Source: Sphingobacteriales bacterium
GTDB taxonomy: Bacteria; Bacteroidota; Bacteroidia; Chitinophagales; JADJOU01
Direction: 5' to 3'
DNA length: 38,169 nucleotides
Assembly: GCA_021297855.1 (NCBI GenBank)
Contig: JAJTHM010000059.1
Location: forward strand, 1-38,169
Below are positions 1-38,169 of the stretch, in pieces; position 1 is the first letter of the stretch; the number at the start of each line of letters is the position of its first letter. Both the position numbers and the translations under genes were made by a program. Below the pieces are notes generated by a model. That model was given only the letters and a program-made list of their open reading frames with translations. It searched no databases and was not told the origin of the DNA.

Positions 1-36
1 AAATTTGATTTAGAATCGGCTGTCCGAGAGATTTTG

Positions 37-81
37 TATTTTTGTCCATGATAACTTTTGTGGTGCAAAAACAAAGTTATC
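37..81. repeat. Inverted repeat at the left edge
   Basis: A perfect 9-bp inverted repeat pairs GATAACTTT (50-58) with AAAGTTATC (73-81) around a 14-nt loop. Just left of it, 37-44 reads TATTTTTG, which fits the TAnnTTTG -7 consensus on the plus strand. It may be part of a transcript edge or a second hairpin behind the neighbouring terminator. No gene can be assigned from the 207 bases left of the first coding region. Confidence 0.4.
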
Positions 82-112
82 AAAAAAAGGATAGCTGTAA
101 TGGCTATCCTTT
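82..112 (-). terminator. Rho-independent terminator of the HmuY/TonB-receptor operon
   Basis: Bases 86-95 and 103-112 form a perfect 10-bp stem (AAAGGATAGC with GCTATCCTTT) around a 7-nt loop. Read on the minus strand, the stem runs straight into a run of T residues (complement of 82-88), the layout of an intrinsic terminator. It lies about 95 bases after the stop codon of the last minus-strand gene of the operon. Confidence 0.7.
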
Positions 113-115
113 GAT

Positions 116-140
116 TATTTTTGTCGGACAATAGTGATTA
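116..140 (+). promoter_or_regulatory. 25-bp element with palindrome TTGTC-G-GACAA (left copy)
   Basis: Bases 116-123 read TATTTTTG, a match to the Bacteroidota -7 box TAnnTTTG. Bases 121-131 form the perfect palindrome TTGTC-G-GACAA. The 25-bp stretch 116-140 matches the minus-strand stretch 38057-38033 at 22 of 25 positions. Here it lies downstream of the last gene of a minus-strand operon, so as a promoter it would fire toward the 3' end of that operon. Its function is unknown. Confidence 0.4.
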
Positions 141-207
141 TTATTATAATTATTGCCTATCTCATATTTGAACTAAGTTCAAAATAAAAATAAATGGAAA
201 AGAGAAA

Positions 208-1200
208 TTAAAAGTCTCGCAATAAAAAAACGGGAAACCCATTGATAGGCTTACCATCAATAGTTTTAGTATAGGAAATAAACTGAATTCCATAATTTTT
301 TCCTTCAATTTTCACGACATAAGAACGGGGAAAAATGGTATAGAATCCGTCAGGACCTCCATTGCTAAATTTTTTCCAATCATATCCAATTCCTGTCAAA
401 CTACTTGTATAGGCTAATGATTTTAAGGACCCTTCGGTGATATCTTCTAGATTTTTATTTTCAATCCTAGCCACTTGTACAGTTTTAGATGGATTGGAAA
501 CAAACCCTCCTACACCATACATTTGAGGTTGGCTAAAGTCGGTTACAAATGTAGTATAACGGGTGACTTCAAAATCCCAGCTCGTTCTATCGACTGGCTC
601 TACATCTTTGGCCATACCGTCTTGTAATGAAACATAAGTATAATTAGTCGTGGGATTTAAACTTACTGTTTTGGTAACTTCCCCACTTCCATCTAGATTT
701 GCGTAGCGAAAAGTAACCTCTGTTGCTGTATAATTTAAAACTTGAAATTTTTTATTCGGCAAATTCAATCCATAATTTAAATAATACACCCAATAAAAAC
801 CTCTTTGAAAAAGATTGGCAAAGCTATCATAATGATTGGAATATATAGGTGTTTCCGCAAATAGTTCGGCTTGTGTGAAATTTCTAGACCACAGGGTATC
901 TTGCTTTGTATAACCCCAAGTAGATTTTCCCAGCGAGTAATTCATGATAATCTTATTTGGATTGGATGACTGAGAGGCAAATGCAATATGCCAAGAATAA
1001 TTATCCGATGTTTTTACGATAGATTTAGTGGCAAGGTTATAGTATATTTTAGCCTTATAATCTTTTTCTTGCTCCAAATTTAATTCAACTTTTGGATAGG
1101 GAGATAATTCAATATCCATAGGTCCGTCGATTTCTTTCATGCACGATGATAAGAACAAAAATGCCATACTAAAAACCGCGAATACTTTTTTATTTGACAT
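208..1200 (-). CDS. HmuY-like surface lipoprotein
   Basis: 330 residues, starting at ATG 1200. A lipoprotein signal peptide ends at Cys20 (motif LSSC), followed by Met-Lys-Glu, a charged start like the surface-export signals of Bacteroidota lipoproteins. The body carries two half-motifs typical of the HmuY family, one around Trp70 (SWHIAF) and one around Trp208 (SWDFEVTRYTT). HmuY of Porphyromonas gingivalis is a heme-binding surface lipoprotein paired with the TonB receptor HmuR; the same pairing is seen here, because the start overlaps the end of the upstream receptor gene by 11 bases. It is clearly related to the protein at 3449-4750, sharing the YAN(L/I)D and EP-x-W-D segments. Heme is the family precedent; the ligand here is not proven and could be another metal complex or a siderophore. 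It is the last gene before the terminator at 82-112. Confidence 0.8.
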   Translation of the reverse strand: MSNKKVFAVFSMAFLFLSSCMKEIDGPMDIELSPYPKVELNLEQEKDYKAKIYYNLATKSIVKTSDNYSWHIAFASQSSNPNKIIMNYSLGKSTWGYTKQDTLWSRNFTQAELFAETPIYSNHYDSFANLFQRGFYWVYYLNYGLNLPNKKFQVLNYTATEVTFRYANLDGSGEVTKTVSLNPTTNYTYVSLQDGMAKDVEPVDRTSWDFEVTRYTTFVTDFSQPQMYGVGGFVSNPSKTVQVARIENKNLEDITEGSLKSLAYTSSLTGIGYDWKKFSNGGPDGFYTIFPRSYVVKIEGKNYGIQFISYTKTIDGKPINGFPVFLLRDF

Positions 1201-3439
1201 TATCCAGATTTAAGGTGATACTAGTAAATACAGTTCTTCCCCAGAGATTGTTAACCTCATTCGTTCCAGAGCCATGTACATTTCCTGAAAAGCCCGTTAA
1301 ACGAAGGTTTTTTACATTAAAAATATTTTTAACCCCTACGGTTATATTTAGTTTATCATTCCAAACATTTTTTGAGGCACTCAAGTCCGAATATATAAAA
1401 GCAGGAATAGACGATTCCTCTACCTTATTAGAAACTAGATTGTAAACGATAAATGGATTGTAGGAATTATACTTATTGACGGACGTAAATTTTATGTCCC
1501 AATTTTTATAATAATAAGTCAGATTGGCATTTATAGTCCAATTAAATAAGAATTGATCTAACTGATTTGCTGAGTTACTAAACAAGCGCTGAAAACCATT
1601 GACAGATGTTCCTAGTACAAATAAATAATCTTTGTATTTCACTCTATTATCTATATTGGTAATCAACCCACGCACATTGCCAACATTTAAATACTTAAAT
1701 TCATTGGTATTCGGATTGACATTGACGATATCTATTGCATTTGATTTATTGAAATAGGTAAAGTTGAGGGAGGATGAATACGAAATCAGAGAACTAGCTG
1801 CTTTGGCTTTATCCGGTTTGACGTCAATCCCAATCTGAAGATTGTCATTGGTCTCTGTCGTTAAATTTGGATTTCCCGTAATATTGTGATTGATATCAAT
1901 AAAGGTAAAATACAATTCTTTTAATTCTGGAATGCGATATCCTCTACTAAAGGCTACTCTCGAACTAAAATGCTTACTCAATTCATAACGAAAATTTATG
2001 GTAGTAGAAATCGGCGTGGGTGAAACGTTATTGATACTGTATCTAAGCCCAGGTTGAACAAGTAGTTTTTCTGAAAACTTATAATTAACCATGGCAAACA
2101 AACTAAGATCTCTGATCGCCTTGGCGGAAGAATCTAACTTTTGCGATGAGCCTATATCCATGTTAAAATCTGCTCCATACAGTAAGTTGAGCTTTTTATT
2201 TGGAATCTCATGTTTTATCTGAGACCGACCGAAAATATTGTAAATCCTTTCATTTACATTTCGCAAATAGGTTTGGTTTCCTAAAATAAGGTCTTGATGA
2301 TAAAACTCAATATTTCTGGAGAAATAATTGAAATTGGAATAGTTCTGCCACTCTACATACTTAGAAAAAATTGTATTCGTATTTCCTCCTACATTGAATT
2401 TGGTGGTTTTATAATATTCATCATTTACTACTGTCTGCTGAGAAGAAGCTGGATTGAGCTTATTTAAAATAGTCTCCCAAAAACCATTAATTTTCATGTG
2501 GAGACTCGTTTTTTTTGATACTGGAGCATAATATGAAGTATTGACCATAAACTGCTCCTTAGGATTCCAGGCTAGATCTCGCCATAAAGGTTTCACCGCA
2601 GTTTTTAGTGAATCTGAATTCTGATCCCAGCCGAAAAAAATATTTCTATGCACTCCTAAACTCACGCGATGTCCCTTAACTGAGGTATTATAATAGGCAT
2701 TCGCATTCAATACACCAACGGATTCTGCATATAAATTCGCTTTTACATTCGATTCATAGCTAGAGCCTGTTTTTGTTATTAGGTTTATAACACCCCCAGT
2801 TGCATTGGTTCCATATATGGTAGATAAGGGGCCATCTACCACCTCTATTTTTTCAATATTTCCTAAAAGTACTTGAGAGTAATCTATGTTGCCATTCAGT
2901 CTTCCTGCTACTGGAATACCATCGATCATGAGTTTCAAATCAGAACCACTCATACCATTTATAGACACTTTTGTACCTAAAATTGGATCTTGTGTTATGG
3001 TAAAATTATTCTCAGTTAATAAAAAGTCCGCCAAAGTCACGGCATTCTTATTTTTTATCTCCTCTGCTGTATAGAATTTAATCTTAAACGGAGACTGGTA
3101 TTTATTACCTGGTACAATTTGGCCAGTCACTAATACTTCATCTAAAATATTTTTGAGTGGTTTCATATAAACCACCTTGGTATAGAGTGCTCGTTCCAAT
3201 ACGATTCTTGTCATGCCTAATTTAAACATGATGACGGAGTCATAATCTGTAAAATCTTTAAAATAAATTTCACCTTTGTAATTAGACCTCATAATCTCTT
3301 TCGGTCTATTGTTATGAAATAAAATAGCTGTTACTCCTTCAAGTGGATCATTGGTTATAGAGTGCTGAACAACAAATTCTTGACTATAAGATGAAATGCA
3401 TAAAATAAAAAAGAATAGATATAAAACAAACTTCTTCAC
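1190..3439 (-). CDS. TonB-dependent outer-membrane receptor (HmuR-like)
   Basis: 749 residues. The only start that keeps the signal peptide is GTG at 3439; the next Met is near residue 49. Visible parts in order: signal peptide (MKKFVLYLFF..., about 1-20), a carboxypeptidase-regulatory-like beta domain (about 21-95), a TonB-box-like stretch (DEVLVTG, about 100), a plug domain (about 112-222, with MIDGIPV and TNATGGVINLITK), and a 22-strand-type barrel ending in aromatic-rich strands. Role: TonB/ExbBD-driven uptake of a bound ligand across the outer membrane. It sits between two HmuY-like genes, with 9 bases to the upstream stop and an 11-base overlap downstream, so co-translation is likely. 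Heme or an iron complex is inferred from the HmuY context, not from the receptor itself. Confidence 0.9.
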   Translation of the reverse strand: MKKFVLYLFFFILCISSYSQEFVVQHSITNDPLEGVTAILFHNNRPKEIMRSNYKGEIYFKDFTDYDSVIMFKLGMTRIVLERALYTKVVYMKPLKNILDEVLVTGQIVPGNKYQSPFKIKFYTAEEIKNKNAVTLADFLLTENNFTITQDPILGTKVSINGMSGSDLKLMIDGIPVAGRLNGNIDYSQVLLGNIEKIEVVDGPLSTIYGTNATGGVINLITKTGSSYESNVKANLYAESVGVLNANAYYNTSVKGHRVSLGVHRNIFFGWDQNSDSLKTAVKPLWRDLAWNPKEQFMVNTSYYAPVSKKTSLHMKINGFWETILNKLNPASSQQTVVNDEYYKTTKFNVGGNTNTIFSKYVEWQNYSNFNYFSRNIEFYHQDLILGNQTYLRNVNERIYNIFGRSQIKHEIPNKKLNLLYGADFNMDIGSSQKLDSSAKAIRDLSLFAMVNYKFSEKLLVQPGLRYSINNVSPTPISTTINFRYELSKHFSSRVAFSRGYRIPELKELYFTFIDINHNITGNPNLTTETNDNLQIGIDVKPDKAKAASSLISYSSSLNFTYFNKSNAIDIVNVNPNTNEFKYLNVGNVRGLITNIDNRVKYKDYLFVLGTSVNGFQRLFSNSANQLDQFLFNWTINANLTYYYKNWDIKFTSVNKYNSYNPFIVYNLVSNKVEESSIPAFIYSDLSASKNVWNDKLNITVGVKNIFNVKNLRLTGFSGNVHGSGTNEVNNLWGRTVFTSITLNLDNVK

Positions 3440-3448
3440 AACAAAATC

Positions 3449-4750
3449 TTAGTAAACACCGATTTTAGTTGTAAATAACCTAGAATCCTTTTCAATCTGT
3501 AAAAATAAAACTCTGGATTGATACGTAGTAATGTCGATCTCAAGTTTATCTGTGAGGTCTGCTTTATAGACAACCTTTCCCATCAAATCAGTTAGTTGAA
3601 TACTTGATTTTTTGTTAGTCTCTTTACTTTCAATAACCAGTTTTTCTTCTTTTTGATAAACGAGATAATTGTTATTGATAGATTGAGATGAATTTATTGA
3701 AGTCACGGAACCTTTTTGCTGAAAAGCTATATTCACAGACTTAGACAAAGCGTCATAGGACGTAAAAACCAAATGCCATAAGCGATTGTTCCTATCCTTT
3801 AAGAAATAACTTCTTCCTGTGACGGGTTTATTAGTAGCAGTATTGAACCATTTTTCACCTATCTGATTAAAACTTCTAGAAATGGGATCGGAGGAATTTA
3901 AAGTCCCGTTATAAGTTACAGTAGAAGGATCACCTATTGCTTCATAGGCCTCTGTATTGACCACACCAGGCTTCAAATATTCTTCTGGAAAACCTGTGAC
4001 ACTGGATATGCGGATTAGATTGTGTGCATTATTTGTCAACACACCTATCGGATAGTTTGTAGTCCCTACCTTATATTTTCTAAAGACTAGATCCCATTCA
4101 TTATATGCAGGTTCAAAGTCATTGAGGATAGTTGCATCCGATAATTTCACATACCTGTAATGTCTGGCAAGAGGGGTCACTTTAGGAACTGAAATATAAC
4201 TTGAATTACTATTATCTATATTGGCATATCGAATAACAAAATTCCGACCACCTGCTGATTTATATGAAATGAAGAACTTTCCATAAACATTATCCTCTCT
4301 TTTTATAATATACATCTTGGTAGGAATGGTAATTAGGTTGTCCTGATAAAATGTTCCTATACCGATATTGAAGGATGTCGCAAGCGTACCTGAATACATA
4401 GTATCCAGTGCACCGTAATAGAAAATACTAGGATTATTTGACACAGGATTCATCGTATCCATGAGGCTGATAGAATTGAACTGGGTAGTATCCTTATATA
4501 CTCTCCATACTTTTACTCCAGCACTCTCATTGACCATACCTCCTATTTCATGTACCTCATTATACAATGCTAAATCCCATCCTGTCTGAATTTTGGTAGT
4601 AGCTGTATTTGTATGCAGGTTTAAAAAAACATGGTCGTTGTCTCCTACGATTACATTCTTCACCGTATAATTTGCTGGGGGATTGTTTTGGGCGACCACT
4701 AAGAATGGAATTAAACCTAATATTAAACATTTTATCTTCATGCTTTTCAT
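3449..4750 (-). CDS. HmuY-like protein with T9SS sorting domain
   Basis: 433 residues, ATG at 4750 overlapping the upstream stop as ATGA. It has a signal peptide with likely cleavage after Ala20 (FLVVA-Q). Two HmuY-type half-motifs are visible, TGWDLALYN around Trp58 and NEWDLVFRKY around Trp219, in the same arrangement as the lipoprotein at 208-1200. The last about 70 residues look like a type A T9SS C-terminal domain (IQLTDLMGKVVYKA, ending in TTKIGVY), which would carry the protein across the outer membrane for surface attachment or release. Thus one operon encodes two HmuY relatives exported by different routes, one by lipidation and one by T9SS. A hemophore-like role is inferred from family and position. 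An alternative ATG lies three codons downstream. Confidence 0.8.
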   Translation of the reverse strand: MKSMKIKCLILGLIPFLVVAQNNPPANYTVKNVIVGDNDHVFLNLHTNTATTKIQTGWDLALYNEVHEIGGMVNESAGVKVWRVYKDTTQFNSISLMDTMNPVSNNPSIFYYGALDTMYSGTLATSFNIGIGTFYQDNLITIPTKMYIIKREDNVYGKFFISYKSAGGRNFVIRYANIDNSNSSYISVPKVTPLARHYRYVKLSDATILNDFEPAYNEWDLVFRKYKVGTTNYPIGVLTNNAHNLIRISSVTGFPEEYLKPGVVNTEAYEAIGDPSTVTYNGTLNSSDPISRSFNQIGEKWFNTATNKPVTGRSYFLKDRNNRLWHLVFTSYDALSKSVNIAFQQKGSVTSINSSQSINNNYLVYQKEEKLVIESKETNKKSSIQLTDLMGKVVYKADLTDKLEIDITTYQSRVLFLQIEKDSRLFTTKIGVY

Positions 4751-5865
4751 TTTACTTTATTTATTTGTTCAAATATCTTTTCGAAATCTACTTTGTTTCC
4801 ATCTATGGATTTAGCTTTATTGAAGTAATCCTTAGCTTCTTTCACATACACAAGGGCTTTGGGCTTCGTTTTTTCATTTTGCTCATTCAAAATTTCAAAA
4901 GAGGTGTTTAATAAAACATAGCCAAGTCCATAATTCAAGTCAAAATCATTTGGATAAAGCTTCAAAGCCTCCCGATAATTTGCGATAGCCTCTTCATACT
5001 TATCTTGATTTTCTAGGGTTTGCGATTTGACTAGAAATAGAGAAACCGAAGGGGCCGAACGAATAGCTTCATCCAGCTGTTTTAATGCTTGCTGATAATT
5101 TTTTTCACCTAGGCTACTATTGATTGAAAATACCAATAAATCGCTATCTTTTGGATATTTTGCAAGTCCTTCTTGAACATATTTATTCGCGCTGGCTTTA
5201 TCTTCCAATTGATAGCACAATTGGATCAAGCGCGCATAGCTCAAGGCAGAAGGGTTGGCTTGAATTTCCTTTTCAAATAAGGCTTTCGCATCTTCCTTTT
5301 TACCACTATTGATGCAGAATACAACCATATTATTGGTCATATCCTTTGATGAAAGGGTTGTCTTCTCACCAGTACTGGAGACCACTGTAAAATCGAGTTT
5401 ATTCTCCGCCAGTATAGATTGAATTTGAAATAAATACTTGTATAGCTGATAGGCTAATTCATGCTTATTATCTCTATGCTGTCTGATTCCTTCTGAATAC
5501 AGATCATAACCTAGGATTTGCATCAACTTTAAAAGTTGCTCCTTATTCTTAAAATTCTTATCCAGTTGATAGGATTTAATTAAGGATTGAGAAGTCTGTG
5601 CTATGAAGTCATCTATTTTCTCTAATTTCTTAGATTCAAAATACTGTTTTACAATGACGGCATTGTAAAAATGGGCCTCAGCGTTTGTTTCATTTACAGG
5701 ATCTTTCATCGCTGTGCTTATGATTTCATAGGCTTTATCAATATCTGATAGCCTACTCTCCTTCATATAAGCAGAATAGTAAGAAAATGCCTTGGATACA
5801 TCTTTCGTCTGACTATGAAGACCCGACAATAAAGAAATACCGATAAATAAGCATAATTGTTTCAT
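4747..5865 (-). CDS. Secreted TPR-repeat protein
   Basis: 372 residues with a Sec-type signal peptide (about 1-18, SGLHSQ). The rest is helical. The C-terminal half carries recognisable TPR units, including one around residues 285-320 (DKYEEAIANYREALKLYPND). It starts about 20 bases after the gyrA stop and overlaps the next gene by ATGA. No promoter is evident in the 20-base gap, so it is probably read from gyrA or an internal promoter. TPR proteins act as scaffolds, so it could hold the HmuY/receptor proteins together in the periplasm. That role is inference from position only; I do not recognise a named family. Confidence 0.7.
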   Translation of the reverse strand: MKQLCLFIGISLLSGLHSQTKDVSKAFSYYSAYMKESRLSDIDKAYEIISTAMKDPVNETNAEAHFYNAVIVKQYFESKKLEKIDDFIAQTSQSLIKSYQLDKNFKNKEQLLKLMQILGYDLYSEGIRQHRDNKHELAYQLYKYLFQIQSILAENKLDFTVVSSTGEKTTLSSKDMTNNMVVFCINSGKKEDAKALFEKEIQANPSALSYARLIQLCYQLEDKASANKYVQEGLAKYPKDSDLLVFSINSSLGEKNYQQALKQLDEAIRSAPSVSLFLVKSQTLENQDKYEEAIANYREALKLYPNDFDLNYGLGYVLLNTSFEILNEQNEKTKPKALVYVKEAKDYFNKAKSIDGNKVDFEKIFEQINKVK

Positions 5866-5885
5866 ATGATTGTATCTATCAAAAA

Positions 5886-8480
5886 CTATTCCACATCCTC
5901 ATTATCTGACTGTTTATTTTCTGTAGCATCCTCCTCAGTATCTATCACTGAAGCATCATCTATTATGGTATCATTATCATCCAAATCTTCATCTTCATCC
6001 GCTACTACCTTTGCTACAGCGGCAATACTATCTTTTTTATCCAATTTAATCAGAGTAACCCCTTGAGTGGCTCTACCCACTATTCTCATTTTATCTACCC
6101 CGAGGCGGATGGCGATACCCGATTTATTGATAATCATCAAATGATTGCCGTCGATTACATTCAGAATGGCTATCAAATCACCAGTTTTTTCTGTGATGTT
6201 GAGGGTTTTGACCCCTTTGCCCCCTCTATTCGTGACTCGATAAATAGCTTCACCATCTTCTGGGTCATCGATATAGGTTCGCTTACCAAATCCTTTTTCA
6301 CTGACTACCAAGACCGTTTGTGGTATTTCGCTATCCTTATCTACACTTACGATTCCCACTATTTCATTGGAAGCATTATCGCCAAGGTCCATACCTGTTA
6401 CACCCGCAGCCGTTCTGCCCATGGATCTCACTTTGCTCTCATTGAAACGAAGTGCTTTTCCTTCTTTAGACGCTATGATCATTTCCATTTTACCATTGGT
6501 TAAGAGCGCATCTAATAACTCATCCCCTTCGCGAATCGTAATTGCAGCAACTCCATTTTGTCTCGGTCTAGAAAATTCCTCAAGTAGTGTCTTTTTAATG
6601 ACTCCGTTCTTAGTACAGAAGAATACATAGTGTGAATTAATATATTGTTCGTCTTTTAAATTCTCAATAGGGAGATAAGCTAGTATTTTCTCATCTCCAG
6701 CTATATTCATCAAGTTCTGAATCGCCCGACCCATGCTTGTTTTATTGCCTTCTGGTATTTCATAGACATTGATCCAGTAGCAGCGACCTTTACTGGTAAA
6801 TAGTAGTAGAACATTGTGGGTATTGGCTATAAACAAATGCTCCGTGAAATCTTCAGTTCGAGACTTAGAACCTTTGGCACCTCTTCCTCCCCTATTTTGC
6901 TCTCTGTATTCTTCGAGTGACGTTCTTTTGATATACCCCAAATGTGAAATCGTGACAACGACTTGTTCATTGGCTATGATATCAAGGATGTCTATATTAC
7001 CCGAAGTGGCTATAATATCTGTTTTTCTGGCATCGCCAAATTTCTCCTTCATCTCCATCAATTCATCTTTAATGATTTGCATACGAAGATTGACATCCGA
7101 TAATATTTCTTTCAACTTGGCTATCAAGTCCATCAATCGCTGAAACTCATCTTTCAATTTATCTATCTCCAATCCTGTCAGCGCACCGAGACGCATATCA
7201 ATGATGGCCTTGGATTGCAATTCGGATAAGGTAAATCTCGCTTCTAATTTTCTTTGAGCCTCTGACTGACTTGGAGATTTTTTGATTATTTCTATGACCT
7301 CATCGATATTATCGACCGCTATAATTAGACCTTCTACTATATGAGCTCGTGCTTCTGCTTTTCGCAATTCGAACTGAGTACGTCGGGTCACCACATCATG
7401 TCTGAACTCGATGAAATGATGAATCATTTGCTTTAGATTCAGCAATTCTGGTCTACCATTGACTAGAGCTATATTATTGACCCCATAAGAAGTCTGCAAT
7501 TGAGACATTTGAAAGAGTCGATTGAGAACCACATTGGTAATCGCATCGCGTCTCAGTTCAATTACCAATCTCATTCCATTTCTATCTGACTCATCGCGTA
7601 CATCTGAAATTCCTTCGATTTTACCTTCATTGACTAGCTCTGAAATTTGCACATGCAATTTAGCCTTATTTACCTGATATGGAATCTCTGTGATGATAAT
7701 GCTTTCGCGATTATTTTCTACCTCTATTTCAGCCCTTCCGCGCACTACGACCTTGCCTCTACCAGTTTCAAAAGCTTCTTTCACGCCATCTATACCATAA
7801 ATAACACCGCCCGTTGGAAAGTCAGGTGCTTTGACGTGTTGCATCAACTCTTCTATAGTAATGTCTCTATTTTCAATATAAGCAATACAACCATCAATAG
7901 ATTCGTTTAGATTATGAGGAAGCATATTGGTAGCCATGCCAACCGCTATACCGCTCGATCCATTGACCAACAAATTGGGGATTTTTGTTGGCATCACCTT
8001 GGGTTCATCCAAAGTATCGTCAAAGTTTTTCTGAAAATCAACGGTTTCTTTTTCGAGGTCATTGACAAACTCCATAGCTATTTTGCTCATACGTGCTTCT
8101 GTATAACGCATAGCCGCTGGACTATCTCCATCTACCGAACCGAAGTTTCCCTGACCATCTACGAGTTTGTAACGCAAGCTCCAATCTTGTGCCATACGGA
8201 CCATCGTATCGTATACGGAAGAATCACCATGTGGGTGAAATTTACCCATGACCTCCCCTACAATTCTCGCAGATTTTTTATAGGCACTCGAAGCTGTCAC
8301 TCCCAATTCATGCATACCAAAAATCACTCTTCGATGCACAGGTTTAAATCCATCGCGCACATCTGGTATCGCTCTTGCTACAATCACAGACATTGCATAG
8401 TCTATGTAGCTATCTTTCATCGAATCACTAATGTCTACATTAATAATTCCTTTCTTATCCTTGTCATCAAAATCGCTCAT
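5886..8480 (-). CDS. gyrA: DNA gyrase subunit A
   Basis: 864 residues from ATG 8480. A longer frame to a TTG at 8498 is possible, but the promoter box at 8514-8521 would leave almost no leader, so the ATG is preferred. Type II topoisomerase subunit that cleaves and passes DNA to introduce negative supercoils with GyrB. The catalytic tyrosine is in RYTEAR (Tyr126). The quinolone-determining stretch HGDSSVYD keeps the sensitive-type Ser and Asp (residues 87 and 91). The GyrA-box QNRGGRG separates it from ParC. The beta-pinwheel C-terminal domain follows, then an acidic Asp/Glu tail of about 35 residues. The downstream TPR/HmuY/receptor genes follow within 20 bases, an unusual neighbour set for gyrA. 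Confidence 0.97.
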
Positions 8481-8513
8481 GTATTCGTTTAAATTCAATT
8501 TTTTATTAGCCTA

Positions 8514-8521
8514 CAAATATA
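8514..8521 (-). promoter_or_regulatory. -7 promoter box of gyrA
   Basis: On the minus strand this reads TATATTTG, an exact match to the Bacteroidota -7 consensus TAnnTTTG. A start of transcription a few bases downstream leaves a leader of about 28 nt to the ATG at 8480, similar to the other promoters in this window. No convincing -33 TTG was found at the usual distance. Confidence 0.55.
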
Positions 8522-8648
8522 GTAAAAACAAGCCAGTTTTTTTGAGGTTTTATCCATAGTTTATGCACAAAATTCATTTATATTTTTTTAGGATTTATCC
8601 ATATATTTTAGTTTAGTTTTAGCGGATGAATTTCCACTTTTCCTATCT

Positions 8649-9482
8649 ATGTCTATTCTAAATTTAGCCTTAAAAACAACTGGTCACTGTTTAAACCTCT
8701 ATGCGCGAATCAGTCCCAAAAAGGCAGGTGCTGCAGGATTAAATTTATTCTGTCTCCCCTTTTCAAAAAAACTAAAAACCCATCAACGTGACTTTCTGCT
8801 GCCTGCTCGTTATAAAACCCTAGATTTCAAAGGAAAGCGTATTCAAATTTATCGATGGGGGCAAGGTAGCAGGACCGCCTTATTTGTTCATGGCTGGGCG
8901 AGCCATAGTTTTAGATGGAAAAATTATTTTGAGTCCCTTATAGAAAATGACTACACGGTCTATGCTTTCGATGCACCCAGTCACGGAATGAGTCAAGGAA
9001 GAATGCCTACTTTGCCTATGTATAGTGAGATTATCCACATAATAGTTCAAGATATAGGAGGACTTCAAGGTATAATTGGCCATTCCTTTGGCGGCTATGC
9101 TATTATCAATTGGCTGAATAACCACCCACAACAAAAAGATTTTAAAGCTATTATTATGGCTGCCCCGGGCGAGGTAGAGGATTTTATGACAATGTATAAG
9201 GAGAAATTAGGCCTATCAAAGCATGCATCTCAAAAAATAGATCAGGAATTTGAATCTAGGATCCAAAAAAAACCAGCAGATTTTTCTGCACTACGCTTGG
9301 CTAGCGATTTTAATTACCCATGTCTCATTATTCATGATGAGGGAGATAGAGATACGGATTATAGGTATTCTGAAAAATTAAATCGAGTATGGAAAGGAAG
9401 CCAACTCATGCTCACTAAAGGTCTGGGGCATAGATTGAAATCTCATGAAGTAATACGATCTGTTATTGATTTCTTAAAATGA
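8649..9482 (+). CDS. Alpha/beta hydrolase
   Basis: 277 residues, ATG at 8649, divergent from gyrA. The fold signature is clear: oxyanion HGW (81-83), nucleophile elbow GHSFGG with Ser146, a likely acid in the loop HDEGDRD (Asp233, or Asp230), and the catalytic His261 in GLGHR. No signal peptide is obvious, so it is probably cytoplasmic. Substrate unknown; the family includes esterases, lipases and related enzymes. The following channel gene starts 4 bases after its stop, so the two are probably co-transcribed with nth. Confidence 0.85.
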   Translation: MSILNLALKTTGHCLNLYARISPKKAGAAGLNLFCLPFSKKLKTHQRDFLLPARYKTLDFKGKRIQIYRWGQGSRTALFVHGWASHSFRWKNYFESLIENDYTVYAFDAPSHGMSQGRMPTLPMYSEIIHIIVQDIGGLQGIIGHSFGGYAIINWLNNHPQQKDFKAIIMAAPGEVEDFMTMYKEKLGLSKHASQKIDQEFESRIQKKPADFSALRLASDFNYPCLIIHDEGDRDTDYRYSEKLNRVWKGSQLMLTKGLGHRLKSHEVIRSVIDFLK

Positions 9483-9486
9483 TTAT

Positions 9487-10170
9487 ATGAATCACTTCTA
9501 TAAAAATGTCAATCGCTACTTTCACTTCTATAAATATGAAATTTTAGTTCTAGCGCTTCTACAGCACTTGTTTATAGGTATATTTATTCAAGACTTAGAA
9601 TTCTATATTCATTATGTTTGGCCGCTCAATATGCTCATTCTGGGTATAGCCAGTTCTGGCGTTTATATTGAAAAGGACCAATGGAAGAAAAACATTAAAA
9701 ACATTTTCCTAGTAATTGTTATAGGATTCCCGATTAGCCTCTGGTTTCATTTCGATATATCCAGTGCATTTATGATCTGGCTCAATATAGCCTATTTTCT
9801 ATTCTTCCTTTTCATACTTATCGAAGTTTTAAAATTTCTTCTTACACCCAATTATATCAATCTTGACCTTATCATAGCATCTATCTGCGGCTACTTATTG
9901 ATTATCGAACTAGCCACATTTGCCTTTCAATATTATTTCTATCGATATCCTAATTGTTTTATCGGAGTTCACAATGAAAATCCAGTGGATACTTATGCTA
10001 GTTTTGTTTATTTTAGCACAGTTACTATTACAAGTATAGGTTTCGGGGATATAAGTCCTAGTATCCATTTCACCAAACTCTTGACATCTTTCTTTGGTAT
10101 TTTGGGTCAGCTTTATTCTGTTTTGCTTATTGGCATTTTAATTAGTAAATTTAATACGAAGAATAACTAG
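9487..10170 (+). CDS. Potassium-channel-like membrane protein
   Basis: 227 residues, mostly hydrophobic, with about six membrane segments. The pore helix (about 170-181) is followed by the selectivity filter TSIGFGD (182-188), a standard variant of the potassium filter T-[TS]-[VI]-G-[YF]-G-D, and a last helix (about 198-221). This matches the Ion_trans_2 pore module. There is no cytoplasmic RCK/TrkA-N or cyclic-nucleotide domain, so gating is not evident. It lies 4 bases after the hydrolase gene and 9 bases before nth. Potassium selectivity is inferred from the filter. Confidence 0.8.
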   Translation: MNHFYKNVNRYFHFYKYEILVLALLQHLFIGIFIQDLEFYIHYVWPLNMLILGIASSGVYIEKDQWKKNIKNIFLVIVIGFPISLWFHFDISSAFMIWLNIAYFLFFLFILIEVLKFLLTPNYINLDLIIASICGYLLIIELATFAFQYYFYRYPNCFIGVHNENPVDTYASFVYFSTVTITSIGFGDISPSIHFTKLLTSFFGILGQLYSVLLIGILISKFNTKNN

Positions 10171-10179
10171 TTTGAATAA

Positions 10180-10806
10180 ATGAAAAAAGCAGAAAAGGTA
10201 GCATATATACAAAACAAACTCGAAGAGCTCTATCCTGAAACCCCTATCCCACTTAATCATACAGATGAATACACCCTTCTGATAGGCGTTTTGCTTTCAG
10301 CCCAATGCACGGACGAACGAGTCAATAAAACGACTCCCTATCTTTTTGATAAGGCTAAAACTCCACATGCTATGGTCAAACTATCTGTGGAGGAAATAGA
10401 GGATATTATTAGACCTTGTGGCCTATCCAAAGCTAAGTCCAATGCAATTTACAACCTCTCACACATCTTGATCGACCAGCATCAAGGAAAAGTTCCTCAG
10501 AGTTTCGAGGCCCTAGAAGCACTGCCTGGAGTAGGACACAAAACTGCCAGTGTGGTTACGAGTCAGGCCTTTGGCATACCGGCTTTTCCGGTAGATACGC
10601 ATATTCACAGACTCGCAACTCGCTGGAAACTGACCAATGGCAAGAATGTAGAACAAACAGAAAAAGACCTCAAACGCCTCTTTCCCGAAAATCTATGGAA
10701 TAAACTTCATCTGCAAATCATCTTCTACGGACGTGAATACTGCCCTGCACGAGGGCACAAAGTGGAGCATTGTATGATATGCAGTGAGATGGGAGCAAAG
10801 GGTTAG
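10180..10806 (+). CDS. nth: Endonuclease III, bifunctional DNA glycosylase/AP lyase
   Basis: 208 residues, near the usual family length. It removes oxidised pyrimidines in base excision repair. The helix-hairpin-helix LPGVGHK and the catalytic pair Lys121 (GHKTAS) and Asp139 (PVDTHIHR) match E. coli Lys120 and Asp138. The C-terminal iron-sulfur motif is altered: Cys188, Cys198 and Cys201 are present, spaced C-X9-C-X2-C, and the fourth Cys of the classic C-X6-C-X2-C-X5-C is missing, because the protein ends shortly after. The last 181 bases (10626-10806) are repeated at 11525-11705. The copies agree to 10741 with one mismatch and then diverge, so the present 3' end may have been exchanged by recombination. 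Confidence 0.93.
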   Translation: MKKAEKVAYIQNKLEELYPETPIPLNHTDEYTLLIGVLLSAQCTDERVNKTTPYLFDKAKTPHAMVKLSVEEIEDIIRPCGLSKAKSNAIYNLSHILIDQHQGKVPQSFEALEALPGVGHKTASVVTSQAFGIPAFPVDTHIHRLATRWKLTNGKNVEQTEKDLKRLFPENLWNKLHLQIIFYGREYCPARGHKVEHCMICSEMGAKG

Positions 10807-10808
10807 CC

Positions 10809-10819
10809 TTGTACTAGTT
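10809..10819. repeat. 11-bp direct repeat, left copy
   Basis: TTGTACTAGTT here, 3 bases after the nth stop codon, is repeated exactly at 11349-11359. The two copies bracket 529 bp that contain the cysteine-rich peptide gene and its promoter. It could mark a cassette edge, or be a chance match in AT-rich DNA. The shared core AACTAGTA (minus strand) also overlaps the peptide gene promoter at 11321-11328. Confidence 0.35.
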
Positions 10820-10921
10820 TATTGTATCTAAAAATATATAGATTCAAAACCATATCATGTCAGCTCTTAGAAGAAACCTTAGTTGATAGGAGCCTATCTC
10901 AGATTTATAAATAATAATAAA

Positions 10922-11224
10922 TTAACCAATAATAATTGTTGAGCACGTTGCAGCACATCCAGCTACGCATGTTATTGAACCATGACACCCCCTTGTGCAC
11001 TCTAGCATGCATTTACCCGCATCCTCTGGCCATCGAGACGGGTTGAGCGCTTTTGTCGATACCGTTCCGTTTTCAGCGATCATTATTTCGGCTATCTCCG
11101 AATGATTATCATTCGGATCAAGCATTACGAGGTGTTTATCGCTTATTACTTTGAAGTTTACCTGTTTGCCAGTGCTTTCAACTGTAGCAGTAATTATCAT
11201 GTTGACTTTTTCTTGATTATTCAT
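10922..11224 (-). CDS. Orphan cysteine-rich peptide, possible peptide natural product or secreted disulfide peptide
   Basis: 100 residues from ATG 11224. All six cysteines lie in the last 29 residues at 72, 76, 80, 86, 90 and 94, giving CX3CX3CX5CX3CX3C, a spacing that reads the same in both directions. The intervening residues are small (G, A, S, T) and the protein ends in STIIIG. Residues 1-70 are charged, Cys-free and without a signal peptide or membrane segment, as expected of a leader; Ala69-Gly70 just before the Cys block could be a cleavage point. The start (NNQEKVNMI) and the VNFKVISDKHLVM stretch faintly recall nitrile-hydratase-like leader peptides, but I cannot claim membership. 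No modification enzyme or exporter lies next to it. Its base composition looks richer in G and C than its surroundings. It has its own promoter and sits between nth and a duplicated nth end. A structural disulfide or metal-binding protein is the main alternative. Confidence 0.65.
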   Translation of the reverse strand: MNNQEKVNMIITATVESTGKQVNFKVISDKHLVMLDPNDNHSEIAEIMIAENGTVSTKALNPSRWPEDAGKCMLECTRGCHGSITCVAGCAATCSTIIIG

Positions 11225-11314
11225 AACTTATATAAAATTTAATATCCTACTCGTATGGCTTTTCAGAATGCGCCCCGTTTTTTAGAGTGGGTTCTGGTCT
11301 CCACTTCCTTACTG

Positions 11315-11322
11315 CAAAGATA
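11315..11322 (-). promoter_or_regulatory. -7 promoter box of the cysteine-rich peptide gene
   Basis: The minus strand reads TATCTTTG followed by C, an exact TAnnTTTG match. Predicted transcription would start near 11308 and leave a leader of about 83 nt to the ATG at 11224, longer than the 20-28 nt leaders elsewhere in the window. The octamer AACTAGTA overlaps the upstream edge of the box (11321-11328) and recurs at 11352-11359, 31 bp away or about three helical turns, which is an operator-like arrangement. Confidence 0.55.
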
Positions 11323-11348
11323 CTAGTTTTTCTTTCACAGCAGGCTTT

Positions 11349-11359
11349 TTGTACTAGTT
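11349..11359. repeat. 11-bp direct repeat, right copy
   Basis: This is an exact copy of TTGTACTAGTT at 10809-10819, in the same orientation. It lies just upstream of the peptide gene promoter and could be a cassette boundary or one half of an operator pair. Confidence 0.35.
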
Positions 11360-11394
11360 ACTGATAAAAGCCCCAAAAGCGATAAGTACATAAT

Positions 11395-11484
11395 TCATTT
11401 TTTAGGTAAGAGCGGTAAATCATCTTCATCAGGAAGAGGAGGCAACTTTTTTGGGTCGTCTAAAGAATTTTTTATGGTCATCAT
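11395..11484 (-). CDS. Possible 29-residue acidic, proline-rich small protein
   Basis: An ORF of 29 codons from ATG 11484 (preceded by an in-frame GTT-ATC-ACC stretch) to TGA at 11395-11397. It begins MMTIKNSLDDPKK and ends LPPLPDEDDLPLLPKK, low in complexity with Pro, Leu, Asp and Lys. It lies on the same strand and upstream of the cysteine-rich peptide gene. The frame stays open further upstream into the nth duplicate, so it could also be the tail of a longer gene cut off by the rearrangement. No ribosome site or homology is visible to confirm it. Confidence 0.3.
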   Translation of the reverse strand: MMTIKNSLDDPKKLPPLPDEDDLPLLPKK

Positions 11485-11503
11485 CTTATTTTTGGTTTGT
11501 TTG

Positions 11504-11519
11504 TTGGTGATAACACCAA
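11504..11519. repeat. Small perfect hairpin next to the nth-duplicate junction
   Basis: TTGGTG (11504-11509) pairs with CACCAA (11514-11519) around a 4-base loop. It ends 5 bases before the point where similarity to nth begins (11525). It may be a boundary feature of the inserted DNA or part of the leader of the small ORF. Confidence 0.35.
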
Positions 11520-11524
11520 AGGGA

Positions 11525-11705
11525 GAAACTGACCAATGGCAAGAATTTAGAACAAACAGAAAAAGACCTCAAACGCCTCTTTCCCGAAAATCTATGGAAT
11601 AAACTTCATCTGCAAATCATCTTCTACGGACGTGAATACTTGCCTGCACGTGGGCATAAGGTGGATAATTGCATAATTTGTAGTCATATCGAAGTGAAAG
11701 GTTAG
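11525..11705 (+). pseudogene. Duplicated 3' fragment of nth
   Basis: This 181-bp stretch aligns to 10626-10806 (the last 60 codons of nth including TAG) without any net gap, at an offset of exactly 899 bases. The first 116 bases differ only at 11547 (G to T), leaving a 93-bp perfect run. After the position equal to 10741 the copies differ at many sites, with both silent and coding changes. The first motif cysteine of the intact gene (Cys188) is Leu here; the later C-X2-C is kept. There is no start codon or upstream part, so it cannot encode an enzyme. It is best read as the displaced or duplicated nth end left by the event that brought in the peptide gene. Confidence 0.88.
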
Positions 11706-11787
11706 CTTTACTATGGTCTGTAGATGGATAAATATTTAAATTCCCCCATGCTGCGAAATGCTATTAAGAATGCCGAGTTCACGACTT

Positions 11788-12591
11788 TTAGACTGCTTTG
11801 CTCGGTGTTGTAGATCCAAATCTATTCTCCTGAATTTGGTCGAATTTAGCTACATATTCGGGATTTTCTGTTTTCATGATTCGATCCCAGAATCTAAAAT
11901 ACAAACCATAGTTTTTATCAAACCTCGTATGATGCAAATTATGATAGATTGATGTATTGAAAATATGAAAAAAGACAGACTGTCTAAACCATTTTGGCAC
12001 TATCTCATACCCTAAGTGCCCATACACATTGATGGCAAAATTGGAGAAAGCAAATAATGCTATAGCGACCGTATGCATGGGTATTAAAACTAAAATAAGT
12101 GGTATAATCAACCCCTCTAATATCGCTTCAAAGAAATGAAACGAGTAGGAAGCCCAAGGAGATGGATTGACAGATTTGTGGTGCACGGAGTGAACCCTTC
12201 GAAATAATTTTGGATGATGTATAGCCCTATGCATCCAATAAAAATAAGTATCATGCACAAAATAAGTTAGGACGACACTCAAAGGAATCCACGCTAGCGG
12301 ATAGTCTGATAAATTGGTATATAGCTGCGTATATTGACTGAGGGGCGTTTTTAGCACCAATACCGCCATAGCTGCCAAAACAAGGGTTGTTTGCATAGAG
12401 TAGGCTATCTCTCTTAAATAATCCTTTTTGCTGGCTAACTGAGCCTGGATTTTACTTTTGGCAAATGCTTTCTTGTAGACTACATAAAAAAGTATAAATG
12501 GTATTCCGCACAGAAAAAAATATCGCACGATACTCAAAATCAAGGGCAAAAAATACTGAAAAATAATAGATTCCATTGCTAGAAAAGTCAT
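11788..12591 (-). CDS. Fatty acid hydroxylase / sterol desaturase family membrane protein
   Basis: 267 residues with four or more hydrophobic segments and the histidine clusters of the di-iron fatty acid hydroxylase superfamily: HDTYFYWMHRAIHH (113-126), HSVHH (134-138), YGH (190-192) and HNLHH (217-221). These place it as an integral inner-membrane oxygenase acting on a lipid, sterol-like or carotenoid-like substrate; the substrate cannot be read from the sequence. The promoter box at 12604-12611 would leave only a few bases of leader to ATG 12591, so the second Met (residue 6, 12576) may be the real start, giving 262 residues. It is transcribed alone, after mltG and before the nth-duplicate region. 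Confidence 0.85.
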   Translation of the reverse strand: MTFLAMESIIFQYFLPLILSIVRYFFLCGIPFILFYVVYKKAFAKSKIQAQLASKKDYLREIAYSMQTTLVLAAMAVLVLKTPLSQYTQLYTNLSDYPLAWIPLSVVLTYFVHDTYFYWMHRAIHHPKLFRRVHSVHHKSVNPSPWASYSFHFFEAILEGLIIPLILVLIPMHTVAIALFAFSNFAINVYGHLGYEIVPKWFRQSVFFHIFNTSIYHNLHHTRFDKNYGLYFRFWDRIMKTENPEYVAKFDQIQENRFGSTTPSKAV

Positions 12592-12603
12592 TTATATACT
12601 AGA

Positions 12604-12611
12604 CAAATATA
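12604..12611 (-). promoter_or_regulatory. -7 promoter box of the hydroxylase gene
   Basis: The minus strand reads TATATTTG, an exact TAnnTTTG match. Its distance suits a start codon at 12576 (about 22 nt leader) better than the one at 12591. Confidence 0.5.
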
Positions 12612-12686
12612 AAAATATTATCCAAGATCGTTTTCTATTTTTAACCCGTATTGATTCCAATTGTATTCTCGGCATTTTTAAAAAAA

Positions 12687-13682
12687 CTACCTTATCTTCA
12701 TCTCATTCATCTTCGTATGATAAGTCGATGCTACAGATTGGTGTTCTGCTAGAGTTTTGGAAAAAATATGATAGCCATTGAGGCTAGGGTCTGCGCAGTA
12801 GTAAAGGTAATCTGTGAGTTCAGGATTCAAGACAGCATCAATGGTGCTCAGTTCTGGCATGCAGATAGGTCCTGGTGGCAAACCTTGCACTTTATAGGTA
12901 TTATAGGGAGAGTTGCACTGGGTATGATAATAATTGACCCGCTTGGCAGCGAAGTCTCCCGTGGCATATTTGCAGGTGGCATCTACTTGAAGGGGCATAT
13001 ATATATTCAATCGATTGAGCAGCACACTGGCTATCTTGGAGCGTTCGTCTTTGCGCGTGTATTCTTTCTGCACTAGACTGGCGAGGGTATAGACTTGAAT
13101 TGGGCTAAGTTTGATTTTAGCAGCCTGAGCCTTTCGCTCCGCTGTCCAGAATTTATCGACCTCGTTATGCATTCTATCGAGAACGGCTCGAGGGTTCGTA
13201 TTCCAATAAAACTCATAAGTATTTGGGAGAAAAAGGGTGAGAGCAGTTTCTCTCGTATAACCCAATGACCTCATAGAACTACTGTCATAGAGCTGCAACA
13301 GAAAACTCATAGAGTCAAAGGCGAACTTCTGACTAGCCTTGCCTGCTATTTCTTCTACAAATGTGGCGGTGGATATGGTCCAGCGCAGAGGATCTTGATT
13401 TCCGTTTTTAAGTTTTCGCAAGATGTCGAGAGTAGTCATCGATTTCTTGATTTTATAATGGCCCGCAGGAACATCCTCCACCTGGTAAAATATATTGACA
13501 ATATCGAAAATATATGAGTTTGTGATGATTCCTTCTTCTTTAAGTTGAGACTTGACCTGAAAGAAAGGAGTATCTGAGTTTAACTTCAGGCTATAGTCAT
13601 TTTCTACATTTCTTTTTACAAAAAATAAAAGGTAGAACACAAAGCAAAGACCAAGGACGGCTATACCTAGCTTCTTAATCAT
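12687..13682 (-). CDS. mltG: Endolytic murein transglycosylase MltG
   Basis: 331 residues. One N-terminal membrane helix (about 4-22), a LysM-like subdomain (about 35-95) and the YceG/MltG catalytic domain. MltG cuts nascent glycan strands in the periplasm and sets glycan chain length. The signature around the catalytic glutamate is ASLVQKE (201-207): the second acid (Glu207) is kept, while the first position, often Glu in other phyla, is Gln205. The later motifs NRL, MPLQVDAT and LPPGPI are intact. Its start overlaps the upstream stop by ATGA, so it is the last gene of the run beginning at 21302. Confidence 0.92.
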   Translation of the reverse strand: MIKKLGIAVLGLCFVFYLLFFVKRNVENDYSLKLNSDTPFFQVKSQLKEEGIITNSYIFDIVNIFYQVEDVPAGHYKIKKSMTTLDILRKLKNGNQDPLRWTISTATFVEEIAGKASQKFAFDSMSFLLQLYDSSSMRSLGYTRETALTLFLPNTYEFYWNTNPRAVLDRMHNEVDKFWTAERKAQAAKIKLSPIQVYTLASLVQKEYTRKDERSKIASVLLNRLNIYMPLQVDATCKYATGDFAAKRVNYYHTQCNSPYNTYKVQGLPPGPICMPELSTIDAVLNPELTDYLYYCADPSLNGYHIFSKTLAEHQSVASTYHTKMNEMKIR

Positions 13683-15913
13683 TCTATAATTTGAAGTTTT
13701 TCTGTTTGAATAAAATCCCCATTGGAGACGAAATGCAGAGAGTAAATTCCCTGTCTTAGGCTCGATACATCGACTTGACCTTCTTTAAATCGTTGGGATA
13801 AGACTAGTTTGCCCAACATATCGAAAATATGAATCTCAAGATTCTTGTATTCTCCAGCTTCTATATTTAAAATCTGGTTTGCAGGATTAGGATAGAATTC
13901 GATTCGATTTTTATCGCGTTTAGCTTCCGTTTGGACCACCCCATTGGTGGCAAATTTTCGCATGCCATCGAGAATCAAGCGAATCATAGGTGAACCTGCC
14001 CTCGACTTGGCTATATTCGACTTGGACCATACATTATTCGTGAGAATAAACATTTTTTCATATCCCTTATCACTATTGACATCATAACCCACCTGTAGAT
14101 TGCGCTCATCGGCTTGTATCCAACCGACATAAATTGTATCCTGCACTTCTAGAGGTTCTTCTAATCCAAAGGTCACAAAGCCATTCAGGGTATCGAGGTA
14201 TTTTGGCTTTAGATTGGTTATCGTCCGCAGCACTTGTTCTTGCTGACCATTCATGCCAATCGTTTTCCATATCGTCAAATTGAAAAGCAGACTGCTCACT
14301 GGAACATCAATATTGGAAAACAAAATCTTAACAGCTGCTAAAGTATCTTTATTGGGGATAAAATAGCGATAGGCCACTTTTTTACTACCTAAGCCTTGCA
14401 AGCCGTATGCCCACTCTGCACTACCGTCATCATAGGCCATTTCGTTGAAGAATAATTGACGGGTAGTCGCTGTATCGTTATCTATGAAAACATCCGCATT
14501 GTCAAAGAAAATCTTTGTTGTGACATAACTACTATCCGCTATGTTGGTTGGAAAATTTAATTCTGAACTCGTATTCATACAGTGGCTCATGAATGGATTG
14601 GCGGCGAATGGAATACCTCCAGCACTGCTGCCATAAACTGTCCCTGTATTTTCATTAAAACAACGAAATTTATAAGAATTAAAAACTAAACTACGTGTAC
14701 CCAAATTCCTATTTTGCCCACATATCGTGTCTGCCAAATCAATATTCCCTCTATACTGCTGCGTTGGCAGAATGGTATGATATTTCAAAACCGAAGGCAA
14801 TTCATAGACAAAATTTGCATCATTGAGCGCTGTATCTTGAAAATTGCGATTTTTATCTAGTTTGACAAAGTCTAAATGCCAATGATCATTGTTTCCTGAT
14901 ATGGTAGCATAGTTTTTAAAACGAAACTGGAATTTATTGTGAAAATAAAATGGATCGGATGGAACGATAGGATCTGGAATATGAATGGCATGAAAGGTGA
15001 AGCTCAAGGAATCTTTAGCTATCTCCTGTTTACTTCCTTTTTTAGTCCATACAGGAAACCATCGTCCCCTATCATCTAGGAATTCGACCTGTATCGAGTC
15101 TTGCACATCAGGGTAATCGCCCAATCCCTGCGGTTGAATTAAAAAACTAAGATAGACAGAATCATTACCCGTATTGCCAATCAAATCGATTGGTGCAGAG
15201 GTAAAGTAGTCTGCCAAACCATAAGCATTCGTCCCTTTAGTATCGTATGGACTTCCATATTCATTGAGTCCATCAAGGGTGGCCACACCTTTACTTGGCG
15301 GTATATAAGGCAGATGACTATTGATATAAGCATGTCGGTCTGTCCACAAATATCCTTTTATAAAATAGGTTCTCACCAGTGCGGCATTGATCATAGTATC
15401 ATAAATCAGACTATCCCATAGCAATTGTCCTGTGGCTGAAAACCTTCTCTTGATTGTTGGAGGATAAATCGATTCAAGACCCAATGTATTGCAGTTGGGC
15501 GAATCATTAAGCGAATAAAGGACTGGCGTTAGATTGCCTGTTTGGACATAGTTTGGCGGGAAGGCAGGGTTGTATGTATCTTCTGTAGAAACCTGTTTGG
15601 AGAACTTGTAGGTTCCCAGTTTGTAATTCAGCTGTTTGGTACACGTTCCGGTTACATAATATTCAGAAAGCGGGGCTGGTAGATCCTTATAGGATGGACG
15701 CTGATTATTCTTTGAAAACTCATCAACAAATGGCAGGGATAAAATTTCATAATCAATAATATAATTGATACTATCCTTGGCACCTCTAGCCTCCAATGTT
15801 TTTGACCAACTTGGTTTATGCAATAAATGATTTGATGACAAGGGTATCAATTGATCCTGCGCTGTTGCTACTATACCGCTAGATACAAAAAAAAAGGTAA
15901 GGATACGTTTCAA
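13679..15913 (-). CDS. Secreted protein with T9SS type A sorting domain
   Basis: 744 residues. The start that gives a proper signal peptide (MKRILTFFFVSSGIVATAQ) is a TTG at 15913. The C-terminal about 75 residues are a type A T9SS domain: FYPNPANQ, then IFDMLGKLV, VDVSSLRQGIYSL and a final KLQIIE. The central part is beta-rich, with jellyroll-like segments such as DSIQVEFLDDRGRWFPVW and WHLDFVKL; no catalytic motif was recognised. It should be exported to the cell surface. It sits between the PASTA gene (21 bases) and mltG (ATGA overlap), so its expression is tied to wall-related genes. The function is unknown. Confidence 0.8.
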   Translation of the reverse strand: MKRILTFFFVSSGIVATAQDQLIPLSSNHLLHKPSWSKTLEARGAKDSINYIIDYEILSLPFVDEFSKNNQRPSYKDLPAPLSEYYVTGTCTKQLNYKLGTYKFSKQVSTEDTYNPAFPPNYVQTGNLTPVLYSLNDSPNCNTLGLESIYPPTIKRRFSATGQLLWDSLIYDTMINAALVRTYFIKGYLWTDRHAYINSHLPYIPPSKGVATLDGLNEYGSPYDTKGTNAYGLADYFTSAPIDLIGNTGNDSVYLSFLIQPQGLGDYPDVQDSIQVEFLDDRGRWFPVWTKKGSKQEIAKDSLSFTFHAIHIPDPIVPSDPFYFHNKFQFRFKNYATISGNNDHWHLDFVKLDKNRNFQDTALNDANFVYELPSVLKYHTILPTQQYRGNIDLADTICGQNRNLGTRSLVFNSYKFRCFNENTGTVYGSSAGGIPFAANPFMSHCMNTSSELNFPTNIADSSYVTTKIFFDNADVFIDNDTATTRQLFFNEMAYDDGSAEWAYGLQGLGSKKVAYRYFIPNKDTLAAVKILFSNIDVPVSSLLFNLTIWKTIGMNGQQEQVLRTITNLKPKYLDTLNGFVTFGLEEPLEVQDTIYVGWIQADERNLQVGYDVNSDKGYEKMFILTNNVWSKSNIAKSRAGSPMIRLILDGMRKFATNGVVQTEAKRDKNRIEFYPNPANQILNIEAGEYKNLEIHIFDMLGKLVLSQRFKEGQVDVSSLRQGIYSLHFVSNGDFIQTEKLQIIE

Positions 15914-15934
15914 AATATTTTGTTATACTCTTGT

Positions 15935-16753
15935 TTACTTGGATTGTCTTAACCTAGATTTTAACGCAGAATCTTGTAAAATATTTTGAGGTATTTTAGT
16001 GTCGAGGAAGATGTCCATCGATTCGCCCATATTGATTTTTTCATTATTGAGGGCAGAAGGATATTGGCGATAAACCACTGCCGTCGCAGTATCTTCTACA
16101 TCTTTGTCAAAATAATAATTCGCCGAAATACCCAAACTTTCAAGCATTTCCTTGACATCACTATAGTTTTTGGCTATAACAAAAGGCGGAGTCACCACAA
16201 TACCCGTCAAACCATCTCCCAGAGTCAGATGAATGGTTGTACCTTTGGGTATCAGCACCCCTCCTTTAATTTCTGTATTGCCGATTTTTTGTGCTAATAC
16301 CGCATCTTTTTCTGTAGATGGCACATAGGATAAATTACCTAAAATTAAGCCTCTAGATTCCAATTCAATTTTGGCAAAACGCAAAGAACTTCTTCCCACT
16401 AAATTCGGCATTTCTACCATAGGAGGACGCTTGGACGAAATGACTAAAAAAATAGTTCGGCCAGATTTAATTTCCAAACCAGCTTGAGGGAGTACTTCTA
16501 GGATAGTACCATCCTTTAAATCTTTTCTATAGACTGTGTCTTTGACCTCAAACTCTAGATTGGCTGCTTCAATTTTTTCCTCTGCATCCTCTTTAGTCAT
16601 ATTGACTACACTCGGTATGATAGAACTCTCCCCCCATTTGGTGATTTTTTTCAGGCTAAACAAGACAACCACTGAGAACAATAGGAATAAACCTATGAAG
16701 ACCAGTAGATTTATCCAGAAATAGCGATGAAATAAAAAGGAAAAAAATCGCAT
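15935..16753 (-). CDS. PASTA-domain membrane protein
   Basis: 272 residues: a short cytoplasmic start, one membrane helix (about 13-33), then three PASTA repeats outside the membrane (about 38-105, 110-180, 184-252). PASTA modules bind peptidoglycan fragments or beta-lactam-like structures in kinases and penicillin-binding proteins; here they stand alone with no kinase or transpeptidase domain, a common form in Bacteroidota. The gene follows oppC by 6 bases and precedes the T9SS gene by 21 bases. Its likely role is sensing or binding wall material, inferred from the domain. Confidence 0.87.
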   Translation of the reverse strand: MRFFSFLFHRYFWINLLVFIGLFLLFSVVVLFSLKKITKWGESSIIPSVVNMTKEDAEEKIEAANLEFEVKDTVYRKDLKDGTILEVLPQAGLEIKSGRTIFLVISSKRPPMVEMPNLVGRSSLRFAKIELESRGLILGNLSYVPSTEKDAVLAQKIGNTEIKGGVLIPKGTTIHLTLGDGLTGIVVTPPFVIAKNYSDVKEMLESLGISANYYFDKDVEDTATAVVYRQYPSALNNEKINMGESMDIFLDTKIPQNILQDSALKSRLRQSK

Positions 16754-16759
16754 GCCTTC

Positions 16760-18052
16760 CTATTGTTTTTGACGTGGATCCATAGCATCGGTGAGTCCTT
16801 CGCCCAAAAGATTAAATACAGTAACAGTAACGAATATCGCAAAACCTGGAATAATTGCTAACCACCAAGCCTTAAAATAACCTCGGGCTGCGGAGAGCAT
16901 ACTACCCCATGTGACATCTTCTGGACGCATACCAATACCTAAAAATGATAAGCTAGACTCTAATAATATAGCACTAGCTACACCAAATGCTATAGCGACT
17001 AAAACACTCGACAATGAGTTGGGCAATGCATGCTTAAATATGGTTCTCATTTCGCTGTATCCCAAGGACTGCGCTGCCTGAATAAACTCTAGGCTTCTCA
17101 CTTTTAATAACTCTGCTCTTGTGTATTTGGCTATTCCTGTCCAACTGGTAAATCCAATGATAACCATGACCATAAGAATATTTGGGCGACTCATAACGGC
17201 CACAATAGATAAGATGAGTAATAAAGTAGGAATAGAAACCTTGACCTCTATCAATCTAGAAATCATGATATCAACTGGCACATTAACTTTCTTTCCAAAA
17301 AATGGAATTCTTTTTAAAAGAACGGCAATGAGATTAAACAGCGCAAAAATTCCAATCAATAATCCTAAACTGATTAGTAGTTGCAAGATGAAACCACCCA
17401 TGCCTTCCGCTAACGCTTTGGACAGAAAATAACTGCGAACCCCAAAGGCGTAATACAAACCAAGGAAAAAACCGATGATACTCAACCAAAATCGACCTCT
17501 ACTCATTTGGAGTCCTTTGTCACCAAAATAACCAGCCAGGGCGCCGAAAAATATACCTATCAATACAGAAATAGACATCGATATAATACCCACCAGCATA
17601 GCCGTTCGAGTACCGTGCACCATTCCTGCCAAGACATCTCTTCCTAAATTATCTGTACCGAGATGATGCCTCCAACGAGAACTTTCTACATCTTGCTCAT
17701 CCATTGGACTTTTGTAATCCTTGTTTTTCAAATCTAGGTTTTGAGGCGAATATGGAATAGGCGTGCGCACAACAAAGTCATACTTCACTTCATTCCAATT
17801 GACATTGGCCAATTCCTGTGGATATTTAGCAATACCCAAGCCAACTCCATAGCTTTTAAAAATAGGGAAATAGCTATTTCCATTAATTCGGCAAAAAAAT
17901 GGCTTATCATTCGCAATAAAATCAGCCATAATACCAATAAAGAAAATGACATATACCATTCTCAATGACCATACTGCTAATCTATTTTTGTTAAATTGTC
18001 TTTTGACAATTCCCCAATAACTCTGATCTATTTTTTGAGGTATCTTACTCAT
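16760..18052 (-). CDS. Peptide-type ABC transporter permease (OppC/DppC family)
   Basis: 430 residues, longer than the usual about 300. The OppC N-terminal helix region (about 10-48) is followed by HLGTDNLGRDVL (about 130-140) and the inner-membrane permease domain. The coupling loop that contacts the ATPase reads AQSLGYSEMRTIFKHALPNS. The extra length is an insertion of about 100 residues with two hydrophobic segments after GYFGDKG, before the VSIPTLLL helix. No ATP-binding subunit is present in the window, so OppD/F-like partners must be encoded elsewhere. It lies 10 bases after the oppB-like gene. Confidence 0.9.
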   Translation of the reverse strand: MSKIPQKIDQSYWGIVKRQFNKNRLAVWSLRMVYVIFFIGIMADFIANDKPFFCRINGNSYFPIFKSYGVGLGIAKYPQELANVNWNEVKYDFVVRTPIPYSPQNLDLKNKDYKSPMDEQDVESSRWRHHLGTDNLGRDVLAGMVHGTRTAMLVGIISMSISVLIGIFFGALAGYFGDKGLQMSRGRFWLSIIGFFLGLYYAFGVRSYFLSKALAEGMGGFILQLLISLGLLIGIFALFNLIAVLLKRIPFFGKKVNVPVDIMISRLIEVKVSIPTLLLILSIVAVMSRPNILMVMVIIGFTSWTGIAKYTRAELLKVRSLEFIQAAQSLGYSEMRTIFKHALPNSLSSVLVAIAFGVASAILLESSLSFLGIGMRPEDVTWGSMLSAARGYFKAWWLAIIPGFAIFVTVTVFNLLGEGLTDAMDPRQKQ

Positions 18053-18062
18053 GCTTATCTAT

Positions 18063-19538
18063 TTATTTTTCAAATGAAATTCTCGGATCGACTACACTAT
18101 ACATTATATCTGCCACTAAATTACCTACCAAGGTCAAGATAGCGCCGAGCATCATAACGGTAAATATCATAGGGAAGTCTCTGGCAGTCAAGGCTTCCAG
18201 CGCCAACTTACCCATGCCTGGTATACTAAATATATACTCGATAATGAAACTACCCGCTATCAAACCTGGGAATATTCCAGAAAAAATAGTGATAATTGGA
18301 ATCAGTGAATTTCTAAAGGCATGTTTCCATACAACTGTTTTCTCATCATTTCCCTTGGCTCGTGCAGTTCTGATATAATCTTGACCTAGCGTATTGAGCA
18401 TTCCTGTTCGCATTTGTCTCGACACATAGGCTATACCGCCATACACTAAACAAAATATAGGTAAGACTAAATGATAGGCTCTTGTGCCTAAAACCTCTAT
18501 AAAGGACATATCATCATCAATTTCCCCAAGACCATAAGTTGGGAATAGATTCAACCCATATTCATCTGTCGTAATAAACGTCACTAGAAGCGTAGCGACC
18601 CAAAAACTCGGCAGGGAGTACATAATGAATAAGAATATTGTTGTAAATCGATCTTTTCTTGTCCCTTTATTCGTGGCACTAAAGACGCCTATTGGAATAG
18701 ATATAGAATAAAAAATAACCAAACTCAATATATTCATTAGAAGTGTCCAAGGAATAGCATCTTTCAATTTACTAGCAATTGGACGGCTATCCAAATAGGA
18801 TTGTCCAAAATCGCCGCGCAAAAAACCTTTTGATTGACCCGGTTTAGCTTCGCCGATAAACCATGGGGCATTGCCTAGCAGCCATCGGTGATATTGATTC
18901 TCCGTCCCATACCAATGGAGAACGGGAATATAATTATTGGCTACAGATTTCTTCTCTTTCATCTCCTGGTATAGCGCATCCAGTTTCTGAGTTTTCATAT
19001 AAACGGTATTCAATCTAGGTTGTCCCTCCGTATTTTTTATTAAACTTTTGATATGATTGGTTATATCCATATCATCACTGGTCATATATAGAAGTTGAAC
19101 TTTTTGTTTGATCTCCTTCATATTTTCAAATATAGTATTGTCAACCACAACATCAAAAAGGCTAAATTCTAGCTCCTTTAGTTGCTTATGATATGCCGAA
19201 ATTTCCTTCCAATTTCCATATTGAGATACTAAGTCTCCCAAGGTTTCCTTATCTGCCTTCTTGACAAATTTGTACATGGTGTCTGGCAGAGCAGAAGATG
19301 CTATGGCGAAATAAAAGGTTGGTAAATTCAAACCGAGATTCTCTGCCTTTTCATAATATGCTTTTTCAGACGCCATCTTTTCTAAAGCCTGACCGGCATC
19401 CCCTCCACTATCTCTATTTCCTAGAGCCAATTTTACGGGATCCCCAGGGGTGATTTTACTCAGTCCAAAGGTGATGAGTGAAATAATGAGTAAGGTGGGG
19501 ATGAAATAAGCTATACGCTTGGCTATATACTTGAACAT
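18063..19538 (-). CDS. Peptide-type ABC transporter permease (OppB/DppB family) with large insertion
   Basis: 491 residues against the usual 305-340. The first membrane helix (about 9-28) and PGDPVKLALG are typical. The segment LGLNLPTFYF (68-77) matches the usual LGLD-P site, but about 130 hydrophilic, helix-prone residues (about 85-215) are then inserted before GDFGQSYLDSRPI. This would form an extra periplasmic domain. The C-terminal half is a normal permease with coupling loop RTARAKGNDEKTVVWKHAFRNS and SFIIEYIFSIPGMGKL. It lies 6 bases after the binding-protein gene. The inserted domain may dock the binding lipoprotein or the wall; that is inference. Confidence 0.9.
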   Translation of the reverse strand: MFKYIAKRIAYFIPTLLIISLITFGLSKITPGDPVKLALGNRDSGGDAGQALEKMASEKAYYEKAENLGLNLPTFYFAIASSALPDTMYKFVKKADKETLGDLVSQYGNWKEISAYHKQLKELEFSLFDVVVDNTIFENMKEIKQKVQLLYMTSDDMDITNHIKSLIKNTEGQPRLNTVYMKTQKLDALYQEMKEKKSVANNYIPVLHWYGTENQYHRWLLGNAPWFIGEAKPGQSKGFLRGDFGQSYLDSRPIASKLKDAIPWTLLMNILSLVIFYSISIPIGVFSATNKGTRKDRFTTIFLFIMYSLPSFWVATLLVTFITTDEYGLNLFPTYGLGEIDDDMSFIEVLGTRAYHLVLPIFCLVYGGIAYVSRQMRTGMLNTLGQDYIRTARAKGNDEKTVVWKHAFRNSLIPIITIFSGIFPGLIAGSFIIEYIFSIPGMGKLALEALTARDFPMIFTVMMLGAILTLVGNLVADIMYSVVDPRISFEK

Positions 19539-19544
19539 ATTATT

Positions 19545-21302
19545 CTATTGAGCTAGTTTAAATTCATTTAAAAGAAAACCTGGGCTTACGAGATTAAACT
19601 CTACGTCATACCGTCTGCTGAGGGCTAATCTATTTTTTGGTGCAAAAAGAAACACGACTGGAAGATCCGCGTGTATCATTTGCTGCAAGGTTATGTACAT
19701 TTGTTTTCGCTTATCTTGATCTAGTTCTTTCCCAATGTCTTCGATGAGTTTATCCGACTCAGGTCCTCCCCATCCAGAGTTATTATCAGCTCCTGGCACA
19801 GCATTCTCGGTATGCCAAGTCTGTCTTGGATCACCAATTCTAGGTGGCACCGCATAACCAGCATAGGTCATTTCAAACTGATGCTTACCTAATTCTTGTA
19901 TAAATACAGACCACTCTTTGGCCTCTATTTGCATACTAATTCCTATTTTGACAAAGTCTTCCTGAATTATGAGAGCTGTATTTTTTCGCTGTTCATTCCC
20001 CGCATTATACTTAAAATTGACTGTGAGAGGAATGCGCTGTCCATCGATTTCTTTATCGCGTATGCCGTCGCCATCGGTATCTATCCAACCCGCTTCGTCC
20101 AATAGCTGATTAGCCAGTTTTAAATCAAATTCATATGGTTTTAATGTCTTGTCATAGGTTTTTTGGCTCGGATGTATAAAACTCTCCGTTAAAAGACTTT
20201 CTCCATTGTTGATAGCTTCATTTATTTTTTTGCGATTGATCGCATGGGTTATGGCCTTTCTGACATTCAAATCCTGAAACTTCTTATTTCTCAGATTGAA
20301 ATATAAGAATGTATAGGCTAGTATATCTTTTTTATCCGTTCTAAACTTATTTTTAAATTCTCTATTTTGATCCAGATCCATAAACTCCTTAGCAGGCATC
20401 CCGTAGAAGATGTCCAAGCCATCATCCTTGAGTGCAGTAAGTGCTGTATTTTGATCATTGATAATCTTAAACTTAATTTTTTTAGGATAAGCCCAGAAAT
20501 GACGGTCATCCTTAAATTGATCCCCCCACCAGTTTTCTTTGCGTTTGATAACCAATTCCTGACCTGTCGTCCAAGATTCTAGGGTATAAGGACCTAGTCC
20601 AGAGATAAATTTAGGATCGCGCTGGTACTTTTCACTATTGAATTCTGTGGCAAAGGCATTGATCTCCCCATTTAATTTCAATTCCTCGATTTTTGAAGGA
20701 TTATTTAAGTCTCGAATGCTGAAATTACGCATAATTTTTTTAGGATCGTAGTTATATTCAGGTATAATGATATACCCAGCAAACTCTTCGATTTTGAAAT
20801 ACTTCTTTTTGGAGTAAACCACATATTTTCTTGGATTCGCAGGATCGATAACCACATCCCCTATCCAATCATAATAAGACTTGAGGTGCTCACAGTGCGT
20901 CTTAGGATTCAGTATAGCTTTAATTGTGAATACATAATCATTCGCCGTTACAGGTTCTCCGTTATCCCATTTAGCTTCTTCTTTGATTTCGTATTCTATT
21001 CGCATACCACCTGCAAACTCACCTTCGGTGATTTCAGAGACAATCCCCAGCTGCTTGGTTAAGAATGGAACCAAATCGTATTCACACTTTAATTCCATAG
21101 AATTGATACCGGCAAAAATCAAACTGTTGACAACTCTAGCGTTATCGCTTTTGAAATTTAAAGGATTGAGCATATCCGGATCAGCCATCTGCCGAACGAC
21201 AAGAGGTCTATCAAGACTCTTTCTATCTTTACAGCCTGCGAAAGTAATCGCAAGAATACCTAGCCATAAAATAACCAGGTTCTTAACATTTCTTCTATTC
21301 AT
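19545..21302 (-). CDS. Peptide-binding lipoprotein of ABC transporter (SBP family 5), first copy
   Basis: 585 residues. The lipoprotein signal peptide ends at FAGC (Cys23), followed by Lys-Asp. The body is a family 5 extracellular solute-binding protein: DPDMLNPLNF near the N-terminus, AKWDNGEPVTANDYVFTI, LLDEAGWIDTDGDGIRD, and a long C-terminal lobe. The family binds oligopeptides, nickel or other small ligands and hands them to OppBC-type permeases. It heads the six-gene run with oppB, oppC, the PASTA gene, the T9SS gene and mltG. It is a close paralogue of the protein at 21439-23193. Confidence 0.92.
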   Translation of the reverse strand: MNRRNVKNLVILWLGILAITFAGCKDRKSLDRPLVVRQMADPDMLNPLNFKSDNARVVNSLIFAGINSMELKCEYDLVPFLTKQLGIVSEITEGEFAGGMRIEYEIKEEAKWDNGEPVTANDYVFTIKAILNPKTHCEHLKSYYDWIGDVVIDPANPRKYVVYSKKKYFKIEEFAGYIIIPEYNYDPKKIMRNFSIRDLNNPSKIEELKLNGEINAFATEFNSEKYQRDPKFISGLGPYTLESWTTGQELVIKRKENWWGDQFKDDRHFWAYPKKIKFKIINDQNTALTALKDDGLDIFYGMPAKEFMDLDQNREFKNKFRTDKKDILAYTFLYFNLRNKKFQDLNVRKAITHAINRKKINEAINNGESLLTESFIHPSQKTYDKTLKPYEFDLKLANQLLDEAGWIDTDGDGIRDKEIDGQRIPLTVNFKYNAGNEQRKNTALIIQEDFVKIGISMQIEAKEWSVFIQELGKHQFEMTYAGYAVPPRIGDPRQTWHTENAVPGADNNSGWGGPESDKLIEDIGKELDQDKRKQMYITLQQMIHADLPVVFLFAPKNRLALSRRYDVEFNLVSPGFLLNEFKLAQ

Positions 21303-21327
21303 GCGTCTATTTTAGGTTTAAGTAAGG

Positions 21328-21335
21328 CAAATTTA
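21328..21335 (-). promoter_or_regulatory. -7 promoter box of the binding-protein/opp/mltG run
   Basis: The minus strand reads TAAATTTG followed by CC, an exact TAnnTTTG match, about 20 nt before the predicted leader end at ATG 21302. The identical ten bases occur upstream of the paralogous gene at 23221-23230. Confidence 0.55.
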
Positions 21336-21383
21336 TCATTTTATTTTAAAAAGGTCCTTATTTTATCCTGTAAAGCCCTACTA

Positions 21384-21420
21384 ATAAAAAATGCCACTGA
21401 ATATCAGTGGCATTTTTTAT
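21384..21420 (-). terminator. Strong intrinsic terminator after the second binding-protein gene
   Basis: A perfect 17-bp stem (21384-21400 with 21404-21420) has a 3-base loop; its core is ATGCCACTGA, flanked by A and T runs. On the minus strand the T run follows the stem. It lies 19 bases after the stop of the gene at 21439-23193 and separates it from the next binding-protein gene, so the paralogues are separate transcription units. Confidence 0.85.
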
Positions 21421-21438
21421 TACAAACTCTAAAATAAA

Positions 21439-23193
21439 CTATTGGATAGCTTTAAACTCGTTTATGGAGAACCCTGGGCTAATAAAATGAGATTCTACTT
21501 CAAACTTTTTACTTATAGCTATTCTATTTATTGGAGCAAATAAAAATATGACTGGTGCATCATTGTGTATCATTTCTTGCAATTGAATATAATAAGTATT
21601 TCTCTTTTCTGCATTAAGTTCTTCTCCTATATCATCAATTAATTTGTCAGATGTAGGATTTCCCCAACCTGGTTTATTGTCACCACCAGGACCAGAATTA
21701 GAAGTGTGCCAAATTTGCTTAGGATCAGATCCTCTAGCTGCTATGGTAAAACTACCATAAGTCATTTCAAATTGCAGTTTATCCAAATCTTGCAAGAAAA
21801 CGGTCCACTCTTTTGCTACTATGTTAAGATTTATTCCGATTTTCTTAAAATCTTCTTGAACAATTAATGCGACATTTTTTCTCTGTTCATTGCCAGCATT
21901 ATATTTAAACTCGATATCTAAAGACACTTTTTTACCCCCAAAGGTTTTATCTCTAATTCCGTCACCATCAGTATCTTTCCAACCAGCTTCATCTAACAAT
22001 TTGGAGGCTAATTCTAAATTAAACTCATAAGGTTTTAAGTTCTTATTATACATTTTTTGACTAGGGTGTAGAAAACTCTCCGTGAATTTAAACTCTCCAA
22101 AATTTACAGTTTCATTTATTTTCTGACGATTAACAGCGTGAGTCAAAGCTTGTCTAAGTTTGACATCCTTAAATTTATCATTTCTTAAATTCATTTGAAG
22201 AAATGTATAAGCAAAGAAATCATTTTTCTCCAATTTAAATTTAGAATTAAAATCAGAATTCTTTTCTAATTCCTTATATTCTTTTGCAGGAATAGCTTCG
22301 TATGCGTCAATTGCTGCGTCTTTTAATGCAGTAATTGCAGTATTTTGATCATTAATTACCTTAAATTTAATACGCTTTGGAAACGCCCAAAACTGTTGTA
22401 AATCTGAGAATTTGTCTCCCCACCAACTATCCTTTCTTACAATAACAATTTCTTGACCAGTTGTCCATGACTCTAATTTATAAGGACCAAAACCAGTAAT
22501 ATATTTAGGGTCGCGTTGATACTTTTCACTATTAAATTCTTCTGCAAATTTTAGGATATCAGCGTTATTCTTTAATGCTTGTCTTTTTTGATCTGTATTG
22601 AAATCTCTAACAGAGAATTTTTTCATTATATTATTAGGATCATAGTTATAGGCAGGTATAACATAATTCCCCGCAAATTCTTCAATTTTAAAATATTTTT
22701 TACTAGCATAAACAGTAAATTTTCGAGGATTCATGCTATCGATAACTACATCTGCTACCCAATGGTAATATGACTTCAAATGTTCACAATTCGTCTTAGG
22801 ATTTAAAATAGTTTTTATTGTAAATGCATAATCATGTCCAGTAATTGGAGTGCCATTATCCCACACTGCTTCTTCTCTTATTTCATAATCTATTCTCATC
22901 CCACCTTTCCATTCACCCTCAGTAATTTCACTTACCTTGCCTAATTCTTTCGTTAGAATTGGTAGAAGATTATAATCCCCTTTTGTTTCCTGTGCATTAA
23001 CACCCATAAACATTAGGTCAGTTATAACTCTAGCATTAGCAGAGCTAGTATTTATTGGATTAAGCATATCCGCATCTCCCATTTCTCTAATAACCAATGT
23101 CCCCCCACCTTTGGCTTTACCTTTGCAGGATACAAATCCTGAAGTCAATGTAATCACAGCAATCAACAAGCTAAAAAGCGTTTTCTTATTCAT
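21439..23193 (-). CDS. Peptide-binding lipoprotein of ABC transporter (SBP family 5), second copy
   Basis: 584 residues with a lipoprotein signal peptide ending at FVSC (Cys23). It is similar to the protein at 19545-21302 along its whole length, sharing DADMLNPIN, NPKTNCEHLKSYY, KKYFKIEEFAG, SEKYQRDPKYI and LLDEAGWKDTDGDGIRDK. The DNA is noticeably richer in A/T-ending codons than its paralogue, as often seen in highly expressed genes of AT-rich genomes. It has its own promoter (23223-23230) and terminator (21384-21420), so it is probably a stand-alone, strongly expressed receptor that feeds the same OppBC permease with a different ligand range. That division of labour is inference. Confidence 0.92.
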   Translation of the reverse strand: MNKKTLFSLLIAVITLTSGFVSCKGKAKGGGTLVIREMGDADMLNPINTSSANARVITDLMFMGVNAQETKGDYNLLPILTKELGKVSEITEGEWKGGMRIDYEIREEAVWDNGTPITGHDYAFTIKTILNPKTNCEHLKSYYHWVADVVIDSMNPRKFTVYASKKYFKIEEFAGNYVIPAYNYDPNNIMKKFSVRDFNTDQKRQALKNNADILKFAEEFNSEKYQRDPKYITGFGPYKLESWTTGQEIVIVRKDSWWGDKFSDLQQFWAFPKRIKFKVINDQNTAITALKDAAIDAYEAIPAKEYKELEKNSDFNSKFKLEKNDFFAYTFLQMNLRNDKFKDVKLRQALTHAVNRQKINETVNFGEFKFTESFLHPSQKMYNKNLKPYEFNLELASKLLDEAGWKDTDGDGIRDKTFGGKKVSLDIEFKYNAGNEQRKNVALIVQEDFKKIGINLNIVAKEWTVFLQDLDKLQFEMTYGSFTIAARGSDPKQIWHTSNSGPGGDNKPGWGNPTSDKLIDDIGEELNAEKRNTYYIQLQEMIHNDAPVIFLFAPINRIAISKKFEVESHFISPGFSINEFKAIQ

Positions 23194-23222
23194 TCTTTTA
23201 AAGTTAATTTTTAAACAAAGGG

Positions 23223-23230
23223 CAAATTTA
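23223..23230 (-). promoter_or_regulatory. -7 promoter box of the second binding-protein gene
   Basis: The minus strand reads TAAATTTG then CC, an exact TAnnTTTG match giving a leader of about 24 nt to ATG 23193. Confidence 0.55.
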
Positions 23231-23344
23231 AACTTTTAGAACCATGTTTTGGTATTTTTTTCTTGCAAAACGAGAGATTCTATAATTTCATACATAGATT
23301 GTTAATTGTGAATAATCTAGCTTAGTGTCCATACTGAAATAGCT

Positions 23345-23352
23345 TTACTTTG
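23345..23352 (+). promoter_or_regulatory. Weak -7-like box before the large TPR gene
   Basis: The plus strand reads TTACTTTG followed by C, one base off TAnnTTTG. It lies about 30 nt before ATG 23383 and supports that start over the TTG at 23350, which overlaps the box itself. Confidence 0.35.
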
Positions 23353-23382
23353 CGTTACCATTTAATCTCAATAGATAGTATT

Positions 23383-26300
23383 ATGCGCATATTACAAAGA
23401 AATTTGCTTGGGTTATTCTTTTTACTGAATTTTAAGTCCGTCATTAGTCAATCCAATTCCATTCATAACGATGTATTGAGAAACTATGAACAAGCCCTCA
23501 TTTTTACTCAGAATCAAGACTATAGACAGGCATATCAGTTCTTTGAACTGGTATCTAATACCTATATCACTGAGAACCAAATAAGTAATATAAATTTTTA
23601 CAAACAAGAAGCGGCCTATTATAAAGCCTACTTAGCGGGCAAGCTCAAGCTTCCTGAGGCAGAGCAAAGTTTGTTAAGGCAATATGACAACACCCATGAT
23701 TCAAGAAAAAATCAACTTGCTTATCATTTAGGAGATTACTATTTCGGCAAGGGAAACTATCCGCAAGCAGAGAAATGGTATGCAAGTGCGACAGAGCAGT
23801 CGCTCAACGAAGAATGGAAAGACGATTATTATTTTAGATATGCTTATACCTTGATGGAAAACAATAAACCCACCAAGGCAGCGAATTACTTTGAAAAAAA
23901 CTTGCTAATCAAGAAATCAAAGTATAAATCTGAAACGGCCTATTATCTCGGGGTCATTTATTTTAATCGCAAAGACTTCGCCCAGGCTGAGAAATTTCTT
24001 CAATCTATCAAAACGCAAGACCAAACGAAAGGAGCCAACTACATTCTAGCACAAATTCAATTTCTCAATAAAAACTATGCGGAGGTCATCAAACTTTTAG
24101 AAAATGATAACACGGCTGGGGAATCTAAAAATCAGCTATTAGGTAAAAGTCATTTCGAACTCGTCAATTATAAATCTGCTGAGGAATACTTACTGAAACA
24201 CTTATTGGCCAATGAAAAAGTAAGCCCTGAAGATATGTATCAATTGGCATTTTCTGAGTATAAAAATGGCAATTTCACCTTCGCTATAGAGCATTTTAAA
24301 GAGCTTCAATTGAGCAATAGTTTTGGTCAATATTCTATGTATGCCTTGGCTGACTGCTATTTGAAAGCCAATGACAAACAAAATGCTTTATTTGCATTTC
24401 AACAGGCTAGCCAACTAAATCAAGACTCCGTCATCAAAGAAGAGAGTCAATTCAATATGGGTAAGTTAAATTATGATCTTAAAAATTACAATCAAGCCAC
24501 AGATAACTTTTTTGATTTCATCACGAATTATCCCAAATCAAAATACCAAAAGGAGGCATGGGATTTATTGACCTTATCACTTTTAAATACGAACAATTAT
24601 CCGCAAGTGATCGGTATCATTGAAAAAAATCCCGCAATCCAAGAGGGCAATGAAGTTCTCTATCAGGAGGTCTGCTATACCCATGCAGTCAATTTAAATA
24701 ACAATGGCGATACAGCCAATGCAATGAAATTTTTACGGAAATCTATCCTAAATAATTTTGATAAGGTTTTAGAGGCTGAGGCTAGATATTTAAGAGCAGA
24801 AATTTTATACAAAGGAGGCCAAATAGAAGAAGCATCTAAAGAATACTACCGTGTATATACGATCCTCATAAATAATAAAATACTTTTTGCGCAAAATGCC
24901 ACCCTATTCAACGTGTTTTACGGTTTGGGCTATTGTCAATATTCGAAGCGAGATTTTGATGCCGCATTGCTGCAGTTTTTAAATAGCTCAAAAAATTATA
25001 TCTATTCACAAAATGCACCCATTTCAAATACTATGCAAGATGTGGATCTGCGAATAGCTGACATTTATTTTATGAATAAAAAGTATGACAAAGCCTATAA
25101 GCAATATTCCAAGATATCTCAACGAAGAGGACAAGGTTATGACTATGCCACTCTTCAAAAAGCCAATATAGACGGAGTAAAAAAGAATTTTAAGGATAAG
25201 ATTACCACGTTGAGCAAACTGATGAGAGAAGTGCCAAACTCCATTTATTACAATGATGCTCACTACCAATTAGGCCTTGCATACGAAGACGACAAAAATT
25301 TTGAAATGGCGATTCAAACCTACAATGAAATCATTTCAAAGTCAAAATCGCAAGAATATATCCCTAAATCCTTAATGCGGCTTGCAACCATATACTACAA
25401 TAATCAAAATCTAAATGAAGCCTTGATTAAATATACTGCTGTCGTCAAAAACTATATTAACTCACCAGAGTCTGACCAAGCTCTAAAAGCGATACGAGAA
25501 ATATATATAAGCCAAGGAAAACCCGAAGATTTTCTCAATTTCACCGCTTCCCTGCCAGATTTCAAGCAATTGGATATAACAGAACAGGATAGTTTACTAT
25601 TCGAATCAGGGGAAGAACTCTATGCCAATCAGAATTATGACAACGCTATCGTTATTTTTAATAAATATCTCGAGAAATTTCCTAAAGGAATCTTCAGTCT
25701 AAAAGCGCATTATTTGAAAGCAGAATGCTATGCGGCCAAAAAGATGTATGCAGAAGCAATTGATGAATATGACTACTTGACCAAAGATAATAATAATCCA
25801 TATTATGAAAGAGCGGTGGTCAAGACTGCTTATTTCAACTACAATAATAGTAAGGATTATTCTAAAGCCAAGACGCTCTATCAAAAACTACAGGCTATTG
25901 CATCTACCTTGCCAAATAAGCAATTAGCCAAAATAGGTTTATTGAAATCTAATTATAGATTGAAGAATTATGCAGAGGTGATTGAAATAGCAAAGCTTAT
26001 AGAAAATGATGAGGGAATCAGTCAAGAAATAAAATCGGAGGCTATCTATTTCAAAGCTATATCACTTTATAATACTCAAAATTATAAGACAGCTATCCCA
26101 CTTTTGGAAGCACTAAGCAAAGATAAAAGCAGTATAAAAGGCGCCGAATGCACTTACTACTTGGCATCTTCGCACCATATGTTGAAGGATTACAAGAAGT
26201 CCAATGAGATTTTATTGAAATCAAAAGATGAATATGGTTCATACGAAGCCTGGGTGGTGCGCTACTTTATACTTATAGGCTATAACTATCACAAATTGAA

Positions 26301-26442
26301 AGATGATTTTCAAGCGAAAGCTACCTTGGAAAGCATTATAAATAACTACCAGGGAGATGAAGAAATACTCAAAGAAGCCCGCGAGCGCCAAGCAGAAATA
26401 AATGCAAGTATTCAATCTAAATCAAAGGTCAAATATAAATAA
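23383..26442 (+). CDS. Large secreted TPR-repeat protein
   Basis: 1019 residues from ATG 23383. A longer frame from TTG 23350 adds 11 residues ahead of the signal peptide and is less likely. The signal peptide (MRILQRNLLGLFFLLNFKSVIS) is followed by an almost continuous array of tetratricopeptide units, for example around KGNYPQAEKWYASA, KDFAQAEKFLQS, KKYDKAYKQYSKIS, QNYDNAIVIFNKYLEKFPKG and KDYKKSNEILLKS. It resembles the YbgF/BamD-type TPR arrays of Bacteroidota envelope proteins and probably acts as a periplasmic scaffold. It leads a plus-strand run with an outer-membrane barrel 51 bases on and an HU/SPOR protein, which suggests an envelope-organising role. No enzymatic motif is visible. 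Confidence 0.85.
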   Translation: MRILQRNLLGLFFLLNFKSVISQSNSIHNDVLRNYEQALIFTQNQDYRQAYQFFELVSNTYITENQISNINFYKQEAAYYKAYLAGKLKLPEAEQSLLRQYDNTHDSRKNQLAYHLGDYYFGKGNYPQAEKWYASATEQSLNEEWKDDYYFRYAYTLMENNKPTKAANYFEKNLLIKKSKYKSETAYYLGVIYFNRKDFAQAEKFLQSIKTQDQTKGANYILAQIQFLNKNYAEVIKLLENDNTAGESKNQLLGKSHFELVNYKSAEEYLLKHLLANEKVSPEDMYQLAFSEYKNGNFTFAIEHFKELQLSNSFGQYSMYALADCYLKANDKQNALFAFQQASQLNQDSVIKEESQFNMGKLNYDLKNYNQATDNFFDFITNYPKSKYQKEAWDLLTLSLLNTNNYPQVIGIIEKNPAIQEGNEVLYQEVCYTHAVNLNNNGDTANAMKFLRKSILNNFDKVLEAEARYLRAEILYKGGQIEEASKEYYRVYTILINNKILFAQNATLFNVFYGLGYCQYSKRDFDAALLQFLNSSKNYIYSQNAPISNTMQDVDLRIADIYFMNKKYDKAYKQYSKISQRRGQGYDYATLQKANIDGVKKNFKDKITTLSKLMREVPNSIYYNDAHYQLGLAYEDDKNFEMAIQTYNEIISKSKSQEYIPKSLMRLATIYYNNQNLNEALIKYTAVVKNYINSPESDQALKAIREIYISQGKPEDFLNFTASLPDFKQLDITEQDSLLFESGEELYANQNYDNAIVIFNKYLEKFPKGIFSLKAHYLKAECYAAKKMYAEAIDEYDYLTKDNNNPYYERAVVKTAYFNYNNSKDYSKAKTLYQKLQAIASTLPNKQLAKIGLLKSNYRLKNYAEVIEIAKLIENDEGISQEIKSEAIYFKAISLYNTQNYKTAIPLLEALSKDKSSIKGAECTYYLASSHHMLKDYKKSNEILLKSKDEYGSYEAWVVRYFILIGYNYHKLKDDFQAKATLESIINNYQGDEEILKEARERQAEINASIQSKSKVKYK

Positions 26443-26493
26443 GTGTATTGAAATTGAAATATTCAAAATAAGAAAAGAGAAAAAAGAAACCGT

Positions 26494-28137
26494 ATGAATA
26501 GAAAATTAGTTTTAGCTTGTTTTACAATTCTTAGTCTGTCATACAGCGCACAGCAAGAATCGGATATAGACCCTGTAGAAATAAAAGTAGTCAAGGATTA
26601 TAATGTTTTTATCGAAGAGGCCAGTAAAATACACGAACCTATAAATTATTATCCTAAATTTAAAGATAAATCCACGCAAAAAAAATTATCCTATATACTA
26701 CCTGATAGGATTGAGCAGTTTAAATTTGAGCCTTCATCCGTTGAACCTATAGCTTATAAGCAACGAAACATTTTCTTTCAAAATACGAATTTCGTTCGTC
26801 TAGGATTTGGCACTTCTTTTAATCCTATTTTCGAATGGTCTCATCACAATGAAAAGTCCAAAACACCAAGTAGGGTTCATGTTTTTCATCATTCTGCATG
26901 GCGATCTCCAGATTCATTTCAGAAATACAGCGAATCCAGAGGTGAGGCAGAGTTTACGAAGTCATTGAAGAGTTGGATATTCAAACCAAGGTTAAATCTT
27001 CAGCATAAATATTATAATTTTTTCGGCAATATTTCTGAATCGGGATTCAAAAATGAAGCGAATAGAAACTATATGAATGGTAGTATATCCGGTACTTTGC
27101 AGCGCGAGAAAACAGAATTGCGCTCGATATCCGTTTTAAATACAGCGGAACTCAATTACGGTATGGATAAATTGGGTCTTTTCAATACCACCTTAAACAA
27201 TCACGAATTCTATGCCAATGGGAAATCAGAACTCAGCTATAAAGCCATGGAGAATCTATTCCTCAAAGTGCAAGCAGGAGTTCAGTATTATAATCTCACC
27301 ACGGATACGTTTACCGATAAATGGCTTATTCATCTATTGCCGCAGGCAGAATATAGAAGTAAAGCATTAAAAATATCGGGTGGTTTAAGTTTAACTCAGG
27401 CATTGAACAATTCAGAAATTACCTATTACGTGCTTCCTAATATTCATACTGAAATACAGTTAGTACCGAACTATATAAACATCTATGCGCTTTGGAATCG
27501 AAACCTAGAACTCAACCGAATGCAAAATCATTTTGCGGCTAATCCATTTGTCATTTTTACGAACCAATTGCTACCCAATACTCTCGTGGAAAATAGAAGT
27601 GCTGGATTGAAGGGCGGGACCCACGGAATCAGTTATCAAGTGTACTTCAATCAAAAAGTCATGAAAGATGCCTTATTGTTTAAAAATGATGCCAAGAACC
27701 CAAGATTTTTAAATGCAGAGATTGAGAGTGACATGACCGTAAACAATATTGCTTTGGAGCTTAGTTATTTAAGAGAAGAAAATTGGTCTGTCTTTTTAAA
27801 AGGTGATTTATTTCTCTATAATATTGGGCGAACACCATTTATCGCATACAATCTACCTGGTCAGCGTTTAACTTTGGGTGCCAACCTCAAAGTAACTAAA
27901 AAATTGAATCTCTTCTTCAATGGCTTTGCACTCGGTGGGGTAAAATCTAAAATTGCCGGTCTTGAGGTCACGAATCCTATACTATTTGATCTAAATTTAG
28001 GTGCAGAATACCCTATTTCCAAAAACTTTTATATATTTGCCAATGCGAACAATTTGCTCGACTCCAAAATTGCTCATCAAATTGGTTTTCCAACGATAGG
28101 CATCAATGGACAAGGCGGTCTTCGAATAACATATTAG
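26494..28137 (+). CDS. Outer-membrane beta-barrel protein
   Basis: 547 residues, ATG at 26494 behind a purine-rich stretch. The signal peptide is MNRKLVLACFTILSLSYSAQ. The mature part alternates polar and aromatic residues in many amphipathic strands and ends GGLRITY, the terminal strand expected of an outer-membrane barrel. The last part (FYIFANANNLLDSKIAHQIG) resembles the final strands of TonB-receptor barrels, but no plug domain is present, so it is not a complete TonB-dependent receptor. It is co-oriented with the TPR gene upstream and the HU/SPOR gene 21 bases downstream. Ligand or partner unknown. Confidence 0.75.
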   Translation: MNRKLVLACFTILSLSYSAQQESDIDPVEIKVVKDYNVFIEEASKIHEPINYYPKFKDKSTQKKLSYILPDRIEQFKFEPSSVEPIAYKQRNIFFQNTNFVRLGFGTSFNPIFEWSHHNEKSKTPSRVHVFHHSAWRSPDSFQKYSESRGEAEFTKSLKSWIFKPRLNLQHKYYNFFGNISESGFKNEANRNYMNGSISGTLQREKTELRSISVLNTAELNYGMDKLGLFNTTLNNHEFYANGKSELSYKAMENLFLKVQAGVQYYNLTTDTFTDKWLIHLLPQAEYRSKALKISGGLSLTQALNNSEITYYVLPNIHTEIQLVPNYINIYALWNRNLELNRMQNHFAANPFVIFTNQLLPNTLVENRSAGLKGGTHGISYQVYFNQKVMKDALLFKNDAKNPRFLNAEIESDMTVNNIALELSYLREENWSVFLKGDLFLYNIGRTPFIAYNLPGQRLTLGANLKVTKKLNLFFNGFALGGVKSKIAGLEVTNPILFDLNLGAEYPISKNFYIFANANNLLDSKIAHQIGFPTIGINGQGGLRITY

Positions 28138-28158
28138 CAAGTAAATAAAAAAAGTATA

Positions 28159-29973
28159 ATGGTTTTTGGTCAGATTTTAAAAAATGTATTAGATAAAAAT
28201 CAATCCGTATGGATACCTACAATTGGTCTATTGGGTTATGACAAAGCAACCTCCAAACTAGGACTCGATGTCTATGGTTCGGGCTCTGATAATGATTTAA
28301 TTCATTTGATTTCCGATATTAAACAAGTGAGTGCTTCTGAAGCAAAGGGTATTTTAATTCAAGAGGTCGAATCCCTTAAGTCTTCTGTTATAAATCAAGG
28401 TAAGTATAGTATTGAAGGGTTAGGAGATATACTTTTTAGTAATGGTAGTTTTCAATTCGAAAGCAAAAAAGCCCTTTTCCCAACGGATTTTTTTGGTGGG
28501 GGTCAGTTCAATCCTTCTACATTTAAGGATAATGCTCCAAAAGAGGAAGCGAACGTTTTTGAAAATACCTTTATCAAAGTAGAGGCGCCAAAAAAACCAG
28601 AACCAATCATAGAAGAACCAAAAGTTGAAGAAATCAAAAAAGAAATTGAATATGTCATAGAGCCAGAACAGCCAAAGGATTTATTTGAAGCAGCCCAACT
28701 GGATAAGCAAGAAAAAGAAGAATCTAAATCATTCTTAAGCTCTGTCAAAGATTTTTTCAGTACTGTATCTAACAAGGTAGAAGATACAGTAGAAGATATA
28801 AAAGAAACCGCTGAAGAAGTTACAACTAAGGCAGATGAAAAACTAGGTAATCTGGTTGAAGAAATTACGCCGGATTTTCTTATTTCTCAAAAAGATGAAG
28901 TCAAAGAAGAAGACTTTACCACAAGAATTCTAAACGAAATTAGCGAAGAGGAAACCGAAGAAGATGATCTGGATGAAATAGAGGAGGAAATAAACGAAGA
29001 AGAAACCGAAGATATATTTGAGACCCCTAAGCCTCCCATAATTGAAGAGCCAAAATCCATAGTAATCGATGAGCCAAGAAGAAAAATTGGAAATTCGAGC
29101 TACGATGAGGGCCACTACAAATACGATCTCTCGGCTGAGGATGATAAACCTAATCGGTGGCCTCTTGTGGCGGGAATATCTCTTGGATTCATCGCTGCAG
29201 GATTTCTTATTGCCTGGATTATAGCTTCTTTTCAGGGAAAACAATTAGTAGGTCTCAAACCACTTTGGGAAACTAAAAAAGCAGAAATTAAAAAAGTAAA
29301 ACCTGCATTAGTTGCGGCGGTTGATACCGCAAAAATAGATACGACTAATGCTCTCGTCAATGCGATTATGGATAGCACCATCAATGAAGTGGTGGCAAAA
29401 GTGGAAACTACAACTCCTGCATCTGCAGCACACACACCTACAGTAAAATCTACCCCAAAGGCTGCTCCCACGACAGTAGCGGCACCTTCCAAAACATCGA
29501 GCACTTCTAGTGCTCAAGCTACAATCAAAAATACACCAACACCCAAAACACCTACTTCTACCAACCCTGTTGGTAAGAAAACAGTCGCTGTTGCTACTGA
29601 AAAAACAAAAAAATCGGAAAGTGTTACTAGTAGCAAGGAAGCAGCCTCTATTTCTCCCACAAAAGAGCCTATGGTTAAGAAGGAAAAGGATACCACCTCC
29701 AAACCTACGTTAGCCAAAGCGGAGAAGGTTAATATTATTGGTAAACCTTTTGCTACAGCCAATTACACCAAAGGAAATTACTACCTGTCCTTTGGAAAGT
29801 TCAAAATAGCCGCAGCCGCAGTAAAACTTAAAAATGATATGAAGAAAAAAGCAGGTATTGAGACAGATATCATACTCTTGGATGGAACCTACCGTGTCGT
29901 TGTCCCTTATCTTTCGAAAGAAAAAGCCGAATCTGCATCTAGAGATTATGTGAGTACGACTTTGTTTGAGTAG
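28159..29973 (+). CDS. HU/CCDC81-like and SPOR domain membrane protein
   Basis: 604 residues. The N-terminus (about 1-105) matches the prokaryotic CCDC81-type HU-like tandem domains (SVWIPTIGLLGYD, ILFSNGSFQF). A long Glu/Lys-rich segment follows (about 120-300), including an amphipathic helix around 190-235, then one membrane helix (about 334-357), a Thr/Ser/Pro/Lys-rich linker (about 400-520) and a SPOR domain (about 527-604, starting near NYYLSFGKF). SPOR domains bind peptidoglycan stripped of stem peptides at division sites. The HU-like part would sit in the cytoplasm, so the protein could tie an internal structure or DNA to the wall; DNA binding is not shown. It starts 21 bases after the barrel gene. 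Confidence 0.85.
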   Translation: MVFGQILKNVLDKNQSVWIPTIGLLGYDKATSKLGLDVYGSGSDNDLIHLISDIKQVSASEAKGILIQEVESLKSSVINQGKYSIEGLGDILFSNGSFQFESKKALFPTDFFGGGQFNPSTFKDNAPKEEANVFENTFIKVEAPKKPEPIIEEPKVEEIKKEIEYVIEPEQPKDLFEAAQLDKQEKEESKSFLSSVKDFFSTVSNKVEDTVEDIKETAEEVTTKADEKLGNLVEEITPDFLISQKDEVKEEDFTTRILNEISEEETEEDDLDEIEEEINEEETEDIFETPKPPIIEEPKSIVIDEPRRKIGNSSYDEGHYKYDLSAEDDKPNRWPLVAGISLGFIAAGFLIAWIIASFQGKQLVGLKPLWETKKAEIKKVKPALVAAVDTAKIDTTNALVNAIMDSTINEVVAKVETTTPASAAHTPTVKSTPKAAPTTVAAPSKTSSTSSAQATIKNTPTPKTPTSTNPVGKKTVAVATEKTKKSESVTSSKEAASISPTKEPMVKKEKDTTSKPTLAKAEKVNIIGKPFATANYTKGNYYLSFGKFKIAAAAVKLKNDMKKKAGIETDIILLDGTYRVVVPYLSKEKAESASRDYVSTTLFE

Positions 29974-30051
29974 TGACAGAAGTTAGATGATAGATAATAT
30001 AAGTTTTTATCTCAACCTATATACTTTACACTTTGTAATTTAAACCAAATA

Positions 30052-30930
30052 ATGACAGCATACGTATTCCCGGGACAAGGGGCTCAATTTGTAGGAATGG
30101 GAAATGAAATCTCTGAGAAGTTTCCCGATGCAGCCCACTATTTTCAAAAAGCAAATGCTATTTTAGGTTTCGACATTGAAACCATAATGAAAACAGGGAC
30201 AATCGAAGAATTGACGCGTACAGAAGTCACTCAACCAGCCATTTTTATTCATAGTGTCCTCATGGCGAAATCTTTGCCAGAATTCAAGCCTTGTATGGTT
30301 GCTGGGCATAGTTTAGGGGAGTTTTCTGCATTAGTGGCTGCTGGAAGTTTATCCTTTGAAGATGGATTGAAACTGGTCTCTATTCGCGCCAATGCGATGC
30401 AAAAAGCTTGTGATGCTAACCCTTCCACTATGGCTGCTGTGTTAGGATTAGAAGATGAAAAAGTCGATGAAATCTGTCAATCTATCAAAGATGAAATCGT
30501 TGTAGCTGCCAACTATAATTGCCCAGGTCAGCTTGTCATATCTGGATCACACAAAGGAATCGAACTAGCTGGAGAAAAATTAAAAGAGGCAGGAGCTAAG
30601 CGTGTATTGCCGCTAAAAGTGGGGGGTGCTTTCCATTCGCCATTTATGGCACCTGCTAAAGAGGAATTAGCCAAAGCTATTTTGGAAACTAATTTTTCTA
30701 GTCCCATCTGCCCTATCTATCAAAATTTTACCAGTCATGCTTCCCAAGATGGCGAAACGATAAAGAAAAATCTAATTGATCAATTGACTGGCTCTGTACA
30801 ATGGACAAAAAGTGTACAAAATATGATAGCCAATGGCGCCCTCACCTTTTATGAAGTTGGCCCTGGTACGGCCCTCACAGGTATGATAAAAAAAATCAGT
30901 ACAGAAGTCACTGCTGAGAAACTGGCTTAA
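30052..30930 (+). CDS. fabD: Malonyl-CoA:ACP transacylase
   Basis: 292 residues, a normal length. It moves malonyl groups from CoA to acyl carrier protein for fatty acid synthesis. N-terminal GQGAQ (8-12), nucleophile elbow GHSLGE with Ser87, Arg112 in SIRANAMQ and catalytic His195 in GAFHSPFM are all present. The 78-base gap upstream contains a TACACTTTG stretch, close to but not matching the -7 consensus. The next gene follows after 4 bases. Confidence 0.96.
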   Translation: MTAYVFPGQGAQFVGMGNEISEKFPDAAHYFQKANAILGFDIETIMKTGTIEELTRTEVTQPAIFIHSVLMAKSLPEFKPCMVAGHSLGEFSALVAAGSLSFEDGLKLVSIRANAMQKACDANPSTMAAVLGLEDEKVDEICQSIKDEIVVAANYNCPGQLVISGSHKGIELAGEKLKEAGAKRVLPLKVGGAFHSPFMAPAKEELAKAILETNFSSPICPIYQNFTSHASQDGETIKKNLIDQLTGSVQWTKSVQNMIANGALTFYEVGPGTALTGMIKKISTEVTAEKLA

Positions 30931-30934
30931 TCCT

Positions 30935-31429
30935 ATGATTCAATCAGATATTCAAGCAATTCTTGAAGATTTAAAAGACTATTCTCCTCATTCTAAAATT
31001 TGGGTTTACTACTCTGAAAAGAACTTTTCTGAATACAGTGCAGAAATTCAATTACACATAAATCAATTTACAAAAGATTGGAAGTCTCACGGTAGTCCGG
31101 TGAAAGGAAGTGGATATGCTATTGGCGGACATATTATACTACTAGTAGCCGATACATCTGTCTGCGAGGTTAGCGGTTGCTCGACGGATAGCTCCGTTCA
31201 GTTCATCACTCAGTTAGGCCAGCAATTTCAACTCAACTTGTTCGATAGACAGCTAGTGTTATTAAATATTGACGATAAGATTGTGGCAACAAAACTTGAT
31301 CAACTAGGAGACTATTCAGCAGATACACTTGTTTTCAATCCGTTCTTTTCTGATTTAGAAAATTGGAGAGTGAGTTTTGTTCAAAAATTGGGAGAGTCAA
31401 AGTATAAGCGGTTTGTAGCAAAGGGCTAA
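30935..31429 (+). CDS. Conserved hypothetical protein
   Basis: 164 residues, soluble, no signal peptide. The notable motif is CEVSGCSTDSS (about 77-87), with a hydrophobic strand before it, and an aromatic-rich N-terminal half (KIWVYYSEKNFSEY). Proteins of this type in Bacteroidota are sometimes labelled ABC transporter ATPase, but there is no Walker A, signature or Walker B motif here, so that name is not supported. Translation is probably coupled to fabD, 4 bases upstream. Its stop codon directly abuts the stop of the convergent LD-carboxypeptidase gene. Confidence 0.7.
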   Translation: MIQSDIQAILEDLKDYSPHSKIWVYYSEKNFSEYSAEIQLHINQFTKDWKSHGSPVKGSGYAIGGHIILLVADTSVCEVSGCSTDSSVQFITQLGQQFQLNLFDRQLVLLNIDDKIVATKLDQLGDYSADTLVFNPFFSDLENWRVSFVQKLGESKYKRFVAKG

Positions 31430-32470
31430 TTATACAACTCCACTCTCCAAGATAGAAAACTTCTTATTCTCCATATCCATTTCCGCTAAACAGCCATAAG
31501 GAAGTGTAAACGTAGGGCACGTGTGTCCAAAATCCATTTCCGTAATAATCGGCAAATCAACCAAACCCTCCTCTTCTCGAATGACTTTAATTAGAGCCTC
31601 ATTATATTCTTTGACAAATTGATTATTGTAAGGGCGAGCAACCAGGACACCTTTGATCCTTTTCAAAATTCCTTGAGCAGCATAATTTCGCAGCCACCAT
31701 TTGAAAAAACTTGGAGAAGGCATGTCCTCTGATGTCTCTAGGAATAATATAGTGTCATTCCACATATCTAAACTAGGCCAATAATCTGTGCCTTTCAAAA
31801 ATTCCAACACTTCCATGCACCCTCCTATCAAACGACCTTGGACTTTATAATTTCCCTGTAAAAAATTCCATTGACCGCTAGGTTCAAGTTTTCTTTTTTG
31901 ATACATAAGATCCGGATTGAACCATTCCAGTCGCTCCGAAGTCCACCCATTTGGATTAGGTTTTATTTCTCCGAGGACTTCAGAAGAAAATAAAGTTCGT
32001 TTAATATCTTCTATTTGATAGGAATGCATGCCTCCATTCTCTGCAAAGCCCACCAAAAGTGAAGTGCCATAAAAACTAGAAATACCGGCTTTCAAACAAG
32101 CAAAGTGACTAATCGTGGTATCTGAAAAGCCCAGAAATATCTTAGGATGATTTCGTATGACAGATAAATCCATAAATGGTAAGGTTCGAATACTGTCTTC
32201 TCCTCCAATATTAGAAATGATAGCCTTAATACTAGGATCTGCAAAAGCTTCCATCAAATCATCTGCCCTAGCTTTCGGATTTTTATAAATCCAATCAGCA
32301 GACCGAAGGGCGTGTTTAGTTTCTACAACCTTTAGTCCGAATATTTCTTCGAGTTGTTTTTTCCCGTATTGATAGCGATGGGGTAAATCCCCTGCCCCAC
32401 CCCATGAAAGTGAGATGGTTGCGATTTTGTCTCCAAGAGATAGTTTAGTAGGTTTGATTAGTGTATTCAT
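31430..32470 (-). CDS. LD-carboxypeptidase family protein (peptidase S66, MccF-like)
   Basis: 346 residues, cytoplasmic, no signal peptide. The serine-glutamate-histidine triad of family S66 is visible: Ser116 (GFSDTT), Glu245 (FLETSED) and His316 (DFGHTCP). Family members trim the L-D bond of muropeptides (LdcA) or inactivate microcin C7 (MccF). The length and spacing fit the MccF-like group. Muropeptide recycling is the simpler guess in this wall-rich region; self-immunity is possible but no microcin genes are seen. It is convergent with, and touches, the upstream plus-strand gene, and is divergent from the GIN lipoprotein across the heptad repeat. Confidence 0.88.
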   Translation of the reverse strand: MNTLIKPTKLSLGDKIATISLSWGGAGDLPHRYQYGKKQLEEIFGLKVVETKHALRSADWIYKNPKARADDLMEAFADPSIKAIISNIGGEDSIRTLPFMDLSVIRNHPKIFLGFSDTTISHFACLKAGISSFYGTSLLVGFAENGGMHSYQIEDIKRTLFSSEVLGEIKPNPNGWTSERLEWFNPDLMYQKRKLEPSGQWNFLQGNYKVQGRLIGGCMEVLEFLKGTDYWPSLDMWNDTILFLETSEDMPSPSFFKWWLRNYAAQGILKRIKGVLVARPYNNQFVKEYNEALIKVIREEEGLVDLPIITEMDFGHTCPTFTLPYGCLAEMDMENKKFSILESGVV

Positions 32471-32506
32471 GGTGCGATTTGTTTTTGTCTAGCTAAAAGT
32501 AATTAG

Positions 32507-32520
32507 AATTCAGAATATAG
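32507..32520 (-). repeat. Two heptads in inverted orientation
   Basis: On the minus strand this reads CTATATT-CTGAATT, two units of the heptad family of the neighbouring plus-strand array but inverted. It can pair with array units such as CTATATT-CTGAGTT (32589-32602) to form a hairpin. Confidence 0.5.
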
Positions 32521-32546
32521 GATAAAGAATTTATGCGAGAAAATAG

Positions 32547-32644
32547 CTGAGTTCTGTATTCTATATTCTATATTCTATATTCTATATTCTATATTCTGAG
32601 TTCTGTATTCTGAGTTCTGTATTCTATATTCTGAGTTCTATATT
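32547..32644. repeat. Tandem heptanucleotide repeat, 14 units
   Basis: 98 bp made of exactly fourteen 7-base units of three types: A = CTGAGTT, B = CTGTATT, C = CTATATT. The order is A B C C C C C A B A B C A C. It lies in the 227-bp divergent gap between the LD-carboxypeptidase start (32470) and the GIN lipoprotein start (32698). A pure run of five C units is prone to slippage, which could change promoter spacing. The variant units show past duplication of blocks. Confidence 0.9.
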
Positions 32645-32697
32645 CTATTATTTGTAACCTTTTTACGTCATTCTATCTAACTTTCAAAAACCAAAAT

Positions 32698-33483
32698 ATG
32701 AATGATCTAAAAATATTTCTCATTGGACTAGGATTCGTTCTTTCCACTCTTACTTCATGCCGATTCCACATGACTTCTAACGAAGGCAAAGGTCCACAAA
32801 TAGAAAAAGTATATAACTATAAATTCACAGGAATAGAGCAGGACAATGGCATAGAATCTAAGGTATTCAAGTCGGATGAAAATAAAATCGTAATAAATGC
32901 TCCAAGTGATATTATGGAAAAAATCCTCGTAGAAGAAATGGGTAATGACATTGTCCACATACACGTGAAAAAAAATAGCAATATATCAACCAATAAAGTA
33001 AAAGTGAGTGTATATACTAAGGAATTGAAAAGTCTAGATGCCTCTTCGGCTGCAGAGATAAAGGTTATCGATACCTTTACATCAGAATCTATAATCATAG
33101 AAACGACAAGTGGTGCCGAGATATATGGCAGCTTTAAGGCCTTAAAAGGTTTGATTAAATCTTCTAGCGGATCTTCAATCACTATGGGTTTTTATGGAGA
33201 AAATGCAGAAATTAATGCCTCCTCGGGCTCCAATATAGACCTGAAAGGTCTAGCCAAGACGAGCCAAATGAAGGCTTCTTCAGGTTCAACGATAGATGCA
33301 GAAAACTACACCTCACAGCTATTGACTGCAGAGTCCTCTAGTGGCGGCAATATTAGCGCAAGTGCAACTACCAAGGTCAGTGCTAAATCTTCTAGCGGAA
33401 GCAGAATCGCTATCTATAAGCGCAGCAATGCCTTAGAAATTGAAAAAAATGAATCCAGTGGTGGAAGTGTGAAGATTCGCTAA
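32698..33483 (+). CDS. GIN-domain (DUF2807) lipoprotein
   Basis: 261 residues. The lipoprotein signal peptide ends at LTSC (Cys21). The rest is the GIN / DUF2807 domain, a right-handed beta-helix with repeating small-residue turns such as ASSAAEI, SSGSSI, ASSGSNI, ASSGSTI and SSGGNI. The family is sometimes called putative autotransporter adhesin head, but the molecular role is not established. It is probably attached to the envelope. It stands alone on the plus strand, with the heptad array ending 53 bases before its start, and faces a convergent gene across a strong hairpin. Confidence 0.85.
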   Translation: MNDLKIFLIGLGFVLSTLTSCRFHMTSNEGKGPQIEKVYNYKFTGIEQDNGIESKVFKSDENKIVINAPSDIMEKILVEEMGNDIVHIHVKKNSNISTNKVKVSVYTKELKSLDASSAAEIKVIDTFTSESIIIETTSGAEIYGSFKALKGLIKSSSGSSITMGFYGENAEINASSGSNIDLKGLAKTSQMKASSGSTIDAENYTSQLLTAESSSGGNISASATTKVSAKSSSGSRIAIYKRSNALEIEKNESSGGSVKIR

Positions 33484-33516
33484 CTAAGCAAGAATCAATC
33501 TTCTTTAATTCTAGGT

Positions 33517-33620
33517 GAGTCTCTCGAAGAGCCTGCCTTGCAGCAGACAGGGACTCGGCTAATTTGTTTGACATCGCCTTGACTATGCTCCATTGAGTCC
33601 CTTGGCAGGAGACTCAATGG
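33517..33620. repeat. Nested inverted repeats between convergent genes
   Basis: Two stems are clear: 33517-33524 with 33549-33556 (one G-T pair), and a perfect CCATTGAGTC / GACTCAATGG at 33590-33599 with 33611-33620, extended by three more pairs across one bulge. The blocks GGACTC/GAGTCC and CCTGCC/GGCAGG also match in inverse orientation across 33532-33556 and 33595-33609, so alternative folds exclude each other. No T run follows on either strand. Possible roles are a bidirectional transcript end or a dispersed palindromic repeat. Confidence 0.55.
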
Positions 33621-33652
33621 AAAGAAAATCTTCTTCCCATTGTTCGTTTTAT

Positions 33653-34546
33653 TTACCAAAGAGGCCCTTGAAAGATTGAGTTTTTGGATTTAAATGCAGA
33701 TCTTAATGGTTTTAGTCCATATAAACTTCTTCTTAGGTCGATTTCAATTATTTCTTCATCGGATAAGTTCATTATATTATCAGACCCTTGATAGAATAAA
33801 AGTGAATCTCTCTTATTCATTCTTATCACATCATGAATATAAGCGTATGAATCAGGTTCATATTCTCCTTTCTTTACAGCTGATTCAAGCAGACTCAAGT
33901 ACTTTTCCATACTGGATTCTAGCATATTAAGATGAAAAATAAAATGTACTTTATGAGCAGACATTCCAATTCGTTTTTCAGACGGAAAACCATATTTACC
34001 TATCAACTTCATAAGACAATCAAAAATACTAGCTTTTAAAAATAGTCTACTATCAGGCACACTTACCTTGAATTCATCTTTCTCAAAGCCTATGCAGCTT
34101 TTCATAACTATACATCTATAAACATATTCTAAACTATCTATTGCTCTAGCATATTCAGAATTGATACTAGCAAGATAGATTTTGTTATACTCATAAACAC
34201 TATCTCTTATTTCCTTAAATCGGCTTTCATTTATAAAAATTTCATCCCATTGATTCAAGTCATTTGTATCCATTCCTCTCATCAAGGCCGGACGCAAGGC
34301 TTCCATTGATTTCTTCTTATCTACATTACTTAATATTCTTGCATAATTAATTAAATAACTTACTCCAATAAAATCTACTTTTCCAAAAGCGCTATCATAT
34401 TTAGCTATAGCCAAGGGATAATTTTTTAAATAGGCTTGTTCATCTCCTTCATTGCATAAATTATAAAAGGCTATATAATTATTCTTACTATAAATTGGAC
34501 TTTGAGCCATAAATAGATAAAAGCAAATTACCATTAATTTATCCAC
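33653..34546 (-). CDS. DUF6624-like secreted protein
   Basis: 297 residues if started at GTG 34546; an ATG at 34534 would give 293 but loses the only Lys before the hydrophobic stretch. The N-terminus looks like a signal peptide (about 1-20, SPIYSK). Residues about 25-90 look TPR-like (EQAYLKNYPLAIAKYDSAF). The C-terminal half has the pattern of DUF6624: IGKYGFPSEKRIG, AHKVHFIFHLN, LLESAVKKGEYEPDSYAYIHD and LLFYQG. The function of that family is unknown. It follows folC by 30 bases and is the last minus-strand gene before the nested inverted repeats. Confidence 0.6.
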   Translation of the reverse strand: MDKLMVICFYLFMAQSPIYSKNNYIAFYNLCNEGDEQAYLKNYPLAIAKYDSAFGKVDFIGVSYLINYARILSNVDKKKSMEALRPALMRGMDTNDLNQWDEIFINESRFKEIRDSVYEYNKIYLASINSEYARAIDSLEYVYRCIVMKSCIGFEKDEFKVSVPDSRLFLKASIFDCLMKLIGKYGFPSEKRIGMSAHKVHFIFHLNMLESSMEKYLSLLESAVKKGEYEPDSYAYIHDVIRMNKRDSLLFYQGSDNIMNLSDEEIIEIDLRRSLYGLKPLRSAFKSKNSIFQGPLW

Positions 34547-34576
34547 TATAGAATTACCTTAATTAAAACTTGATGT

Positions 34577-35872
34577 TTAAGTCTCCGTAATTTGAATAAT
34601 ACCCAAAGCCTCGCCCACCAAAAATATACTTCCTGTCACTAAAATAGTATCATGATCTGGAGAATTTAAGACAAAATCGATAGCTGATTTCAAGTCAGCC
34701 TTTTGATCAATCGGAGTTTTACAATGCTCTATAAATAAAGGCGAAAGCTCATCCAATGGCATAGCGCGAGGAATATCAGCTTGGCTTAAGATATAGTCTA
34801 GATGTTTAGGTAAAAGAGAAATGACTTTGGTCACATCTTTATCGCGAACACAACCGAAAATGACTAATAATTTTTCCAAACCCTCTGCTTCTAGTGCCTT
34901 TTTCAATTCTTCTATTCCTGCTTCATTATGAGCTGATTCTAGAATGACAGTTTTATTTTTTACTTTTAGTTTAGTCCATCGACCTAGAAAACCTGTATTC
35001 ATAGTTCGATGTTCAATCCCTTTCACAATATCTTCACTAACGATTGCGCAGTCATTTGCTGATAGATAATAAATATAAGCAAGTATTGCCGTTTTCATAT
35101 TCTTAATTTGGTAGGGTGGGAACGCAGTTTCTTTGTCTAATTTTACGATAATATCTTTGTAAATAAATTCTATTTCATCCGCCATTTTCACTTCGACTTC
35201 ATCACTTGCATACAGTGGTTTCACATTGCATTGGTTAGCTTTAGATTCAAATACAGCATTATAGCTAGCATTCGATTCTCCGATTATGCATGGAATATTT
35301 GCCTTTATAATGCCTGCTTTTTCAAAGGCTATTTCTGTTATTGTATTACCAAGCATATTCATGTGGTCAAAGCTGACATTCGTGATCACACTGAGTTCAG
35401 GAGCGATGACATTGGTGCTATCTAGACGTCCACCCAGTCCTACTTCTATCAGAGCGATATCTACTTTTTCCTGAGCGAAATATTCAAAAGCCATCACCAC
35501 AGTCAATTCAAAAAAAGAAGGTTGAATCTTCTCAATCAAAGGCTTGGCTTTCTCTACGAAATCCACAACGAACTCTTCTGAAATCATTTGATTTCCTATT
35601 TTGATTCGCTCTCTAAAATCGATTAAATGAGGAGAGGTGTATATACCTACTTTCATACCTGCTTCGACAAACATAGAGGCGAGATAATTAGTCGTACTCC
35701 CTTTTCCATTCGTACCCCCTATGTGAATGGACTTAAATTTATTTTGAGGATGTTGAAAATACTCGCAGAGGGCTATAGTATTGGTTAAATCCTTTTTATA
35801 AGCCGCTGAGCCTATCCGGGAAAACATAGGTAACTGCTGATAGAGAAAGTCTAACGTCTCTTGATAGGTCAT
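34577..35872 (-). CDS. folC: Bifunctional folylpolyglutamate synthase / dihydrofolate synthase
   Basis: 431 residues, usual length. It adds glutamate to dihydropteroate and to folates in the cytoplasm. The ATP-binding loop IGGTNGKGST (about 52-61), the Mur-ligase-type ALIEVGLGGRLDSTN and SVITNVSFDHM motifs, and the C-terminal ILESAHNEAG segment (glutamate ligase domain) are all present. It follows tonB after 86 bases on the same strand; no exact -7 consensus is seen in that gap, so read-through from tonB is possible. Confidence 0.95.
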   Translation of the reverse strand: MTYQETLDFLYQQLPMFSRIGSAAYKKDLTNTIALCEYFQHPQNKFKSIHIGGTNGKGSTTNYLASMFVEAGMKVGIYTSPHLIDFRERIKIGNQMISEEFVVDFVEKAKPLIEKIQPSFFELTVVMAFEYFAQEKVDIALIEVGLGGRLDSTNVIAPELSVITNVSFDHMNMLGNTITEIAFEKAGIIKANIPCIIGESNASYNAVFESKANQCNVKPLYASDEVEVKMADEIEFIYKDIIVKLDKETAFPPYQIKNMKTAILAYIYYLSANDCAIVSEDIVKGIEHRTMNTGFLGRWTKLKVKNKTVILESAHNEAGIEELKKALEAEGLEKLLVIFGCVRDKDVTKVISLLPKHLDYILSQADIPRAMPLDELSPLFIEHCKTPIDQKADLKSAIDFVLNSPDHDTILVTGSIFLVGEALGIIQITET

Positions 35873-35958
35873 AAACTAGTTCAAAGTCAAACGTTTAAAG
35901 TATAAAGTTGCGAGCTAAAAATTGGTATGATCATTCGTTTAATAGTAAGAGAAAATTC

Positions 35959-36855
35959 TCAATCTCTTATCTCAAATGTAAATACTAATTTACCCCAATC
36001 GGAGTCCTTATCTTCGCTTGGGGAGAACTTAGCCTTTTTGGCTGCTTGGATACATTTCGATACTAGATCACTATCTGTAATCGTGGAATTCTGCGCTACA
36101 AATTCACTCTTCTTGACATTGCCAGAAGCATCTACATTGACCGAGATGATTATTTTACCCGTTTTATTGGATTTGTCCACGATTGGGGGAATAGATTTTA
36201 GGTTTCTACCTACCAAGCCACTGCCGATTCTACCTCTTCCCTCTCCCTCAGAGCCCAGACCCGTGCTTTTACCTAAGTAGTTGTCTGATTTACTTCCCGA
36301 TGGATCACCCATATTTCCTTCTCCTGCGGTATTTCCCTGACTGCCGTTTCCATTGCCCGTTCCTTTGAATCCTTTGAACAAAGCATTTTCATTCACCTTG
36401 TTCTTTTCGGCAGGTGGTGCATTCAGATTATTTTTACTAGGCAGTGGATCTGCTTTTTCAGGCTTTGGTTTCGGGCTTTTCAATATGTTCTCCACCACAA
36501 CTACTTTTTGAGTTTTGGTTTCGGTTATAGCATCCACTTTTTCTGTTTCTTCATAATCTTGTACGAGAACTTTTTCCTTGATATCCTGTGTCAGTGGAGG
36601 ATTTCCTGGAGAAGGGATCGCTATTTTATTCATGGGGTTGTTCTTATCAGGTTCGTCCTCACCCAGACCTACTTCTGTATAACCAAAATCCACCAAGAGA
36701 CCCTCTCCTTCGTCTAACTCCAGAGGAGTAGCCAATTTCCAAAAAAAGAAAAGTAGTAAGAGTAGTGAAAAATAAATAGCCGTAGCAATCTTAGGATAAA
36801 CCAGCCTTTTTCGTTCATAACCATCTATTCTATTTTGACCTAATGCTATACTCAT
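35959..36855 (-). CDS. TonB-family energy transducer
   Basis: 298 residues. A short cytoplasmic start, one membrane helix (about 26-44), a long Pro/Lys/Glu-rich then Gly/Asn/Ser-rich spacer (about 70-205, including GNGNGSQGNTAGEGNMG) and a C-terminal TonB-like domain (about 205-298: PPIVDKSNKTGKIIISVNVD and FTFEIRD). It links ExbB/ExbD proton flow to outer-membrane receptors. It starts 16 bases after the exbD stop. The glycine-rich spacer replaces the classic X-Pro repeats, as seen in AgmX/TonB-like proteins. Likely works with receptors such as the one at 1190-3439, which is inference. Confidence 0.8.
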   Translation of the reverse strand: MSIALGQNRIDGYERKRLVYPKIATAIYFSLLLLLFFFWKLATPLELDEGEGLLVDFGYTEVGLGEDEPDKNNPMNKIAIPSPGNPPLTQDIKEKVLVQDYEETEKVDAITETKTQKVVVVENILKSPKPKPEKADPLPSKNNLNAPPAEKNKVNENALFKGFKGTGNGNGSQGNTAGEGNMGDPSGSKSDNYLGKSTGLGSEGEGRGRIGSGLVGRNLKSIPPIVDKSNKTGKIIISVNVDASGNVKKSEFVAQNSTITDSDLVSKCIQAAKKAKFSPSEDKDSDWGKLVFTFEIRD

Positions 36856-36871
36856 TTAATATCCTTAATGA

Positions 36872-37273
36872 CTATTTGGCAGGAGCCGTGGCTAAAACCA
36901 TTTTAATTTTCAATTCATTTCCTATCTGCATAATATTTACCAAATCCTGCACTGTCAAAGACTGGTCTAGCCTCAGCACCACCGTAGGATTCTCCATATT
37001 TCCCATTAAAGAACTCAGTTTGGATTTCAAGTCTTCAATATTGACTTGTTGCTTATTGACAAAAATAACCTTATCCTTATCGACAGAGAGGATGATGGGC
37101 TGTTTAGCCATGCTCGAGTTCGATTTGGAATTAGGGAGTGCTAATCTTATCACATTCGGATTGACCAAGGTGGATACTATAAGAAAAAACAACATCAAAA
37201 AAAACATGATATCATTTAAGGATTCCGTGCTGACTTCTGCACCTTCTTTATGTCTTCGTCTCAATCTGGACAT
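36872..37273 (-). CDS. exbD: ExbD/TolR-family biopolymer transport protein
   Basis: 133 residues. One N-terminal membrane helix (about 22-40) with the proton-path Asp21 (SLNDIMFFLMLFF), then a periplasmic domain that ends KMVLATAPAK. It pairs with ExbB to harness the proton gradient. It starts 8 bases after exbB and is followed by tonB, the classic order. Confidence 0.9.
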   Translation of the reverse strand: MSRLRRRHKEGAEVSTESLNDIMFFLMLFFLIVSTLVNPNVIRLALPNSKSNSSMAKQPIILSVDKDKVIFVNKQQVNIEDLKSKLSSLMGNMENPTVVLRLDQSLTVQDLVNIMQIGNELKIKMVLATAPAK

Positions 37274-37281
37274 TGGCTTAA

Positions 37282-37920
37282 TTATTTACCAGGTTTAGAA
37301 ATAGTTTCAATTAACTGAGCTGCCCCTTTTTCTAAATGATATACATTTCCTTTGATCTTTTTTGATATGACAAAGTAGAAATAATAAGCGATGATACCAA
37401 GCGTGAGTCCCAAGGCAGAGGTAATCATTTTGACATATAGACCTCCTGAAATGGACTCAATATTATAATCCCCAGTGGCATTGATGGTGTAGAATATTTG
37501 AATAACCCCTGCTATGGTACCAATAAATCCTAGCATGGGCGCTAATTTTGACACCAGACTCAGGGTTTCTTCTCCCTTCTCCATTTGATAAACTTCGAGA
37601 TCGATGGCCTTTTCCATAGAGAGTTCCACATCCTTTAATGGTAAGCCAATTCGCGTTATACCTTTATAAACAACTCGAGACAATGGGGAGTTGGCTCTTA
37701 GACATAAGTCTTTAGCACTTGACAGATTTCCTAAAGAAATGGACTCATTGACCTTATCCAGAAGGTTGTTATCTTCTTTTCTCGTCTTTAAGGCGCTCAG
37801 CCTCTCTACAAAAATATAAATGGCTATTCCTCCAAGAAGGAAGATGAGACCGGAGACAAACTGTCCCATAAATCCCATTTTAGCAAAAATTTCAAATAAG
37901 CTTTGTTCCTGACCGTTCAT
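37282..37920 (-). CDS. exbB: ExbB/TolQ/MotA-family proton channel
   Basis: 212 residues, three membrane helices (about 13-33, 120-145 with the conserved KLAPMLGFIGTIAGV, and 160-185). It is the first gene of the exbB-exbD-tonB operon. The predicted promoter at 37948-37955 gives a leader of about 22 nt. A TolQR role in envelope constriction cannot be excluded, but the third gene is TonB-like rather than TolA-like. Confidence 0.92.
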   Translation of the reverse strand: MNGQEQSLFEIFAKMGFMGQFVSGLIFLLGGIAIYIFVERLSALKTRKEDNNLLDKVNESISLGNLSSAKDLCLRANSPLSRVVYKGITRIGLPLKDVELSMEKAIDLEVYQMEKGEETLSLVSKLAPMLGFIGTIAGVIQIFYTINATGDYNIESISGGLYVKMITSALGLTLGIIAYYFYFVISKKIKGNVYHLEKGAAQLIETISKPGK

Positions 37921-37947
37921 AAATTCTATTTAATTAAACCAATTGGA

Positions 37948-37955
37948 CAAAATTA
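37948..37955 (-). promoter_or_regulatory. -7 promoter box of the exbB operon
   Basis: The minus strand reads TAATTTTG, an exact TAnnTTTG match with a leader of about 22 nt to ATG 37920, the same spacing as other promoters in the window. A TTTTGG stretch lies about 23 bases further upstream and could serve as the -33 element. Confidence 0.5.
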
Positions 37956-38032
37956 AGGCTTGTATCTATCTGGCATTCCAAAAGATATGCACAACTATTC
38001 TATAAACTGAACACTCTAGCTATTATTGTATT

Positions 38033-38057
38033 TAATCATTGTTGTCCGACAAATATA
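38033..38057 (-). promoter_or_regulatory. 25-bp element with palindrome TTGTC-N-GACAA (right copy)
   Basis: On the minus strand 38057-38050 reads TATATTTG, an exact TAnnTTTG match, and 38042-38052 holds the perfect palindrome TTGTC-C-GACAA (plus strand). The 25 bases agree with 116-140 at 22 positions. As a promoter it would give a second, distal start for exbB with a leader of about 120 nt. From 38058 to the end of the window I recognise no gene. Confidence 0.45.
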
Positions 38058-38169
38058 AGAAATGGCCCTTTTAGGGATTCAAAGTAGTTGAAAACATTGA
38101 TAAGACTTTTTAAAATGAAATAGCAGGGGGGTCAGCTGGAATTGAATAAGTCTGGCACTGCTTTTTTCT

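Follow-up and report, generated by a model that had tools for sequence, protein, structure and literature searches.

The 38,169-nucleotide stretch of DNA from a Sphingobacteriales bacterium analysed here (the window) contains a short open reading frame whose predicted product carries six symmetrically spaced cysteines near its C-terminus, raising the questions of whether this is a genuine gene, how its expression is controlled, and what the protein might do.

A six-cysteine protein gene under purifying selection

The reading frame is as follows:

10922-11224, minus strand: ORF of the six-cysteine protein, intact, 100 aa, with an ATG start, a 75%-identical homologue, and dN/dS of 0.11-0.19

Its translation (MNNQEKVNMIITATVESTGKQVNFKVISDKHLVMLDPNDNHSEIAEIMIAENGTVSTKALNPSRWPEDAGKCMLECTRGCHGSITCVAGCAATCSTIIIG) has cysteines at positions 72, 76, 80, 86, 90, and 94, giving the pattern CX3CX3CX5CX3CX3C, with none in residues 1-71 and with Ala69-Gly70 directly preceding Lys71-Cys72. 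A first-pass annotation of this DNA had reported the 100-residue ORF with cysteines at these positions, a cysteine-free first part, and an Ala-Gly before the block, and the translation agrees on each point. Cysteine makes up 0.58% of residues across the 28 other likely genes of the window, in which no 23-residue stretch contains more than three, and a 23-residue stretch with six would be expected 4e-5 times by chance in the protein of those 28 genes. Chance does not hold as an explanation of the block.

Scanning 84,980 species genomes by pattern identified a sole relative, at L002:8001-8303 in a Flavobacteriaceae MAG, with all six cysteines kept and in register. Identity between the two genes at codon positions 1, 2, and 3 is 83, 94, and 61%, respectively, and dN/dS, calculated by three methods, lies between 0.11 and 0.19 depending on the method. 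The concentration of differences at third positions together with the low dN/dS indicates a translated and selected gene, and the six-cysteine protein gene is under purifying selection; an ORF arising by chance is ruled out by the codon-position pattern, the dN/dS, and the conserved leader described below. Residues 1-62 are 69% identical with a dN/dS of 0.22 (NG86), and residues 63-100, which include the cysteine block, are 84% identical with a dN/dS of 0.08 (NG86), showing that both halves of the protein are selected and the cysteine half more strongly. The first-pass annotation had suggested checking whether relatives keep the cysteine spacing while the N-terminal part varies; the single homologue retains the spacing, but its N-terminal part is conserved too.

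No further credible homologues were recovered by profile and sequence searches of 61, 395, 399, and 351 genomes, which are overlapping samples of relatives, the class, the order, and the MAG's own family. Weak genome matches (L003-L014, L141, and L142; E values from 0.004 to 2.7) were all taken as chance, and the three inspected (L004, L007, and L014) are without a comparable cysteine block. No known protein family was recognized: the 100-residue protein has no match to Pfam or NCBIfam up to E = 10, the profile of the cysteine block matches no PDB chain sequence up to the same value, and no six-cysteine protein of this kind was seen in phages, plasmids, or viral contigs.

A DUF805 RNA leads the gene

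Alignment of the regions upstream of the window gene and its homologue revealed a conserved block ahead of the ORF, which corresponds to a structured RNA:

11240-11309, minus strand: DUF805 RNA (RF03081), a structured cis-regulatory leader; Rfam score 78.3 bits, gathering threshold 51.1

The window copy is a full-length member of the family (model positions 1-68), its 3' end lies 15 nt from the ATG of the six-cysteine ORF, and nowhere else in the window does Rfam give a match above gathering. RF03081 belongs to clan CL00115, together with DUF805b (RF02914). The Flavobacteriaceae homologue is also preceded by an RF03081 leader, scoring 72.1 bits against the same threshold. Among 69 aligned RNAs the two helices form standard pairs in 97.9% of cells, with 30 double-sided pair changes against a shuffle mean of 4.2, and such changes are seen at five of the seven helix pairs. 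The window leader is a genuine RF03081 RNA with two covarying helices, and we regard it as almost certain that the ORF is real and is led by a DUF805 RNA.

This RNA is widespread, with RF03081 matches at E <= 1e-6 in 122 of the 395 genomes of the class and up to ten copies per genome. We inspected the genes downstream of about 120 copies and used the first 80 that could be cleanly parsed for spacing; in these the distance from the GAGTAGG motif to the ATG has a median of 20 nt (5th-95th percentile 16-27). Their products vary widely, and 101 of these match 44 Pfam families, with the Por secretion tail in first place (11 proteins), followed by bacteriorhodopsin, DUF805, TM2, and M43 peptidase with two proteins each; the six-cysteine motif is absent from all other surveyed proteins downstream of the RNA. 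The six-cysteine gene is thus one accessory member of a broad DUF805-RNA regulon, and its description as an orphan in the first-pass annotation, which overlooked the leader, has to be abandoned.

Tandem DUF805 RNAs are frequent (L070, L078, L096, L098, and L129), with one ahead of each neighbouring gene, and many copies lie near contig ends, which suggests repeated surroundings. At L020 and L025, in different genomes, similar sequence (MAxQWLNExLC...) lies downstream of unrelated RNA-led ORFs and could be a repeat common to both. A sub-threshold DUF805b RNA also lies ahead of a gene for a DUF805-like membrane protein in the same-genus genome G002 (L137:1526-1557).

No ligand of the DUF805 RNA is reported in the literature searched, which would suit a reading in which the RF03081 match is no more than the remnant of an ordinary leader and expression of the gene is constitutive, without RNA control. 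However, leader and ORF are conserved jointly while their surroundings are not, the leader scores far exceed the curated cut-off in both genomes, and the distance from the RNA to the ATG matches that of scores of other genes, so we consider a remnant very improbable. A transcription start set by a promoter box (TAnnTTTG) at a fixed -7 position immediately ahead of the RNA was dropped, as the box has no consistent position in 89 leaders.

DUF805-type RNAs before proteorhodopsin genes

Several Bacteroidota, two species of the window's genus among them, also carry DUF805 or DUF805b RNAs upstream of proteorhodopsin genes. Among 30 proteorhodopsin loci found independently of the RNA, via PF01036, six have an RNA above gathering upstream: RF03081 at L168:2215-2281, at L169:806-872, and at L158, which is the same genomic site as L119:1630-1699, and DUF805b at L143, L144, and L146. 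Sub-threshold matches occupy the same position at L164, L170, and L156, a match above gathering is absent from 20 of the 30 loci, and there is no match at L172, which was scanned only with the custom model R1. Outside these 30 loci, RNAs above gathering precede proteorhodopsin genes at L118:1609-1677 (RF03081) and at L135 and L136 (RF02914). The end of the RNA lies 11-21 nt from the proteorhodopsin ATG. In the genome from which the window comes, PF01036 gave no match for a proteorhodopsin. The association is not reported in the literature searched, which did not include the motif's original description, reportedly that of Weinberg in 2017. The proteorhodopsin link provides a second, physiologically interpretable target of the DUF805 RNA.

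The leader and ORF occupy a variable site

The surroundings of the gene in the window include the following features:

10180-10806, plus strand: nth, endonuclease III (PF00730), left border of the accessory region
11525-11709, plus strand: nth 3'-end segment, either duplicated or displaced, 89% identical to 10626-10810; marks the right-hand border of the unit
11788-12591, minus strand: fatty-acid hydroxylase/sterol desaturase-like gene (PF04116)

The neighbours of the six-cysteine gene in the window are nth, an ion channel gene, the fatty-acid hydroxylase gene, and the gene for MltG, and those of the homologue are rpsA and genes for a 181-aa protein and a DUF4136 protein; the flanking genes of the two loci are unrelated. 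The DNA common to both is exactly the leader plus the ORF (10916-11306, 78.6% identity over 392 nt), and the restriction of similarity to this segment within unrelated neighbourhoods suggests that the unit was probably moved horizontally. Synonymous divergence points the same way: at fourfold-degenerate sites the peptide genes of the two families are identical at 16 of 33 positions, and nth of the window genome is identical to that of three species of its own genus at 30 of 77, 32 of 77, and 26 of 74. From these sequence comparisons we conclude that the leader and six-cysteine ORF have probably moved together as a unit. No integrase or transposase was seen.

The six-cysteine peptide is absent from the four same-genus genomes searched, and in three same-genus genomes nth is followed directly by mltG, the fatty-acid hydroxylase gene also being missing between them. 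The variable site in the window (10807-12686) comprises the peptide unit, the partial nth copy, and the fatty-acid hydroxylase gene, and it is empty in same-genus genomes. The partial nth copy is open over 63 codons. Over their first ~118 nt it and the other nth 3' end are near-identical, and the final ~65 nt have diverged, as though an inserted segment had brought its own nth end and displaced the old one.

Predicted structure of the protein

The protein divides into two parts:

11039-11224, minus strand: residues 1-62, cysteine-free N-terminal region; five beta strands predicted with low confidence
10925-11035, minus strand: residues 64-100, RWPEDAGKC segment and six-cysteine block; predicted helical hairpin, 84% identity (residues 63-100)

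With two known family members, those in the window and at L002, the alignment available for modelling is shallow. The full-length AlphaFold model built from it is poor (pLDDT 56) and uncertain at the C-terminus, with strands at residues 10-14, 21-26, 31-35, 42-49, and 54-57 (block-mean pLDDT 55-69 over the strands), and a fold search with it gave nothing significant. Residues 62-100 modelled alone form a helical hairpin with helices at 64-77 and 84-99 (pLDDT 83, and 91 over the cysteine region) in which Cys80 belongs to the predicted turn and to neither helix; short isolated peptides tend to come out as helices in modelling. Below E = 10 the block has just three PDB fold matches, to Luffin P1, Ole e 6, and a chain of mitochondrial complex IV, all non-significant (E 6-9) and no more than suggestive. 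The first-pass annotation had proposed two short helices joined by a turn, which is what the block-alone model predicts, whereas the full-length model has strands rather than helices in the cysteine block. We take the block to be a helical hairpin tentatively, and the nested pairs C72-C94, C76-C90, and C80-C86 proposed at the same time are candidates that would fit the geometry of the modelled hairpin.

Proposed function and alternative readings

We propose that the DUF805 RNA leader and its one ORF constitute a self-contained, horizontally moving unit. The RNA most likely controls translation initiation, because its distance from the ATG is short in almost every relative, and would expose or hide the start region upon some signal. 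The product is predicted to have a beta-rich N-terminal domain and a C-terminal helical hairpin, in which three CX3C-spaced cysteines per helix would face each other as three rungs. Since inspection by eye shows no signal peptide in it and it lacks accompanying processing machinery, it would act intact in the cytosol, and not as a cut or enzymatically modified peptide; its facing thiols would either coordinate a soft metal (Zn or Cu(I)) or form a redox-switchable clasp. Our confidence in this scheme as a whole is evenly balanced. For its last element, metal binding or a redox response by the opposed thiols of an intact cytosolic protein, we draw on the conserved cysteines and the apparent cytosolic location, and offer it as a tentative assignment that falls somewhat short of probable.

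The arrangement of the sequence, with all cysteines in the last 29 residues after a cysteine-free stretch and an Ala-Gly, also invites the reading put forward in the first-pass annotation, of a modified core released from a leader. Residues 1-70 would be the leader, an unlinked enzyme of the radical SAM, lanthipeptide, YcaO, or MNIO type would modify the cysteines, and a protease would free a 30-residue core after Ala69-Gly70. Elsewhere in the window genome there are a single SPASM protein and a single C39 domain, but the second genome (G780, a MAG whose completeness is not given) has no match to either, which makes readings that depend on SPASM or a C39 leader peptidase less likely. No modification enzyme or exporter gene lies near the six-cysteine gene at either locus, and the earlier remark that no maturation enzyme is adjacent holds in both genomes. 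The supposed leader belongs to no known leader or precursor family (Pfam and NCBIfam up to E = 10) and is itself conserved and selected (69% identity, dN/dS 0.22), and in the block-alone model the helix at 64-77 spans the proposed cut site. Lanthionines need Ser or Thr partners for their cysteines, and the last 30 residues contain six Ser/Thr in the window protein and four in the homologue, varying and in the homologue fewer than the six cysteines present in both, so a lanthipeptide was rejected. A cut, enzyme-modified core is thus weakly supported and, we believe, quite improbable.

A different view of the same hairpin is that the protein, whole or cut, is exported by a non-Sec route and folds outside the cell as a nested, three-disulfide helical hairpin acting as an antagonistic or signalling peptide. 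The cysteine spacing and predicted fold resemble those of plant alpha-hairpinins and Ole e 6 (PMC7191063, PMC8198727), many genes led by DUF805 RNAs encode secreted or surface proteins (with the Por secretion tail in 11 of 101), and an accessory, horizontally moving distribution would suit a competition trait. The 100-residue sequence, however, is without a signal peptide, lipoprotein box, or Por tail, G780 has no match to a C39 exporter peptidase, and the fold matches are non-significant (E 7-9). We consider export rather unlikely, and favour an intact protein in the cytosol.

The DUF805 RNA is a common yet unexplained control element, above the curated cut-off in 109 of the 395 class genomes, and a compact one-gene unit that travels together with the RNA offers a practical system for finding out what this RNA senses. 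More speculatively, the locus may represent a new, horizontally spreading bacterial family of three-rung cysteine hairpins (CX3CX3CX5CX3CX3C), switched by an RNA that would tie production of a cysteine-rich effector or buffer to the thiol or metal state or to an RNA ligand, although we regard this extension as doubtful.

Comparison with known cysteine-rich systems

The family to which the leader belongs is one of RNAs, not proteins, and its other members lead other genes. Among proteins, the MNIO-modified cysteine-rich precursors (bufferins and chryseobasin) are alike in being small and rich in cysteine, and Buf2 bufferins have six conserved cysteines in 90% of cases (PMC12452194). Bufferin-type MNIO substrates carry Sec signals and adjoin their enzyme genes (PMC12452194). 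The window gene and its homologue, by contrast, show neither the Sec signal nor the adjacent MNIO and partner genes of bufferins, and no hydrophobic N-terminal stretch or signal peptide is seen by eye in the 100-residue protein.

The helical-hairpin cysteine scaffold is known mainly from plants. The alpha-hairpinins, such as Luffin P1 and VhTI, have two antiparallel helices, CX3C motifs, and nested pairing. The window protein has CX3C motifs as well, its block is predicted to form such a helix pair when modelled alone but not in the full-length model, and nested pairing is proposed for it; Luffin P1 is a weak fold match to the block (TM 0.64 to the query, with a non-significant E value). Alpha-hairpinins pair C1-C4 and C2-C3 across their two helices (PMC7191063), and have two cysteines per arm, whereas the window protein has three and a preceding 62-residue domain, is bacterial, and is without a signal peptide or sequence similarity to them. 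Ole e 6 (PDB 1SS3) has six cysteines in about 50 residues, which form two antiparallel helices with a short connecting loop (PMC8198727), and is likewise a weak fold match to the block (TM 0.60 to the query); it differs in being eukaryotic and stand-alone, has no significant structural or sequence match to the window protein, and we claim no homology between them. If the predicted fold is correct, the window protein would extend this known scaffold to a bacterial helical hairpin with six cysteines.
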